From an uncultured bacterium (GTDB lineage: Bacteria > Cyanobacteriota > Vampirovibrionia > Gastranaerophilales > Gastranaerophilaceae), in contig CADBUZ010000013.1 of assembly GCA_902797985.1 (NCBI GenBank), forward strand, positions 1 to 61,699: a stretch of DNA of 61,699 nt, in the 5' to 3' direction. The position numbers and the translations under genes were made by a program. Shown here one piece after another: positions 1 through 61,699 of the stretch. Each line of letters begins with the position of its first letter. Position 1 is the first letter of the stretch. The notes beneath the pieces were generated by a model that saw only the letters and a program-made list of their open reading frames with translations, ran no database searches and was not told the DNA's origin.

Positions 1-47
1 AGTCTAATTTCGTAACTAATCAAGGAGCGTGGCTTTCTTTTCTTTTC

Positions 48-94
48 GTACTTTTCTTTTCTTTACCGTCGCAATATAAAGAAAAGAAAAGTAC
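48..94. repeat. Perfect 18-bp inverted repeat, intergenic
   Basis: Positions 48-65 and 77-94 are exact reverse complements (18 bp) around an 11-base loop. The arms are strongly purine/pyrimidine biased (GTACTTTTCTTTTC...). No gene lies at 1-374, so it is an intergenic palindrome of the REP type rather than part of a coding region. It could act as a terminator for a gene left of the window, but the right arm is not followed by a clean T-run. Confidence 0.75.
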
Positions 95-151
95 ATAACT
101 AAAAAATAAATAATTATAAATTATAAATTTATAAAATTTTTCATATTCAAA

Positions 152-220
152 CCTCACCCGAATTTCTAAACTCGTACCTCGTTAAGAAATTCTACCCTCT
201 CCTACTCTTTAGTAGAGGGG
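152..220. repeat. REP-like CTCACCC...CTCTCC element
   Basis: The stretch begins CCTCACCC. It contains the 8-bp inverted pair GAATTTCT/AGAAATTC (from 160 and 184) and ends in a small hairpin built on CTACT-CTTT-AGTAG, with flanking CCCTCT and AGGGG. The CTCACCC...CTCTCC...AGGGG layout is that of short dispersed palindromic repeats found between genes in many bacteria. A possibly related sequence lies at the right edge of the window (61590 onward). Nothing coding is visible between 1 and 374. Confidence 0.5.
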
Positions 221-318
221 ATAGACTAATAAAAAATCACCTAATCACTTCCAATAATATTTATTATGATAATTTATTGTAATATTTCACATAATTATAT
301 TACACATCTCTATTATAT

Positions 319-346
319 TTGCACCACTATCTGTTTATAGTACTAT
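319..346 (+). promoter_or_regulatory. Probable promoter of hom-thrC
   Basis: TTGCAC (319-324) and TACTAT (341-346) are separated by 16 bases and lie about 28 bases before the hom start, with a good ribosome site AGAAGAGG in between. This is an ordinary sigma-70-like layout. I see no attenuator or riboswitch-like structure between promoter and start. Confidence 0.5.
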
Positions 347-374
347 ATAAGAAAAGAATCAGAAGAGGATTGTT

Positions 375-1634
375 ATGAAAAAATATAAAATTGGTATGAT
401 TGGTCTTGGCACAGTAGGAACAGGTGTTTATAAGACTTTACAAGAATTTGATGATATTGAAATTGTTAAAATTGCTGTAAAAAATATAAATAAAAAAAGA
501 GATATTGAAAACTTTGACACCTCAATAATGACAACCGATCCGTACGAAATTATTAACAATCCGGATATCGATATTTTAGTAGAAGTTATAGGTGGTGTAA
601 ATCCTGCTTGGGACTATATTTCGAAAGCAATAGAAAAAGGAAAACACATTGTTACAGCAAATAAAGAACTTCTGGCAAAAAAAGGAGAAGATTTATTTAA
701 TCTCGCTGAAAAACATAATAAAGTTGTATTATATGAAGCCGCAATTGCTGGCGGAATCCCTTTAATAATGCCTATGAAAACTATTATGGCAGGGAATAAA
801 ATTTCTAAAGTTAGAGGGATATTAAACGGGACAACAAACTATATTCTTACTAAAATGGATATAGATGGTGCTTCATATGAAGACGTACTAAAAGAAGCGC
901 AAGAATTGGGGTATGCAGAAACAGATCCAACAGGTGATGTCGAAGGGTATGATGCTATGTACAAGATTACAACCCTTTCTACTATTGCTTTTGGCAAACG
1001 AATTAAACTTGATAACGTATATAGAGAAGGAATTACAAAAGTAAGAGCTGAAGATATGCAAAAAGCAAATGAACTTGGCTATAAAATCAAACTTGTTGCA
1101 ATAGGCAACTTGGATAAAAATGGCAAAGCTGACGTTAGAGTTCATCCAATGCTTGTACAAAAAACAACTCCTCTTGCACACGTAGACTATGTAACGAATA
1201 CAGTCAATTTAGATGGCTATCCTATGGGAAATATTTCATTTACCGGTCCGGGAGCCGGAGAATTTCCTACCGCAAGCTCTGTTGTCGGAGATATAATCAA
1301 CATTGTTGCGGGATTAAAACATTCTGATTATATTTTACCTATGATGAGATGCAATCATAAAGAATACGCAGAGATGGTCGATATCTCAGAAACATACAAT
1401 AAATACTATATATCAATAACCGCACCTAATAATATTGGGGTTATCGGAAAAATTGGAAATGTTTGTGCTGAGAAAAATATTAGTTTATCTACTATTCTAC
1501 AAAAAGGTTTATCAAAAGATAACACAGCAGATATAACTATTATTACTGAAGTATGCAAAGAAGCAGATATTCAATCCGCTATATCAGAGCTTTCAGAATG
1601 TACTATCGATAGCATAATTAGAGTAGAAGCTTAA
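375..1634 (+). CDS. hom: Homoserine dehydrogenase
   Basis: Reduces L-aspartate 4-semialdehyde to L-homoserine with NAD(P)H, the cytosolic branch point towards threonine and methionine. A Rossmann motif GLGTVG lies at residues 10-15, ANKELL at 95-100, the catalytic-domain motif LNGTTNYI at 150-157, and a C-terminal ACT domain starts near residue 344. In this family the ACT domain is the usual site of threonine feedback. At 419 residues it is the monofunctional type, with no fused aspartate kinase. The ATG has AGAAGAGG upstream. thrC starts 19 bases downstream on the same strand, so the two very probably form one threonine operon. Confidence 0.96.
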
Positions 1635-1653
1635 CTTAAATAAAGGAGAAAAA

Positions 1654-2712
1654 ATGTATTATAAAGGTTTGATCAATAGATACAAGGAATATTTACCCGT
1701 AACGGAAGAAACACATATTATTACGCTAAACGAAGGGAACACCCCACTTGTAAAGGCTGATAATTTAGCAAAAAAGATAGGTTTAAATGCAAACCTTTAT
1801 TTAAAATATGACGGATGTAATCCGACAGGAAGCTTTAAAGATCGTGGGATGACTATGGCTGTTACAAAAGCAAAAGAATCAGGTTCTGAGGCTATAATTT
1901 GTGCATCAACAGGAAACACAAGTGCTTCTGCAGCTGCATATGGTGCAAAAGCCGGATTGAGAACTCTCGTTTTAATACCTGATGGATATATTGCTCTTGG
2001 GAAATTATCGCAAGCTATGATGTACGGCGCTGAAATAATTGCCATTCAAGGAAACTTTGATGTAGCACTTGAATTTGTAAGAAAAATTGCAGACACAAGC
2101 CCTATAACTCTTGTAAACTCTGTAAACCCTTATAGAATAGAAGGACAAAAGACAGGTGCTTTTGAAATTATTGATGCGTTAGGAAAAGCTCCTGACTATC
2201 ATTTTATTCCTGTAGGGAATGCAGGTAATATTACTGCATACTGGAAAGGTTATACCGAATGGCACAAACTTGGTAAAATATCTAAATTACCAAAAATGAT
2301 GGGATATGAAGCAGAAGGTTCTGCTGCAATTGTAAGAGGCGAAAGAATCTTGAACCCAGAAACACTTGCTACTGCTATAAGAATTGGAAATCCTGCAAGC
2401 TGGGATAAGGCGGTTGCTGCAAGAGATGAAAGTAACGGAAAAATTGGCTGCGTAACAGATGAAAAAATTGTAGAAGCATATAAACTATTAGCATCTACAG
2501 AAGGAATTTTCGCTGAACCGGCAAGTGCCGCTTCTGTTGCAGGTTTAATCCAAGCTAATAATGAAGGTTTGATAGAAGAAGGTTCTGACATTGTTTGTAT
2601 TTTAACAGGAAATGGGTTAAAAGATCCTGATAATGCTATAAAATATGGTAATTCAGAAGTAAAAAAAGCTCCTGCAGAACTTGATGCTGTAATGAAAATT
2701 ATTATGGGATAA
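1654..2712 (+). CDS. thrC: Threonine synthase
   Basis: PLP enzyme converting O-phospho-L-homoserine to L-threonine, the last step of the pathway started by the upstream hom. The PLP lysine is in [11 protein letters not shown] (Lys62). The [14 protein letters not shown] segment and the GNAGN glycine loop near residue 190 bind the cofactor phosphate and substrate. At 352 residues it is the short bacterial class, without the long N-terminal domain of E. coli ThrC. The start has AAAGGAG 6 bases upstream. The stop is only 2 bases from the end of the convergent acpS and there is no terminator between them, so thrC transcripts may run antisense into acpS. Confidence 0.96.
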
Positions 2713-2714
2713 TT

Positions 2715-3062
2715 TTATTCCTTTATCATTGCAACAGCGATAGAATTAGTCTTATTGTGAGATATTGAAATATCTATTTTAATATCTTTATGATTGTTGT
2801 CTAAAATTCTAACATATGGTTCCCCTTTTGAACCGTTATAAATTTCAATATCATTGTATTTTAAAATTGAAATTCCTTTATATGTGCAAACTTTCATAAC
2901 AGCTTCTTTTGCACAAAATCTCGCACATAAATGAGGGGCCGGATTTGATTTTGAATAACAATAGTCTAACTCTAATTTAGTAAAAATTCTTTCTAAGAAT
3001 TTTGAATCAGAAATTCTATCTTTATTAAATCTTTTATTTTCTTCAATATCTACACCTAACAT
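2715..3062 (-). CDS. acpS: Holo-[acyl-carrier-protein] synthase
   Basis: Transfers 4'-phosphopantetheine from CoA to the serine of acyl carrier protein, activating it for fatty-acid synthesis; cytosolic trimer in the family. The N-terminus MLGVDIEE holds the Mg-binding Asp5 and the FCAKEAVMK motif (near residues 49-57) holds the second metal ligand Glu53. Length (115 aa) is normal. There is no Shine-Dalgarno sequence. Instead TATAAT lies exactly 6 bases before the ATG, directly after the hairpin that ends the upstream gene, so the message may be leaderless. It is convergent with thrC. Confidence 0.93.
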   Translation of the reverse strand: MLGVDIEENKRFNKDRISDSKFLERIFTKLELDYCYSKSNPAPHLCARFCAKEAVMKVCTYKGISILKYNDIEIYNGSKGEPYVRILDNNHKDIKIDISISHNKTNSIAVAMIKE

Positions 3063-3068
3063 AAATAT

Positions 3069-3074
3069 ATTATA
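3069..3074 (-). promoter_or_regulatory. -10 box of a possible leaderless acpS promoter
   Basis: On the minus strand TATAAT is followed by 6 bases (ATATTT) and then the acpS ATG. No ribosome site is present. The -35 region is poor (ATAACA-like at 16 bases) and overlaps the terminator hairpin of the upstream gene. Confidence 0.45.
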
Positions 3075-3080
3075 TAAAAA

Positions 3081-3107
3081 AAATGGGAATTGTTATAATT
3101 CCCATTT
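3081..3107 (-). terminator. Rho-independent terminator of the ArsB/NhaD-like gene
   Basis: AAATGGGAATT and AATTCCCATTT form a perfect 11-bp stem with a 5-base loop. It lies 19 bases past the stop of the 3126-4451 gene on the minus strand and is followed by a T-run. It is symmetric enough to work in both directions. Confidence 0.75.
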
Positions 3108-3125
3108 TTCAGTTTTTATTATTTA

Positions 3126-4451
3126 TTAACCAAGAAACCTTAGCCAAATATAACCGGATGATAGAACTAATGAAATAATCATACATAATAAACCATATTT
3201 AAGATATTTCATAAATTCTATAGGATGTCCATGTGCGGCTGAAGTTTCCGATACAATAACGTTTGCTGCAGCGCCTATGATAGTCATATTGCCCCCTAAA
3301 CAAGCGCCTAATGACAAGCACCACCATAAAGGCAGTGCAAACGCACTTCCTTTCACTGCAGATATTTCAGCTATCATTGGAGTCATAGTTGCAGTATAAG
3401 GAATGTTATCTATTATACCTGAAAGTATACCTGAACCCCATAGAATAACCATAGAGGCTAATGATTGTGATCCATGTGTAACGTCGATAAGCCATTTTGC
3501 CATTATTTCAATTCCACCTGCTTTTTCAAAACCACCAATTATCACGAATAAACCAATAAAGAAGAAAATGGTGCTCCATTCAACATCTGTTAAAATGTCA
3601 GTTGGTTTTTCAAATAATAATAAGAAACTTGCACCTGCCATTGCGCAAACACTTGTCTGTATATGCGTGATGTCATGCGTTACAAATCCGAGAATTACTA
3701 ACGCTAAAACAGATAAAGAACGAATTAATAAGCCTTTATCTTTTATAGTATTTGAATTATCTAAATTAGCAACTGCTTCCATTCTCTCAGGAGTTGTAAC
3801 AAGTTTTTTTCTGAATATAAATGTCATTATAGAAATAACCACAAGTAATATTACAACAACAATTCCAGTTAATTCATTAATAAAATCTAAGAATGATAAA
3901 CCCGCAGCGCTGCCGATAATGATATTTGGCGGATCACCAATTAAAGTAGCTGTTCCACCGATATTTGATGCCATAATTTCAGTAATTAAAAACGGAACAG
4001 GATTTATATCCAACTTTTCAGCAACTACAAAGGTAACTGGCATAATCAAAATAACAGTTGTAACATTATCCAAAAATGCTGATGCGACAGCCGTAAAAAC
4101 TGCTAAACAAAACAAAGTGGTCTTTGGATGTCCTTTTGTTTTCCGTAGCATTTCATTCGCTACCCAATTAAACATTCCGCTTCTTGTTGCAATTGACACT
4201 ATTATCATCATTGAAACAAGTAAGAATATTACATTCCAATCTACATAATTTATAAAGTAGAATTGATCAAGCACTCCGTCAACTTTTGCATTTTGACCTA
4301 ATAAGCCAAGTAACAAAGTAACAGAAGCACCCAATAGAGCTACCGTAACTTTTGGAATTTTTTCGGTAGCAATAAAAATATACGCAAGAATAAGAATTGA
4401 TGTTGATATAATCAATGCATTACTTTGCGCAAACGCTAACAATGCTTCCAT
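3126..4451 (-). CDS. ArsB/NhaD-type (ion transporter superfamily) membrane permease
   Basis: An inner-membrane transporter of about 10-12 helices in the ion-transporter superfamily that includes ArsB (arsenite), NhaD (Na+/H+) and CitM/SLC13 carriers. The two inverted halves carry the diagnostic hairpin motifs: FLDNVTTVILIMPV and NIGGTATLIGDPPNIIIG in the first half, IDNIPYTATMTPMI and GGNMTIIGAAANVI in the second. I cannot decide the substrate from sequence; the NIGGTATLIGDPPN signature fits ArsB/NhaD better than dicarboxylate carriers. No arsR or ars genes are nearby, so arsenite is not supported by context. The ribosome site is AGGGAGAG. It lies 69 bases downstream of rel on the same strand. 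Confidence 0.88.
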   Translation of the reverse strand: MEALLAFAQSNALIISTSILILAYIFIATEKIPKVTVALLGASVTLLLGLLGQNAKVDGVLDQFYFINYVDWNVIFLLVSMMIIVSIATRSGMFNWVANEMLRKTKGHPKTTLFCLAVFTAVASAFLDNVTTVILIMPVTFVVAEKLDINPVPFLITEIMASNIGGTATLIGDPPNIIIGSAAGLSFLDFINELTGIVVVILLVVISIMTFIFRKKLVTTPERMEAVANLDNSNTIKDKGLLIRSLSVLALVILGFVTHDITHIQTSVCAMAGASFLLLFEKPTDILTDVEWSTIFFFIGLFVIIGGFEKAGGIEIMAKWLIDVTHGSQSLASMVILWGSGILSGIIDNIPYTATMTPMIAEISAVKGSAFALPLWWCLSLGACLGGNMTIIGAAANVIVSETSAAHGHPIEFMKYLKYGLLCMIISLVLSSGYIWLRFLG

Positions 4452-4520
4452 ATTTCTCTCCCTTTTTGTCTATACAAGTTTAGTTTAGTATAAACAAACA
4501 GAAAAAGAAAGAATTATTAT

Positions 4521-6740
4521 TTACCCCTTAGGATTTTGTTGAGTTTTATTTTTACGAACTTGTTTATTATTTTTACGAGCAAATTGTTTTGGAGATGAAT
4601 TAAACGAAGTTTGAACACGCTTAACGCTGTACACATCCGGCATAGCTTGAATACTATTCATAACTTTCTTAAGCGTTTCTATATTATCTACTTCAATTCC
4701 TAACTCAATGATACCCAATTTATTAAATTTAGATTTAACATTAGCAAAAACAATATTAGTATTATTATCAGAAACCGCAGCTATAATATCTTTTAACAAC
4801 CCCTGTTTTTCAGCTGTTTCTATTCTGATATTTGTAGTATATCGCTTATCAGTATTAATACCTGACCATTTAATATCTAATAATCTTTCAGGCTCGATAT
4901 CATCTAAAGTTTTACAATCTAATCTATGAATAGAAACTCCCTTAGAACGAGTGACGACACCGACAATAGGCTCACCCGGAATTGGGGAACAACATCTGGC
5001 AAAAGAATATAACATTCCTTCCAAACCTTCAATATCTTTTTTCTTAGAATTTCTATGAGCATGTCCAAATTTAGGTTCTTCAGGTTTTTCAGGTTTTTTC
5101 AACTTGTTAACAATTTTATGGATAGTTGTTTCACCATACCCTAATGCTGCAAAAAGATCATCCGCTGAGACATAATTCATAATTTTTGCGACTTTTTCAA
5201 GTTCACCACTTTTCATATATTCGTCAAATACAGCTTTTGTAAGCTCGTGTTCTAACGTAGACTTTCCTAACTCAATGTGATCTTCACGCTTGTTCTTTTT
5301 AAACCATTGTCTAATCTTTGAAGATGCTTGTTTGGTTACAACAAAATTCAACCATCCCAATTTTGGCGCAGGAACTTTTGAAGTTAAAACCTCAACAATA
5401 TCACCATTTTTCAATTTTGAATCAAGTTGAGCAATACGACCGTTTATTAAAGCTCCAACAGTTTTATGTCCTACATCAGAGTGTATTCTATATGCAAAAT
5501 CTAAAGGAGTAGCATCTTTAGGAAGGTCAATTACATCTCCGTTAGGTGTAAACGCAAAAACTTGATCAGAAAACAAATCTAATTTTACAGTATCAACAAA
5601 ATCTTCAGCATCAGAAGTTTCATTATTATATTCAACTAATTTTCTCATCCAAGAAAATTGCATATCAGTATTCGAATCAGCCTTTTGAGAGCCTTTTTCT
5701 TTATATCTCCAATGTGCAGCAACCCCGTATTCAGCAATCTCATGCATATGCCAAGTTCTAATCTGAACCTCTAATGGTTTTTTGTTCGGACCAATAACAG
5801 ATGTGTGCAAAGATTGGTACATATTCCCTTTTGGCATTGCGATATAATCTTTAAATCTGCCCGGAATAGGTTTAAACTTTGAGTGAATAAGTCCAAGAAC
5901 TTCATAACACTCTTTTTCCGTATCAACTATTACACGAACGGCTGTAATATCATACAAATCATGAAAAGCAACATTTTGTCTGCGCATTTTATTATAAATA
6001 CTATAATAATGCTTAGCTCTTCCAGTTATTTCAGCTTTAATTCCACTTGCTTTAACATCTTTTTTCAACTCCTCGATAAGTAAATTTACGGTTTGTTCTC
6101 GCTCAGTTTTTTTCTGAGAAACCAATTTAGCAATTTCGTAATACTTATCAGGATATAAATATTTTAAAGATAAATCCTCTAACTCTGCCTTTATTTTACC
6201 AACCCCCAAGCGATTGGCTAAAGGGGCAAAAATATCTAACGTTTCTTGAGCTATTCTTTGTTGTTTTGCAGGCGCCATGAAATTCAATGTGCGCATATTA
6301 TGCAGTCTATCTGCCAGCTTTAAGAATATAACTCTGACATCATTCGCCATAGCGATAAATAATCGTCTAAAATTCTCTGCTTGTCGTTCCTCTTTTGATT
6401 TAAACTTCAACTTACCTAACTTAGTAACCCCTTGCACAAGGTTAAGAACATCTTCACCAAATCTTTCTTTTATCTCATCAGGTTCTGTTTCTGTATCTTC
6501 CAGAATATCATGCAAAAAACCGGCCATAAGAGTATGTTTATCAGCTCTTAAACTAATCAATATTTTTACAACCTCAACAGGGTGAATTATATATGGTTCT
6601 TCAGACACTCGGTATTGTCCATCATGCAACCTTCGCGCAAACTGAAAAGCTCCCTCTATTTCAGAAATATCCTCAGCCGCTCTACCCTGTTCTTCTAATT
6701 GAACTCTTATATCATCAAATAATTTTGTTTGGTCATCCAT
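4521..6740 (-). CDS. rel: Bifunctional (p)ppGpp synthetase/hydrolase (Rel/SpoT)
   Basis: Makes and degrades the stringent-response alarmone from GTP/GDP and ATP. Domains in order: HD hydrolase (His53, HD at 77-78, LADRLHNMRTL), synthetase with the RFKD loop at about 295-298 (the RXKD form typical of bifunctional enzymes, not the EXDD of RelA), TGS (FAFTPNGDVIDLP), a zinc-finger-like segment with ARCCSPIPGEPIVG, and a C-terminal ACT domain. 739 aa is normal. I choose the ATG at 6740 over the in-frame TTG at 6776: the TTG lies inside a -35 box and TATTAT ends 7 bases before the ATG. There is no ribosome site, so the transcript is probably leaderless. Confidence 0.95.
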   Translation of the reverse strand: MDDQTKLFDDIRVQLEEQGRAAEDISEIEGAFQFARRLHDGQYRVSEEPYIIHPVEVVKILISLRADKHTLMAGFLHDILEDTETEPDEIKERFGEDVLNLVQGVTKLGKLKFKSKEERQAENFRRLFIAMANDVRVIFLKLADRLHNMRTLNFMAPAKQQRIAQETLDIFAPLANRLGVGKIKAELEDLSLKYLYPDKYYEIAKLVSQKKTEREQTVNLLIEELKKDVKASGIKAEITGRAKHYYSIYNKMRRQNVAFHDLYDITAVRVIVDTEKECYEVLGLIHSKFKPIPGRFKDYIAMPKGNMYQSLHTSVIGPNKKPLEVQIRTWHMHEIAEYGVAAHWRYKEKGSQKADSNTDMQFSWMRKLVEYNNETSDAEDFVDTVKLDLFSDQVFAFTPNGDVIDLPKDATPLDFAYRIHSDVGHKTVGALINGRIAQLDSKLKNGDIVEVLTSKVPAPKLGWLNFVVTKQASSKIRQWFKKNKREDHIELGKSTLEHELTKAVFDEYMKSGELEKVAKIMNYVSADDLFAALGYGETTIHKIVNKLKKPEKPEEPKFGHAHRNSKKKDIEGLEGMLYSFARCCSPIPGEPIVGVVTRSKGVSIHRLDCKTLDDIEPERLLDIKWSGINTDKRYTTNIRIETAEKQGLLKDIIAAVSDNNTNIVFANVKSKFNKLGIIELGIEVDNIETLKKVMNSIQAMPDVYSVKRVQTSFNSSPKQFARKNNKQVRKNKTQQNPKG

Positions 6741-6747
6741 ACTATTT

Positions 6748-6776
6748 ATAATACAGATTTTATACAGTTTTTTCAA
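6748..6776 (-). promoter_or_regulatory. Leaderless promoter of rel
   Basis: On the minus strand TTGAAA (6776-6771), 17 bases, TATTAT (6753-6748), 7 bases, ATG (6740). With transcription starting about 7 bases after the -10 box, the mRNA would begin at or next to the start codon. No Shine-Dalgarno sequence is present. Confidence 0.65.
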
Positions 6777-6828
6777 GCATTAATAAAAAACAGTTAATTC
6801 AACGTGTAAACAATAGTAAAAAGATGTG

Positions 6829-6842
6829 TTAACTTTTGTAAC
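6829..6842 (+). promoter_or_regulatory. Candidate operator upstream of the 6927 gene
   Basis: TTAACTTTTGTAAC resembles the operator before the 41731 gene (TTAACTTTTGTTAA) in 12 of 14 positions. The surrounding bases are also alike: both have TGTTAAC...ACAAAAA(A)GTC(G)AATT downstream. The -10 element here is weak (TAAACG near 6884, 41 bases downstream), so I regard this as a looser member of the shared promoter class. Confidence 0.4.
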
Positions 6843-6926
6843 AAAAAGTCGAATTAATTCTAAAGTTTTCTTTTAAGATGCCGTAAACGTAAATAGGGAA
6901 ACTATAAGGAACAAGGAAAAAGGAAA

Positions 6927-7373
6927 ATGGCATTAGATATTTCATACATAAATACATATAGCTATGCTATTGATACCGCAAACCTTAATGATAACATTAA
7001 GCTTGTTCTCAACAATGCTGCACAAAAAACAGCTAATAACCCTGAATCTGTCGTAGAACAACAATTACAAAGCACAAACTCTGCTTTGTTATTTGAATAT
7101 ACACAAAGCATTGCTAAGTCTAATGTTGCACAACAGTTAGTCTTAGACAATAACTTAAAAGAAACATTAAAGTTCTTAAATTCAGAAGCTGCTAAAAAAC
7201 TTTCTATCACACCAAAACAAAAATATGATGCAATGGTAAAACACATCTTAGCAGAAAATGATGTAAGAGATTTTGAATCAGAAGAACAAGAAAAAGAGGC
7301 AAACCTTTTTGATGATTTAGACCTCTTTGATATAAAAATTGACGACAGCAAGAAAAACATCTTCGCTGCATAG
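6927..7373 (+). CDS. Lineage-specific protein of unknown function (148 aa)
   Basis: I do not recognise this protein. It has no signal peptide or membrane segment. The N-terminal 40 residues are Asn/Tyr/Ala-rich and polar, the middle is probably helical, and the C-terminus is acidic with the repeat-like FDDLDLFDIKIDD. A strong purine-rich ribosome site (AAGGAAAAAGGAAA) precedes the ATG. A clean terminator follows at 7413, so it is monocistronic. Its upstream region shares an operator-like palindrome with several other unrecognised genes here, hinting at co-regulation. It is not clearly homologous to any neighbour. Confidence 0.75.
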   Translation: MALDISYINTYSYAIDTANLNDNIKLVLNNAAQKTANNPESVVEQQLQSTNSALLFEYTQSIAKSNVAQQLVLDNNLKETLKFLNSEAAKKLSITPKQKYDAMVKHILAENDVRDFESEEQEKEANLFDDLDLFDIKIDDSKKNIFAA

Positions 7374-7412
7374 AGATTAGGATAGGTAAAAATAAAATTT
7401 AACACACACGAT

Positions 7413-7441
7413 ACTCTTGATAAATTATCAAGGGTTTTTCT
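7413..7441 (+). terminator. Rho-independent terminator after the 6927 gene
   Basis: ACTCTTGATAA and TTATCAAGGGT pair around a single A, then TTTTTCTTTTT. The stem is long and A/T-rich with a strong T-tail, 40 bases after the stop codon. Confidence 0.8.
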
Positions 7442-7505
7442 TTTTATTTCTTAAATTATTGTGTTCTATAGTGATTTTGGAGTATAATTATTAACTGAGG
7501 AGATT

Positions 7506-8159
7506 ATGAAAAAAAGAGTAGGGAGTTTTTTAATAATTACTTTAATTGTACTTTTATCACATCCTGTAAATGCGGTTCAAACAGGCGGGGTACAATACAA
7601 TATGCCAATTGATTACTCTTTTATAAATGAAACTAACCTAAATAAAGAAGCTGAAAATTTATTTCAATCATACATAAAAGCAGAGGATTCAAAACAAAAA
7701 GAAATTTTACTAAATAAAATGCTCAGCGATTATTCAATTTTATCAGAAATAAATAAAGAAAATCCATTATATGTAACAAGACTGGGGATTATCTACGACA
7801 AATTAGGAAAAGACCGCTGGGCCAAATCAAACTTTTGTAAAAGTACTAATTTAGTTCCAAATTATCCGTATGCTTTTTATTCATACGGGAATTTCTTTTT
7901 TGACAGAGCTGAGTACAGAAAAGCTCTTAGAGAATATATGAGAGCTTATAACACCGGCTACAGCTCACACTATTATAATCTTTATCAAATCGGAGTAATA
8001 CACGAAAAATATGGCGATTTTTCTGAAGCTATTAAATTTTATAAAAGAGCACTTGTCTACAAAGACACTCCTGAACTAAGGGGAAAAATCCAAAAACTAG
8101 AGGAATTGTTAACTGCAAATTCTCTATACAATCAAAGACAAAAGGTGAATAAAAAATGA
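7506..8159 (+). CDS. Exported TPR-repeat protein
   Basis: An N-terminal Sec signal peptide (KKR, a hydrophobic stretch from about residue 9 to 22, then VNA-V) is followed by tetratricopeptide-type repeats between about residues 90 and 190. Examples are LGIIYDKLGKDRWAKSNFCKS, YSYGNFFFDRAEYRKALREY and YQIGVIHEKYGDFSEAIKFYKRAL. TPR domains are protein-interaction scaffolds; here the site is the periplasm or cell surface. The ATG has GAGGAG upstream. The stop overlaps the start of the GHL10-like gene by 4 bases (ATGA), so the two are translationally coupled and probably work together at the envelope. Confidence 0.85.
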   Translation: MKKRVGSFLIITLIVLLSHPVNAVQTGGVQYNMPIDYSFINETNLNKEAENLFQSYIKAEDSKQKEILLNKMLSDYSILSEINKENPLYVTRLGIIYDKLGKDRWAKSNFCKSTNLVPNYPYAFYSYGNFFFDRAEYRKALREYMRAYNTGYSSHYYNLYQIGVIHEKYGDFSEAIKFYKRALVYKDTPELRGKIQKLEELLTANSLYNQRQKVNKK

Positions 8160-9970
8160 AAAAAATAATATTAGGGTTAATGTGTTTTTTAATAGGAATA
8201 AATACTGTTGCAGTAGCAGAAGATGTTTATTCTGAGTATTTCCCATCAAAAGATGTTGTTTTATATTCAAAAGCAACTCGATCTATTAGCGCAATTGATC
8301 CAAACAGCACAGACAACAAAAAAACAAGTTTATTCCCCGGTTTCAGAGGTTCAAATCAACTTGTTATATACACAAATTGTTTTGGAAAGAGAACAGGCAC
8401 GAATGAGTTTGGGGCAGAAGCTATTGTTAAGGACAACATAGTTGTAGCTCTAAGCGGTGCAGATTCACTTATTCCTGAAGGTGGTGTCGTAATAAGCGGA
8501 CATGGTAGTGCTAAAACTTGGATAAATAAAAACTTGATTGTCGGCTCAAGAATTTATATTAACAAAGATAATAATACTATAACAGCATATACTACATCAG
8601 ACAGTTATATATACGGAGCAAAAGAATGTCTGAAAGAAGTACAAGATGTAATGGATTATTATATAAAAGAAGATAAAAACTATAATAAAAAGAAGATTGA
8701 GGACTGTATAAAATCTTCTAAAAACTGTATAAAAAAAGCAGAATCTCATCCTTCTCAAGTAAAAGAATATTCCCAACTTGCGATAGAATACGCAAACAAA
8801 GCACTCTCAATGGCAATCCCTTATAAAGATTCTGAATTAAGAGGAGTTTGGATAAGACCAACCTGCAAAACAAAAGAAGATGTTGTCTATGTAGTAAGCA
8901 AACTTGCAGATGCAGGGATAAATAACATCTTTTTAGAAACATATTATCACGGGATGACTATTTTCCCTAGTAAAACTATGGTTAAATACGGTTTTACGGA
9001 ACAAAATCCGACATTTGATAATTTAGATGTACTTAAAACATTTATTGAAGAAGCTCATAAAAGAAACATAAAAATAAATGTGTGGTTTGAAACATTTTAT
9101 GTAGGGAACAAACGTCCTGAATCAAACAAAACAAGCATACTTGCAGTATGTCCAAGTTGGTCAAATTTAACAAAAAAGAACTATGAATCAGAAAAACCTG
9201 TCCAATGTTCAACCGAACACAACGGATACTTTTTAGACCCTGCAAACCCTGAAGTTCAAACATTTTTACTTCAACTAGTATGTGAAATAATCTATAACTA
9301 TCAACCTGACGGAATAAACATGGATTATATAAGATATCCTCAAAGTTCTATTCCAAAAGGAATTGGTAGTGACTCGAATGCTTGGGGATACACACTTTAT
9401 GCAAGAAACGAATTTAAATCTATCTATGGCATAGATCCTGTGTCACTGACCCCTTGTGATAACTGCTGGCAAGCTTGGAAAGACTACAGAAGAGATAAAG
9501 TAACTTGCTTTGTAAGACGAATATCTAAAATATGCCGTTCTAATAAAATAAATTTAACTGCAGTTATTTTCCCAAATAAATATTCTGCACTTGAAAATAA
9601 ACATCAAGACTGGGAAATTTGGACTTGTAACGATTATATCGATGGTTTTACCCCACTGTTCTTAACCTGCGATCCATACACCGCATCTGACATGATGAAA
9701 GGAGTTTTAAGATACAAAAACCATAAAACAAAACTATATGCAGGTTTATTTGTTACATTCATGAATGGTTCTGAATCTGATTTAATAAGACAAATACATG
9801 AAGCACGCAAACTAAAAATAGACGGCTTCAGCATATTTGACTATGCACACTTTAAAGAAAATTATATAACAACACTAAAAGAAAGTATTTGCACAAAACC
9901 TCCTCAAACAAATAAAAAGAAAAAACGGATAAAAAAGAAACGTTCAAAAAACATGACTACAAAAAAATAA
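8156..9970 (+). CDS. Exported glycosyl hydrolase-like (GHL10/FenI-type) protein with N-terminal NAGPA-like domain
   Basis: A 604-aa exported protein. A signal peptide (residues 1-21, ending VAVAEDV) is followed by a domain with FPGFRGSNQLVIYTNCFGKRTGTN and IPEGGVVISGHG, the pattern of phosphodiester-glycosidase (NAGPA-type) domains. From about residue 227 (ELRGVWIRP) comes a TIM-barrel GHL10 domain with INVWFETFYVG and INMDYIRYP. GHL10 proteins are thought to act on envelope or exopolysaccharide glycans; the exact substrate is not visible. The C-terminus is very Lys-rich (KKKKRIKKKRSKN). A TPR gene overlaps its start by 4 bases and a PepT-like gene follows 19 bases later, suggesting one operon. 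Confidence 0.85.
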   Translation: MKKIILGLMCFLIGINTVAVAEDVYSEYFPSKDVVLYSKATRSISAIDPNSTDNKKTSLFPGFRGSNQLVIYTNCFGKRTGTNEFGAEAIVKDNIVVALSGADSLIPEGGVVISGHGSAKTWINKNLIVGSRIYINKDNNTITAYTTSDSYIYGAKECLKEVQDVMDYYIKEDKNYNKKKIEDCIKSSKNCIKKAESHPSQVKEYSQLAIEYANKALSMAIPYKDSELRGVWIRPTCKTKEDVVYVVSKLADAGINNIFLETYYHGMTIFPSKTMVKYGFTEQNPTFDNLDVLKTFIEEAHKRNIKINVWFETFYVGNKRPESNKTSILAVCPSWSNLTKKNYESEKPVQCSTEHNGYFLDPANPEVQTFLLQLVCEIIYNYQPDGINMDYIRYPQSSIPKGIGSDSNAWGYTLYARNEFKSIYGIDPVSLTPCDNCWQAWKDYRRDKVTCFVRRISKICRSNKINLTAVIFPNKYSALENKHQDWEIWTCNDYIDGFTPLFLTCDPYTASDMMKGVLRYKNHKTKLYAGLFVTFMNGSESDLIRQIHEARKLKIDGFSIFDYAHFKENYITTLKESICTKPPQTNKKKKRIKKKRSKNMTTKK

Positions 9971-9989
9971 TAAAAAGGAGTAAAAAAAT

Positions 9990-11225
9990 ATGAGTATAGA
10001 AACATTAAGAAAAGAAAACGAATTATTAGATATATTCTGCTCTCTTGCAGAAATTCCTTCTCCTTCTCTTAAAGAAGAAAAAGTTATCGAATGGATTGAA
10101 CATTTCTGCAAAGAAAATAATATTTATTGCAAATTAGATAATTACAAAAATGTCTATATATATGTTCCGGCAACTGATGAAACAAAACAACCTATAATGT
10201 TTTCGTCACATATGGATGTTGTAGGGGACGGTTCCCCAGTAAAATTATTATTAGACGGAAATTTTATAAAAGCAGACGGCAGAACACTCGGCGCTGATGA
10301 TAAAGTTGGAGTAGCATCTGCGCTTCTACTTGCAAAAGAGATTTCAAATGATAGCTCAATAAAACACGGCGGGTTAGAAATAACCTTTACCCGAGATGAA
10401 GAAACGAATATGAGCGGAATTGAACACGTTGAATTTAACAAAATAAAATCAAAATATATTTTAGTTTGCGACGCAGACAAACTTGCACAAGTACAAATTT
10501 CAGGGGCAAGCTATACTAATGCAAAGATACATGTAAAAGCTCTTATCGGAGGACACTCCGGAATTGATATTGGTGATAAAACAAGACTAAACGCAGCTAA
10601 ACTTATATCTGAGTTATTGAACGATTTCCCACAAGGGGTATATTACGAAGATAACACAGGAGTTATAACATCTTGCAATTTAGGAGCAATTGTTGCCGGA
10701 GGAATACAAAATGCTGTAAAAGCTCTTATTGACGAAGGGGTAAATTCTTCTGACTACATTAAAACTATTATAGAAAAATCTTCGACTAATATAATAAATA
10801 CCGATGCAAGAGCTTCTTACTCAATAAGAAGTGCCAGCATTGAAAAAGAAGAAGAACTTAAAAACATTATGAGTAAATGCGTAGAAAGCTTCAACAAAAA
10901 ATATGAAGGATTAGCAATGGCAGAAATCACATTTGAAGTACACCTTCCTCCTTTTGAAAAAGCTGATGATGATTCAATACCTGACCTTCATACAAAAGTT
11001 TGCAAAAAACTTGGTATTCAAAACGAGGTATCTTCTTTCCACGCAGGGGCAGAAACTCATATATATGCTCATCAAAAGAACGAAAAAGGCGAAACTTTTA
11101 TGCCATTCCTTTTAGGTTTAGCTGATGTCTATAATATGCATTCTGCAAACGAAAAAGTAGATTATAAAACATTATTACAAGGCTACCGCATTATTAAAGA
11201 ACTTTTCATTGAATTTAATTCATAA
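9990..11225 (+). CDS. M20-family metallopeptidase, peptidase T-like
   Basis: Cytosolic dizinc aminopeptidase of the M20B/PepT type, which trims tripeptides. The metal ligands are visible in order: His in SSHMDVVGDG (near residue 75), the bridging Asp in GADDKVGVAS (about 108), the catalytic Glu pair in TRDEETNMSG (about 143), Asp in VCDADK, and the last His in YNMHSANE near residue 383. The dimerisation domain (GGHSGIDIGDK onward) sits in the middle. 411 aa is the usual length. No signal peptide. The gene is the third of a tight plus-strand run and has AAAGGAG before the ATG. PepT itself is only one of several close subfamilies, so I give no symbol. Confidence 0.88.
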   Translation: MSIETLRKENELLDIFCSLAEIPSPSLKEEKVIEWIEHFCKENNIYCKLDNYKNVYIYVPATDETKQPIMFSSHMDVVGDGSPVKLLLDGNFIKADGRTLGADDKVGVASALLLAKEISNDSSIKHGGLEITFTRDEETNMSGIEHVEFNKIKSKYILVCDADKLAQVQISGASYTNAKIHVKALIGGHSGIDIGDKTRLNAAKLISELLNDFPQGVYYEDNTGVITSCNLGAIVAGGIQNAVKALIDEGVNSSDYIKTIIEKSSTNIINTDARASYSIRSASIEKEEELKNIMSKCVESFNKKYEGLAMAEITFEVHLPPFEKADDDSIPDLHTKVCKKLGIQNEVSSFHAGAETHIYAHQKNEKGETFMPFLLGLADVYNMHSANEKVDYKTLLQGYRIIKELFIEFNS

Positions 11226-11236
11226 AGGCAACTATT

Positions 11237-13054
11237 ATGAATAAGAAAAGAAGTATCTTATTAGTAACAATATTATTTATAATCTTTTCGCTCACATTTA
11301 TACTTAACAGCTCAAGTTATGACGTAATAAATGTTATTTCTCCGTTTGAAGTGGTAATAGATAAAAACAAAAATGGAGAAGTTGACGATGGGGAAACAAT
11401 AAAACTCCTTCAAGGATACCAAATTCTAACAAAAGACAAAAATTCTAACAAACTAGCTTCTGAATTAAATTTAGATGATTATACAAAATATTCATTTGCA
11501 TATTTAACAGAAAAATATGCAAATGATGTTCTTTTAGATAAAAAAGTAACAATAAAAAAAATAAACGGCAACAATGAAATTTTTATATCCGGTGAAAAAT
11601 ATTGTGATATTCTAGCTAAATCAGGTTACCTTTTTAAGGACGGAAACCCTACAAATATAGAAGCTTATAAAAAACGATTACACCAAATAAAAAACGCAGA
11701 TTATCGTTTATATAACGCAAAAAGTAATAAATATCACCTTTTAACCTGTGAATATGGGAGAAAATCACATATATATGTTTTATTAGCAAAGAATCAACTT
11801 CCAAAAGGGGCAAGTCCGTGTAAATTTTGTCTTGGAAATTTATCAAAAATAAAAGAAATAAAGAACTCAAATCATAAAACAAATATAAAACCTCCTCAAT
11901 CAATATACTCATCAGGAGCAATAAAAATATTTTTAACAGACCATACCCGAAATCTTGTCCCAAACAGATTAGGAAATACTGCTATTTGCAACGAACTTGT
12001 AAAACAAATAAATAATGCCAAGTCAACGATAGACATCGCTATATATGGTTATGACAGAGTTCCTAAAATAGAAAATGCTATAAAAAAAGCTATAAATAGA
12101 GGAGTAAAGGTAAGACTGGTCTGTGATATAGATTCAAAGGGTTCAAATATCTATGAGCACACAAATGAGTTTTCAAAACTGATTAAAAACACCTCCTGCG
12201 ACAAAGCTCCAAATAAAATACAAAAACCTATTCAATACACAAATGCAATAATGCACAACAAATTTTACATATTTGACAACTCTATCGTTATTACAGGCTC
12301 AGCGAATTTAAGCTATACAGACATGTCCGCATTCAATAGCAATAGTGTAATTCTTATTAACTCCAAAAAGATTGCACAAATTTATACAGAAGAATTTAAT
12401 CAAATGTACGAAGGGAAATTTCACTTTCTAAAGCACAAAATCCTAAACAAAACAAATATTCCTTTAGGACAAACACTTTTATCTATTTCATATTCTCCAA
12501 AAGACGAAACAATAAAAACATCAATAATACCGTTGATAAATAAGGCTCAGAAATATATCTACATGCCGGTATTTTTAATAACCGATAAAAATATAACAGA
12601 TGCATTAATAAAAGCAAAGTCCAGAGGGGTAGAGATAAAGATTATAGTTGATGCGACTAATGCTAAAAATAATTATTCAAAACATAAACTATTAAGACAA
12701 AGCGGTATCGCAGTAAAAACTGAAAATTATGCAGGGAAATTACATTCTAAATCAATAATAATAGACGATAAATATACTATTATCGGGTCAATGAATTTTT
12801 CAAAAAGCGGAGAACATAAAAATGATGAAAACACACTAATAATTGTGGACAGAGGCGTTGCGAAATTTTACAAGAGATTCTTTTTATACCAATGGAATAG
12901 AATAAGTAATTTCTGGCTAACACATGATGTAAGTGCAGAAAGCGTATATTCAATAGGCTCATGTTCTGATGGAATAGACAACGATTATGATGGAAAAACA
13001 GATTTACAAGATGACGGATGTAAAATCAAACTAAAAAAACGTATTCATCATTAA
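11237..13054 (+). CDS. Exported phospholipase D-like protein with SNase-like N-terminus and MopE-like C-terminal motif
   Basis: A 605-aa exported or membrane-anchored protein (hydrophobic segment 7-24). Residues 30-150 look like a degraded staphylococcal-nuclease-type fold (FEVVIDKNKNGEVDDGETIKL; YAFL and LAKSGYLF elements). Next comes a possible metal site, His167-x3-Cys171 with Cys195-x2-Cys198. Two complete phospholipase-D HKD motifs follow: H340-N-K342-x4-D347 with GSANLS, and H503-S-K505-x4-D510 with GSMNFS, so the active site should be whole. The C-terminus has CSDGIDNDYDGKTDLQDDGC, a calcium-loop motif of the MopE/EF-hand-like type. Substrate could be phospholipid or nucleic acid. It ends 4 bases inside the convergent gene. 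Confidence 0.85.
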   Translation: MNKKRSILLVTILFIIFSLTFILNSSSYDVINVISPFEVVIDKNKNGEVDDGETIKLLQGYQILTKDKNSNKLASELNLDDYTKYSFAYLTEKYANDVLLDKKVTIKKINGNNEIFISGEKYCDILAKSGYLFKDGNPTNIEAYKKRLHQIKNADYRLYNAKSNKYHLLTCEYGRKSHIYVLLAKNQLPKGASPCKFCLGNLSKIKEIKNSNHKTNIKPPQSIYSSGAIKIFLTDHTRNLVPNRLGNTAICNELVKQINNAKSTIDIAIYGYDRVPKIENAIKKAINRGVKVRLVCDIDSKGSNIYEHTNEFSKLIKNTSCDKAPNKIQKPIQYTNAIMHNKFYIFDNSIVITGSANLSYTDMSAFNSNSVILINSKKIAQIYTEEFNQMYEGKFHFLKHKILNKTNIPLGQTLLSISYSPKDETIKTSIIPLINKAQKYIYMPVFLITDKNITDALIKAKSRGVEIKIIVDATNAKNNYSKHKLLRQSGIAVKTENYAGKLHSKSIIIDDKYTIIGSMNFSKSGEHKNDENTLIIVDRGVAKFYKRFFLYQWNRISNFWLTHDVSAESVYSIGSCSDGIDNDYDGKTDLQDDGCKIKLKKRIHH

Positions 13055-14745
13055 CCAAACACTTTAAAAGTATTATCAATATTATTTTTCATTACACTTT
13101 TTAGTGCATCAACTTCTGTTTGTATGGCAGATCTTTCTGTTTCCATTTGTTTCAGAGCAGTATCATATTTTGCATCTTTATTATTTATAAACTCCATCTC
13201 TGCATCATACTCTTGAGAAGCTCTTTCAACCGCATTTTCATTTGTTACTTCTCTAATATTCACATGAAGTTCAGTAGCAGTTTTAGATAGCATTTCATTT
13301 TGAGTATCCCATACAGAAAGCATTACTTGAGTACTTTTTATCATACTTCCTACCCATTCTGTATTTTTTGCTCTTGTATCATTTACACCTATCCAGCCGC
13401 CTGCACTTTTTATAGAATTGAATACTTGTTCACACCATTTTTCAAGAGTAATATTGTCAGCTATATACTCATACTTAGGTACATATACTCCATTTTCACA
13501 ATGTTCGTTATATATAGCTGCTACTTCTTTAAAAGCTTGATAGTGTTCAATATCAGTTTTAGTTTTACCAACAGTAGCCAAATAATCTGATTCATAATGA
13601 GTCAAGTTTTTAACCCTACTAAACATGGACGACAATGCTTGCCCTAAATTATTAAACACAGAACCTCTTTCTGAACCATATTGAGATAGTAATGTTGTTA
13701 TTGAAGAATTATAAATATCATTTGTTACGTTTTTATTTGAAGTTGTTGTTGAGGCAAAATAAGGGAATGCTTTTGGAGTTGTTTTTATTGATTCTGTTCC
13801 TTTGTAATTAAGCGTTCCACCATTTAACATCATAGAATAATAATCATTTTCAGATATATCTGTATAATATTTCCAATCGATATATTTATCAGTCCCGACA
13901 GTTGAAGGAAGTTTAGCTGTCACATGTAAATCATAAACATGTTCTTTTAGCTGATATGGGTCACTGACCTCACCTGATTCTGTATAATCAGAAGGAAGCA
14001 TAGTATTCAAACTATTCATTAAATTAATAGAAGCTTGTATCAATTCTTTTTCTTTTGCAGAATATATATCGTTATTTGCTGTATAATATGATGCTCTCTT
14101 TAATTCTTCAATCACATTAACAAAATTGCTTGCTGTACAAGCAGAACCTGCCTGATTTGTAACAAAAACACGGTCATCTAAAAATATAGCAGAAGACGCA
14201 TAGTCCGCATAATTTTTAACTTCTAAGTCACTATAGTATGCACTATACCAAGCATTATAAACTTCTTCTTGTGTTTTTCCCGGAACACCTGCTAAAGCAT
14301 TTTGGTATCCTCGACTAACCATTGAGTCATAATTATTCTTAATTTCTTCATTTACATCATACGGAACATAATTAACACCAAATTTTTCAGCGAACTCTCT
14401 TGCATTAGCACACCCTTCGAATTTATCACCAACTGCTTGTGGAATATACAACTTTCCTGTTTCCAAATCCTGAACATAAAAAACAGTACCTGTTGTATTC
14501 TCGTTTGTATCGTACCTTAACAGATTATTAATGCTTGCATCTATCCAAGTTGGTTTTCCTTTTTCATCATATTGTTTAGTTTTTAAATGTGTTTCATCCA
14601 AAGCATTTAAATACTTCTGATAAGCTTTATCAGTGTCATTTGCAAGACGAAGTTTGTTTGCCTGTATACTTTGAGCTCTATGCTCTATTGTATGCTGGCG
14701 ATTCGTCAATGATAATAATCTTGCTTGTGATGATGCTAATCCCAC
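13051..14745 (-). CDS. Large lineage-specific protein (564 aa), MG-x-AR-x-L N-terminus
   Basis: No recognised family. The start is GTG with AGGA 9 bases upstream. The N-terminus MGLASSQARLLSLTNRQHTI... is an amphipathic helix rich in Gln/Arg. It matches the start of the 41731 protein in its pattern of Ala-Arg, Leu, Arg, Glu and Lys at the same spacing. The middle is Tyr/Asn/Ser-rich and mixed; the last 70 residues are coiled-coil (ERASQEYDAEMEFINNKDAKYD onward). No Sec signal or membrane helix. The N-terminal style recalls families in which a helical N-terminus is the export signal, but that is inference. Upstream lies an operator-like palindrome (14824-14837) with a -10-like box 43 bases downstream. 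Confidence 0.75.
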   Translation of the reverse strand: MGLASSQARLLSLTNRQHTIEHRAQSIQANKLRLANDTDKAYQKYLNALDETHLKTKQYDEKGKPTWIDASINNLLRYDTNENTTGTVFYVQDLETGKLYIPQAVGDKFEGCANAREFAEKFGVNYVPYDVNEEIKNNYDSMVSRGYQNALAGVPGKTQEEVYNAWYSAYYSDLEVKNYADYASSAIFLDDRVFVTNQAGSACTASNFVNVIEELKRASYYTANNDIYSAKEKELIQASINLMNSLNTMLPSDYTESGEVSDPYQLKEHVYDLHVTAKLPSTVGTDKYIDWKYYTDISENDYYSMMLNGGTLNYKGTESIKTTPKAFPYFASTTTSNKNVTNDIYNSSITTLLSQYGSERGSVFNNLGQALSSMFSRVKNLTHYESDYLATVGKTKTDIEHYQAFKEVAAIYNEHCENGVYVPKYEYIADNITLEKWCEQVFNSIKSAGGWIGVNDTRAKNTEWVGSMIKSTQVMLSVWDTQNEMLSKTATELHVNIREVTNENAVERASQEYDAEMEFINNKDAKYDTALKQMETERSAIQTEVDALKSVMKNNIDNTFKVFG

Positions 14746-14774
14746 TTTTCCAAATCCTAATAAGTACGTACTTT

Positions 14775-14837
14775 ATTGTTAACGGCACGATAACACCTTT
14801 TCTTTAGGGATAAACCGGTATTTGTTACAATTTGTAA
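14775..14837 (-). promoter_or_regulatory. Candidate operator and promoter of the 14745 gene
   Basis: On the minus strand TTACAAATTGTAAC (14837-14824), two near-symmetric half-sites, is followed 43 bases later by AACAAT (14780-14775), a plausible weak -10 box. The palindrome-to-(-10) distance equals that of the strong promoters at 29289 and 41478, but the middle CAATT element is absent. Confidence 0.35.
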
Positions 14838-14839
14838 TA

Positions 14840-16615
14840 CTACTTATTACTAGGACATACAACCATTTCGCAATTATTACAATCAAATTTTAGTCTATAT
14901 TTTTCACCTCTATCATCAACAAGATATAATTGTTTTTTCGATTTACACATATCCAATGCATACTTTATACAATGTTTTGTCCGCATAAGCTCTATGTTAT
15001 CAACATCAGAGTTATATTCAAAAGCATATTCTTTTACCATTACTCCGCATTTATTGTAAAATTTTTCAGCTTCTTTATTATATACATTACCTCTATAATC
15101 AATACTCTCTTTAAAATACGGTACATACTTTAATGGTTTAGACACATCTCTCTTATAATTTTTTATACGCTCTTTCATCAAATCATTTAATAAATTTCTT
15201 CTATATTCATTCACCTTTGAAATAGGTATAAATGGGACTTCTGACAAAATATCTATTTTCTCAATTTCAAAATCACTATCTCCTGTTTTACTTAAAGACT
15301 GTTTAAAATTATTCTGCATTTTTTCCACATTATTTGCTTTCTCTTTTTCAAGAATAGAAACAGATGCAATATTACCATCTTCATCAATTGCCTTTAAAAA
15401 GCTATCTTTATACTCAAATTTTACACCTATTTTTCTGACACAATTAGAGTTTAATAGTTTTTTATCAAAGACAGTGTCTACATTTCTATAAACATCTTGT
15501 CCTATACAAATCCCGACAATTTGATTTGGGAAAACTTTATTTCCCTCTATCTTATTTATCAAACATCCGACTTGCCCTATCTTGTCAAAGCACAAACCAT
15601 CTTGAGGATTAAGCGTTATACCTTTGTTTAATTTCACAACAAAGTACTTTTTTGACACTTCAACAACTTTTCCAATCTTTTCTCCAATAAATTTTGGACT
15701 ATCAAAATTAAAACACTTTTCCCTTTGTTTTAGAAAATAAGAAGTATATCCACGATTAAATGTTTTATATACATCAGGAGTAAAATCGGAATACACTTTA
15801 CCTGAAGATTGTTTTTCAGAATACTCATCTAACAATTTTCTATAATATCCGACAACATTTTTTACATAATTTATATCTTTTAAACGACCTTCAATCTTAA
15901 AAGACTTCACCCCAATTTGAACTAATTCTTTTAAATATTTAGAAGAATTAAAATCTTTTAATGATAACAAATGTTTATCTTTAACAATGATATTACCCTT
16001 TTCATCAATAAGAGAATACTTCTTTCTGCAAGGTTGGGCGCATTCTCCTCTATTTGCAGAACGACCGCCAATATATTGACTCATATAACATTGACCGCTA
16101 TATGATACGCACAATGCCCCATGCATAAAAGTTTCAATCTCTATTTCAGGATTTTTATTTATTATGTTTTTTATTTGTTCTATGGATAATTCCCTAGCCA
16201 AAACTATTCGTGACAAGCCAATTTTATTAAAGAAATTGACTTTTTCTTCCAACCTATTATCGCATTGAGTACTTATATGTAAAGGAATTGGAGGAATACT
16301 TCCTTCAATTGCCCATTTTAAGATAGCCATATCTTGTACTATTAACGAATCTACCCCAATATCATATAAATTTTTTATAAGATCTTTTACGGTTTCTAAT
16401 TCAGTATCTTTTATTATAGTATTCACTGTAACCATTACTTTGACGTAAAATTTATGGGCATACTTAACCAAATCTTCAATATCCTCAAGGGAATTGCCGG
16501 CTCTCTGTCTTGCTCCAAAATCAGAAGCACCTATATAAACAGCATCAGCACCTGCATCAATTGCAGCTTTTGCTATCTCAACATTTTTTGCAGGTGCTAA
16601 TAATTCTGTTTTCAT
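14840..16615 (-). CDS. U32 family protein (RlhA/YdcP-like putative rRNA hydroxylation enzyme)
   Basis: Family U32, annotated as peptidases, but the studied members (RlhA, TrhP) hydroxylate cytidine or uridine in RNA using prephenate-derived chemistry and Fe-S proteins. The N-terminal barrel begins ELLAPAKNVEIAKAAIDAGADAVYIGA. The signature Cys cluster is present as HGALCVSYSGQCYMSQ, then SANRGECAQPCRKKY, near residues 165-200. A long second half (from about 300) fits the collagenase-like domain of the RlhA branch, and the C-terminus adds NNCEMVVCPSNK. 591 aa is between TrhP (about 450) and E. coli RlhA (about 650). The ribosome site AAAGGAG and a terminator separate it from secF, so it has its own regulation or relies on read-through. 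Confidence 0.88.
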   Translation of the reverse strand: MKTELLAPAKNVEIAKAAIDAGADAVYIGASDFGARQRAGNSLEDIEDLVKYAHKFYVKVMVTVNTIIKDTELETVKDLIKNLYDIGVDSLIVQDMAILKWAIEGSIPPIPLHISTQCDNRLEEKVNFFNKIGLSRIVLARELSIEQIKNIINKNPEIEIETFMHGALCVSYSGQCYMSQYIGGRSANRGECAQPCRKKYSLIDEKGNIIVKDKHLLSLKDFNSSKYLKELVQIGVKSFKIEGRLKDINYVKNVVGYYRKLLDEYSEKQSSGKVYSDFTPDVYKTFNRGYTSYFLKQREKCFNFDSPKFIGEKIGKVVEVSKKYFVVKLNKGITLNPQDGLCFDKIGQVGCLINKIEGNKVFPNQIVGICIGQDVYRNVDTVFDKKLLNSNCVRKIGVKFEYKDSFLKAIDEDGNIASVSILEKEKANNVEKMQNNFKQSLSKTGDSDFEIEKIDILSEVPFIPISKVNEYRRNLLNDLMKERIKNYKRDVSKPLKYVPYFKESIDYRGNVYNKEAEKFYNKCGVMVKEYAFEYNSDVDNIELMRTKHCIKYALDMCKSKKQLYLVDDRGEKYRLKFDCNNCEMVVCPSNK

Positions 16616-16626
16616 TTTACTCCTTT

Positions 16627-16650
16627 AAAAAACCTCCCTTTTCAGGGAGG
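16627..16650 (-). terminator. Terminator between secF and the U32 gene
   Basis: On the minus strand CCTCCC-TGAAAA-GGGAGG is followed by TTTTTT, 9 bases past the secF stop and just before the U32 ribosome site. Confidence 0.85.
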
Positions 16651-16658
16651 ATTTATAA

Positions 16659-17618
16659 TTATTTTTTTGCTCCTAATGAAGCATATTTCTTTTCGTTCCA
16701 GATATCAACAAGTACGGTACAGAAGAAAATACTTGAATAAGTACCAATTGCTATACCTAAAATCATTGCTAAAACGAAGTTTCTTGTTGTAACACCGCCA
16801 AAGAAATATAATGCTAATAATGTAATCAATGTTGTAACAGAAGTATTTATACTTCTTGCCAAAGTTTGATTTACTGAGAAATTAATAATTTCGCCAAACG
16901 ACATTTTCTTAGCATAATATCTTAAATTTTCACGGACACGGTCAAACACAACAATTGTATCGTGAACAGAGAAACCTATTACGGTAAGAACGGCTGTGAC
17001 AAATAACGCATCAACCTCAACCCCTGCAACTAAACCTAATATTGAAAAAGTTCCTAACACAAATATTACGTCGTGAACCAAACCTAAAATAGCTGCCAAT
17101 GCATAGTCAAATTGAAATCTAAAAGATAAATAACAAATGATACCTAACAATGCCAATGTTACAGCTATCAAAGAATTTGCGAACAATTCTTTACCCAATG
17201 TAGGACCAACAGACGAAATTTGGTCAACATTAGCATCCTTAAACTGAGATTTTACAGCAGCTGTTATTTTTGCATCGTCACCTGAACCGTTTTCAATAAA
17301 CTTAGTTCTTATTGAAATCAATGACTTAATTGCAGAATTTTCATTATTATTAACATTTATTATCTGTATTTCAGGATTTTCCACACCATTTTTTGCAAGT
17401 GCAGCTCTTAAAGTACCTAATTGATCAACATTAACATCTTCTTTCACACCATACTGCAAAATTGTACCACCAGTGTAGTCAATACTAACTTTCACAGGTG
17501 TATGAGTAGGAGAAACGACTGACGAATAAATCATTGCTCCTAAACAAGGTATAATTAACAGAGCAGATATACATAAGCATAAAACTCTATATTTTACTAT
17601 ATTTAATTCTAATTTCAT
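16659..17618 (-). CDS. secF: Protein-export membrane protein SecF
   Basis: Inner-membrane partner of SecD, an RND-type auxiliary unit that uses the proton motive force to help pull proteins out of the SecYEG channel. Six helices are expected: one at residues 12-34, a periplasmic P1-like domain (35-140), then GPTLGKELFANSLIAVTLALLG and the cluster GFSVHDTIVVFDRVRENLR near residue 220, the conserved RND core. 319 aa is normal. It begins 40 bases after secD with AAAAGGATG as ribosome site, forming dapA-secD-secF on the minus strand. No yajC is in the window. Confidence 0.96.
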   Translation of the reverse strand: MKLELNIVKYRVLCLCISALLIIPCLGAMIYSSVVSPTHTPVKVSIDYTGGTILQYGVKEDVNVDQLGTLRAALAKNGVENPEIQIINVNNNENSAIKSLISIRTKFIENGSGDDAKITAAVKSQFKDANVDQISSVGPTLGKELFANSLIAVTLALLGIICYLSFRFQFDYALAAILGLVHDVIFVLGTFSILGLVAGVEVDALFVTAVLTVIGFSVHDTIVVFDRVRENLRYYAKKMSFGEIINFSVNQTLARSINTSVTTLITLLALYFFGGVTTRNFVLAMILGIAIGTYSSIFFCTVLVDIWNEKKYASLGAKK

Positions 17619-17658
17619 TTTTTCATCCTTTTATCTTACATTTCATATTATTTAATTA

Positions 17659-18972
17659 CTAATCAAGAACCCCAAACTTAGCATTTTCTTTTTTTGATTC
17701 GGTTGCTTGATAAGCAGTACCGATTTCATCATTTCTAAGTCCGAACAACCAAGGATTAGTAAGTGTTTTTGTTCCAAATATCAGCAACATAAAGTTCTTT
17801 GTAACAGTAATTGCTGAGAACATTGAAACAATTACACCAAGAGCCAATGTTAAAGCAAAACCTTTAACAATATCCGTACCAAAATAATACAGAATTGTAC
17901 AAGTAATAATTGTAGTCATATTTGAGTCAAAAATACTTGTAAAGGCTCTATCAAACCCTGCAGTTATTGCTGTGTAAAGGGTTCGTCCTGCTCTGAGTTC
18001 TTCTTTTGTTCTTTCAAAAATAAGAATATTAGCATCGACAGCCATCCCTACTGACAAAATAAAACCTGCAATACCGGCTAAAGTAAGAGTTACACCAATT
18101 GTTTTAAACAATGCAAAAAGAATAACTGCATAAATACACAAAGCAATATCAGCAATAATACCAGGGAATCTATAATACATAATCATAAATAACATTACCA
18201 ATCCTAAACCTATTATCCCTGCAGTTTGAGATTTTTGGATACTATCACTACCTAAAGTAGGTCCGACTGTATTTTCCTGAATAATCGTAGCAGGAACAGG
18301 TAAAGCACCTGCATTTAATAAATCAACCATCTCTTTTGCTTGTTTTGCAGTAAATCCGCCATTATCTCCGCCACCGGATATTTGAGCACGACCTTCTAAA
18401 ATAGGTTCTTGAATAACAGGAGCAGATTGCATTTCTCCATTAAAGAAAATTGCCATTTGTTGACCAACCATAGCTCTTGTTAAATCAGCAAATTTCTTTG
18501 TACCTGTTGCATTAAATTCTAATCCGACAACCCATTGTCCTGTTTGAGATGAATCAACTCTTGCCGCAGTCAAATCCTTACCAGTCAAACCTGTAGCAAC
18601 CCATTTTGGAGCATCCCCAGCTTTTGCGACATTCTTTTTAAATTCCAATTCAGCTGTTTCACCAATCATTTTTTTAGCTTGATCTAAATCTGAAACATTT
18701 GGAATTTCAACCAACAATCTATCTTGCCCGACTCTTTGAACGTGAGTTTCCGCAACACCAATTGCATTGACACGTTTTTTGATAGCAAATGTCAAACTAT
18801 CCATCATATCAGGTGTAATAGTTGAAATCGTTTCTGTTTTTTGAGCTTGCAATTCAAGTCGTGAACCCCCTACTAAATCCAAACCAAATTTTGTTGGTTT
18901 TGAGATCAGAACAGAAATTGACACTATGACAATTGCGACAATCGCCCAAAACATAATAATTCTGTTTTTCAT
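17659..18972 (-). CDS. secD: Protein translocase subunit SecD
   Basis: Large subunit of the SecDF complex in the inner membrane. Helix 1 (residues 7-24) is followed by FGLDLVGGSRLELQ, the beta-rich periplasmic region with RVNAIGVAETHVQRVGQDRLLVEIP, and the RND-like helices with GMAVDANILIFERTKEELRAGR near residue 320. 437 aa is much shorter than E. coli SecD (615) because the big head domain is reduced, as in many Gram-positive and cyanobacterial-type homologues. AAAAGGAG precedes the ATG. It lies 116 bases downstream of dapA; I see no hairpin in that gap. Confidence 0.96.
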   Translation of the reverse strand: MKNRIIMFWAIVAIVIVSISVLISKPTKFGLDLVGGSRLELQAQKTETISTITPDMMDSLTFAIKKRVNAIGVAETHVQRVGQDRLLVEIPNVSDLDQAKKMIGETAELEFKKNVAKAGDAPKWVATGLTGKDLTAARVDSSQTGQWVVGLEFNATGTKKFADLTRAMVGQQMAIFFNGEMQSAPVIQEPILEGRAQISGGGDNGGFTAKQAKEMVDLLNAGALPVPATIIQENTVGPTLGSDSIQKSQTAGIIGLGLVMLFMIMYYRFPGIIADIALCIYAVILFALFKTIGVTLTLAGIAGFILSVGMAVDANILIFERTKEELRAGRTLYTAITAGFDRAFTSIFDSNMTTIITCTILYYFGTDIVKGFALTLALGVIVSMFSAITVTKNFMLLIFGTKTLTNPWLFGLRNDEIGTAYQATESKKENAKFGVLD

Positions 18973-19088
18973 TTATTTCTCCTTTTATTAAATTCTTTTT
19001 TATTTCTATTCCATTTTAAATAAAATTTAAAAGTTTAAAATGGAAAATAATTTAATAGACAGTTGACTATACAAACAAACCTATTAAA

Positions 19089-19973
19089 CTATAATTTTAC
19101 TTGTGAAAGAACTTTAAACAATTCTTTCTTTTCATTCTCGTCCAAAGTAACAAGCGGACGACGAACAAATTCTTCAATAACACCTTTCTTCGCCAAGCAA
19201 GCTTTTACAGGGACAGGATTTGGCGCCATGAACAATTTTTTCATTATCGGATACAAACGATAATGCATATTCTTAGCAGTTGTAATATCACCTGTTTTAA
19301 AATTTCTAATCATTGATTTTAATTCTTTACCATATAAGTGAGATGCAACAGACACAACCCCGTGCGCACCTACAGATAACATTGGTAAAGTCAAACTATC
19401 ATCACCTGAATAAATTGCTACATCTTTTGGAAGATTAAGTTTAAATTCAGTAACAGTATCTATATCACCAAAACTTTGTTTTATAGCTACAATATTTGAA
19501 TATTTTTCAGTCAAATATTTAGCTGTTTCTACAGACATATTCACCCCGGTACGAGAAGGGATGTTGTAAAGAACAATCGGCAACTTAACAGCTTCCGCAA
19601 CAGCAGAAAAATGCTCTATCATTCCTTTTTGAGAAGGTTTATTATAATAAGGTACAACTGTCAATATACCGTCAGCGCCCTCTTTTTCTGCTTTTTTAGA
19701 CATCATAACAGCTGTATCTGTACAATTTGAACCTGTTCCCATAATAATAGGTTTACGATTTCTGGCAGCTCTTTTTGCACAGTTAAGAATTTCTAATTCC
19801 TCATCGTAAATGAGAGTAGGTGATTCACCTGTAGTACCTGTAACAACGATTGCATCAGAACCATTCTCTATCAAATAATTCGTTAATTCTTCAACCTTGT
19901 TATAATCTACTTTTCCGTCTTTATCAAACGGTGTAACCATAGCTGTCAAAACTTCGCCAAAATCATATCTCAT
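19089..19973 (-). CDS. dapA: 4-hydroxy-tetrahydrodipicolinate synthase
   Basis: Condenses pyruvate with aspartate semialdehyde, the first committed step to lysine and diaminopimelate for peptidoglycan. TIM-barrel features: TAMVTPFDKDGKVD at the start, GTTGESPTL near residue 45, the Tyr of VLYNIPSRTGVN near 135, and the Schiff-base Lys in VAIKQSFGD near 163 (the family more often has KEASGD; Lys is kept). GDDSLTLPMLSVGAHGVVSV follows. 294 aa is standard. AAGGGGAG lies before the ATG. The leader abuts the inverted-repeat element at 20019. It shares its substrate with hom at the left end of the window. Confidence 0.96.
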   Translation of the reverse strand: MRYDFGEVLTAMVTPFDKDGKVDYNKVEELTNYLIENGSDAIVVTGTTGESPTLIYDEELEILNCAKRAARNRKPIIMGTGSNCTDTAVMMSKKAEKEGADGILTVVPYYNKPSQKGMIEHFSAVAEAVKLPIVLYNIPSRTGVNMSVETAKYLTEKYSNIVAIKQSFGDIDTVTEFKLNLPKDVAIYSGDDSLTLPMLSVGAHGVVSVASHLYGKELKSMIRNFKTGDITTAKNMHYRLYPIMKKLFMAPNPVPVKACLAKKGVIEEFVRRPLVTLDENEKKELFKVLSQVKL

Positions 19974-20018
19974 AAGAACTCCCCTTTTTCCTCAATTGTA
20001 ATACAAAGAAGTAGAAAT

Positions 20019-20199
20019 GTAAATTAAAGTTTATCGAGCTAAACAGATACTAGGACGCTAGGTCGCTAGGTCGTGAGGTTCAATTTTACAGCCTTTGGCT
20101 GTATATTATTATAAATTAGTCGGCTTTGCCGACTAAATGAACCTAAAGTCTTAACGACTTAACGTGACGAACTTCGTTTATCGCTAAACTATAATTTAC
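20019..20199 (+). repeat. MITE-like element, copy A
   Basis: A 181-bp non-coding element with imperfect terminal inverted repeats: the left end GTAAATTAAAGTTTATCGA matches the reverse complement of the right end (GTAAATTATAGTTTAGCGA) in 17 of 19 positions. Inside are three tandem 8-mers CTAGG(A/T)CG (20050-20073) and a perfect 9-bp hairpin TTAGTCGGC-TTT-GCCGACTAA (20116-20136). The same element occurs in reverse orientation at 23441-23625; their end segments are nearly identical. I find no ORF and no clear target-site duplication. With the promoter described at 20216, it accounts for the gene-free stretch 19974-20345. Confidence 0.85.
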
Positions 20200-20215
20200 C
20201 GGAATTAAATGAAAT

Positions 20216-20277
20216 GTAACGAATTGTTACTAAATTTTTACCCAATGAAATCAAGGGTTGCAGGATGTTTTTATATA
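20216..20277 (+). promoter_or_regulatory. Candidate operator and promoter of the 20346 gene
   Basis: GTAAC-GAATT-GTTAC (20216-20230) is a perfect 5-bp inverted pair. TATATA (20272-20277) follows 41 bases later as a -10 box. The spacing agrees within 2 bases with the shared promoter class at 29289, 41478 and 44794, though the CAATT element is not conserved. The start of transcription would be near 20284, giving a leader of about 60 bases. Confidence 0.4.
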
Positions 20278-20289
20278 TATGGAGTATAG

Positions 20290-20312
20290 CACTCATGCGC
20301 CCGCCGTGAGTG
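20290..20312 (+). promoter_or_regulatory. Leader hairpin before the 20346 gene
   Basis: CACTCA (20290-20295) and TGAGTG (20307-20312) pair around an unusually GC-rich 11-base loop (TGCGCCCGCCG), flanked further out by TATATGG and CCATATA. GC-rich sequence is rare in this AT-rich window, so a role in mRNA stability or translation is possible. Confidence 0.4.
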
Positions 20313-20345
20313 ACCATATACGAACCGTACAAGAGAGAGAACACA

Positions 20346-21728
20346 ATGGTATCAGTAGCATTACAAAAAGCTCAAGCTCATTTACAAACTTGGACAAAAG
20401 GTGCTGAAACACAAAAAGCAACCACAGCCAAGACTAACATCAATAGTGTCTTTGATGCGGCTCAAAAAGCAATCAATGATGCTCGTAAAAATGGCGAATC
20501 TGCTTCTATTGCAGATCAAAATAGTGCTGCTGCAACAATAAAAGAGGCTCAAGCAAACGCTGAAGCACTTGGTTCAGAAAACTCTCAAAAGGTTACTCAA
20601 ATATTACAAGACTTAAATGCTGTTTCACAATTTGAACAACAAATACAACAAAAACAACAAGAAAAACAGCAAAAAATAGACGAAATAAAAAGTCTTGGCG
20701 GAGAAATTGAAGCTCAAGATGTTACTGAAACAGAAGAAGCAGAAACTTCTCCTGCCGAAGATGGAGCATCCAATACTGAACAAACCACAACAAAAGATGA
20801 TAAATCTAATACAAAGGCTGAATCAAAAACAACAAAAAAATCTACTCACATAAAGAAATCAACGAAAAAACCATCGGCAGAAAATCAAGCAAAAATAGAA
20901 CAATTAAAACAAGAAGTCGGAACTATTGATGGTGAGATAAAAAATATTCAAACCCAAAAAGAAACCCCTCAAAAAGAAATATCTCAACTAACAGAAGAAT
21001 TTACTGCCAATGTTACAACAATAAAAGATGAACAGTCGAAAGCAACCAGTGCAAAGGCAGATGCTGAACAAAAGTTACCAACATATCAAAAAGAAGCGCA
21101 AACAGAGGTAAAAAAACAAACAACAGCTTTACATAAGGAAATAAAAAATGAATCTAAAGCTGCAAAAACAAACACAAAAGATGCAGCTAAAGCAGTTACA
21201 TTAAAAACTAAACTTGAAGCAGAAGAAGCCGCTGCGCAAGCAGCCAAAAGCTCGCCAATAGGTGGAATAGTCAGTGCCGCAGATACTGATTCAGCTGCCA
21301 GAAAACAAGCAATTATTGATTTAGGCAACATGGACACTGATTTGAATATGACATCAGGTGCCGCAAAAGACAATACCGCCAACGTAAATACTGGTAATAC
21401 AAATAGTCAACAAATCAATCAGGCAATGACAAAACTAACGTCACAAGATTTCCCTGGATTTACAAATTCATTAAATGAAATATACACAACAGCAATGCAA
21501 AGCTTCAATACACAATTAAGCATCCAGCTACCTAACCAAGACAAAAACTCGGCAAAAGCAGAAAAGAGTGATAATGGAAACAAAGCTTTAGCATCTGCAG
21601 GCGGGAATATATTACAAGGATTTGCAGGTAAAATTGCAGGTGGCGGAACCGGTAGCGAAATAGGTGACATGGCAGTTGGTATGGCAGTTGATGTTGCAAA
21701 AAATCTTATAACGGGATTCTTTGGTTAA
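20346..21728 (+). CDS. Coiled-coil lineage-specific protein with hydrophobic Gly-rich C-terminus (460 aa)
   Basis: Not a recognised family. I start it at ATG 20346, preceded by AAGAGAGAG, rather than at the in-frame GTG at 20310, which has no ribosome site. The protein is Gln/Lys/Ala/Thr-rich with long predicted coiled coils (about residues 70-120, 175-290) split by a disordered, acidic-then-basic linker (120-175). The last 45 residues are different: GGNILQGFAGKIAGGGTGSEIGDMAVGMAVDV, glycine-rich and hydrophobic. There is no Sec signal. Coiled coil plus a hydrophobic Gly-rich tail is seen in secreted pore/translocator and bacteriocin-like proteins, but no homology is visible. It lies between the two inverted repeat elements. 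Confidence 0.75.
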   Translation: MVSVALQKAQAHLQTWTKGAETQKATTAKTNINSVFDAAQKAINDARKNGESASIADQNSAAATIKEAQANAEALGSENSQKVTQILQDLNAVSQFEQQIQQKQQEKQQKIDEIKSLGGEIEAQDVTETEEAETSPAEDGASNTEQTTTKDDKSNTKAESKTTKKSTHIKKSTKKPSAENQAKIEQLKQEVGTIDGEIKNIQTQKETPQKEISQLTEEFTANVTTIKDEQSKATSAKADAEQKLPTYQKEAQTEVKKQTTALHKEIKNESKAAKTNTKDAAKAVTLKTKLEAEEAAAQAAKSSPIGGIVSAADTDSAARKQAIIDLGNMDTDLNMTSGAAKDNTANVNTGNTNSQQINQAMTKLTSQDFPGFTNSLNEIYTTAMQSFNTQLSIQLPNQDKNSAKAEKSDNGNKALASAGGNILQGFAGKIAGGGTGSEIGDMAVGMAVDVAKNLITGFFG

Positions 21729-21732
21729 ATCC

Positions 21733-22476
21733 TTATAAATAAAACACAAAATTAATAATAAAGTCTGCGATTAACATATAAACCGTGGACTTTATTGCTG
21801 CTTGAGTTGTAGAAATACCAACCTCTTTTGCTGTTTCATAACCCTGTGTTGCACATACATCTGCTATCAATATTCCAAACACAAACGCTTTTAAAATACT
21901 TATATAAAAATCCTTCAAAGCTAACCATGCCCAAACTGAATGTATATATCTGTGAGGGTGAAGTTCAATTGTCATATACGCAACAAACATCCCTCCTAAT
22001 ATACCTATCAATTCAGCGATAATTGTTACCATAGGAACGGTAATCGCGGCAGATAATATTCTCGGTGCAAAATAATATCCAACAGGATCAACCTTCAGCG
22101 TTTTTATTGCATCCACCTGTTCTGTTACCTTCATATTAGCAATCTCAGCGGAAATTGCAGTTCCGGCTCTTGCACCAATAGACAGAGCAACAAATGCAGG
22201 AGCAATCTCCCTTATTATGACAATTGCAAGCGTTCCACCAATATAACTATCCGCACCGCTCATCAAGAACTGCTTAGACACCTGTATTGTAATAACAGCC
22301 GCAGCGACAAATGAAATCGATAGCGAAATCATTAATGAATCATAACTGATTGCAGCAGCTTGCCTAATTGCATGAACAAACCGCATCTGTCCGGAAAATA
22401 TATACTTTATCGAAGCATATAGATTCTGAACACATAACCCTAAAAAAACTATTCTTTCTTTTATAAAATTAATCAT
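21733..22476 (-). CDS. mlaE: MlaE-family ABC transporter permease
   Basis: Inner-membrane permease of the MlaE/Ttg2B type that moves phospholipids between inner and outer membranes, so its presence argues for a diderm envelope. Diagnostic pieces: SYDSLMISLSISFVAAAVITIQ near residue 35, then REIAPAFVALSIGARAGTAISAEIANMKVTEQVDAI, and five or so helices. 247 aa is normal. I start at the ATG at 22476, overlapping the ilvE stop by 8 bases (ATGATTAA), rather than the longer reading to 22509. The partner genes mlaF (ATPase) and mlaD are not in the window, so they must be encoded elsewhere. Confidence 0.92.
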   Translation of the reverse strand: MINFIKERIVFLGLCVQNLYASIKYIFSGQMRFVHAIRQAAAISYDSLMISLSISFVAAAVITIQVSKQFLMSGADSYIGGTLAIVIIREIAPAFVALSIGARAGTAISAEIANMKVTEQVDAIKTLKVDPVGYYFAPRILSAAITVPMVTIIAELIGILGGMFVAYMTIELHPHRYIHSVWAWLALKDFYISILKAFVFGILIADVCATQGYETAKEVGISTTQAAIKSTVYMLIADFIINFVFYL

Positions 22477-23386
22477 ATACAGGTGTACACCAATTTTTAT
22501 ATTTAGCAACCTTACCTTTTACTACATCAAAATATAATTTTTGAAGTTGCGCTGTAACAGGTCCCAATTTCCCATCATTTCCTATAGGTCGTTTATCAAC
22601 ACTTGCAATAGGAGTAATTTGAGCACCCGTTCCGCAAACAAACATTTCATCCATTATATATAGTTCTGTTCTGTCGACAGCTCTTTCTACAACTTCAATA
22701 CCTAAATCTCTTGCTAATTGAATTACAGTATTTCTTGTAACCCCAACAAGAATATCATCTGTTGTATTTGTAGTTATCAATTTACCATTTTGAACAAACA
22801 TAAGATTCATTGCAGAACCTTCTGTAACCTGTCCGTCTTCTGATAATACAATAGCATCATCAAATCCAAAGTTATGAGCATCAGTTTTAATCAATGCGGC
22901 ATTTGCATACGCACCTGTAACCTTTGCTCTTGGAGGGATAGCATTGTCAGCAGTTCTTCTCCAGTTTGAAACACAAACATTTAATCCTGCTGTTGCATCA
23001 TAATATGCACCAAACGGAGTTGTGAATAAACAATATGAATCTTCATTGTCATATAATCCAGGGCCAACCTTTATTGCTGATTTATACAAAGTTGGTCTTA
23101 TATAAACATCTTGCTTATAACCATTTCTCTTCAATAACTCAATTGTTTGGTTCATATATTCTTCAATTGTATATGGACTATTCATGAACATTATTTTGCC
23201 GCTTCTTAGCATTCTTTCATAATGTTCTTTCATTCTAAATATATATAATTGCTTATCTTCTTCATTGTAATATGCTCTTATTCCTTCAAAAACACCTGTT
23301 CCATACAAAAATGCGTGTGTTCTAACAGGAATCATAGCTTTGTCAGCTTCAACATAATTACCATTTAAAAATACATATTCTTTCAT
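22469..23386 (-). CDS. ilvE: Branched-chain amino-acid aminotransferase
   Basis: Class IV PLP transaminase making Val, Leu and Ile from their 2-oxo acids. HAFLYGTGVFEGIRAY (residues about 22-37) binds the phosphate side; the PLP lysine is in the KVTGAYANAALIKTDAH segment near residue 155; SEDGQVTEGSAMNLMFV and TRNTVIQLARDLGIEVVER complete the fold. 305 aa is normal. The true start is ATG 23386, with GGGGGAG 7 bases upstream, not the longer 23419 reading. It is translationally coupled to mlaE, an unexpected pairing. The upstream side abuts the second inverted-repeat element. ilvD is elsewhere in this window (55041). Confidence 0.95.
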   Translation of the reverse strand: MKEYVFLNGNYVEADKAMIPVRTHAFLYGTGVFEGIRAYYNEEDKQLYIFRMKEHYERMLRSGKIMFMNSPYTIEEYMNQTIELLKRNGYKQDVYIRPTLYKSAIKVGPGLYDNEDSYCLFTTPFGAYYDATAGLNVCVSNWRRTADNAIPPRAKVTGAYANAALIKTDAHNFGFDDAIVLSEDGQVTEGSAMNLMFVQNGKLITTNTTDDILVGVTRNTVIQLARDLGIEVVERAVDRTELYIMDEMFVCGTGAQITPIASVDKRPIGNDGKLGPVTAQLQKLYFDVVKGKVAKYKNWCTPVYD

Positions 23387-23440
23387 ATAAAACTCCCCCT
23401 TGAAAATATTGTACATCATATATTTTTATCATGCAAGATG

Positions 23441-23625
23441 GTAAATTATAGTTTAGCGATGAACGAAGGTCATCGCTAAACGGCACTAAGGCACTAGGGC
23501 ACTAGGACGTTAGGAAAATATTTATAAATGTTTAGATTTCGTCGGGCGAAGCCCGACTAAATGAACTTAGTGCCCTAGCGACCTAACGTCCTAGTATCTG
23601 TTTAGCTCGATAAACTTTAATTTGC
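23441..23625 (-). repeat. MITE-like element, copy B (inverted relative to copy A)
   Basis: A 185-bp element whose last about 50 bases are the reverse complement of the first about 50 of copy A with one or two differences; its first 29 bases match the other end of copy A. The middle has diverged but keeps the same architecture: tandem 8-mers (GGCACTAA, GGCACTAG twice, 23482-23505) and a perfect hairpin GTCGGGC-GAA-GCCCGAC (23541-23557). Paired changes in the stem with structure preserved suggest selection for folding. It fills most of the gap between ilvE and glyQ. Confidence 0.85.
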
Positions 23626-23683
23626 AATTCTCCTGTTTTTAAGATACAATAAGTGTATATTGTACAACATTGGGGATATGTAA

Positions 23684-24580
23684 ATGGAACTTAATTTTCA
23701 AGATTTAATATTAAATTTATCAAGATTTTGGTCAGACTATGGTTGTGTAATACAACAGCCTTACGACACAGAAAAGGGTGCATCAACAATGAACCCTGCC
23801 ACATTTTTACGAGCATTAGGACCTGAACCATGGTCTACTGCAATGGTAGAGCCTTGCAGACGCCCCACCGATGCAAGATACGGCGAAAACCCTAACAGAC
23901 TCGGACACTATTTTCAATATCAAGTTTTGCTTAAACCATCTCCTGATAATGCACAAGAACTTTATCTAAGCAGTCTTGAAGCAATGGGAATTGATTTATC
24001 AAAACACGATGTCAGATTTGTTGAAGACAACTGGGAATCTCCAACGCTTGGCGCAGCAGGAGTAGGCTGGGAAGTCTGGCTTGACGGAATGGAAATAACT
24101 CAATTTACTTATTTTCAACAAGTTGGTGGAATTGAAGTTAAACCTGTTGCTTTAGAAATTACATACGGTCTTGAAAGAATCGCTATGTATCTTCAAAACA
24201 AAGAATCTGTATTTGATATTAACTGGAACAATAATTTAAAATACGGTGAAATCTATCTTCAAAATGAAATAGAACAATCAAAATACAACTTTGAATATTC
24301 AGATGGGAACACCTTATTCACTTTGTTTGACTTATATCAAAAAGAAGTTGACAATTGCGTTAACGCAAAACTCGTTCTACCCGCATATGACTACGTTTTA
24401 AAATGTTCTCATACTTTTAACTTGCTTGATGCAAGAGGAGTTATCAGCAAAGATGAACGTATTAACTTTATCAATAGAGTCAGAACAATGGCTGCTTCTG
24501 TAGCAAGCTTATACGTTGAACAACGTAAAGAGCTGGGATTCCCACTCTGCAAAGATAATAAAGAATTAGTAGAAGTATAA
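23684..24580 (+). CDS. glyQ: Glycyl-tRNA synthetase alpha subunit
   Basis: Catalytic subunit of the bacterial alpha2-beta2 GlyRS, which charges tRNA-Gly. Recognisable throughout: [39 protein letters not shown] at the N-terminus, [25 protein letters not shown], and [35 protein letters not shown]. 298 aa matches E. coli GlyQ (303). The ATG follows TGGGGATATGTAA, a modest ribosome site. The obligatory partner glyS normally sits directly downstream. Here an amino-acid permease follows 80 bases later, so glyS must lie outside this window. Confidence 0.97.
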
Positions 24581-24661
24581 GGATGACTTAATTTTGAAAT
24601 AAAGCTATTTATTTTATAGCATTCTCTTTTGAGTTTTCCATTTATAAAAAGGACGACTAAA

Positions 24662-26236
24662 TTGAAAAAACATATACTTGGAGATTTTTTCACAAAAATC
24701 TTAACTCGAAAAAATCCCGAACAAATGATGGAAACAGCATCAAAAGCGGGATTAGAAAAAACCTTAACAGCCATTGATTTAATCATACTTGGAGTAGGTG
24801 CTATTATTGGCTCAGGCATTTTTGCTGTAGTAGGTATTGCGGCCGCAGGTCAAGCAGGCACTCCGGGAGCAGGTCCGGCTCTTGTCATTTCTATGATTAT
24901 AGCAACAATTGCAAGTATATTCTCAGCTATGTGCTATAGTGAATTTTCAACAATGATTCCTGTTGCAGGCGGGGCTTATACATATACGTTTGTAACACTT
25001 GGCGAATTTTGCGCATGGATTGTAGGATGGTTACTCACGCTGGAATATCTTTTTGGATACATAGGGGTTGCTTGCTCTTGGTCTAAATATGTAATGAATT
25101 TTCTACAAAGATTTTCATTATATCTTCCCGCTTGGTTAACAAATCCGCCTGAATGGTTAATTGACAATTATGGTTCTGTAAAACATTCAATAGAAAGCGC
25201 TGGTGGAGATTTATCAACAATTCCTCATTTTTTAGGAATACCTCTTTGTATTAATATTCCGGCAATGCTTATTATCCTTATTACAACAGCAATGCTTATA
25301 AAAGGGACAAAAGATTCTACAAAAATGGCCGCTATTATGGTTTTTGTAAAACTATCGGTTATTGCTTTATTTGTAATTTTTGGGGCATTTTGTGTAAGAC
25401 CTGAAAACTGGACCCCATTTGCACCTAACGGAATGAGCGGTATTTTTATGGGTGCTTTTACTATTTTCTTTGCCTATGTTGGCTTTGATGCTCTTGCGAC
25501 AACTGCCGAAGAATGTAAAAACCCACAAAAAGACTTGCCTATCGGGATTATTGGTTCATTAATCATAACAACATTAGTATATATTTCTGTTGCACTCGTT
25601 CTTACAGGAATATACAACACAAGCGGACACGTTGAACAAGGTTTTCTCAACGCACCTTTAGCTTTTGTTATGAATTTGCATAATATTAAAATCGTACCTG
25701 AATTGATCTCTATAGGTGCAATAGCAGGATTAACATCTGTACTAATGGTATTGCATCTTGCTACAACAAGAGTTTTATACGCTATGAGTCGTGATAATTT
25801 TCTGCCTGCAAGTTTTCAAAAACTTCATCCGAAGTTTAAAACTCCGCACCTACTAACTGTTCTGGTAGGATTTTTATGTATCATTGGGACACTGACTTTT
25901 AACGTTAGTGATGCTGCTAATTTATGCGTATACGGCACATTCGCCTCATTTATTGTTATTTGTATAGCTGTTCTGATTTTAAGAAAAATCGATCCTGACA
26001 GACCAAGACCATTTAAAGTTCCTTTCTCACCTTTATTCCCTTCTTTAGGAATACTTTGCTGTGGTGGATTAATGCTATATTCTTTCAAAAACTTAAAAGA
26101 ATCTTCTACTTTATTTGGAATTTGGATTGTTCTTGGTATAATTATTTATACATTATACGGTTACACTAAAAACCGTAAAGCCGAAAAAAATAGTATAGAA
26201 GTAAAAGAAGATGATAAAGAACTTGTTGCAAAATAG
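24662..26236 (+). CDS. APC-superfamily amino-acid permease (1 of 2)
   Basis: Inner-membrane amino-acid transporter with 12-14 helices, in the cationic/branched amino-acid (YfnA/CAT-like) branch. Helix 1 carries the substrate-binding GAIIGSGIFAVVGIAA motif (about residue 46) and helix 6 FFAYVGFDALATTAEECKNPQKDLPIGI. I start at TTG 24662 (AAAAAGGA 8 bases upstream) in preference to the TTG at 24629, which lacks a ribosome site. Residues 1-30 carry NPEQMMETASKAGLEKTLT, matched in its neighbour (KPDELIEAGSNSGLKKTLN). The two genes overlap by 26 bases and are tandem paralogues. Confidence 0.9.
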   Translation: MKKHILGDFFTKILTRKNPEQMMETASKAGLEKTLTAIDLIILGVGAIIGSGIFAVVGIAAAGQAGTPGAGPALVISMIIATIASIFSAMCYSEFSTMIPVAGGAYTYTFVTLGEFCAWIVGWLLTLEYLFGYIGVACSWSKYVMNFLQRFSLYLPAWLTNPPEWLIDNYGSVKHSIESAGGDLSTIPHFLGIPLCINIPAMLIILITTAMLIKGTKDSTKMAAIMVFVKLSVIALFVIFGAFCVRPENWTPFAPNGMSGIFMGAFTIFFAYVGFDALATTAEECKNPQKDLPIGIIGSLIITTLVYISVALVLTGIYNTSGHVEQGFLNAPLAFVMNLHNIKIVPELISIGAIAGLTSVLMVLHLATTRVLYAMSRDNFLPASFQKLHPKFKTPHLLTVLVGFLCIIGTLTFNVSDAANLCVYGTFASFIVICIAVLILRKIDPDRPRPFKVPFSPLFPSLGILCCGGLMLYSFKNLKESSTLFGIWIVLGIIIYTLYGYTKNRKAEKNSIEVKEDDKELVAK

Positions 26237-27755
26237 TTTAATTAGTAACTTATTAAAATGCAAAAAACCTGATGAATTGATTGAAGCAGGTTCTAATTCA
26301 GGTCTAAAAAAAACTCTTAATGTATTTGATTTAATAGTAATTGGGATTGGTGCAGTAGTCGGCACAGGTATATTTACTATAATTGGGATAGCTATCCAAG
26401 GTGGGAAAGATATAGTTGGAGCAGGTCCTGCTGTTGTAATATCAATGCTTCTGGCAGCACTTGCCAGCGTTTTTTCAGCACTTTCCTATTCTGAGATATC
26501 AGCAATGATTCCTGTCGCAGGAAGTGCCTATACATACACATACGCAACTATGGGTGAATTTATGGCATGGATGGTCGGTTGGATATTAATGCTTGAATAT
26601 GCAATCGGAAACATCACTGTAGCTAGTGCGTGGTCCGGATATTTTACTCAATTTTTAAAAGGATTTACTCATGTCCTACCTGCATGGATTACTTCTTGCC
26701 CTCTATGGCTGAGAAATGATTATCGAACAATGTATACAATGTGTGATAGATTTGGATGGGACATTCACGACAAAATGCCGTTTATCCATCTCCCTTTTGG
26801 AATTGAAATACCTTTTGCACTAAACATACCTGCTATTTTAATTGTATTTTTACTTACTGTTTTATTAGTTAAAGGGGTAAAAGAATCGACAAGATTTGCA
26901 AGTGTACTTGTTGCCTTAAATTTATTTATTATTACCTCTTTTATTATAGTAGGTTCTTTTTATGTAGCTCCACATAATTGGTGGGAACCATCCTTTATGC
27001 CTAACGGAGTTAAGGGTGTGTTTATGGGGGCATTTACAATATTTTTTGCATATATAGGATTTGACGCAATATCTACAGCGGCAGAAGAAACAAAAAAACC
27101 GCAAAGAGATTTACCAATAGCAATTTTATCGACACTTGTTATATGCACTTTGTTATATGTAGCAGTGGCGCTGGTTTTAACAGGAATTTTACCTTGTGGA
27201 GCTATTGACACACAAGCTCCTTTAGCCCACGCAATGCGCTGTATCGGAAAAGATTGGTATGCAGGTTTAATATCGGTCGGAGCATTATGTGCTTTAACTA
27301 CTGTTCTTTTAATTTATCAATTAGGAACAACCAGAATATTATTCGCAATGAGCCGTGATAATTTTTTACCTAAATCGCTTAATGCGGTACACAAAAAATA
27401 TAAAACACCACACGTTATGACTTGGCTATCCGGATTAATAGTTATTATATGTGCATTATTTATGGATTTGGATGTGTCTGCTGCTTTGTGTAATTTTGGA
27501 ACATTTACATCATTTATATTAATTTGTGTGATGGTACTAATCCTTAGAAAAACAGAGCCAAACAGACCTCGACCATTCAAAGTTCCTTTCTGTCCACTAT
27601 TCCCGATATTAGGGATTATCACATGTGCATTTTTAATGTGGTGCAGATTTGCAAACGACAAAGATTCACCTATGTATTTCCTTGTATGGCTTGCAATAGG
27701 TCTTGCTATATATGCATTTTACGGATACCAAAACAAACGGCGGAACGAAGGGTAA
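26211..27755 (+). CDS. APC-superfamily amino-acid permease (2 of 2)
   Basis: Paralogue of the preceding gene with the same topology: GAVVGTGIFTIIGIAIQ in helix 1, FFAYIGFDAISTAAEETKKPQRDLP in helix 6, and RPRPFKVPFCPLFPILGI towards the end. 514 aa. The ATG lies inside the upstream coding sequence, with a GAAG ribosome-like site, so translation is probably coupled. Differences in helix 1 (Thr for Ser) and in the outer loops suggest different substrate ranges, but I cannot name them. A tRNA-Arg gene begins 14 bases after its stop. Confidence 0.9.
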   Translation: MIKNLLQNSLISNLLKCKKPDELIEAGSNSGLKKTLNVFDLIVIGIGAVVGTGIFTIIGIAIQGGKDIVGAGPAVVISMLLAALASVFSALSYSEISAMIPVAGSAYTYTYATMGEFMAWMVGWILMLEYAIGNITVASAWSGYFTQFLKGFTHVLPAWITSCPLWLRNDYRTMYTMCDRFGWDIHDKMPFIHLPFGIEIPFALNIPAILIVFLLTVLLVKGVKESTRFASVLVALNLFIITSFIIVGSFYVAPHNWWEPSFMPNGVKGVFMGAFTIFFAYIGFDAISTAAEETKKPQRDLPIAILSTLVICTLLYVAVALVLTGILPCGAIDTQAPLAHAMRCIGKDWYAGLISVGALCALTTVLLIYQLGTTRILFAMSRDNFLPKSLNAVHKKYKTPHVMTWLSGLIVIICALFMDLDVSAALCNFGTFTSFILICVMVLILRKTEPNRPRPFKVPFCPLFPILGIITCAFLMWCRFANDKDSPMYFLVWLAIGLAIYAFYGYQNKRRNEG

Positions 27756-27769
27756 TGGGATAAATACAT

Positions 27770-27843
27770 GTGCCCGTAGCTCAGTTGGATAGAGCGTAAG
27801 TTTCCGAAGCTTGAGGTCATGGGTTCGACTCCCATCGGGCACG
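27770..27843 (+). tRNA. tRNA-Arg (anticodon CCG)
   Basis: A complete cloverleaf: 7-bp acceptor stem GTGCCCG/CGGGCAC with discriminator G, D arm GCTC...GAGC, anticodon loop TTCCGAA (positions 34-36 CCG, reading CGG), variable AGGTC, and T arm ATGGG-TTCGACT-CCCAT. The anticodon stem holds two G-U pairs. CCA is not encoded. It sits between a permease and miaB in the same direction and may be co-transcribed with them. Confidence 0.93.
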
Positions 27844-27872
27844 GTTATATAAGATTAATTGGAAAGTAAAAA

Positions 27873-29246
27873 ATGGAAAATTTAAAAAACAAAAAAGTAT
27901 ATATTGAAACTTTAGGCTGTCAAATGAATAAGTCAGATGCAGAACGTATGTTTGGGATGCTTGAATATTTAAATTATGAAAAAACTGACGAACCTAAAAA
28001 AGCTGATTTGCTAATCATTAACACGTGCTCAATCCGCAAACTATCTGAAGATAAAGCATATAGTCAAATTGGGGTTTGGGGAAAATGGAAAAAAACAAGA
28101 CCTAACATAAAAATTGGTTTTTCTGGCTGTGTTGCACAACAAGTCAAAGAAGATTTATTTAAAAGGGCCCCATACGTTGATTTAATAATTGGGACACAAA
28201 GACTATATGAATTACCTGAACTTGTTAAAAGAGTAGAAAACGGAGAACGAGTTTGTTCTTGCGAAGAAACTCCATATGCTGAAAAAGATTATAAAATAAA
28301 TAGAGTTAAAAGCATAAATGCTTGGGTTCCTATAATGGAAGGGTGTAACAACTTTTGCTCTTACTGTATTGTCCCTTATACAAGAGGAAGAGAACGTTCC
28401 CGTGACTTTGAAAACATAATGTCTGAAGTTAAAAAAGCTCTGTCAGAAGGATTTAAAGAAATCACTTTACTCGGACAAAATGTTGATAGTTATAAAGGCA
28501 AAGGGGTAAATAAAGGGGTAAATAATGGGGTAAATAATGGGGTAAATTGCGAAGAAACCAATTTATCAGGTTTATTAAGAGCGATAAATTCAATAGAAGA
28601 ATACGGCAAATTCAGAGTTAGATTTGTAACTTCATACCCTACTGATATAACAGAAGAATTAATTGATACAGTAAATGAATGTGACAAAGTCTGTGAATAT
28701 TTCCACATCCCAATGCAATCAGGGGATGATTTTGTTCTAAAGAAAATGAACAGAAGATATGATGTTGCAACATACGAAAAAATATGTAATCATCTTCGCT
28801 CCAGAGTAAAAGATGTAACAATAACAAGTGATTTTATTGCAGGCTTCCCGGGAGAAACAGAAGAACAATTCCAAAACACACTTGACACAATGAAACGACT
28901 TGAACTTGATTATTCAAACACAGCAGCATATTCGCCAAGAGAAAAAACGGTAGCTGCCAAATGGGTTGACAAATTCATTCCAGAAGAAGAAAAAATTGAA
29001 CGACTTGCTAGATTAAACGAAACAAATAGAGAATGCTGTGTCCTTTCTAACGAAAAATATATCGGACGCACAATGGAAGTTTTAGTAGAAAAATTTGAAA
29101 ACCACAATGGGAAAAACGTTATTTCCGGTAGAACACGTAACAACAAAATGGTACACATCCCATGCGAACGAGATTTAACAGGAGAATTTATAGACGTAAA
29201 AATCGTAGGTTCTATGACATGGTACCTGAAAGGGGAACTTTTATAA
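27873..29246 (+). CDS. miaB: tRNA-2-methylthio-N6-dimethylallyladenosine synthase
   Basis: Radical-SAM methylthiotransferase that adds the 2-methylthio group to i6A37 of tRNAs reading U-starting codons. Order of domains: N-terminal UPF0004 with YIETLGCQMNKSDAER, NTCSIR and the third Cys in SGCVAQ; radical-SAM core with the cluster motif EGCNNFCSYCIVPYTRGRERSR; C-terminal TRAM. 457 aa is normal. Odd feature: after LLGQNVDSYKGKG (near residue 210) the protein contains the repeat GVNKGVNNGVNNGVN, encoded by four 12-base units at 28503-28550. In other MiaBs this position is a short variable loop, so the repeat should be tolerated. Confidence 0.96.
   Translation: MENLKNKKVYIETLGCQMNKSDAERMFGMLEYLNYEKTDEPKKADLLIINTCSIRKLSEDKAYSQIGVWGKWKKTRPNIKIGFSGCVAQQVKEDLFKRAPYVDLIIGTQRLYELPELVKRVENGERVCSCEETPYAEKDYKINRVKSINAWVPIMEGCNNFCSYCIVPYTRGRERSRDFENIMSEVKKALSEGFKEITLLGQNVDSYKGKGVNKGVNNGVNNGVNCEETNLSGLLRAINSIEEYGKFRVRFVTSYPTDITEELIDTVNECDKVCEYFHIPMQSGDDFVLKKMNRRYDVATYEKICNHLRSRVKDVTITSDFIAGFPGETEEQFQNTLDTMKRLELDYSNTAAYSPREKTVAAKWVDKFIPEEEKIERLARLNETNRECCVLSNEKYIGRTMEVLVEKFENHNGKNVISGRTRNNKMVHIPCERDLTGEFIDVKIVGSMTWYLKGELL
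28503..28550 (+). repeat. 12-base tandem repeat inside miaB
   Basis: Four consecutive GGGGTAAATAA(A/T)-type units, in frame (Gly-Val-Asn-Lys/Asn), sit in a loop of the radical-SAM core. Changes in copy number would keep the reading frame. Confidence 0.85.
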
Positions 29247-29288
29247 CGCCCTCGTTTTTAAGCTATACCTAAGTTTTAACGCGTATTA

Positions 29289-29351
29289 TTAAGAAATATT
29301 AAGAACATTTAATTCAAATGTCAATTATTTAAAACAAAAAAACTTTATATA
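29289..29351 (+). promoter_or_regulatory. Shared-class promoter of the 29702 gene
   Basis: Elements in order: TTAAGAAATATTAA (29289-29302), 19 bases, CAATTATTT (29322-29330), 11 bases, ACTTTATATAAA (from 29342; -10 TATATA at 29346-29351). The same elements with the same 11-base spacing occur before the genes at 41731 and 44702, and this 14-mer is identical to the one at 44781-44794. Transcription would start near 29358, leaving a leader of about 340 bases. Confidence 0.65.
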
Positions 29352-29357
29352 AATACG

Positions 29358-29701
29358 GGAAATTAAGATGATAAAAATATGCTTGGGATAAGAATCTACA
29401 GAACAAGTGTAGCTTATTTGAAGCGCAAAATCTCGACTATGTAAGTACAAATTACTCTTTGGTGATTAGATACTAACAACAACTCAATATACAAGGATTA
29501 GGTAAGGCGTAAATACAATGTATAAGTCTGTCATTTGACGGCTTAGTTGTTGTTGCCTGAAAATCATATACAACACATTATTACTACTCACTCCAGATGC
29601 TAACTAAAAGTATCCTGTATTACAACTATGTATATAGGTTAACTTGAGTTGGATTAAACATAACTATTATTACACAATTACATACACGGAAAGGGGTCAT
29701 C
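29358..29701 (+). promoter_or_regulatory. Long, possibly structured 5' leader of the 29702 gene
   Basis: The 455-base gap before the 29702 gene holds the promoter and then about 340 bases of untranslated leader. Pairings I can see: CTACA-GAACAAG-TGTAG near 29398; GTAA-GTACAAA-TTAC near 29441; a 10-bp stem AACAACAACT (around 29477) with AGTTGTTGTT (around 29545) enclosing GTCA-TTT-GAC. A tiny ORF (ATG near 29368, 7 codons) has no good ribosome site. I recognise no riboswitch family. Confidence 0.4.
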
Positions 29702-30871
29702 ATGACTACAGGGATCAACACAGGTTATTACAACAACTATTACAGACAAAATTATCAAAATTGGGTAAATTCTCCATACTTGGTAAATCAAACCAGTGCC
29801 GGGAATATCAATTTTACATCACAAAATCAACAAGTTACAGCAAAAAAAGATAATACAGCAGACGGCAAAGACGACGGAAGCATTGGATTCTTTGGTGCAG
29901 CTAAAAACTTATTAAAAGGAGCTTGGAACTTTATTAAGAGTCCATTTACAGATAAAGAAGGAAACTTCAGCTTATGGGAAACCCTAAAAACAGTGGCAAT
30001 TGGTGCAGCAATATGTTTCATTCCTGGAGCACCTGCAATTGCACTAGCAGTTGGTGGAGCAATGGGTGTATTTGGTGCTGCTAAAGCCGGATACAATATT
30101 GCAACCGCAAAAACGGATGCTGAAGCAGAAGCCGCATGGCAATCAATGGGTGCAAGTGCAACTCAGATCGCTGCATCCGCATACGGTGCTAAGAAATTTG
30201 GACAATTCAAAACAGGCAACACAAATGCCGGATATATAGATGGTTTTAAAGCTGTAAAAGCAGATATAATGGAAACAAAGGCTGCTCTTGGCAATGAATC
30301 TATCGGTAGTCTATACTCAAAAGGTGCTGACAAATTAGCTTCAATCAAAGATGGTGCTAAAAGTGCATACGACGCAGTTAAAGGTGAATATAAATGGAGA
30401 AATGCATCAACAGATGTAAAAGCAAGATACCTAAGATTGCATAACGAAAAATTCGCAAACTTATCACCAGAAGCGCAAGCAAGATATATAAGAATGTATG
30501 GAAATAAAATCCCTTCTCCACAAGCTCAAGAATTATACGGAGTAGCAAGAACAGCAACTCAAGGAACAAGAACAAACTTAAATCAAACATTAAGCAGCTT
30601 AAAAGATGTACAACTAAAAGACTTAGGAGCAAAAATAGTTGAAATAGCTAAAAATCAATACAAAAATGTAAGAAACGCAGAACCTGGAGCATACACTCCA
30701 TCAAGCAACAATCAAGCTATCATCTTCGGAACAGCCGCTCTAACAGGTAGAAATACATTTCAAGCGCCATTCTACAGTCAACTAACAGCAGCAGAAAGAC
30801 AATACTTCGATACTCTGCCTCAAGATCAAAAAGATGCATTAGTTAAACAATATAACGCAGCAGTTGCATAA
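29702..30871 (+). CDS. Lineage-specific protein with N-terminal INFTS motif and central hydrophobic domain (389 aa)
   Basis: Not a recognised family. The ATG follows AAAGGGG. The N-terminus is very rich in Asn, Tyr and Gln (residues 1-45), with NINFTS at 35-40, and has no Sec signal. Residues about 93-130 are hydrophobic and Gly/Ala-rich (VAIGAAICFIPGAPAIALAVGGAMGVFGAAKAGYNIA), able to form a membrane hairpin. Around residues 240-285 two near-repeats occur: VKARYLRLHNEKFANLSPE and QARYIRMYGNKIPSPQ. Polar N-terminus plus internal hydrophobic hairpin and no Sec signal is a layout seen in secreted effectors, but this is inference. Terminator at 30890. Confidence 0.78.
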   Translation: MTTGINTGYYNNYYRQNYQNWVNSPYLVNQTSAGNINFTSQNQQVTAKKDNTADGKDDGSIGFFGAAKNLLKGAWNFIKSPFTDKEGNFSLWETLKTVAIGAAICFIPGAPAIALAVGGAMGVFGAAKAGYNIATAKTDAEAEAAWQSMGASATQIAASAYGAKKFGQFKTGNTNAGYIDGFKAVKADIMETKAALGNESIGSLYSKGADKLASIKDGAKSAYDAVKGEYKWRNASTDVKARYLRLHNEKFANLSPEAQARYIRMYGNKIPSPQAQELYGVARTATQGTRTNLNQTLSSLKDVQLKDLGAKIVEIAKNQYKNVRNAEPGAYTPSSNNQAIIFGTAALTGRNTFQAPFYSQLTAAERQYFDTLPQDQKDALVKQYNAAVA

Positions 30872-30889
30872 TAAATAAAATAATAAATC

Positions 30890-30925
30890 AAAGAAGCCCC
30901 GAAATATTCGGGGCTTCTTTATTAT
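30890..30925 (+). terminator. Strong terminator after the 29702 gene
   Basis: AAAGAAGCCCCGAA and TTCGGGGCTTCTTT pair perfectly over 14 bp with loop ATA, followed by ATTAT. One of the strongest hairpins in the window. Confidence 0.9.
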
Positions 30926-30954
30926 ACTAAAGTATAAAATTTCATGGGTTTTAC

Positions 30955-30982
30955 TTGAAAAAGATAAAAACCGCATTAAAAT
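30955..30982 (+). promoter_or_regulatory. Leaderless promoter of the 30990 gene
   Basis: TTGAAA (30955-30960), 16 bases, TAAAAT (30977-30982), 7 bases, ATG (30990). There is no ribosome site. The layout is the same as for rel. Confidence 0.6.
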
Positions 30983-30989
30983 ATAAAGT

Positions 30990-31361
30990 ATGATTAGAGA
31001 ATTTTTCGCAAAAATTTTTTCAATAAAAACTACTCCAAGAGGGGTTGTTTTAACCTTATTAGGCGAAGAATATATTCCGCTAAAGTCCGTAGAAAGACTT
31101 CATGATAGAAACAAAATCCTTGAAGCTGCAATGGAAAAAAGAATTATGACTATAAAAATTATGGAAGGCAGACTTCAAAAAAACAAAGAATTAATTGAAA
31201 GAATGCATAAAGCTCTGGATGCCCAAAACAGACAAATGCATGAACAAATGGATTTAATAAATACTCAACGACAACAACTTAAACATATTGAGCAAATTGA
31301 TTGGCGAATGAACAAGTTAAGACTTGAACAAAAAAGAATTAAAAAAATCACAGGAGCTTAA
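30990..31361 (+). CDS. Small coiled-coil protein (123 aa)
   Basis: Unknown function. Basic protein with MIREFFAKIFSIKTTPRGVVLTLLGEEYIPLKSVERLHDRN at the start, then a continuous coiled coil from about residue 45 to 115 (Glu/Lys/Gln/Met-rich heptads). No signal peptide or membrane span. There is no Shine-Dalgarno sequence and a -10 box 7 bases before the ATG, so probably leaderless. It is convergent with the 31369 gene, 7 bases away. Confidence 0.72.
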   Translation: MIREFFAKIFSIKTTPRGVVLTLLGEEYIPLKSVERLHDRNKILEAAMEKRIMTIKIMEGRLQKNKELIERMHKALDAQNRQMHEQMDLINTQRQQLKHIEQIDWRMNKLRLEQKRIKKITGA

Positions 31362-31368
31362 AATTTTA

Positions 31369-31752
31369 TTAAAACTTTGCAGCCTGATATGTTTCTATAT
31401 ATTTAAAAACACTTTGAGGAACTTCCAATGGAAAATCATAATTCCCGCTATACGGGGTTATTTTCAACATTGCTTTAGCAGATGATACATACATTATCGA
31501 GGCTAAATATTTTCTGTTCCCTGTTTCAAAAACAATATATCCGCTCTTTGTTTGTAATTCTTTTATAGAATAATTATTTTCATTGATTCCTGAAAGGGTT
31601 AGATAATACAATTTATCATACGAAACAGGAAATGTTTTAATACACTGCGACATTTCTACAGCAGATTTATTAGCTACACCTGTATTTGCCAAAACCGGTG
31701 CACAAACAAAACACAAAAATATAGAAACAATTATTTTAACTATTCTTTCCAC
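31369..31752 (-). CDS. Exported protein of unknown function (127 aa)
   Basis: A Sec signal peptide (residues 1-22, ending PVLA-NTG) precedes a compact domain of about 105 residues, possibly beta-rich (YLTLSGINENNYSIKELQTKSGYIVFETGNRKYLASIMYV). I do not recognise the fold; the pattern recalls small periplasmic or lipoprotein-like domains. The start is GTG and overlaps the 3' end of polA by 13 bases, so it is translationally coupled to polA, a surprising partner. Confidence 0.75.
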   Translation of the reverse strand: MERIVKIIVSIFLCFVCAPVLANTGVANKSAVEMSQCIKTFPVSYDKLYYLTLSGINENNYSIKELQTKSGYIVFETGNRKYLASIMYVSSAKAMLKITPYSGNYDFPLEVPQSVFKYIETYQAAKF

Positions 31753-34457
31753 GACTCACCATAATTGATATCTACTTCCAATGGGACTTTAAACGGTTGA
31801 CCTAATTCCATACATTCCAAAACTAACGATTTCAACTCATCAAGTTCGGATTTTTCAACTTCAAACACAAGTTCATCATGAACTTGCATAACCATTTTTG
31901 ATTTCATATTCTTTTCGGTTAATTTTTTATCAACCTCAATCATTGCCATTTTAATTAAATCAGCTGCAGTGCCCTGCAACGGTTGGTTTATTGCAGCCCT
32001 TTGGGCAAATTCTCTAATTTGATAATTTGCGCTTGATAATTCTGCACCTAAATAACGTTTCCTTCCGTATAGGGTTTCTACATACCCGTGTTCGTGTACA
32101 AAATCAACCTTATTTGTCATATATAATGCAATCTTTGGATATGATTCAAAATACTTGTCTATAAATTCTCCAGCTTCATCATTGGAAATATTTAAAGACT
32201 TTGCAAGCCCATACTTGGATTGTCCGTATACAATACCAAAGTTTACAGCCTTTGCTTTCCTTCTCATATCTTTTGTAACTTCTTCTATTGGGACACCAAA
32301 GACTTTTGATGCTGTTAAAGTATGAACATCAATATTGTTAGTAAATGCTTCGATAAGATGCTCATCATCAGCCACGTGTGCAAGTAGTCTTAATTCAATT
32401 TGAGAATAATCTGCAGAAAGCATATAATAATTTTCTCTATCCTGAGGACAAAAAGCATTTCTAATTTTATTCCCTTCTTCTGAACGAATAGGAATATTTT
32501 GCAAATTAGGATTTGAAGAAGACAATCTTCCTGTCACCGTTGTTGCTTGATTATATGTTGTATGAATCCTTCCATCACGTTTGCTAATCAACGTAGGCAA
32601 AGAATCCGTATAAGTTGATCTTAATTTAGAAAATTTTCTGTGTTGTAATATAAAGTCGCATATTTCATATTCATTCGCTAATTCTTCCAGTATTTCCGCA
32701 GAAGTAGAACGTTTACGTTTTTTTGATTTTATCCCTAATCTATCGTATAAAACCTCCGCTACTTGTTTTGGAGAATTTATATTAAACGGGCCTCCTGCAA
32801 GTTGATAAATAAAATCTTCTAACTCTGCCAATTTTTCAGTCATAAAATCAGACAAAGACTTCAAATAGCTCGTATCAATTGCAACACCTGTATATTCCAT
32901 TTTCGCCAATACTGTAGTAAGCGGGATTTCAACTTCTTCCACAAGCTTCTTCTCAACATCTGATAAATTTTTCTTCCAATAATCGAAAAGATTATAAATA
33001 GAGTAAGCTTCATCGCAAGCATAGGTACATGCAGAATGCAATAAATCAGAAGTAACTTCTTTTCTTTCTGTCATAATATGATTCAAAAAATCCAGAGCCT
33101 GTGATTCAATTGCGTGGCTTCTGTTAGGATCTTTAACATAACTTGCTAATAATACATCATACTCAATCCCTGATAAAGTTATATCATTTTCTTTAAGAAC
33201 ATAATAATTGTGTTTTGCATCATAAAACACCTTTTTAACCGATGAATCCTCTAAGATAGGCTTTAATAAGTCTACTCCGCCTTTTACAAAATAATTATTT
33301 TCATCACCATAAGAAATCGAAAAACCTATTATTTCTGATTTATCAGAATATGTATTAATTGAAAAATAATCTTTTGTTTTCAAAGTTTCCACGAGAGTTT
33401 TTATATCGACATCATTTTCAAGAACTTTACATTTAAACTCGATATCCTCAACCGATTCTTTGATTGCTTGTGTAAATAAACCCAACTGTCCCGTTTCTTC
33501 TTGGACTGTTTGTTTTTGTTCTAAAATAGGAATTTGTTCATCATTCATGCCTGACTTTTTTGCTTGGTCCGGATTAAAAGATGACAATATTTTATTTATA
33601 TTTTTAATAAAAGAATAAAACTGCATTCTCCTCAAGAATTCACTAACTTTATTTATATCAGGCAAAACAACTTCAGCCTTGTCAAAATCAAAATCTATGT
33701 CAACATCTTTAATAATAGTTGCCAGCTTTTGACTTAATTTAGCAATTTCTTTTCCACTTTCTATCTTTTCTCTTAAAGAATTTTGTTTAATATTCTCACA
33801 ATTAGCTAAAACATTATCTAATGTTTTATATTCAGCTAAAAGTTTTTGCGCTGTTTTTTCTCCAATACCTTTTATTCCCGGAATATTATCTGAAGTATCG
33901 CCTCTTAGCCCCTTATAATCAATAACTTGATTAGGATACACCCCCAGTTTGTCATACACTCTATTCCAATTATATTCAGCCAATTCTCCTTTTGAAGGTA
34001 TCAAGACCTTGATAAAACCTTCTTCATCAATCAGTTGAAACGAATCTTGATCTCCCGTAAGAATTAAAGTTTTATGTCCGAGTGCTTTTGCTCTTGCTGA
34101 AATTGTTCCAATCAAATCATCGGCCTCGAAACCTTGTCGTGTATAGATAGGAATGTCAAAAGCCTGTAATCCTTGACAAATAAGCTCTAATTGTGTACCT
34201 AAAGAATCAGGCATAGACTCTCTATTAGCTTTATAGTCCTCATACATTTCTGTTCTGAAGGTATGATGGGACACGTCAAATGTTACAGCGATTGAGTCAG
34301 GTTGAATTTTTGATAACAAATCAAATATTGCCTTAAAAAAACCATATACTGCCCACGTTGGCTGATTATCAGAATTTTTCATAGCAGTACGCTCTAATGC
34401 AAAAAACTGTCTGAATGCTAATGCATGACCATCAATTAATACTAAAGTCTTCCCCAC
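31740..34457 (-). CDS. polA: DNA polymerase I, proofreading site degenerate
   Basis: Fills gaps and removes RNA primers in replication and repair. Domains: 5'-nuclease (LVLIDGHALAFRQFFAL, GLRGDTSDNIPGIKGIG), a 3'-5' exonuclease fold (about residues 340-515), and the A-family polymerase with DYSQIELRLLAHVADD, RRKAKAVNFGIVYGQS and VHDELVFE. The polymerase and 5'-nuclease motifs are intact. The exonuclease has lost its metal ligands: the DTET motif reads NTYS and the second motif reads DAKHN instead of N-x3-D. It should lack proofreading, like Taq and Bst polymerases. 905 aa. Start GTG, ribosome site AGGGAGTG. Confidence 0.96.
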   Translation of the reverse strand: MGKTLVLIDGHALAFRQFFALERTAMKNSDNQPTWAVYGFFKAIFDLLSKIQPDSIAVTFDVSHHTFRTEMYEDYKANRESMPDSLGTQLELICQGLQAFDIPIYTRQGFEADDLIGTISARAKALGHKTLILTGDQDSFQLIDEEGFIKVLIPSKGELAEYNWNRVYDKLGVYPNQVIDYKGLRGDTSDNIPGIKGIGEKTAQKLLAEYKTLDNVLANCENIKQNSLREKIESGKEIAKLSQKLATIIKDVDIDFDFDKAEVVLPDINKVSEFLRRMQFYSFIKNINKILSSFNPDQAKKSGMNDEQIPILEQKQTVQEETGQLGLFTQAIKESVEDIEFKCKVLENDVDIKTLVETLKTKDYFSINTYSDKSEIIGFSISYGDENNYFVKGGVDLLKPILEDSSVKKVFYDAKHNYYVLKENDITLSGIEYDVLLASYVKDPNRSHAIESQALDFLNHIMTERKEVTSDLLHSACTYACDEAYSIYNLFDYWKKNLSDVEKKLVEEVEIPLTTVLAKMEYTGVAIDTSYLKSLSDFMTEKLAELEDFIYQLAGGPFNINSPKQVAEVLYDRLGIKSKKRKRSTSAEILEELANEYEICDFILQHRKFSKLRSTYTDSLPTLISKRDGRIHTTYNQATTVTGRLSSSNPNLQNIPIRSEEGNKIRNAFCPQDRENYYMLSADYSQIELRLLAHVADDEHLIEAFTNNIDVHTLTASKVFGVPIEEVTKDMRRKAKAVNFGIVYGQSKYGLAKSLNISNDEAGEFIDKYFESYPKIALYMTNKVDFVHEHGYVETLYGRKRYLGAELSSANYQIREFAQRAAINQPLQGTAADLIKMAMIEVDKKLTEKNMKSKMVMQVHDELVFEVEKSELDELKSLVLECMELGQPFKVPLEVDINYGESWKE

Positions 34458-34535
34458 TTATCACTCCCTATAACATTCTTCCTCCTTTTATTCTAACATA
34501 ATTATGCTTAATAGGGAATAAAATATTACAGGGTT

Positions 34536-35111
34536 TTAAATAATATGTATAATAGCGACGACAGATAAAACTATAGCTAAAATAACTACCAATATAAATG
34601 CCGTACAGTGAAAATAAATCTGTCTATCTGACTCAATATTGTTTATTTTGCGAATTATTTCTTTTGAAAAATCTGTTTTTAATTTATTTTTATTAATTTT
34701 ATAAGAATCAGAAATAACCTTTTTTAATCCATAAAGCTTTTCTACTTTTTGCCTCAATCGTGGTTTTGATATTATATCCCTTCTTATTTTAACACTTCTG
34801 TTTTCGTCTAGTTCATTATCTACATATGCTGACAATTCCGTATTTAAAAATCCATCTAAAATATCATAATCAGAAACTGACACATCTTCATTATCCTCTA
34901 CCATATCAACTTTATCGACAGGCGTTTTTCCGATAACTTCATCATATGCACTTTTAATATCTTCTATAACAGAACTAACTACACTATATCGCATATTACA
35001 ATTAGGACAAGTTTTCATATGTTCTTCAAATGCACATTTTAAATTTTCATTTAAATCATCATTCAGATAAAAAGATAGTAACCCTTCAAATTGACTACAA
35101 TTGATATCCAT
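34536..35111 (-). CDS. Anti-sigma factor with zinc-finger domain
   Basis: Membrane-bound anti-sigma of the ZAS type. The zinc motif H31-x3-C35-x2-C38 (HMKTCPNC) lies within a helical sigma-binding domain that begins with a Cys near residue 5. A linker of about 120 residues follows; a single membrane helix near the C-terminus (FILVVILAIVLSVVAII) ends almost at the stop, so there is essentially no periplasmic domain. Signals must therefore act through the N-terminal zinc domain or the helix, not a large sensor. GTGGAG ribosome site. It starts 35 bases after the sigma gene, the usual order. Confidence 0.88.
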   Translation of the reverse strand: MDINCSQFEGLLSFYLNDDLNENLKCAFEEHMKTCPNCNMRYSVVSSVIEDIKSAYDEVIGKTPVDKVDMVEDNEDVSVSDYDILDGFLNTELSAYVDNELDENRSVKIRRDIISKPRLRQKVEKLYGLKKVISDSYKINKNKLKTDFSKEIIRKINNIESDRQIYFHCTAFILVVILAIVLSVVAIIHII

Positions 35112-35146
35112 AATTTTTCTCCACTCTTAGTTAATATTTACAAAAA

Positions 35147-35719
35147 TTAGTCGATATATTGTCCCAAATCTTCTTGTAATTTTACACGTGCTCTTGATAT
35201 ACGAGATTTTACAGTTCCTACGTTAGTATGGGTAAGGTTTGCTATATCGCAATAGCTCATACCTTCAAACTCCCGCAAGACTAACATTATTCGGGAATTC
35301 ATTGGCAATGATAGAATACTGTTTTTTATAATACATCCCAACTCAGATGCCATACATTTTTCCATTGGTTTTATTGAAGTATCTTCAATTTCAACATTCT
35401 CCATTTCGTCAAGACTTACATTATCTGTTTTTTTAGAATCTTTACGGGTATAGTCATAAAAAATATTTAATGCAATTCTATTTGACCAAGTCTTAAAACA
35501 TTTTACGTCATTTAATTTCTCTATATTTTTTGCTATTTTAACCAACGCTTCTTGTGTTAAATCTGAAACAACTTCTCGTTTATGGCATATATGAGAAAAT
35601 ATTGCATAAATATCCTTTTGTATTCTGCGGATTAATTCTTCTAATGCCTCATAATTGTTTTTCTGAGCCATTTCGATAAGCATAGTTTTAGGGACCTTTT
35701 TATAATTCGACTTTACCAT
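35147..35719 (-). CDS. ECF-type RNA polymerase sigma factor
   Basis: 190-aa sigma-70 family member of the extracytoplasmic-function type. Region 2 (DIYAIFSHICHKREVVSDLTQEALVKIAKN...FKTWSNRIALNIFYDYTRK) and region 4 (LPMNSRIMLVLREFEGMSYCDIANLTHTNVGTVKSRISRARVKLQEDL) are present; regions 1 and 3 are missing. It pairs with the membrane anti-sigma directly downstream. There is no clear ribosome site. TAAACT lies 6 bases before the ATG, and the palindrome TGAGTTT-CAT-AAACTCA spans that region, so the start may be leaderless and autoregulated. Confidence 0.92.
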   Translation of the reverse strand: MVKSNYKKVPKTMLIEMAQKNNYEALEELIRRIQKDIYAIFSHICHKREVVSDLTQEALVKIAKNIEKLNDVKCFKTWSNRIALNIFYDYTRKDSKKTDNVSLDEMENVEIEDTSIKPMEKCMASELGCIIKNSILSLPMNSRIMLVLREFEGMSYCDIANLTHTNVGTVKSRISRARVKLQEDLGQYID

Positions 35720-35839
35720 ACTATGAGTTTATGAAACTCAATGTTTTAATAATATGCTCTAATAAGCATAATCGCGTAGGCATTCATTAATGATTAAAAA
35801 TTAAAAATAGTAAATGGAGAATAAATAATATTAATATTT

Positions 35840-37123
35840 TTATAGTAATGTTGCAGAAAATTTGTCATTATTATAACTGTTTAATCTTACTTTTTTAATT
35901 GTATTAAACTCATTTGTTGGAGTATTAATTAATACATTGAGATAATTTTTGGTAACACCTTTTGGCAAGCCCGTTTTTTTATCAGGTCGTTTTTCTATGA
36001 GCACTTCTTGCTCATCTCCAACATTGCTATCCATAAATACCTTAAATTTTTCAGAAGAAACCGCTTTAATTATATCAGCTCTTTCTTGTTTAATTTTATC
36101 AGGCAAATGTCCTTCCATTTTTTCAGCAATCGTTCCTTTTCGGATAGAGTATGGAAAGGTATGTATTTTAGACAATTTTGATTTTTTCAAATTTTCAATT
36201 GTTGTATTAAAATCTGATTCTGTTTCACCAACAAAACCTGCTATAATATCAGAACCCAAAAACGGTTTGTGAAATCTGTTCGTAATATCTTCTATTTGTT
36301 CAAGATATTGTTCAACAGAATAAAATCTGTTCATTGACTTTAATGTTTTATTGCAAGCTGATTGAAGTGAAAGATGAAAATGCGGACAAAATTTTTCTGA
36401 ATTTTGTAATATATCTAACAACTCATCAGTTATTTCAAGAGGATTTAACGAACCTAATCTATATCTAATCGCAGTTTTTTCTTCAATTTCTTTGATTAAA
36501 TCAACAAATTTCAATCCTAAATCAAGTCCCCATTGTCCAATATGGATCCCCGTCAAAACAACTTCTTTAAATCCTTTTTGTTCTGCGTTGTTAATTTGAT
36601 TGACTATAAAATCTGAATTTGCGCTCCGTGACATTCCTCTTGCGAAAGGGATTATACAATAAGAACATCTGTTATTACATCCGTCTTGTATTTTCAAACT
36701 CAACCGAGTTTTACTTGTATCATCAAGAACTTGATAATTAAACTCAGGTATTCTCATAATATCTGATATCACACTTCTTTTGTCTTTTAGAAGAAATTCT
36801 CCCAAGTTAAATTTATCGTTATTACCAAATACATAATCAATATAATCCAGCTCTAACAATTTTTCTTTTTCTATTTGAGCAACGCATCCGGTCAAAACTG
36901 TTTTAATACTGGGATACAAATGTTTTGCATTTCTTAGAAGATACAACGTTTCATTATCACTCTTATGAGTAACAGAGCACGAATTTAATATATAAAAATC
37001 TGCAGTTTTTATATCAAAAGTTTGTTCAAATTCAAATTTTAAAAGATTTTCTATAATAAGAGAGCCTTCAAACTGATTAGATTTACAACCCATTGATTTG
37101 ATGAAAAATTTTCCATTTTGCAT
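35840..37123 (-). CDS. mtaB: tRNA t6A37 methylthiotransferase
   Basis: MiaB-like radical-SAM enzyme of the MtaB/YqeV branch that makes ms2t6A37 in tRNAs reading A-starting codons. N-terminal UPF0004 motif (SMGCKSNQFEG, NSCSVTHKSDNE), third cysteine in TGCVAQ, radical-SAM cluster DGCNNRCSYCIIPFARG, then HLSLQSACNKTLKSMNR. The C-terminal TRAM region is short. 427 aa. The ATG at 37123 is 18 bases after the manC stop; a TTG two codons earlier is also possible. Together with miaB in this window both A37 methylthiolation routes are covered. Confidence 0.92.
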   Translation of the reverse strand: MQNGKFFIKSMGCKSNQFEGSLIIENLLKFEFEQTFDIKTADFYILNSCSVTHKSDNETLYLLRNAKHLYPSIKTVLTGCVAQIEKEKLLELDYIDYVFGNNDKFNLGEFLLKDKRSVISDIMRIPEFNYQVLDDTSKTRLSLKIQDGCNNRCSYCIIPFARGMSRSANSDFIVNQINNAEQKGFKEVVLTGIHIGQWGLDLGLKFVDLIKEIEEKTAIRYRLGSLNPLEITDELLDILQNSEKFCPHFHLSLQSACNKTLKSMNRFYSVEQYLEQIEDITNRFHKPFLGSDIIAGFVGETESDFNTTIENLKKSKLSKIHTFPYSIRKGTIAEKMEGHLPDKIKQERADIIKAVSSEKFKVFMDSNVGDEQEVLIEKRPDKKTGLPKGVTKNYLNVLINTPTNEFNTIKKVRLNSYNNDKFSATLL

Positions 37124-37141
37124 TTTCAATTTTCCATTTCT

Positions 37142-38536
37142 CTACACTCTGCCATACATATCTTCATATCTGACAATATCTTCTTCAACAAGCAAATCAC
37201 CTTTTTGGACTTCTATAATTTGCAGATTTTCTTTATAAGGATTTTGAAGGGAATGTATCGCCTTAACAGCAATATCAACACTATGTCCGGGGCTTAATAT
37301 TAACTCCTTCCCTTCCAAAACAACTTTAGCTGTTCCTGATAAAACAACCCAGTGTTCGCTTCTGTGATTATGAGATTGAACAGATAATTTTTGTCCCGGA
37401 TTAACTTGAATCAGCTTAGTTAAGAATCCATCACCTTGTGCAAGCACAGTATAATATCCCCAAGGACGATAAACTGTTTTATGTACCATTTGAGTATTAT
37501 CATGTTGTTGCTTAAGAGTTTCAAATATTTGTTTTACGTCCTGCACTCTATCCTTTTTACAAGCCAACACAGCATCTTCTGTTTCTACAATTATTGTATC
37601 TTCTAATCCGATTGTCGCAATTAGTTTAGAAGACGAATACATTAAAGAATCTTTTGAATCAATGTCTAAAATATGACCAATTTTAACATTATTATCTATG
37701 TTTTTCTTACTTACATCATATATTGACTTCCACGAACCAACATCGAGCCAGTCTGATTTTAACTCAGCCATAACAATATTATCGGTTTTTTCCATAAGTG
37801 CATAATCGATAGAAATGTTTGGGAGCTTCTCAAATTCGGTATATGGAATGTCTTCTTTTTTTGTAAAATCAAATTCATTCACGATTTTGTATATAGCAGG
37901 AGAATACTTTTCCAATTCAGCCATAAACACATCAGGCTTGAACATAAAAATCCCACTATTCCAATACATCGTATCTTTTTCTAAATATTTTTTGACGGAT
38001 TTTAAATCAGGTTTTTCAACAAATTTATTTACTTTAAACCCTTTTTCAATTTTCTCCCCTGCTTCAATATATCCAAATCCTGTTTCAGCATAATTCGGTT
38101 TTACGCCAAATGTAACCAAATAGCCTTTTTTTGCAAGCTTTTCACCTTCAGTAACAGACTGAATAAATTTTGCAGAATCTTTAATTTTGTGATCGGAAGG
38201 AACGACTAAAATCACTTCGTTTTTTGAACTTTTATATTTATCTAAAATATATTTGACTGCTACTGCAATAGCAGATGCGGTGTTTTTAGATTCCGGTTCA
38301 GATACAACTATTGGAGTTTTTGTATATGATGAAATTTGATATCGAACATTAGGTGCATGTTTTATGTTCGTAACATTTATTATTTTATTGTCAGGTATAA
38401 ACTCAGCAACCCTTTTAAATGTTTCTTGCAATAAACTTTCCTTGTTTTGAATATTTAATAATTGTTTAGGATACAACTCTCGTGACAAAGGCCATAATCT
38501 GCTTCCTGAACCACCTGCTAAAATAATACTGAACAT
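37142..38536 (-). CDS. manC: Mannose-1-phosphate guanylyltransferase / mannose-6-phosphate isomerase
   Basis: Bifunctional GDP-mannose synthesis enzyme for polysaccharide or glycoconjugate production. The nucleotidyltransferase signature LAGGSGSRLWPLSRELYPKQLL lies at residues 6-27, FVEKPD near 170, and the C-terminal cupin (phosphomannose-isomerase type II) includes RPWGYYTVLAQGDGFLTKLIQVNPGQKLSVQSHNHRSEHWVVLSG. 464 aa is normal. GAGGGAG lies 11 bases before the ATG. It is the first gene of a minus-strand pair with mtaB, divergent from rpmE. Confidence 0.94.
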   Translation of the reverse strand: MFSIILAGGSGSRLWPLSRELYPKQLLNIQNKESLLQETFKRVAEFIPDNKIINVTNIKHAPNVRYQISSYTKTPIVVSEPESKNTASAIAVAVKYILDKYKSSKNEVILVVPSDHKIKDSAKFIQSVTEGEKLAKKGYLVTFGVKPNYAETGFGYIEAGEKIEKGFKVNKFVEKPDLKSVKKYLEKDTMYWNSGIFMFKPDVFMAELEKYSPAIYKIVNEFDFTKKEDIPYTEFEKLPNISIDYALMEKTDNIVMAELKSDWLDVGSWKSIYDVSKKNIDNNVKIGHILDIDSKDSLMYSSSKLIATIGLEDTIIVETEDAVLACKKDRVQDVKQIFETLKQQHDNTQMVHKTVYRPWGYYTVLAQGDGFLTKLIQVNPGQKLSVQSHNHRSEHWVVLSGTAKVVLEGKELILSPGHSVDIAVKAIHSLQNPYKENLQIIEVQKGDLLVEEDIVRYEDMYGRV

Positions 38537-38656
38537 AATTTATAATACTCCCTCTTTTTTATAATTATATCAGCGAATGAATAATAGTGCATTGAATAAA
38601 CAATGTTATTAACCTTTCTTAACAAAAAAAGACGAGTTTTCTCTATCACTCTTGAT

Positions 38657-38685
38657 TTGAAATTTTCAGCAAGTTAAAATATTAA
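38657..38685 (+). promoter_or_regulatory. Promoter of rpmE
   Basis: TTGAAA (38657-38662), 17 bases, TATTAA (38680-38685). The leader is about 45 bases. A palindrome TTAACCTTTCTTAA lies further upstream (38609-38622) and resembles the operator at 41478, but its distance to this -10 is 57 bases, so I do not link them. Confidence 0.55.
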
Positions 38686-38737
38686 CAGTCGAAAATATAT
38701 ATTCAAGTTTGGAATCTTGAAAAGAAAGAAGGTAACA

Positions 38738-38941
38738 ATGAAAGACGGAATTCATCCAGATTATAAAAAAACTGTTATCAAATGTGTATGCGGTAACGAA
38801 ATAGAAACAGGTTCTGTTGCAGAAAATATCACAGTTGAAATTTGTAACAACTGTCACCCATTCTACACAGGACAACAAAAAATCCTTGACTCTGAAGGTA
38901 GAGTTGAAAGATTTAACAAACGTTACGGCAAAAAGAACTAA
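38738..38941 (+). CDS. rpmE: Ribosomal protein L31 (zinc-binding type)
   Basis: Large-subunit protein L31 of the C+ type with four cysteines (CVCG near residue 16 and CNNC near 37), which bind zinc. Recognisable: [21 protein letters not shown] and [13 protein letters not shown]. 67 aa, normal. The start is ATG 38738 (AGAAGG ribosome site), not the upstream in-frame ATG at 38717. A terminator follows at 38972. Monocistronic. Confidence 0.95.
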
Positions 38942-38971
38942 TAGTTTTCAAACGTTAAGATTTTACAGAAG

Positions 38972-39004
38972 AAGAACTCCGCCATACTATGTCGGAGTTC
39001 TTTT
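38972..39004 (+). terminator. Terminator after rpmE
   Basis: AAGAACTCCG and CGGAGTTCTT pair over 10 bp with an 11-base loop, followed by a T-run, 31 bases after the rpmE stop. Confidence 0.85.
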
Positions 39005-39111
39005 ATGATAAATCGTTCTGATGTGGTTACGGAGAATAATTATTAATTTCTTGTAAAAAATAATCACATATTATAAAATATAATAAATGTATGATTAATT
39101 GGGGGAGAGAA

Positions 39112-39828
39112 ATGTCTGAAAATAAACCTATTGTTAAACTGATAGCAAAACCTGAAAATTTACTAAAAACTATATATACAGCGTGTAGAACTTGTTATAG
39201 CGCAGACAGTCCAATAAATATATATGATAGTACAGACGATAAAGAAAAAATGCTAAAGCTTATCAATAGAGTAATCTCATCAGGGCATTATTCAACAATT
39301 GAACATATACAAGTTAGTTTTGCTATATCAAACGTATCAAGAGCATGTACTCACCAACTTGTCAGACATAGACATATGTCCTTCTCTCAAAAATCACAAC
39401 GCTATGTAAAGGAAAAAGGACAATTTGACTATATCATTCCTCCAACAATCGAAAAAAATCCTGAATTAAAGGCAAAATTCGAAGAATTTATGAATGAAAT
39501 TTCTAACAAATACCTTGAATTTACCGAAGCAGGTATCCCTGCAGAAGATGCAAGATTTGTATTACCAAATGCAGCTGCAAGCTCAATTGTTGCAAGCTTA
39601 AACTTAAGAGAAATGATTCATTTAGCGAACTTGAGATTATGTACAAGAGCACAATATGAAATCAGAATGATGACCAAAGCAATGTGTGATGCTCTTATTG
39701 CTGAAGAACCATGGTTAAAAGATTACCTCGTTCCAAAATGCGTAAGATTAGGTTACTGTGACGAGGATAAATCATGTGGAAGAATGCCTAAAAAAGAAAC
39801 TTTTCTAGGTGTTGAGGCTGCCGTATAG
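39112..39828 (+). CDS. thyX: Flavin-dependent thymidylate synthase
   Basis: Makes dTMP from dUMP with FAD, NADPH and methylene-tetrahydrofolate. The ThyX motif RHRHMSFSQKSQRY lies near residue 85, and SNVSRACTHQLVRHR precedes it. 238 aa is typical. I start at ATG 39112 (GGGGGAGAG ribosome site), not the upstream ATG at 39091. The stop overlaps the GTG start of the next gene by one base (TAGTG). No thyA is in the window. fthC at 42360 also belongs to folate one-carbon metabolism. Confidence 0.95.
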   Translation: MSENKPIVKLIAKPENLLKTIYTACRTCYSADSPINIYDSTDDKEKMLKLINRVISSGHYSTIEHIQVSFAISNVSRACTHQLVRHRHMSFSQKSQRYVKEKGQFDYIIPPTIEKNPELKAKFEEFMNEISNKYLEFTEAGIPAEDARFVLPNAAASSIVASLNLREMIHLANLRLCTRAQYEIRMMTKAMCDALIAEEPWLKDYLVPKCVRLGYCDEDKSCGRMPKKETFLGVEAAV

Positions 39829-41453
39829 TGATATCTTTTGATTATTTAACGCTTAAAGCTTTTTGCGAAGAAAACAAAGATTTCTTCGTAGGAGCTCGTC
39901 TTCAAAAAATTCAACAACCAACCCGACGTGACTTTGTTTTTTCCATAAGAGGAACAGAAACTCGAAAGCTTTATATTAATATAGATCCGCAAGTTTTTCA
40001 TATTTGCTTTTTAAATGATGACTCTTATGCTAAAAGGAATATCATAATTCCTAAACAACCTCCTATGTTCTGTATGCTTCTGAGAAAATATCTTGAAGGG
40101 TTTAGGATAACAGAGGTTAAAGTTCCTCCTTATGAAAGAATTTTTGAAATATATTTTGAATCATATAATGAACTTAACGAAAAAATAAAACTTTGCCTTG
40201 CGATTGAACTAATGGGAAAACATTCAAATATAATTCTATATAATTGTGATACAAATACAATTATTGGATGTGCTCATAATGTAGGGCCTGAAAAGAGCAA
40301 AGATAGAGAACTCGCCGGAGGATTCCCTTATAATTATCCTCCAAAACAAAACAAGTCTGATTTTCTAAGATATTTTGGAGAAGTTCATTATAACTTATTA
40401 AATGATGATTTTATGGGGTTTTCTAAAGCCTTTCAAACTCAATTAGAAAACAACAAAATATGTTTAGACAAAATAAAAGATTATCTTGAGTTAAAATCCG
40501 AGATAAAACCTGCTTTGAATGAAAAAGAATTTTCAATATATTCTGAACTTATAGACTATCACACTCTTGTGAATTCTGTTAATGATATGATTGATAACTA
40601 TTTTTCAAATCAACAAGAAAACATCTTAAAACGAGCAATAAAATTAAAACTAAAAAATATAGTTTACCCACAATACAAAAAACAAAAGACCTTAACAGAA
40701 AAATTATCAGCTCAATTATCAAAGAAAGATAATGCTTCTAAGTATAAAAAATATGCAGACCTAATTGTTTCAAATCTATATAACAATTCCGATTACATAA
40801 ATGAAATTCAAGTTTTTGACTGGGAAAATAATAAAGATATAAAAATACCGCTGGATGAAAAATTAACATTAAAAGAAAATTCCCAAAAATATTATCAATT
40901 ATATTCAAAATCTAAAAACTCTAAAGAAAAAATAATTAAACTAAAAGAAGAAGCAATAATAAATGAACAATATTTTAAAGACATTCTTTTTTCAATAGAA
41001 AATTCAAACTCATTAAAAGAATTATTTGAAATCATGGATGAATGCGAAGATTTAGGCTTTATAAAAAAAGACATTAACAAACCAAAAACTAAAGATATAA
41101 ATATTGAAAACATAGAAATAAACGGATTTAAAGTATACATCGGTAAAAATAACAAACAGAACGATTTAATAATATCAAAAATATCTTCCCCTGATGACAT
41201 ATGGTTTCACATACAAAACAACTCGGGTTCTCACATTCTACTAAAGATTTTCAACAATAAACAACCCGATGAAAAAACTATATACGAATGCTGTAAACTG
41301 GCAAAAAAATATTCCTCTGCCTCAAATGACACAAAAGCAGGAGTTATTTATACCAAAAGGAAATATATCAAGAAACCCCCTAAAGCTAATTTAGGATATG
41401 TTATATATAAAAATGAAAAAGAAATCGTTGTTTTACAAGCAGTTAAAACCTAG
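39828..41453 (+). CDS. rqcH: RqcH/FbpA-type NFACT protein, ribosome quality control
   Basis: Rqc2 homologue that binds obstructed 50S subunits and adds alanine tails to stalled chains; older annotation is fibronectin-binding protein. NFACT-N domain (FDYLTLKAFCEENKDFFVGARLQKIQQPTRRDFVFSIRG), helix-hairpin-helix and coiled coil in the middle, and a C-terminal NFACT-R domain (FKVYIGKNNKQNDLIISKISSPDDIWFHIQNNSGSHILLKI). 541 aa, normal. GTG start, fused by one base to the thyX stop. Coupling to thyX is unexpected functionally. It is followed by the regulated leader of the 41731 gene. Confidence 0.9.
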   Translation: MISFDYLTLKAFCEENKDFFVGARLQKIQQPTRRDFVFSIRGTETRKLYINIDPQVFHICFLNDDSYAKRNIIIPKQPPMFCMLLRKYLEGFRITEVKVPPYERIFEIYFESYNELNEKIKLCLAIELMGKHSNIILYNCDTNTIIGCAHNVGPEKSKDRELAGGFPYNYPPKQNKSDFLRYFGEVHYNLLNDDFMGFSKAFQTQLENNKICLDKIKDYLELKSEIKPALNEKEFSIYSELIDYHTLVNSVNDMIDNYFSNQQENILKRAIKLKLKNIVYPQYKKQKTLTEKLSAQLSKKDNASKYKKYADLIVSNLYNNSDYINEIQVFDWENNKDIKIPLDEKLTLKENSQKYYQLYSKSKNSKEKIIKLKEEAIINEQYFKDILFSIENSNSLKELFEIMDECEDLGFIKKDINKPKTKDINIENIEINGFKVYIGKNNKQNDLIISKISSPDDIWFHIQNNSGSHILLKIFNNKQPDEKTIYECCKLAKKYSSASNDTKAGVIYTKRKYIKKPPKANLGYVIYKNEKEIVVLQAVKT

Positions 41454-41477
41454 CAATATTCCTATTTCAACTAAATG

Positions 41478-41540
41478 TTAACTTTTGTTAAGAAAATAAT
41501 ACAAAAAAGTCAATTCTTAAACACAAAAATACTTTATATA
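41478..41540 (+). promoter_or_regulatory. Shared-class promoter of the 41731 gene
   Basis: Order: TTAACTTTTGTTAA (41478-41491), 19 bases, CAATTCTTA (41511-41519), 11 bases, ACTTTATATAAA (from 41531; -10 TATATA 41535-41540). The palindrome matches the PrfA-box pattern TTAACA-N2-TGTTAA at 11 of 12 defined positions. Transcription would start near 41547, giving a leader of about 185 bases full of GGTTA units, including the near-perfect hairpin GCAAGTTAAC/GTTAACTTTGC around 41669-41689. Confidence 0.65.
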
Positions 41541-41696
41541 AATGTAAGGTTAAAGTTAAAGGTTAGTTAAACAAATTTAGTTAGGTTGATTAGAACAATA
41601 GATTAACAGTTATGGTTTAGGTTAATCAAAGAAGTTCAAAAATATCAAAACTAAAGTTTACGAAACGCAAGTTAACGTTAACTTTGCAAAAGGTTA

Positions 41697-41718
41697 GTTT
41701 AGTTTATAGGTTAAAGAA
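41697..41718 (+). repeat. Left arm of a 22-base inverted repeat flanking the 41731 gene
   Basis: Bases 41697-41718 (GTTTAGTTTATAGG...) are the exact reverse complement of 42265-42286 (22 of 22). This arm lies in the leader, ending 12 bases before the ATG and next to the ribosome-binding region. Confidence 0.9.
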
Positions 41719-41730
41719 AGTAGGTTTATT

Positions 41731-42240
41731 ATGGGTTTCTTAATGATGTTAGCAAGGAAAATTCAACTTCAAGACAGAAAAAACAATCTTGAATATCAAA
41801 TTACTGCATTGAACACGAAAAAAGACGAATTAATCAGTTATGCATCAATTTTATCTCAAGATTCAGTATCACTATCAGATATTTCTTCATTACCTTCTTC
41901 ATTATTCTCACAAGGTATGGCAGAATTAACAAATGCTCACTATCAGGCTCTACAAATAAGTCAAGCACAATTCAGTCAAGCAATGGCAAGTGGAATGTTC
42001 GGAGCAGGAGGTAATCCTCAAATAGAACAAATTACTCAACAAAAAATGTATGAAAATGCTAGGAAACAAATTCAAAAACAACTACAAGCTAAGTTAAATG
42101 AACAAGAAAAAGCTGCTGCTGCAAAAGCTGCAAGATTACAAGCTCAACTCTCTCAAATCGAAAAAGAACTTGAACATGTTGATGAACGTGAAGCAAAAGA
42201 TATTCAAAACTCAGTATGTTCTTACGGACTAAGAGCTTAG
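41731..42240 (+). CDS. Lineage-specific helical protein, MG-x-AR-x-L N-terminus (169 aa)
   Basis: No recognised family. The protein is mostly helical. The N-terminus MGFLMMLARKIQLQDRKNNLEYQITALNTKK shares a residue pattern with the 14745 protein; a Ser/Asp/Leu stretch (SQDSVSLSDISSLPSSLFS) follows; then Met/Gln/Ala-rich segments and a long Lys/Ala/Gln coiled coil (about 105-160). There is no Sec signal. Leader and trailer carry perfectly complementary arms and the promoter belongs to the shared class. The ribosome site is weak (AAAGTAGG, 8 bases before ATG) and lies just past the left arm, so base pairing could control translation. A terminator follows at 42353. Confidence 0.75.
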   Translation: MGFLMMLARKIQLQDRKNNLEYQITALNTKKDELISYASILSQDSVSLSDISSLPSSLFSQGMAELTNAHYQALQISQAQFSQAMASGMFGAGGNPQIEQITQQKMYENARKQIQKQLQAKLNEQEKAAAAKAARLQAQLSQIEKELEHVDEREAKDIQNSVCSYGLRA

Positions 42241-42264
42241 TCGAAAAACCCAAATAAACCAATG

Positions 42265-42286
42265 TTCTTTAACCTATAAACTAAAC
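42265..42286 (+). repeat. Right arm of the 22-base inverted repeat flanking the 41731 gene
   Basis: Exact reverse complement of 41697-41718, beginning 25 bases after the stop codon. It is followed by short tandem AAACTAAAC units that complement further GGTTTAG-like pieces in the leader. Confidence 0.9.
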
Positions 42287-42352
42287 AAACTAAACAAACT
42301 AAACCAATTTAAAATCAATCTACTTAATAACCAATAATAAACTAAATTCCTT

Positions 42353-42379
42353 AGCCTCTTCAAAAAGAGGCTTTTTTTT
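42353..42379 (+). terminator. Terminator after the 41731 gene
   Basis: AGCCTCTT-CAAA-AAGAGGCT followed by TTTTTTTT. On the opposite strand the same sequence encodes the last residues of fthC (KKASF), so a coding end and a terminator overlap. Confidence 0.88.
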
Positions 42380-42884
42380 GCGTTATATATCCGTCACATT
42401 TGACATCGTTTTCTTCAACAGGAAGGTTTTCTATTAATAACTCTTCCGGAATAACAACAAATTTCTTCGCATCTATATTTTTTAAGAACCTGTCATAATA
42501 TCCACCACCATAGCCAAGCCGGCAATATTCATTATCACACATTAATGCAGGGATAAAGACTATATCTAAAATTTGTTTATCAACCGAATCACATATTGGC
42601 TCATTAATTTTTAAGGATGATACACATAGACTATCACCCTTCTGATAAGGACACACCTCTAACTCTTCATTTTTAACTCGGGGAAGATAAAAATTTTTAT
42701 TATCTTCTAAAAGCTCTAATAAAGATATTTCTGAACCAACGGGATAAAAAATCATAACATGCTTAGATTTCTTATAAAATGTCAACTCTCTAATATTAGA
42801 TACAATTTGCTCACTAATAGAGGATATATCAAGATTTTTTCTTATACTTTTTGCTAATAATCTTAAGTCGGATTTGTTCTTCAT
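42360..42884 (-). CDS. fthC: 5-formyltetrahydrofolate cyclo-ligase
   Basis: ATP-dependent enzyme turning 5-formyl-THF into methenyl-THF (also called YgfA/MTHFS). The N-terminal basic region (KSDLRLLAKSIRKNL), FYPVGSEISLLELL near residue 47, and the ATP-binding signature RLGYGGGYYDRFL near residue 120 are visible. 174 aa, at the short end of normal. No Shine-Dalgarno sequence: TATATT lies 7 bases before the ATG, so it is another probable leaderless gene. The last codons overlap the terminator of the opposing 41731 gene. Confidence 0.9.
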   Translation of the reverse strand: MKNKSDLRLLAKSIRKNLDISSISEQIVSNIRELTFYKKSKHVMIFYPVGSEISLLELLEDNKNFYLPRVKNEELEVCPYQKGDSLCVSSLKINEPICDSVDKQILDIVFIPALMCDNEYCRLGYGGGYYDRFLKNIDAKKFVVIPEELLIENLPVEENDVKCDGYITQKKASF

Positions 42885-42891
42885 AGTGTTT

Positions 42892-42897
42892 AATATA
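42892..42897 (-). promoter_or_regulatory. -10 box of a possible leaderless fthC promoter
   Basis: On the minus strand TATATT, then 7 bases (AAACACT), then ATG. No -35 match is visible and no ribosome site. Evidence is weaker than for rel or ilvD. Confidence 0.35.
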
Positions 42898-42927
42898 TAA
42901 TAAAAGTAAAATAAAAGGGAGTGTGTT

Positions 42928-43491
42928 TTGAAAGAATTAATAAATCCATTATGGGATGAACACGGTTATATACAGGTGTACACAGGAAACGGAAAAGGAA
43001 AAACAACCGCATCACTAGGTCTTGCAATGCGTGCATTAGGAAGGGACTGGAAAGTCCTTCTTATTATGTTTACAAAAGGTGGCAGCAACTATGGGGAATT
43101 AAACTCTTTCAGAAAATTAGCAGGAAAAATCCACGAAAATTTAACAATTATGCAAGCAGGTTTAGATAGAATAGTTTATTCCTCAAACATGAATAATGAT
43201 GACAAAAAAGTTATCCAAGAAGGATGGGAGGTCGCAAAACGTGCCATTCAAAACAACGAATATAATTTAGTAATTCTTGACGAAATGAACATTGCAATAG
43301 CTCTTAATCTGGTTGACGTTGATGACGTTGTTGAAGTTTTAAAGAATAAACCTGACAATATGGAAATTGTACTTACGGGAAGAGATGCTCATCCTAAAAT
43401 CGTTGAAATTGCCCATTTAGTCTCAAAAATAGAACCTGTTAAACATTACTGGGATATTGGTGTTTCTGCGAGAAAAGGTATTGAATATTAA
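42928..43491 (+). CDS. cobO: Cob(I)alamin adenosyltransferase (CobO/BtuR type)
   Basis: Transfers the adenosyl group from ATP to cob(I)alamin. P-loop GNGKGKTTASLGLAMRALGR at residues 20-39, FTKGGSNYGELNSFRKL, then LVILDEMNIAIALNLVDVDDVVEVLKNKP, and VLTGRDAHPKIVEIAHLVSKIEPVKHY. 187 aa fits the CobO/BtuR family. TTG start with GGGAGTG upstream. The leader starts inside the fthC promoter region; the two genes are divergent. No other cobalamin genes are in the window, so scavenging is likely. Confidence 0.93.
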   Translation: MKELINPLWDEHGYIQVYTGNGKGKTTASLGLAMRALGRDWKVLLIMFTKGGSNYGELNSFRKLAGKIHENLTIMQAGLDRIVYSSNMNNDDKKVIQEGWEVAKRAIQNNEYNLVILDEMNIAIALNLVDVDDVVEVLKNKPDNMEIVLTGRDAHPKIVEIAHLVSKIEPVKHYWDIGVSARKGIEY

Positions 43492-43599
43492 TACTATCCG
43501 ACTACTATTTTACGGCTATATTTTCATTAATCAATATTCCAAAATTGTTCAATAGTTTTTTCTTTAATCAAATTTATCATATATTTAGAGGGAAAAACA

Positions 43600-44496
43600 A
43601 TGAAAAAATATATGATAATATTTTTTATTCTACTATCATTATTGTGTAGAGTATGTGCATCTGAAGGGAAAGTTGATACTTTAACCAAAATGGAGACATC
43701 TGTCCTTGGGGCAGACTATTCAAACCAAAAAACAGAACTTAGACTAAAAAGATTAGAAGAATATGTTTATGGTAAATCCAAAAAAGGTTCAAATGCTGAT
43801 AGGCTAAAACATCTGGCGAAAGACTTGAACGCTGATATGATAGGTCAAGAAATAACACCATGCGAAGATACACTTGCTTATGAAGATGACTACACCCCTG
43901 ACTCAAGTGTAGATTATCCTATTATAAACGAAGTCGAAAAACATTTAAGTATAAAAACCAAACCTGAACAATCACTTCATTCAAGATTAGTCACAATTGA
44001 AAAAAAACTATTTAATAGTGTTTATGATACAGATGATTATTACACACGTGTAGAACGGATAAAAGGGAAAGTATACAAAAATGAAAATCCAACTATAGCT
44101 CACAACTATGACGACGATGATATTTATATCCCTGAGTACGTTGACGAAGATGATGCTGACGGATGGGGAATAGACAGATTATGGCAAAAAAGAAATTCAT
44201 CACGAAGTTCTTTTGGTGAGTTTAACAACTCAAAATTATCAAAACTTGAACAAAAAATTCTACATAGAACATATCCTGACGAAAGCAATAATGACAGGCT
44301 TGCAAGGTTGGAAAACAGTATGTTTGATACAGATTTCTATTATGATAACGAAAATGAACGAATCAACAGGTTAGAAGGAGCTTTAAAAGGTCAAAAAACT
44401 GCAGACAGATATGACAGCAATAAGTTTCAACAAGGTTTAAACACAGCACTTCAAATAGGCGCAATGGTTCTAATGGTATTAGCCTTCATTTTATAA
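43600..44496 (+). CDS. Exported repeat protein with C-terminal membrane helix (298 aa)
   Basis: Sec signal peptide (residues 1-20, LLSLLCRVCA-SEG). The rest holds several copies of a short helical unit with the pattern LE-x2-(I/V/L)-(F/Y/L)-x5-Y-x8-RL-x2-(L/I)E. Examples are LTKMETSVLGADYSNQKTELRLKRLEEYVYG, SRLVTIEKKLFNSVYDTDDYYTRVERIKGKVY, LSKLEQKILHRTYPDESNNDRLARLENSMFD and NERINRLEGALKG. An acidic spacer sits between repeats 2 and 3 (residues 165-190). The C-terminus is a membrane helix (LQIGAMVLMVLAFIL). I do not know a function. Ribosome site GAGGG. Confidence 0.78.
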   Translation: MKKYMIIFFILLSLLCRVCASEGKVDTLTKMETSVLGADYSNQKTELRLKRLEEYVYGKSKKGSNADRLKHLAKDLNADMIGQEITPCEDTLAYEDDYTPDSSVDYPIINEVEKHLSIKTKPEQSLHSRLVTIEKKLFNSVYDTDDYYTRVERIKGKVYKNENPTIAHNYDDDDIYIPEYVDEDDADGWGIDRLWQKRNSSRSSFGEFNNSKLSKLEQKILHRTYPDESNNDRLARLENSMFDTDFYYDNENERINRLEGALKGQKTADRYDSNKFQQGLNTALQIGAMVLMVLAFIL

Positions 44497-44498
44497 GA

Positions 44499-44702
44499 TT
44501 ATGCTACCGCTAATGCCGGTCTATCAGGTTCTATGTATGGATTAGTTTGATAATTAAAATTGTACTGTTGAGATGTTTGTTGTGCAAACAATTCCATTTG
44601 ACCATAACTATATCTTTGACCGGTTTGAGGATTTGTTCTGTATGGTGCATCTGCACTTGTATACTGAATAAAATCTCTAACAGTATCTAAAAATGAACCC
44701 AT
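44499..44702 (-). CDS. Small lineage-specific protein (67 aa)
   Basis: Not recognised. MGSFLDTVRDFIQYTSADAPYRTNPQTGQRYSYGQ and a Gln/Asn/Tyr-rich C-terminus; no signal peptide or membrane span. The gene is credible despite its size because it has a good ribosome site (GGACGGAG, 7 bases before ATG) and one of the three strongest shared-class promoters just upstream. It is convergent with the 43600 gene, 2 bases away. Confidence 0.75.
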   Translation of the reverse strand: MGSFLDTVRDFIQYTSADAPYRTNPQTGQRYSYGQMELFAQQTSQQYNFNYQTNPYIEPDRPALAVA

Positions 44703-44732
44703 TATTTTCTCCGTCCTATTATTTCCTATGTA

Positions 44733-44794
44733 TATATAAAGTATATATAAGAAAAATAATTGCTTAAATCAAAAAATATATTAAGAAATATTAA
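44733..44794 (-). promoter_or_regulatory. Shared-class promoter of the 44702 gene
   Basis: Minus-strand order: TTAATATTTCTTAA (44794-44781), 18 bases, CAATTATTT (44762-44754), 11 bases, ACTTTATATATA (from 44742; -10 within 44738-44733). Read on the plus strand, the palindrome is the same 14-mer TTAAGAAATATTAA as at 29289, here facing the other way, as expected for a symmetric dimer site. Confidence 0.65.
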
Positions 44795-44812
44795 CTTATA
44801 AAAAACTGAACA

Positions 44813-44845
44813 AAAAAAATATGCGGCTGCCAATTGGTAACCGCC
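44813..44845 (-). terminator. Terminator of the 5'-nucleotidase gene
   Basis: On the minus strand GGCGGTTACC-AATT-GGCAGCCGC forms a 9-bp stem with one mismatch, followed by ATATTTTTTTT. Located 36 bases past the stop codon at 44881. Confidence 0.8.
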
Positions 44846-44880
44846 TTATATAATTTCTCCCATAATATATTTTTTAATTC

Positions 44881-46584
44881 TTATACAATATTAATCCTTC
44901 CTGTAATATTTATATCAATTGGTTTATTTTGATGCTTGATATAATCCGCAATGAGCTTATCTTCGCTAAAGTCGAATATCTTTTCTGCATGATCAAGTTG
45001 GTTAAACGCAGTTAAACCGTCACCGCCTCTAAGTACGAAATCATCAGCTGCAATTCTGTATATTTTATTCGAATCAGGATTATTAATATCTATTTTTCGT
45101 TGAGTTCCATCCTTTGCTGTATATGTCATATCAAGAAGTTCTCCTGTTTCTTTCTTGACAGAATATGTTAATCCGGAAGCATAAATAAGTCCGGGTTTAC
45201 CGTTTTTGTCAACGACTGACTTACAGCCGCCTTTTATTCCTTCAACTAAATCTTTCTCAGATATTGTTGTAATAGCCATACCATCCCCAAATGGAGAGAT
45301 AGATTTTACATCAGAAGAATCGATTTCACCAGGTTCAAATACATTTCTGATATTACCTGCATTTACAATACCTATATCTACATTTAATTCATTTCTGATA
45401 GCATCTGCTACGAAGTTAGCATGAGGGTTTTCTTCGCTCAATCTTTGTTTTGGACAAGGCAGTGCAGAATTAATTACACCCAATTTTTCAGGATGTCCCA
45501 TAATATCATTAAACATTTTTTTGTAAATCATATTTCTAGGACGTTTACTTGTTTCATACAAATTATTAGATGCTTCTACAAGAACACCGTCCTTATCAAA
45601 AACCAACTCTGCTTTCCCATAATAATTCCCGTCTTTTTCTGCATTTGTAATCAAAACAGGTTCGCCTGCTTTTGATACAAAAAGATTTTCCCCAGGTTTT
45701 ATACCATCAACATAGGTATGAGAATGTCCGCCTATTATAACATCAATGCCTGATGTATTTTCAGCAATTACTCTATCGCCCAAGTGACCAACATGAGAAA
45801 GTAGGAATATATGTTTTACACCTTTTTTCTGTAAATCATCCACTTCAGATTGAATATCTTTTAAAGTGTCTTCCATGCTATCAATAGTAAAATCAGTATA
45901 TAATTCAGGGTGAGTCATTCTTGTTCGCATATCAACAGGTGCTATACCTACAACACCATATTGCACCCCTTTGTAATCGCCGATATATGAATCGACTAAT
46001 TTGTCGTGTATAAATGCTCCATTTTCACCTTTCGGACTATCCTTTGAATCTATATCTTGTTTAAAATTTGCTGCAAGATATTTCATTTTTAAATTATCTG
46101 TTAATTCTTTAAAATTCTTTTCCGACATATCAACATCATGATTACCAAGAGCAGATGATTCAAAATCTTCCCCATCCATATATGCAAGGACACAGTCATT
46201 TACTTGCTTATTTCTGTCATCACCAATCATATTATCCCCACCGGAAAATCTTATATCACAATCCCTTAGAGCATCACCGATTTTTGCTAATTTTATATAT
46301 TGACCGTGAACATCGTTAATATATCCTATTTTTAATCTTGTCTTACCATCTTCTCCAATAGGAGATGATACATCAGATTCTTTATCAAATTGTGCATTAT
46401 AAGCTATATTAGATACAAAATATTTTAACCCCGGAGATTTTAATGTTGTTGCATAACTATATATTTTAGGAGGGATTTCTTTTGTATCCTTTATACTCGA
46501 ACCTGCATTATTGTTATTTACCATTGTTGGCATATAACCTGATCTGTGAGTTGTTTGAATATTATGGGAAGAAAAATTAATCAT
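44881..46584 (-). CDS. 5'-nucleotidase / 2',3'-cyclic phosphodiesterase family (UshA-like), no Sec signal
   Basis: Two-domain metallophosphatase. Metal-binding motifs: INDVHGQYIKL (near 90), SGGDNMIGDD, ALGNHDVDMS, LLSHVGHLGDR and GGHSHTYVDG; C-terminal 5'-nucleotidase domain with NFVADAIRNELNVDIGIVNAGNIR and the substrate segment FGDGMAITTIS. 567 aa. UshA-type enzymes are normally exported with a Sec signal. Here the first 70 residues are Asn/Ser/Thr-rich with INFSS at the very start and no hydrophobic segment, so either it stays in the cytosol or leaves by another route. Ribosome site AAAAAGGTG. Monocistronic with its own terminator. Confidence 0.9.
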   Translation of the reverse strand: MINFSSHNIQTTHRSGYMPTMVNNNNAGSSIKDTKEIPPKIYSYATTLKSPGLKYFVSNIAYNAQFDKESDVSSPIGEDGKTRLKIGYINDVHGQYIKLAKIGDALRDCDIRFSGGDNMIGDDRNKQVNDCVLAYMDGEDFESSALGNHDVDMSEKNFKELTDNLKMKYLAANFKQDIDSKDSPKGENGAFIHDKLVDSYIGDYKGVQYGVVGIAPVDMRTRMTHPELYTDFTIDSMEDTLKDIQSEVDDLQKKGVKHIFLLSHVGHLGDRVIAENTSGIDVIIGGHSHTYVDGIKPGENLFVSKAGEPVLITNAEKDGNYYGKAELVFDKDGVLVEASNNLYETSKRPRNMIYKKMFNDIMGHPEKLGVINSALPCPKQRLSEENPHANFVADAIRNELNVDIGIVNAGNIRNVFEPGEIDSSDVKSISPFGDGMAITTISEKDLVEGIKGGCKSVVDKNGKPGLIYASGLTYSVKKETGELLDMTYTAKDGTQRKIDINNPDSNKIYRIAADDFVLRGGDGLTAFNQLDHAEKIFDFSEDKLIADYIKHQNKPIDINITGRINIV

Positions 46585-46662
46585 AACACACCTTTTTACT
46601 TACTATACTAATGCATGTGCTATTTATTTTTTGCTAGTATAAAACTCATATTTAATAAAACT

Positions 46663-47277
46663 TTACATTGAAAGATATTTCAACGTTTCTCTCAACAATT
46701 CTTCGGAATCATCTCTGTTTTCACACTTATTTAACACAACTTTATATGCTGTATTAATTTCTTCTTCTGTATATCCGAGAGATAACAAAATAGACGTTGT
46801 TTCCTGACTTGCAGGAGATAATTCAATATTGTTAAATTTATCAGATACTACAGCAATATTTGCTTTTATCAATTTATCTCTTAGTTCAAGTATTATTTTC
46901 TGTGCTAATTTTTGACCAACACCTTTTGCGAGTGTTAACTCTTTGTATTCCTCATTTATTACAATTGAAATCAAATCGCATGTACTAAATCTGCCTAAAA
47001 GAGCCAGTGCCATTTTTGTACCGACTCCGGAAACTGAAGTTAGATATGTAAAAAGATCTCTGGTATCTTTTTTAAGAAATCCGCACAAGGTCATTGAATC
47101 TTCTTTGTGGAGTAATTTTGTATATAATTTAATTTCGTTATCTTTATCAATATTTGAGTTAAAATCTAATTCTGATACTTCTAAACAATACCCTATTCCG
47201 TTTGTTTCTAATATAAAATAGCATCCGTTTGTTGTTGTATATTTATCCGTAAGAATACCTTTTATATACTCAAACAT
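46663..47277 (-). CDS. ruvA: Holliday junction branch-migration protein RuvA
   Basis: DNA-binding subunit of RuvAB in recombination repair. N-terminal OB fold (MFEYIKGILTDKYTTTNGCYFILETNGIGYCLEVS), two helix-hairpin-helix motifs (FTYLTSVSGVGTKMALALLG; LTLAKGVGQKLAQKIILELRDKL) and a flexible C-terminal domain III that binds RuvB. 204 aa, as in E. coli. It overlaps the dxr end by 16 bases and has AGGAG as ribosome site. ruvB and ruvC are not adjacent. Confidence 0.95.
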   Translation of the reverse strand: MFEYIKGILTDKYTTTNGCYFILETNGIGYCLEVSELDFNSNIDKDNEIKLYTKLLHKEDSMTLCGFLKKDTRDLFTYLTSVSGVGTKMALALLGRFSTCDLISIVINEEYKELTLAKGVGQKLAQKIILELRDKLIKANIAVVSDKFNNIELSPASQETTSILLSLGYTEEEINTAYKVVLNKCENRDDSEELLRETLKYLSM

Positions 47278-48413
47278 TGGTAACTCCTATGAATCAATTC
47301 TTTTGTTTTTTCACGAATTTCTTTATCTGTTTCAAAAATTTCATCAATAGTCGGATTTTTGATAACATTATGAGAAGAATATATTTTCTCTGCAATTTCA
47401 TAGATATCGTATAATTTTATCTCACCGTTCAAGAACGCAAATACAGCTTCTTCATCTGCACCATTAAGAGCCACAGTTGCCGTACCACCTGTTCTGCCTG
47501 CGGAATAAGCAAGGTTCAAAAATGGAAACTTTTCAAAATCAGGTGCTTGAAAATCTAACCTTGCTATTTCTGAAAAACTAAAGCTTTTTGACTTAATTCC
47601 TTCATATCTTTCCGGATAACATATTGCATATTGGATAGGGATATGCATACTAGGCAGTCCTATTTGAGCAATAACACTACCATCAACATATTCAATTGCC
47701 GAATGAACAACACTTTGCGGATGAACAACAACATCAATTTTGTCATATGGCATATTAAACAAATGATGTGCTTCTATAATTTCTAATCCCTTATTCATAA
47801 GAGTTGCGCTGTCAACAGTAATTTTTCTTCCCATATTCCAACGAGGATGAGCAAGTGCTTGCTCTACAGTTGCAGACTTCATATCCTCAATTGTCTTATT
47901 TAAAAATGGTCCTCCTGATGCAGTTATTATTAATTTTTCAACTTGTGAAATATCTTTTATACATTGATGAATTGCACAATGTTCACTATCCACCGGAACA
48001 ATATTAACATTGTTATCTTTTGCGAGTTTCATAACAATATCACCCGCCATAACAAGAGTTTCCTTGTTTGCAAGAGCAATATCAATTCCATTTTTTATTG
48101 CGGTTATTGTGGGTTTTAACCCTATTTTGCCTGATACGGCAACTAAAATTATGTCATTTTCTTGATTGGAACAGATTTCTTCCAACCCCTCAGAACCAAA
48201 CAAGACATTCTTGCATCCTTGAACATTTTCAGGATGAGAAGACACACAAACAGACTTAGGATGGAATTTTTCAATCTGTTTATTTAATAAATCAGTATTT
48301 CCACCGGCAGATAAAGAAATTATCTCAAACTTGTCTGATAATTTCTCTATAACCTCCAACGCTTGAGTACCAATTGAACCGGTTGAACCAAGTATACTAA
48401 TACGCTTTTTCAT
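47262..48413 (-). CDS. dxr: 1-deoxy-D-xylulose 5-phosphate reductoisomerase
   Basis: Second step of the MEP isoprenoid route, making 2-C-methyl-D-erythritol 4-phosphate with NADPH. NADPH-binding GSTGSIGTQALEV at residues 8-20, ANKETLVMAG near 120, the metal/substrate loop PVDSEHCAIHQ and the HPRWNMGRKITVDSATLMNKGLEIIEAHHLF block, then VVHPQSVVHSAIEYVDGSVIAQIG. 383 aa. I start at ATG 48413 (MKKRISILG), where TATAAT ends 6 bases before the codon and no ribosome site exists; the longer reading to 48440 lacks support. Coupled to ruvA. Confidence 0.95.
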   Translation of the reverse strand: MKKRISILGSTGSIGTQALEVIEKLSDKFEIISLSAGGNTDLLNKQIEKFHPKSVCVSSHPENVQGCKNVLFGSEGLEEICSNQENDIILVAVSGKIGLKPTITAIKNGIDIALANKETLVMAGDIVMKLAKDNNVNIVPVDSEHCAIHQCIKDISQVEKLIITASGGPFLNKTIEDMKSATVEQALAHPRWNMGRKITVDSATLMNKGLEIIEAHHLFNMPYDKIDVVVHPQSVVHSAIEYVDGSVIAQIGLPSMHIPIQYAICYPERYEGIKSKSFSFSEIARLDFQAPDFEKFPFLNLAYSAGRTGGTATVALNGADEEAVFAFLNGEIKLYDIYEIAEKIYSSHNVIKNPTIDEIFETDKEIREKTKELIHRSYQCLSI

Positions 48414-48419
48414 AACTAA

Positions 48420-48425
48420 ATTATA
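48420..48425 (-). promoter_or_regulatory. -10 box of a possible leaderless dxr promoter
   Basis: TATAAT, 6 bases (TTAGTT), ATG on the minus strand. A perfect TTGACA lies at 48453-48448, but 22 bases from the -10, longer than optimal; no better -35 is seen. Confidence 0.45.
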
Positions 48426-48483
48426 CTTCAAATACAACATTGATTCATGTCAAGAGAGTAATGTTTTTACAAATATTAAATAT

Positions 48484-49551
48484 TTACCTCAATTTACCCC
48501 TAGGATCTAAAATATCCCTCACAGTATCACCTATAAGGTTAAAACAAAGAACAGCTATAAATATAAGCAGTCCGGGTGTCAAAAGCCAAGGGCGATATAA
48601 AATATTAATATACTCTTGAGCTTCTTTAAGCATATTACCCCAACTGGCATCAGGTTGCTGTATCCCTAATCCTAAAAAGCTCAATCCTGATTCCGAAAGA
48701 ATATATGAAGGAACACTTAAAGTCATAGCAATTATTACATAACTCGTAGTCTGAGGTAATATGTGACGAAGAATAATTCTCATTTTAGAAGCACCTATTG
48801 TTTCTGAAGCCTGAACAAATTCTTCATTTTTTATAGATAACACCATCCCTCTAACCACACGAGCAAAACCTGCCCACCCAATCAACGCAAGAATAACAAC
48901 AATAAGCGTAAATCTTTGTGCGCTAGTCATATTAGCAGGAAGAATAGATGCCAATATTATCAATAAATAAAAACTTGGAATAGCCATAACAGCTTCTGCA
49001 AATCTCATCATCAATATATCAACCCATCCGCCAAAATAACCGGATATTCCGCCATATAACAATCCTATCGGGAAAAGTATAAATAATGCAAGAAAACCTA
49101 TTGTTAAAGAAATTCTACCCCCAAAAAGTAAACGAGAAAATACATCTCTACCATTTATGTCTGTGCCTAATAAATATATTCTCCCACCATCATCTGTTCC
49201 AAACAAATGTATTGAACAAGGAATGACACCCAATATTTTATATGGTTCAGCTTTAACAAATAGTTTTAAATAATGTTTCTTACTTCTGTCCAATTGATAA
49301 ACATTTTGATATAATTTTGGTTCAAATACACGAATATAATTATATGTGTACGGCAATGAAAGATGCCCCTCTTCCGTAATTGTATATATAGGTGATGGTG
49401 GGGCATATGCCTGATTTCTGTCTGAAAAATCTTTAGAATATGGTGCTATAAAGTTTGCACACGCAATGCATAAATACATTAATACCAGCACTATCAAAGC
49501 TATCCCTGCAAATTTGTCTTTTAAGATTCCCTTTATAATATCTTTAATCAT
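48484..49551 (-). CDS. Oligopeptide-type ABC transporter permease (OppC-like)
   Basis: Inner-membrane permease of the DppC/OppC family. Helix 1 is at residues 17-35, then an unusually long loop (about 36-115, with NQAYAPPSPIYTITEEGHLSLPYTYNYIRVF), LFGTDDGGRIYLLGTDINGRDVFSRLLFGGRISLTIGFL, and the EAA-type loop VRGMVLSIKNEEFVQASETIGASKMRIILRHILP. C-terminal ...GDTVRDILDPRGK. 355 aa. GAGGGGG before ATG. Third gene of the cluster; the two ATPase genes that usually follow are not present. Confidence 0.92.
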   Translation of the reverse strand: MIKDIIKGILKDKFAGIALIVLVLMYLCIACANFIAPYSKDFSDRNQAYAPPSPIYTITEEGHLSLPYTYNYIRVFEPKLYQNVYQLDRSKKHYLKLFVKAEPYKILGVIPCSIHLFGTDDGGRIYLLGTDINGRDVFSRLLFGGRISLTIGFLALFILFPIGLLYGGISGYFGGWVDILMMRFAEAVMAIPSFYLLIILASILPANMTSAQRFTLIVVILALIGWAGFARVVRGMVLSIKNEEFVQASETIGASKMRIILRHILPQTTSYVIIAMTLSVPSYILSESGLSFLGLGIQQPDASWGNMLKEAQEYINILYRPWLLTPGLLIFIAVLCFNLIGDTVRDILDPRGKLR

Positions 49552-49555
49552 CTTA

Positions 49556-50521
49556 TTACCCCCTCACCCTTGGATCGGTAATAATCAAAAGGATATCTGC
49601 CAATAAATTACCAAGAACTAACATTATAGAACCTATCATTAAAGAAGCCATAACAAGATTTATATCTGATTTCATAACTGCTTCGAGGATTAAACGTCCT
49701 AGCCCCGGATATTGAAAAACATATTCAGTTAAAGCAGCTCCACTAAGCAATCCCGCAAATTCAAACCCTAACAATGTAATCATTGGATTTATAGCATTTC
49801 TAAGTGCATGTTTAAATATAATCTTGCCCTCACAAAGGCCTTTTGCTCTGGCAAACTTAATATAGTCACTATCAAGCACATCAAGCATATTCGCTCTCAT
49901 TTGACGTTGCAACCCTGCTAAAGATAATGTAAAAAGAACTGTGACAGGAAGAACTAAATGTTTTGAAATATCTAAAACTTTTCCTATAAAGGATAAATCA
50001 CTAAAATTATAACTTGTTAATCCTCCAACAGGGAACAAACCCGTTTTTACGGCAAATATTAATAATAATATAGCAAAAAAGAATGATGGTATTGCCATCC
50101 CTATACTGGATAAAATTGTTAACAGCCTATCATAAGAGCTTTTGTTATACACCGCCCCCAGTATACCCAACGGTATTCCAACTGACCACGTCATAAATAT
50201 AACTACAAATGTTAACAAAAGCGTGTTTGGTATTCTTTCAGCAAGTTTTTGAGAAACTTTTTCCCCACTTGATGTAACCCCAAGATCACCTTTAACAAAT
50301 GATTTTGCCCACAGACCATATTGCACTATGATTGGTTTATCTAAACCCAACCTAATTTTTTCTTTCTGTAATGTTTCTTGTGATATAGATGGATTCAACC
50401 TCAATTCCGCTAACGGATCAACAGGGGATAATCTTATTATAAAAAAGCTTATAATTGATACCAATATTAGCAAAGGGATTGTCTGTAAAATTCTTTTAAG
50501 GATAAACTTTAAAAGCTTCAT
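49556..50521 (-). CDS. Oligopeptide-type ABC transporter permease (OppB-like)
   Basis: Inner-membrane permease of the DppB/OppB family, 321 aa: FILKRILQTIPLLILVSIISFFIIRLSPVDP at the N-terminus, LGLDKPIIVQYGLWAKSFVKGDLGVTSSGEKVSQKLAERIPNTLLL, then MLDVLDSDYIKFARAKGLCEGKIIFKHALRNAINPMITLLG (the EAA loop facing the ATPase). Ribosome site GGGGGG. The start overlaps the stop of the upstream binding-protein gene by 4 bases (ATGA), so the subunits are made together. Confidence 0.94.
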   Translation of the reverse strand: MKLLKFILKRILQTIPLLILVSIISFFIIRLSPVDPLAELRLNPSISQETLQKEKIRLGLDKPIIVQYGLWAKSFVKGDLGVTSSGEKVSQKLAERIPNTLLLTFVVIFMTWSVGIPLGILGAVYNKSSYDRLLTILSSIGMAIPSFFFAILLLIFAVKTGLFPVGGLTSYNFSDLSFIGKVLDISKHLVLPVTVLFTLSLAGLQRQMRANMLDVLDSDYIKFARAKGLCEGKIIFKHALRNAINPMITLLGFEFAGLLSGAALTEYVFQYPGLGRLILEAVMKSDINLVMASLMIGSIMLVLGNLLADILLIITDPRVRG

Positions 50522-52383
50522 TTTCTGTTCCCCCCATCTATATACAATTCTTCTAAATTATATATTAAACCTGATAAAGTTGAAGGATAGAGATTCTTTA
50601 TCTTTCTTCTAATCGCATAAATTCGTATAGGTGAATATAAATATATAATTGGAGCCTCATTATATATTATCTGCTGATATTCATCATAATATTTTTTACG
50701 CTCAGAGAAACTCAACTTTAATGCAGCTTTTTCAAATAATTCATCAATTCTTTTTTCCCATGGACGAATATCTTTTAATGGCTGATTTGGTTGCCTTTGA
50801 TTAAATAAATGCAGAGGTCCAGAAGAATACCAAACATTTTTACCATTATGCGGTTCTACAGGAGAGCCTGTAAGTCCTAAAATAATCAAATCCCAGTCAA
50901 ACGAGTTTGTTATTTTGTTAACAAGAGAATTGAATTCTATTGGTTTAAAATTGACTTTTATTCCAATATCCGCCAAATCTTGTTTTACCATAACTCCGAG
51001 AGCTTCTCTTTCAGTATTTCCCGCATTTGTAGATAAATCTATCTCTACTTGATTACCATACTTGTCATATAGTTGTCCGTTTTTAAAAGAGAACCCGCTA
51101 TTTTTCAATAAATTCTTCGCTTTATTTATATCACGTTTGTGACCTTTTATTTTAGAATTATAGTAAATACCATTAGGACTTTCTGCCGTAAACAAAGGGG
51201 TTGCCATTCCATTAGCTATATTTTGAACCATGCTATCTCTATCAATTGCATAATCAATTGCTTTTCTAAAATTAGTATCATTAAACCATCTTTGTTTTTT
51301 TATAGGAACAAAATATTTTATTTTTCCATTTTCTTTTCTATAACGGGTGTTCATATTTACTGCAATAAACATAGTCCCATTATCTGCACCCAGATTATAT
51401 ATAACGTAATCAGATGCGCTCTCCTTTGCTTTGTATCTTGCGACATCACCGCCTTTTAAAGATATTTCATCAAGTTCTCCTGCCTCAAATTTAAGAATTT
51501 GATTATTTATATCTCCAACAATTAAATATATAATTTTATCTAAATAAGGAAGCTTTTCACCATTTTTATTTATCATATAATAATTAGGATTTTTTTCAAA
51601 AATAACTCTTTGTGCAGGAACATATTCCTTTAATCTATATGCTCCACTTGAAACAATGTCCTTTGGATTTATATTTGTCGATAAAAATCTGTTGAAATTA
51701 TTTTGCCAGTTTTTATCTTTAGAAAAATAATGTTTTGGCGCTATTGGAGCGGAAAGCATTCTTAAAAAAGGTGCAAACTGTCTTTTTATAATAAATTCTA
51801 CCGTATAATCATCAATTTTTCTTATTTTAGGGAGTTCCCCTTCAATAATCATCCCATCTCTTGTAGAAGTATTCCCAAGTCCTGCAAAAATTATATCCTT
51901 CCAAGTAAAGATAACATCATCAGCAGTAATTGGTTTCCCATCAGACCAAATCACACCCTTCCTAAGATGTATAATATAATGATTTCCTCTTATATCGATT
52001 GACTTTGCAAGTTTTGGAAGAACTTTCCCTGTCATAGGATTTGTTGTAAACAACCCATCATACATCATATCTGCCATAGTAGAAGAAGTTGCATCTGTTG
52101 AAGTAAACGGATTAAAGGTTTTTGGACCTTCACCTATAGTAGAAGATACTATTTCTCCTCCAAATTTCCCGATTGGCAATTGTGATTGAAGATAATCCAC
52201 TCCATTTATTGTTTTAGTTACAGGAATTGGATAATCTAAATTTAACTCAACCGCATCAGGATTTGGTTTTATATTTGCAGAGTCTAAGATATATCTATTT
52301 TCTTTAGCATCTTTTTTTAAAAACAAACAAAGAAATAGAACACCTATTAAACAAATGACTATAATTTTTACAGCTCTATTCAT
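50518..52383 (-). CDS. Oligopeptide-type ABC transporter substrate-binding protein
   Basis: 621-aa binding protein of SBP family 5. N-terminal hydrophobic anchor (residues 5-22) with a Cys but no clear lipobox, then STIGEGPKTFNPFTSTDATSSTMADMMYDGLF, KVLPKLAKSIDIRGNHYIIHLRKGVIWSDGKPITADDVIFTWKDI (family signature) and the C-terminal lobe. Start chosen at ATG 52383, preceded by TATTCT at 6 bases and no ribosome site. The ligand could be peptides or another compound, since this family is broad; context does not decide it. Confidence 0.92.
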   Translation of the reverse strand: MNRAVKIIVICLIGVLFLCLFLKKDAKENRYILDSANIKPNPDAVELNLDYPIPVTKTINGVDYLQSQLPIGKFGGEIVSSTIGEGPKTFNPFTSTDATSSTMADMMYDGLFTTNPMTGKVLPKLAKSIDIRGNHYIIHLRKGVIWSDGKPITADDVIFTWKDIIFAGLGNTSTRDGMIIEGELPKIRKIDDYTVEFIIKRQFAPFLRMLSAPIAPKHYFSKDKNWQNNFNRFLSTNINPKDIVSSGAYRLKEYVPAQRVIFEKNPNYYMINKNGEKLPYLDKIIYLIVGDINNQILKFEAGELDEISLKGGDVARYKAKESASDYVIYNLGADNGTMFIAVNMNTRYRKENGKIKYFVPIKKQRWFNDTNFRKAIDYAIDRDSMVQNIANGMATPLFTAESPNGIYYNSKIKGHKRDINKAKNLLKNSGFSFKNGQLYDKYGNQVEIDLSTNAGNTEREALGVMVKQDLADIGIKVNFKPIEFNSLVNKITNSFDWDLIILGLTGSPVEPHNGKNVWYSSGPLHLFNQRQPNQPLKDIRPWEKRIDELFEKAALKLSFSERKKYYDEYQQIIYNEAPIIYLYSPIRIYAIRRKIKNLYPSTLSGLIYNLEELYIDGGNRK

Positions 52384-52509
52384 AAATATAGAATAGCATA
52401 AATTATACAAATTTAATAATATACAATATGGCTATTTAATAAACTATATAAAAAAGTAGTACATCTTTTATGTACTACTTTTAAAATTATATTCATACCT
52501 AAATTAATC

Positions 52510-54285
52510 TTAGTGAGGTTTTACTGTAGATTTAAGGTGTAACTCTCTCATTTGTTGTAAAGATGCTTCACCAGGTGCATCTGACATCAAGCATTTAGCC
52601 CCTGAGTTTTTAGGAAATGCTATTACATCACGAATAGAATCAGTTCTGCACAATAAAGCAACTAATCTGTCTAACCCTATTGCCAAACCTGCATGAGGTG
52701 GAGTACCGTACTGAAGGGCATTAACCATAAATCCAAATTTTTCAGTAGCTTCTTCTTCTGTTAACCCTAAAGCTTTAAATATTTTCTTTTGTACTTCAGG
52801 AGAGTGGATTCTTACAGAACCACCACCTAATTCTGTACCATTATAAACAATATCGTAAGCAATAGATTTAACATTACCTAAATCACCGCTGTCTAATTTG
52901 TCTAAATCTTCCAAGTTAGGAGATGTGAACGGATGGTGCATTGCCATGAATCTGTTTTCTTCATCAGACCATTCAAACATTGGGAAGTCAACAACCCATA
53001 ATAATGCATTATCATCTTCATTGATAAGGTTTAGAGTCTTACCAAAGTGAAGTCTGAGTCTTCCCATAATGTCATAAACAAGTTTTGGTTTATCAGCTAC
53101 AAAGAAGATGATATCCCCTGCTTTTGCTTGAGCTCTTTCTTGAATAGCTTTTGCTTGTTCATCTGTAACGAACTTAAGAACAGGAGATTTAGCTGTTCCG
53201 TCTTCTTGATAAATAATGTTAGCTAATGCTTTAGCACCAAAAGATACTGCTAATTTTGTAATATCATCAATATCTTTTCTTGAATATTTAGCACCGCCTT
53301 CAATTTTAATACCACGAACTATACCACCTGCTTTAAGAGTATTCTTAACAATATCAAAATTAGATTCAAGGATAATATCACCAATATCAAACAATTCTAA
53401 GCCAAATCTTGTATCAGGCTTATCAGAGCCATATTTATCCATTGCTTCTTGCCAAGTGATTCTCTTGAAAGGAGGTTTAACCTCTATACCTGCTTCTTTA
53501 AATGCAGCAGCAACAACGCCTTCTGTTACCTCAATAACGTTGTCTTGATCAACAAAAGACATTTCCATATCTATTTGAGTAAACTCAGGTTGTCTGTCTG
53601 CTCTCAAATCTTCATCACGGAAGCATTTTGCAATTTGATAATATCTTTCAAATCCGCCAACCATCAACAATTGTTTAAAGATTTGAGGGGATTGAGGAAG
53701 CGCATAAAATTTACCTTCTTGGACTCTTGAAGGTACAAGATAATCTCTTGCCCCTTCCGGAGTAGTTTTTATAAGTATTGGAGTTTCAACTTCTAAGAAA
53801 TCTTCTCCGTTTAAATAGTTTCTAACAGCTGTAACGATTTTATGGCGTAAAGTCATGTTATGAAGCATGCTTTCTCTTCTCAAATCTAAATAACGATATT
53901 TTAAACGAACATCTTCTGATACGTTATCGTCATCAAGAACAAAAGGTAAAGTCTTTGCTTCTGATAAAACTTTTGCATATGTTGGGTAAGTTTCAACTTC
54001 ACCTGTAGGCAATTTATCATTATAAGTTTCTTCAGGTCTTTCAGTAACTTTCCCTTTTATGTTAATTACGGATTCAGTTTTTAACTTAGAAAACACTTCG
54101 TGAATTTCAGGATTAATTTGAGGATCCGCTACAAGTTGGAAAAAACCTGTTCTATCTCTTAATTCAACGAAGATAATTCCGCCTAAGTCCCTAACACATG
54201 CTACCCATCCTGAAAGGGTAACTTCTTCTCCGATATTCTTAGCGGTAATCTGACCGCAATTGTGTGATTTTAACGCTGTTTTCAC
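52510..54285 (-). CDS. aspS: Aspartyl-tRNA synthetase
   Basis: Class IIb synthetase charging tRNA-Asp. Anticodon-binding OB fold (VTLSGWVACVRDLGGIIFVELRDRTGFFQLV), motif 2 (FRDEDLRADRQPEFTQIDMEMSFV), the bacterial insertion (GAD) domain around residues 290-420, and motif 3 (GLAIGLDRLVALL). 591 aa is the bacterial-type length (E. coli 590). GTG start with AAGGGAG upstream. Whether it is discriminating or non-discriminating cannot be seen here; gatCAB is not in the window. Confidence 0.97.
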   Translation of the reverse strand: MKTALKSHNCGQITAKNIGEEVTLSGWVACVRDLGGIIFVELRDRTGFFQLVADPQINPEIHEVFSKLKTESVINIKGKVTERPEETYNDKLPTGEVETYPTYAKVLSEAKTLPFVLDDDNVSEDVRLKYRYLDLRRESMLHNMTLRHKIVTAVRNYLNGEDFLEVETPILIKTTPEGARDYLVPSRVQEGKFYALPQSPQIFKQLLMVGGFERYYQIAKCFRDEDLRADRQPEFTQIDMEMSFVDQDNVIEVTEGVVAAAFKEAGIEVKPPFKRITWQEAMDKYGSDKPDTRFGLELFDIGDIILESNFDIVKNTLKAGGIVRGIKIEGGAKYSRKDIDDITKLAVSFGAKALANIIYQEDGTAKSPVLKFVTDEQAKAIQERAQAKAGDIIFFVADKPKLVYDIMGRLRLHFGKTLNLINEDDNALLWVVDFPMFEWSDEENRFMAMHHPFTSPNLEDLDKLDSGDLGNVKSIAYDIVYNGTELGGGSVRIHSPEVQKKIFKALGLTEEEATEKFGFMVNALQYGTPPHAGLAIGLDRLVALLCRTDSIRDVIAFPKNSGAKCLMSDAPGEASLQQMRELHLKSTVKPH

Positions 54286-54522
54286 TATTTTTCTCCCTTG
54301 TTTAATTCTATATGCTAGTAAATAATACCAAAAACATGCTCATTTGTTAAGTGGGAATTTATTCTAAAAGTAAATGCTAAAAAATAGCATGATTTTTATT
54401 CAAAAAAAGCATGCATAAATAAGTCAAATTGCAAGAATTTTTTCAAATATCTTGTCAAGTGTAAAAAACACACATAGCTAGAATCCCAATAATAGTAAGC
54501 ATTTATGGCTAATTTCTATTTA

Positions 54523-54583
54523 TGTTACAAAAGTTAAAAAACCTATTATTTTAATTGACAGTGTCAAAAAAAAAGTTTATAAT
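54523..54583 (+). promoter_or_regulatory. Perfect consensus promoter with upstream palindrome, before the 54656 small ORF
   Basis: TTGACA (54555-54560), exactly 17 bases, TATAAT (54578-54583): all twelve bases match the sigma-70 consensus. Upstream, TGTTACAAAAGTTAA (54523-54537), read on the minus strand as TTAACTTTTGTAACA, is the 6829 operator sequence; it lies 40 bases before the -10. The rest of the gene-free stretch 54286-54655 is AT-rich with nothing else I can name. Confidence 0.75.
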
Positions 54584-54655
54584 GAGTTTATTAGATTATT
54601 GAAGTTTAGTGTATTCTCATAAACGTGTGTGACTTTCCTATAAAAGGAGTAAAAT

Positions 54656-54805
54656 ATGAAAACTGCGTCAAAAGCTAAAGAAATTAAGTCAAGCTTCAAT
54701 GATGAATTTGACAACTATCTAAAGAAGCAATGCATCAAAACAACCTTTAATGGTTCTGAATTAGAAACTTTCTCATGGTACAAAAAAGTTCTTGGTTTAG
54801 TATAA
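54656..54805 (+). CDS. Small protein of 49 aa, strongly expressed by its promoter
   Basis: ATG with a near-perfect ribosome site AAAAGGAG 7 bases upstream and the strongest promoter of the window 75 bases upstream. The protein is a charged helix (MKTASKAKEIKSSFNDEFDN...) followed by a Thr/Phe-rich segment ending FSWYKKVLGLV. No signal peptide. I do not recognise it. Directly downstream is a structured RNA region ending in a terminator, so ORF and RNA are probably on one transcript of about 430 bases. Codon use looks like the neighbours. Confidence 0.7.
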   Translation: MKTASKAKEIKSSFNDEFDNYLKKQCIKTTFNGSELETFSWYKKVLGLV

Positions 54806-54834
54806 TCAAGTTCCATTAATTCAGTGTAAGATCT

Positions 54835-55020
54835 AAAATTAAGGCTACGGCAAGGGGTGGTGCCAATATTTGTAGTGCATTTATTGGGGCGCTTTCGTAG
54901 CATAGCCGAAATGTAAGTATTTCTCGCTAACCCATTTTGCATACTCTAATCCTGTTTTTAATACAGGCTCTGTTGGTGTTGAGGATATTCTCTTGAACCG
55001 GTTTTTCAACACCATCTTTT
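54835..55020 (+). ncRNA. Structured RNA region of unknown family
   Basis: The 235-base stretch between the 49-aa ORF and ilvD has GC-richer islands than its surroundings and several stems: GGCTACG (54843) with CGTAG/TAGCC (54896-54907), GAAAT/ATTTC (54908-54923), CCTGT/ACAGG (54951-54967), and an 8-bp terminator stem GGTGTTGA/TCAACACC (54975-55013). Length (about 180) and position suit a small RNA or a long structured 3' UTR. I tested it by eye against 6S, tmRNA, RNase P, SRP RNA and common riboswitch cores and saw no match. Confidence 0.5.
54975..55020 (+). terminator. Terminator of the 54656/structured-RNA transcript
   Basis: GGTGTTGA (54975-54982) and TCAACACC (55006-55013) form an 8-bp stem around a large internal segment, followed by ATCTTTT. 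Confidence 0.65.
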
Positions 55021-55040
55021 ACTGTTTATTATTTAATTCT

Positions 55041-56693
55041 CTATATAATCGCTCCGTGCGAAGCATCTTGAACAAGCTTTGAATATTTTGACAAATAACC
55101 TGATTTTGTTTTTAATTCAAACGGTTTCAATACTTGTCTTCGTTTTGCTAAAACACTTTCATCTACAAGAAGATTTAATTTTCTGTTTGGTATATCAATT
55201 TCAATAATATCACCATCCTCAACAAGCGCAATATTGCCGTCATTCGCTGCTTCCGGACAAATATGTCCGACGCATATACCTCTTGTACCGCCGGAGAATC
55301 TGCCATCAGTAATCAATGCAACTGTTTTACCTAATCCTTTACCAACTAAAAATGAAGTTGGGGCAAGCATTTCTCTCATGCCAGGAGAACCTTTAGGACC
55401 TTCGTAACGAATAACAATAACATCACCCTCTTTTATTTCATCGTTTTCTAAAGCATTCATAGAGTCTTCTTCAGTATCAAACACTTTTGCTTTACCTTTG
55501 AAATAATAACAACTTTCATCCACACCTGATATTTTTATTACAGCACCATCATGAGCCAAATTACCATATAAAACACCTAAACCCGGTTGAGTTGTAACAG
55601 GTGAACTAACAGGATGTACTAATGACTCATCACTCCATACCCCTTTGATATTCTCACTAATTTTTTTACCCGTAATAGTTTTAACATCGGTAAACTCAGG
55701 GATATCAAAAAGCGTTTTTAATAAAGCCGGCACTCCGCCTGCATTATGAAAATCTGTCATTGTTGGGTTTGCTGACGGATCTAACTTTACGGTCTGTTTG
55801 ATTTTTGAACCTAATTCTTCAAAATCGGACAATGATAAATCTATCTCTGCCGTATTTGCAATTGCAAGCAAATGTAAAACTGAATTAGTAGAACCACCCA
55901 AACACAAATCAGCAATAATTGCATTTCTAAGGCTATCACGGTTTATTATATCAAGAGGTTTAAGATTTTCATTAACTAATTCAACAACCCTCATTCCACT
56001 TTCAAACGCAATTCTTCTTTTTTGAGAAGATGAAGCAAGTGCTGTTGCGCATTCAGGTAAACTCATGCCCATAACTTCTGTTAAACAAGCCATTGTATTT
56101 GCCGTATACATTCCTTGACAAGAACCTGCAGAAGGACAAGATTTCAATTCCAACTCAGTTAACTCATCTTCTGTTATCTGACCTGCTCTATACCTTCCAA
56201 TCCCTTCAAAAGTACCTTTTATCATTGTTAACTTATTTTGTTGACATTCACCATCCATCATAGGACCTGCTGTTACAACAATTGATGGAATATTCAATCT
56301 TGATGCCGCAATTAACATTGCCGGCGTAACTTTATCACAATTCGTTAATAAAACAAGCCCGTCAAGTTGATGAGCATTTGCCATTGTTTCAACACAATCT
56401 GCAATAAGCTCTCTTGAAGGTAAAGAATATCTCATTCCTTCATGTCCCATCGCAATACCGTCGCAAACTACAGGGACTCCAAAAATAAAAGCTTGCCCAC
56501 CTGCAGAATGAACACCTTTTTCAATTTGACGCTCTAAATCACGCATTCCTATATGTCCGGGAACAATATCCGTAAAAGAACTTGCAATTCCAATAAAAGG
56601 TCTGTCTATAACCTTAGGACTAACCCCTGTTGCATATAACAAACTCCTATGTGGCGCTCTTGATATTCCCTTTTTTATATTATCACTTTTCAC
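55041..56693 (-). CDS. ilvD: Dihydroxy-acid dehydratase
   Basis: Fe-S dehydratase of valine, leucine and isoleucine synthesis (third step). Cluster cysteines in [13 protein letters not shown] and [37 protein letters not shown], and [28 protein letters not shown] at the C-terminal catalytic part. 550 aa, near the usual 550-560 of this class. I start at GTG 56693: TTTACA-17-TAAAAT lies 7 bases before it and no ribosome site exists. The longer reading to 56744 would begin upstream of the -35 box. Convergent with the structured RNA. Confidence 0.95.
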
Positions 56694-56700
56694 AATATAT

Positions 56701-56729
56701 ATTTTAAATTGAATACAATAATTTGTAAA
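56701..56729 (-). promoter_or_regulatory. Leaderless promoter of ilvD
   Basis: Minus strand TTTACA (56729-56724), 17 bases, TAAAAT (56706-56701), 7 bases, GTG. Same geometry as rel and the 30990 gene, here with a GTG start. Confidence 0.6.
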
Positions 56730-56807
56730 TAAAACTTTAATCACATATCCGTCTTAATTTACAAACAAACTTGTTCAAATTATAATGTACAAAAAGCGAG
56801 GTTTTAA

Positions 56808-57899
56808 ATGAAAGTATTAGTAGGTTTATCAGGCGGAGTTGATTCATCCGTAGCAGCACTTCTTCTAAAACAGCAAGGATGCGAAGTTATAGGAGCTACA
56901 ATGTCTATTTGGAGAGATAGAGATGATTTAAACCTTAGTGTGATGAAAGAAAAGAAAACTTGCACACATGGAGCTTGCTATGGTCCTGATGAACAAGAAG
57001 ATATTGATTCTGCCCGTAAAATCGCTGAACAAATTGGTATTCCATACCACGTATTTAAATGCGCTGATGAATATGAACAAATTGTACTTGATAACTTCAA
57101 AGAAGAATATTTGTCAGGGAGAACCCCTAATCCTTGCATCAGATGTAATGCACTTGTAAAATTTGGGATACTGCCATTTCTTGCAAAACAAAACGGATTA
57201 GAATTTGATAAATTTGCGACCGGTCACTATGCCAGAATAGAAGAAAAAGACGGACGATATATGCTAAAAAAAGCGATTGCGCCTAAAAAAGACCAATCTT
57301 ATTTCTTATACAAATTAAAACAAGACCAACTAAAAAATATTATATTCCCTCTTGGTGAATATACAAAAGAAGAAATTCGCCAAATTGCAAAAGATAACGG
57401 TTTAGACGTTTCTGACAAGCCTGATAGTCAAGACTTTTATGAAGGCGATTATAACGAACTTCTTGGAGTTAAAGAGAAAAAAGGCAATATAGTAGATACT
57501 GAAGGTAAAATTTTAGGGGAACACAACGGTATTTGGAATTATACAATAGGGCAAAGAAAAGGTATCGGCATATCTTCTTCTGAACCTCTTTACGTCCTAG
57601 AATTAAGAAAAGACTCTAACGAAGTAGTTGTAGGGTTCAAAGATAAAACATTCAAAAATACCCTTACTGCAACTGAAATCAACTGGGTTTCAATAGAAAA
57701 ATTAAACGAACCAATGAAAGTTCAAGCAAAAATACGTTCAACACAAACCCCTATTGATGCTACAATCTACCCACTTGAAAATGGGGATGTAAAAGTCAAT
57801 TTTGACGACTACCAAAAATCCATTGCTATTGGGCAATCTGTCGTATTCTACAATGACGAATACGTTCTTGGCGGCGGGATAATTGACTCTGTAGAATAA
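56808..57899 (+). CDS. mnmA: tRNA 2-thiouridine(34) synthase, variant without the second catalytic cysteine
   Basis: Adds sulfur to U34 of tRNA-Lys, Glu and Gln. PP-loop LSGGVDSSVAALLL (residues 7-20), the Cys pair PNPCIRCNALVKFG (Cys110, Cys113), TGHYARIE and the C-terminal beta domain with NYTIGQRKGIGISS. 363 aa is normal. Odd: the classical second catalytic Cys (motif SQDICFVPDGDY or STGICFIG) is absent; the sequence reads SDKPDSQDFYEGDYNELLG. Extra cysteines occur at CTHGACYGP (52 and 57). This fits a distinct MnmA subgroup that may use an Fe-S cluster or another sulfur route. Ribosome site GCGAGG. Confidence 0.93.
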   Translation: MKVLVGLSGGVDSSVAALLLKQQGCEVIGATMSIWRDRDDLNLSVMKEKKTCTHGACYGPDEQEDIDSARKIAEQIGIPYHVFKCADEYEQIVLDNFKEEYLSGRTPNPCIRCNALVKFGILPFLAKQNGLEFDKFATGHYARIEEKDGRYMLKKAIAPKKDQSYFLYKLKQDQLKNIIFPLGEYTKEEIRQIAKDNGLDVSDKPDSQDFYEGDYNELLGVKEKKGNIVDTEGKILGEHNGIWNYTIGQRKGIGISSSEPLYVLELRKDSNEVVVGFKDKTFKNTLTATEINWVSIEKLNEPMKVQAKIRSTQTPIDATIYPLENGDVKVNFDDYQKSIAIGQSVVFYNDEYVLGGGIIDSVE

Positions 57900-57906
57900 T
57901 CGTCGT

Positions 57907-57935
57907 TTGACAATATTTTATATTTATTATATTAT
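57907..57935 (+). promoter_or_regulatory. Promoter of the 57972 gene
   Basis: TTGACA (57907-57912), 17 bases, TATTAT (57930-57935). It starts 8 bases after the mnmA stop. A palindrome TTGTTAG-ATTAAC-CTAACAA (57940-57959) sits at the expected transcription start and could be an operator or a 5' hairpin. Confidence 0.6.
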
Positions 57936-57971
57936 TTATTTGTTAGATTAACCTAACAAACAGGAGGATAA

Positions 57972-58481
57972 GTGTTCGTTCAATCAATTAACAACTATCA
58001 AAACAGCGTAAATTTTAATAAACAATATACTAAACCTAGTATTAATTTCACCTCTTTAAAGCCAAACAAACCTGATACTTTTGAAAGGGTAAATTTTGGT
58101 AATAAAGCACCACTTTCACCTGAACAATTAAAACAGATATCTGACCTAAAAGTTTTAACTCATCACATTTACGAATATAAAAAAGGTATACGTCCTTTAT
58201 TTCTGGAAACTTTAAGTTCAAAATACAAAGATGCCGTAAAAGAAAAACTTGAAAAAAATAAAATAGACTATGTAATACACGATTTCAACAAAAAAACCAT
58301 AAATATATATTTTGGAAAGAAAAACTGTGTAGAAGTAGTTCGAACACTAAATCCAAAATTGAGTGACCACACCCCGCAAGAAGATTTTATACTTGGAGTA
58401 CTTTTAGGCTATGATAAAGTTGAACAATGCTCAAGATATCTAAAATTGTGCGACAAAGCTAAGAACAAACATCTTGAATAA
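57972..58481 (+). CDS. Lineage-specific protein with N-terminal INFTS and VNFGN motifs (169 aa)
   Basis: Unrecognised. GTG start with the strong ribosome site AGGAGG. The first 50 residues are polar and Asn-rich with three short phrases of one kind: SVNFNK (12-17), SINFTS (23-28) and VNFGNK (40-45). The rest is a compact alpha/beta-like domain (KDAVKEKLEKNKIDYVIHDFNKKTINIYFGKKNCVEVVRTL...), with three Cys near the C-terminus. There is no Sec signal. The same kind of N-terminus occurs on the 29702 and 60275 proteins. Convergent with coaE, overlapping its end by 23 bases. Confidence 0.78.
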   Translation: MFVQSINNYQNSVNFNKQYTKPSINFTSLKPNKPDTFERVNFGNKAPLSPEQLKQISDLKVLTHHIYEYKKGIRPLFLETLSSKYKDAVKEKLEKNKIDYVIHDFNKKTINIYFGKKNCVEVVRTLNPKLSDHTPQEDFILGVLLGYDKVEQCSRYLKLCDKAKNKHLE

Positions 58482-59034
58482 ATCTTTCAATTTTTTCTAT
58501 ATATTCATCCTTTGTTCCGTTATTTTCAATAACATAATCTGATTTATCGCATTTATCTTGTTGACAACCTTGAGATTGAATACGCTTTTGGGCATATTCT
58601 TCTGTATATCCATTTCTTTCAATCAATCGTTGTAATCGAACATTTTCATCAGACTTTATGAAAATAACTTTATCAAACAAACCTGCCCAACCAACTTCAA
58701 ATAACAAAGGAACCGAGATAAAAACAGCTTTTTCTTTAGAATAAACTTTAAAAGCTGTTTCTATTTCTTCTTTTATTAAAGGATGAACTATACTTTCAAG
58801 CTTAATCTTCATCTCATTATCAGAAAAAACAAGTTTTCCTAACTTATCCTTTGACAATCTGCCAAATTCAAACACATCATAATCAGAAAAGGCTTTAGCT
58901 ACCACAGGATTATCCATCAAAATGTCATGAGTCATCAAATCCGTATCTAGTACAACAAAACCATGTTTTTCTAAAACTTTTTCAAAGGTTGATTTTCCCG
59001 AAGCGATATTTCCCACTATTGCATACTTAATCAT
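58459..59034 (-). CDS. coaE: Dephospho-CoA kinase
   Basis: Last step of coenzyme A synthesis: phosphorylates the 3'-hydroxyl of dephospho-CoA. P-loop AIVGNIASGKSTFEKVL at the N-terminus, LDTDLMTHDIL, IVHPLIKEEI, VFISVPLLFEVGW and the lid region LQRLIERNGYTEEYAQKRI. 191 aa, normal. The true start is ATG 59034 (GGAGAAG ribosome site), overlapping the rluB-like stop by 8 bases; the longer reading to 59058 is not needed. Third gene of a coupled minus-strand trio. Confidence 0.95.
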   Translation of the reverse strand: MIKYAIVGNIASGKSTFEKVLEKHGFVVLDTDLMTHDILMDNPVVAKAFSDYDVFEFGRLSKDKLGKLVFSDNEMKIKLESIVHPLIKEEIETAFKVYSKEKAVFISVPLLFEVGWAGLFDKVIFIKSDENVRLQRLIERNGYTEEYAQKRIQSQGCQQDKCDKSDYVIENNGTKDEYIEKIERFIQDVCS

Positions 59035-59761
59035 TTTTTTGCTTCTCCAACTTTGCAAGATATTGCCTTAAATCTTTAATCTGAGTAGGTTTTATAGGTT
59101 TAATTTGACCTCTTTTTAACCCTTCAATTGAAATTGTTGCATGTTGGATTCTCTTTAACGAAATAACAGGATGTCCTAAATATTCGAACATTTTTCTGAT
59201 TTGTCGGTTTAAACCTTGAGTCAAAACAACCTGCAACATGGTAGAACTATTTGATATCTCGATAATTTGCGCATCTGCATATGCTATTTTACCTTTTTCT
59301 ATCTCAATTCCTTTATACATAGTATCCAAATCGTTCACATTCACTTTTCCTTCAACTGATACTATGTAAACCTTTGTGACCTTCACGGAAGGATGTGTAA
59401 GTTGATTAATCAACTCACCATCATTTGTCATTATAAGAAGCCCTGTTGAATCTTTGTCTAATCTGCCGACAGGCTTTAACTCTTGTAATTCTTTTGGAAT
59501 TACATCATATATAGTTTTTCTTCCTTTTTCATCTTCAGAAGTGGTAATGTATCCGGCAGGCTTATAAAATTTGTAATACTCAAGTTTTTTTGGATGAATT
59601 AACACCTTGTTTACAAACACCTTATCCTTTGAACCGACCTGAAAACCCAATTCTTTTACTATTTTCCCATTAACATTTACAACGCCGCTTTCAATAAGCT
59701 CATCAGCTTTTCTGCGAGAGCATAACCCTGATGAAGCTATATATTTATTTAATCGTTGCAT
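59027..59761 (-). CDS. RsuA/RluB-family pseudouridine synthase
   Basis: Isomerises uridine in rRNA. N-terminal S4 RNA-binding domain (QRLNKYIASSGLCSRRKADELIESGVVNVNG), then the catalytic domain with the Asp motif PVGRLDKDSTGLLIMTNDGEL (Asp near residue 101) and LTQGLNRQIRKMFEYLGHPVISLKRI. 244 aa is typical of the RsuA/RluB/RluE/RluF group, and I cannot tell which rRNA site from sequence alone; RluB-like is most likely in a non-proteobacterium. Start overlaps the stop of the thioesterase gene by 13 bases. Confidence 0.92.
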   Translation of the reverse strand: MQRLNKYIASSGLCSRRKADELIESGVVNVNGKIVKELGFQVGSKDKVFVNKVLIHPKKLEYYKFYKPAGYITTSEDEKGRKTIYDVIPKELQELKPVGRLDKDSTGLLIMTNDGELINQLTHPSVKVTKVYIVSVEGKVNVNDLDTMYKGIEIEKGKIAYADAQIIEISNSSTMLQVVLTQGLNRQIRKMFEYLGHPVISLKRIQHATISIEGLKRGQIKPIKPTQIKDLRQYLAKLEKQKND

Positions 59762-60168
59762 ATTACATCCTCGGTAAAAATTTCTTTTAAAACTTCAGGG
59801 AATCTTCTATATAGCTTTCCTTCGTTATTAACTGCTACACCCACAAGCTCTGCATCCGTATGAACTTGTCCCGTTTCAGCATTACTTATAACCTGATGAA
59901 ACGTAACAGAAATAGGTGTTATTCTGGAAATAGTTGTCTTTACACTGATTTTTTCACCAATTTTTGCTGATGATTTATATCTTATATTCAATGATGAAAC
60001 AGGGAGCAACACATCCTTATTTTCTTTCAAATCATTAAAATCAACACCAATTTCTTCACACAAAAGAACTCGGCCTTTTTCCATCCATCTTAAATACGCA
60101 CCATGCCACACAACACCATAAGCATCTGTGTCACCATAATATACATTGTCTTCGAATACATTCTTCAT
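59749..60168 (-). CDS. YbgC/4HBT-family acyl-CoA thioesterase
   Basis: Hot-dog fold thioesterase of the YbgC (Tol-Pal-associated) branch, which cleaves acyl-CoA or acyl-ACP. Motif VYYGDTDAYGVVWHGAYLRWMEKGR near residues 9-33, with catalytic Asp at YGDTDAYG, and SLNIRYKSSAKIGEKISVKTTISR. 139 aa, normal. There is no ribosome site; TAAAAT lies 6 bases before the ATG. First gene of the coupled trio with the RluB-like and coaE genes. No tolQRA/pal is nearby, so a Tol link is not shown. Confidence 0.88.
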   Translation of the reverse strand: MKNVFEDNVYYGDTDAYGVVWHGAYLRWMEKGRVLLCEEIGVDFNDLKENKDVLLPVSSLNIRYKSSAKIGEKISVKTTISRITPISVTFHQVISNAETGQVHTDAELVGVAVNNEGKLYRRFPEVLKEIFTEDVICND

Positions 60169-60174
60169 ATCACA

Positions 60175-60180
60175 ATTTTA
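60175..60180 (-). promoter_or_regulatory. -10 box of a possible leaderless promoter for the YbgC-like gene
   Basis: Minus strand TAAAAT, then 6 bases (TGTGAT), then ATG. The -35 is weak (TACATA at 17 bases). Confidence 0.4.
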
Positions 60181-60226
60181 TCATAAATTATTATTTTTAT
60201 GTATTTTTGTAAACTATATATTTCAT

Positions 60227-60283
60227 ATAAGCAAAAAATATTTTTATGAATTTTATATAAGCAAGGTCTTTTTTATGAATATA
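60227..60283 (+). repeat. Imperfect direct repeat in the leader of the 60275 gene
   Basis: ATATAAGCAA...TTTTTATGAAT occurs twice in a row (from 60227 and from 60254). The second copy contains the start codon of the 60275 gene and the first has an ATG at the matching place, out of the coding frame. It may have arisen by a duplication of the translation start region. Confidence 0.5.
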
Positions 60284-61417
60284 ACAACTAATACGTTTAT
60301 CGGTATTTCTCCATACTCTCTTAAATCAAAAACTCATTCTGATGTAATCAATAAAAATGAGTATAATTCATTTGTTCTAAAAAATGACACGGTGAGCTTT
60401 ACCGGAAAACGAATTAATAAAAAAGAAATCAAACTAATTGAAGAACAACTGCGCAACCTTGATGGAGTTCATGATCCATATAGCGAAGTCATTCTTATTT
60501 CTAAACAAAAAATGAACAACCTAAAAGACAAAATTAGCAAAAGAGAAACTGCTGATTCTACAATAAATCTTTTATCAAAATATACACAACATATGTTCCC
60601 CGACTCGGAACTTAAGATTTTTGAATTTCTGAAAGAAGAAACAAAAAGAAGAAAAGCTTTCTTCAACGGTAAAAATAAATCTTTTGATTTTCAAGATATT
60701 TTATCTGACGAATTACCTTATTCAAAAACAAGGGTAATTGCTCAACAACTACTCGTAACAGATGAAATGAAACAAATTACCAAAAAGCTGGACAAAGAAG
60801 ACCAAAAAGAAGCTTTAAAACAAATTTTTAAAATAGAAGACAGTATTTATGATGATGAATTTAGAATACAGCCATCAAAAGATATGTTGGGAGATTTATA
60901 CAAGACCGTAAAAAATAAAAAAATTGTAACAGAGCTAATAAAAAAGACCAGAGATTTTCCAAACAGTATGACAAGTCCGGATGTTTTTGTAATTACACAC
61001 GCAAACAGCTCTCACAATGAAATTGCTGAAGCACTTGTAAGTCCTGCACAAATTTCGTTTGAACACGTCCACCCACGTTCAAAAGGTGGCGCTACAAAAG
61101 GCGGAAACGGAATAGCTGCATCAAGAAGAATGAACAATTATAGAGGTTCACGTTCTTTAAAAGATTTTATTGAGGAATTTCCAAACATCCCCGAATACAC
61201 TCAACAATATATTAATGACCTTAAACAAAAAATAAACAGAGGCGGCATTCCTGATATTGCTTGCACATTACCGGAAGTAAAAGAAGCATTATATGAACAA
61301 TCTAACGGATTGATAAATATTGATATAACAGGATTACCAATATCTATAACAGATAGAATTTCTAAATTTAAAGGACATATTAACACATTAATAGAACATT
61401 TTAACCAAAAGAAATAA
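60275..61417 (+). CDS. HNH nuclease-domain protein with N-terminal VSFTG motif (380 aa)
   Basis: I start at ATG 60275; the reading from 60146 has a Phe/Tyr-rich extension without a ribosome site and overlaps the divergent gene. Residues 1-50 are polar with VSFTGK at 40-45. The middle (60-235) is helical, Lys/Glu-rich and unrecognised. Residues 262-295 form an HNH nuclease motif: FEHVHPRSKGGATKGGNG (His264, His266), then NNYRGSRSL (Asn287 or 288). The motif is complete. There is no Sec signal and no immunity gene is evident next to it. It could be an exported nuclease toxin or a mobile-element relic; no transposase is nearby. Confidence 0.82.
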   Translation: MNITTNTFIGISPYSLKSKTHSDVINKNEYNSFVLKNDTVSFTGKRINKKEIKLIEEQLRNLDGVHDPYSEVILISKQKMNNLKDKISKRETADSTINLLSKYTQHMFPDSELKIFEFLKEETKRRKAFFNGKNKSFDFQDILSDELPYSKTRVIAQQLLVTDEMKQITKKLDKEDQKEALKQIFKIEDSIYDDEFRIQPSKDMLGDLYKTVKNKKIVTELIKKTRDFPNSMTSPDVFVITHANSSHNEIAEALVSPAQISFEHVHPRSKGGATKGGNGIAASRRMNNYRGSRSLKDFIEEFPNIPEYTQQYINDLKQKINRGGIPDIACTLPEVKEALYEQSNGLINIDITGLPISITDRISKFKGHINTLIEHFNQKK

Positions 61418-61482
61418 AAATTTTATTTCTACTTGAAAAAACAATATGTTACTGTTAGTATAAATATACAAAAACTTGATAT

Positions 61483-61556
<74 letters not shown>

Positions 61557-61560
61557 TTTT

Positions 61561-61583
61561 AACTCTCGATAGAGAGTTTTTTA
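61561..61583 (+). terminator. Terminator after tRNA-Arg(ACG)
   Basis: AACTCTC-GATA-GAGAGTT followed by TTTT, 4 bases after the tRNA end. Confidence 0.85.
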
Positions 61584-61589
61584 TTTTGT

Positions 61590-61699
61590 TGGGATTCTCA
61601 CCCAAGGGTTCTCATCCTTCTGCGCCTCGCGTTAAACGGCACCGTTTCTAAATTAAAATCAAAAGCGTGGTTTTGATTTTTAATTTTTCAACTCTCCCT
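61590..61699. repeat. REP-like sequence at the right edge
   Basis: Begins with CTCACCC and ends, at the window edge, with CTCTCCC-like sequence, the same two landmarks as the element at 152-220. It contains an imperfect inverted repeat AAATTAAAATC.../...GATTTTTAATTT around GCGTGG (about 61649-61685). Cut by the window end, so I cannot define its limits. Confidence 0.4.

Follow-up and report, generated by a model that had tools for sequence, protein, structure and literature searches.

A candidate genus-specific structured 3′ UTR RNA, antisense to an eroding thiE-like gene and downstream of a conserved small protein gene, in the Gastranaerophilales

The DNA analyzed here (61,699 nt, hereafter the window) comes from an uncultured bacterium of the Gastranaerophilaceae, whose genome of 1.86 Mb is assembled in 55 contigs and whose genus is taken to consist of rumen bacteria. 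On its plus strand, positions 54555-54583 carry a -35 box TTGACA (54555-54560), a 17-nt A-rich spacer and a -10 box TATAAT (54578-54583). A preliminary description had presented this element as a perfect 12-base promoter, the best of the window, and this was borne out by a consensus scan of the whole window, which returned TTGACA-17-TATAAT as the sole 12/12 match on either strand. The number expected by chance is 0.06 (mean of shuffles), with at least one match in 6 of 100 shuffled windows. The consensus promoter is kept in all eight species of the genus, two of which have at most one change in the -35 box. Alignment of these eight species also revealed a conserved motif in the 5′ UTR, ATTGAAGTTTAGTG (54598-54611, plus strand), which was not seen upstream of the gene described below in other genera. 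Pairing of this motif with the 29-nt segment or the 3′ element presented below was no better than in shuffled sequences; in some species, a CUUCAAU within the ORF could pair with it. Elsewhere in the window, a one-mismatch promoter match (TTGACA-17-TATTAT, 57907-57935) was noticed, with a 169-aa ORF (57972-58481) directly downstream.

The promoter is followed by a Shine-Dalgarno sequence, AAAAGGAG (54642-54649, plus strand), conserved in the sister species, and by an ORF encoding a 49-aa protein (54656-54805, plus strand) with the family motif F.DEF..YL..Q..KTTFNG.E...FSWYKK.LGL. A homology search recovered this ORF in 52 of 58 relatives. In a sample of 292 genomes of the phylum, the family was present in all genomes of the same taxonomic family and was not detected in other classes. 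Within the genus, variation is seen at third codon positions, whose mean identity is 0.65, and 40 residues are invariant, M and W being left uncounted. By these comparisons the ORF proposed in the preliminary description is a real gene. Its product is without a family in Pfam, NCBIfam or PHROGs and has no convincing relative in the PDB. The predicted structure consists of two helices and, because its mean pLDDT is 63.5, was too weak for a fold search.

Two further sets of matches to this protein were recorded. In the genome of the window, the minus-strand ORF 1420-2655 of another contig (G000:C32) encodes a FliN-like protein (Pfam FliMN_C, 7.7e-20) that starts with IKTTFASELYDQFEWFKKTF, a sequence similar to IKTTFNGSELETFSWYKKVL in the 49-aa protein (E 0.013); weak matches in ORFs of similar length to the FliN-like one are also found in G004 and G007. 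The two sequences are possibly a binding motif shared by the FliN-like and 49-aa proteins. The 49-aa family is matched a second time in G155 (C1:24946-25086, E 2.2e-13), inside a 207-aa open frame that may encode a larger protein with a domain of this family.

Downstream of the 49-aa gene, the eight species share a genus-specific region of 220 to 310 nt built on one recurring plan: a hairpin domain that varies (P0), an unpaired 29-nt segment, a hairpin (P1) and a terminator-like hairpin (P2). In the window, P0 occupies 54843-54910 (plus strand) and may be closed by GGCTA/TAGCC or CGGC/GCCG. The sister species have an imperfect hairpin of 100 to 126 nt at the same place, diverged in sequence and closed by CGGU/ACCG. 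Folding z-scores of P0 are -2.4 in the window and -1.7 to -6.6 in six sisters; its folding is marginal in G006 and not significant in G001. The 29-nt segment, TTCTCGCTAACCCATTTTGCATACTCTAA (54921-54949, plus strand), lies outside the conserved hairpins and is identical in seven of the eight species, including that of the window. It is followed by P1 (CCTGT/ACAGG, in RNA CCUGU/ACAGG, 54951-54967, plus strand), in which G007 carries two compensatory pairs, G-C to A-U and U-A to C-G. P2 (54974-55014, plus strand) pairs TGGTGTTGA with TCAACACCA (in RNA, UGGUGUUGA with UCAGCACCA), and all eight species keep its 9-bp outer stem, G001 with one gap. One-sided changes in P2 give wobble pairs that are valid only on the plus strand. 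The hairpin is followed by TCTTTTA (55015-55021, plus strand), a conserved U-tract and the predicted end of the transcript.

The preliminary description had placed a structured RNA ending in a terminator at 54830-55020. As to structure, the sequence downstream of the ORF (54806-55040) shows moderately more stable folding than shuffles do (z -2.15), whereas strong conservation is limited to a block at about 54916-55024. As to the terminator, an intrinsic one has a G+C-rich stem and a short loop ahead of its U-run; the P2 stem and the UCUUUU that follows are conserved across the genus alignment, but the loop is long (about 23 nt), the U-run is weak and the element is absent from the list of a terminator scan, which allows loops of 3 to 8 nt only. 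The whole transcript folds no better than shuffles (z -0.43). The 3′ part taken alone falls below shuffles on the plus strand in all eight species (z -1.7 to -3.8), whereas on the minus strand it mostly does not. Across the proposed structure, G-U pairs number 14 against a single A-C, therefore the RNA corresponds to the plus strand. Covariation in this alignment of eight species from one genus is limited: of 500 alignments with shuffled 3′ letters, 20 had at least as many doubly changed pairs as the real one, and 63 equaled or exceeded its covariation score. Overall, the structure of the 3′ RNA is well supported.

The preliminary description had overlooked that a thiE-like gene runs opposite to this 3′ region. 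Six sister species still have it as an open convergent frame, about 190 to 225 codons long, which overlaps the 3′ region fully in antisense; a Pfam search with a sister protein identified it as TMP-TENI, or thiamine monophosphate synthase (5e-32). Full-length thiE of about 350 aa is found in other genera; in the genus of the window it is down to its C-terminal domain, or dead. The window itself has a frameshifted relic on the minus strand (54916-55024), with PTEPV..TGLEYAKWVSE in one frame and VKDG in another, most of the gene being lost and no reading frame remaining open. This relic is the sole thiE match in the genome (25 residues, E 1.5e-7), and in G001 thiE is likewise only a relic. In three other genomes of the family (G011, G016 and G030), thiE matches lie in short ORFs of 134 to 191 aa, versus about 350 aa, a sign that thiamine-phosphate synthase may have eroded more than once in this family. 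Regarding the neighborhood, a thiE or thiE-like ORF adjoins a sigma-factor-like ORF (RNA polymerase) at loci L114 and L115 and at the sister loci of the genus; in the window, ilvD takes the place of this neighborhood.

An Rfam covariance search gave no family at the gathering score in this part of the window and nothing meaningful at E up to 10, and the seven sister loci gave no match at E up to 0.5. This agrees with the preliminary description, which had seen no resemblance to 6S RNA, tmRNA, RNase P, SRP RNA or riboswitches; the search for conserved structure in relatives that it proposed found the P1 and P2 stems, together with the 49-aa ORF, kept in the genus. Its interpretation is thus partly supported: the unreported structured element and the small ORF under one strong promoter both hold, being conserved and matched by no family of Rfam, Pfam or NCBIfam, and its abundant, dual-function RNA is a proposal. 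No tmRNA or tRNA was found at the locus, and 6S RNA was also discarded here: the subthreshold match, full-length at 39.7 bits for a gathering score of 46.4, is on another contig (G000:C34:7423-7607) and is probably a divergent 6S RNA. In the GTDB r220 contig collection, an exact degenerate pattern of the 29-nt segment was present only in the seven sister species. Covariance-model matches outside the genus were rejected as homologous RNAs, the four examined all lying in ordinary thiE genes; the RNA therefore seems to be an innovation of this genus, derived from sequence antisense to thiE. The 49-aa ORF and the RNA are not an ancient unit, because the RNA is found in one genus and the ORF is order-wide. 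No study of small RNAs in Gastranaerophilales bacteria was found in the literature.

We propose that the locus would produce one transcript of about 430 nt, starting at about 54590 from the consensus promoter, carrying the 49-aa gene and ending at about 55020, where P2 would terminate it. Its 3′ UTR would be a genus-specific structured RNA, made of the variable hairpin domain, the exposed and invariant 29-nt segment, P1 and P2, and would have arisen on the antisense strand of the convergent, eroding thiE-like gene. The 29-nt segment may be the site through which the 3′ UTR, free or cut from the mRNA, contacts other RNAs or a protein, and in the six species with thiE the RNA should also pair with the thiE mRNA in cis. 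Because the window has lost thiE but kept the RNA, the latter appears to be maintained for its own sake, and a tail kept after the death of thiE is very probably a functional, undescribed RNA. On balance we favor, with some confidence, a genus-restricted structured 3′ UTR, acting as a 3′ UTR-derived or dual-function regulatory RNA, that came from the antisense strand of the eroding thiE gene and is kept for its own sake.

The main rival confines the element to acting in cis on the 49-aa mRNA; the region would then be a stabilizing 3′ structure and terminator replacing the ordinary one, with the 29-nt segment as a site for a protein or ribonuclease. By our own reading, an ordinary hairpin-plus-T terminator usually lies within about 100 nt of the 49-aa stop codon in other genera and is missing there in the genus of the window, and P2 with its U-run sits at the 3′ end as this explanation would have it. 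No trans target was found either: in the eight genomes, long complements of a 19-nt stretch of the 29-nt segment occur at a second site at chance level. However, neither a terminator nor a stabilizer needs 29 invariant nucleotides outside the hairpins, and we give this explanation perhaps a quarter of the weight.

If the RNA served chiefly to regulate the thiE-like gene by antisense pairing in cis, through overlapping convergent 3′ ends, this would fit the full overlap in six species, and overlapping convergent 3′ UTRs are a known mechanism (PMC7821165). Yet perfect pairing in cis requires neither a frozen sequence nor conserved folds, and the block is retained in the window and in G001, both without thiE, which leaves this role improbable.

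The antisense overlap, taken alone, would suggest a trivial explanation, namely that the conserved region is merely the 3′ end of a minus-strand thiE-like coding gene, a young pseudogene in the window, with RNA structure as a by-product. The TMP-TENI homology of the sister protein, the relic frames of the window and the recovery of ordinary thiE genes of other genera by the covariance model of the block all speak for it. Codon-position divergence was computed over the six sister copies in which the thiE-like frame is open. For codon positions 1, 2 and 3, the block has low and flat values (0.12/0.11/0.12), compared with 0.42/0.31/0.58 for the thiE body; in the C-tail adjoining the block (0.57/0.49/0.53) there is no coding constraint. 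Among residues invariant in the six copies, the same codon is used for 12 of 13 in the block vs 6 of 24 elsewhere (Fisher p 1e-4), and in windows of 11 codons third-position divergence has a minimum of 0.03 in the block, against a minimum of 0.297 and a median of 0.594 outside. Synonymous sites in the matching motif of full-length thiE from other genera vary freely. Judging from these comparisons, thiE coding does not account for the conservation of the block. With the flat divergence, the frozen synonymous codons, the plus-strand wobble bias, the unconstrained C-tail and the two dead copies that retain the block all against it, the coding explanation is strongly disfavored, and we consider it unlikely. 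A small peptide on the plus strand of the block was also rejected, the frame being open but without a start codon in seven of the eight species. Least probable of all is a DNA-level site for protein binding or recombination: a short invariant DNA segment alone cannot separate RNA from DNA function, but the adjacent hairpins vary their loops and keep their stems, G-U pairs fit one strand only, and the block lies just downstream of a strongly promoted gene.

Comparison of the sequences shows the gene, the promoter, the nucleotide-level constraint, the plus-strand structure, the antisense position and the survival after loss of thiE. Expression as a single RNA, termination by P2 and regulation through the 29-nt segment are inferred, as is action of the RNA in trans. 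More tentatively, the antisense strand of a dying metabolic gene may first have become the regulatory tail of an adjacent small-protein mRNA and then an independent trans-acting RNA that outlived the gene; if true, the origin of a bacterial regulatory RNA would be caught across eight related species. With this locus, the Gastranaerophilales gain a candidate family of RNA and a small protein family that spans the order, both absent from the libraries searched. It offers an example of a structured RNA that would have arisen antisense to an eroding protein gene and been kept after its death, and makes the origin of 3′ UTR regulatory RNAs testable by comparison.

The RNA candidate is new, its kind is known and its origin is unusual. 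There is precedent for 3′ UTRs as sources of sRNAs and for antisense overlaps (PMC7821165), as well as for dual-function RNAs (PMC8672173). Type II 3′ UTR-derived sRNAs are stable fragments released from an mRNA and ending at its terminator (PMC7821165); as in the present candidate, a structured and conserved segment that includes a conserved unpaired stretch separates the stop codon from a terminator-like hairpin, but here the segment, a putative sRNA source, overlaps another gene in antisense. Type I sRNAs have their own promoter in the ORF or just after it; near the 3′ region studied here, the sole plus-strand promoter-like site of the consensus scan overlaps its end (55003-55032). The locus resembles the dual-function RNA VcdRP (PMC8672173) in that a strong promoter precedes a single transcript, within which a small ORF and a conserved RNA segment are distinct. 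Residue conservation, third-position variation and the conserved ribosome binding site, from which translation is predicted, provide the small ORF of such an RNA here; the ORF is order-wide, whereas the RNA segment, whose activity is a candidate one, belongs to one genus. As in overlapping convergent 3′ UTRs and the excludon (PMC7821165), six species have a convergent gene to which the tail of the mRNA is antisense, but here selection acts at the nucleotide level on sequence and structure, which persist after loss of the partner. That partner, ThiE, the thiamine-phosphate synthase of Pfam TMP-TENI, is the source of the opposite-strand sequence and in this genus is reduced to the C-terminal domain or dead.
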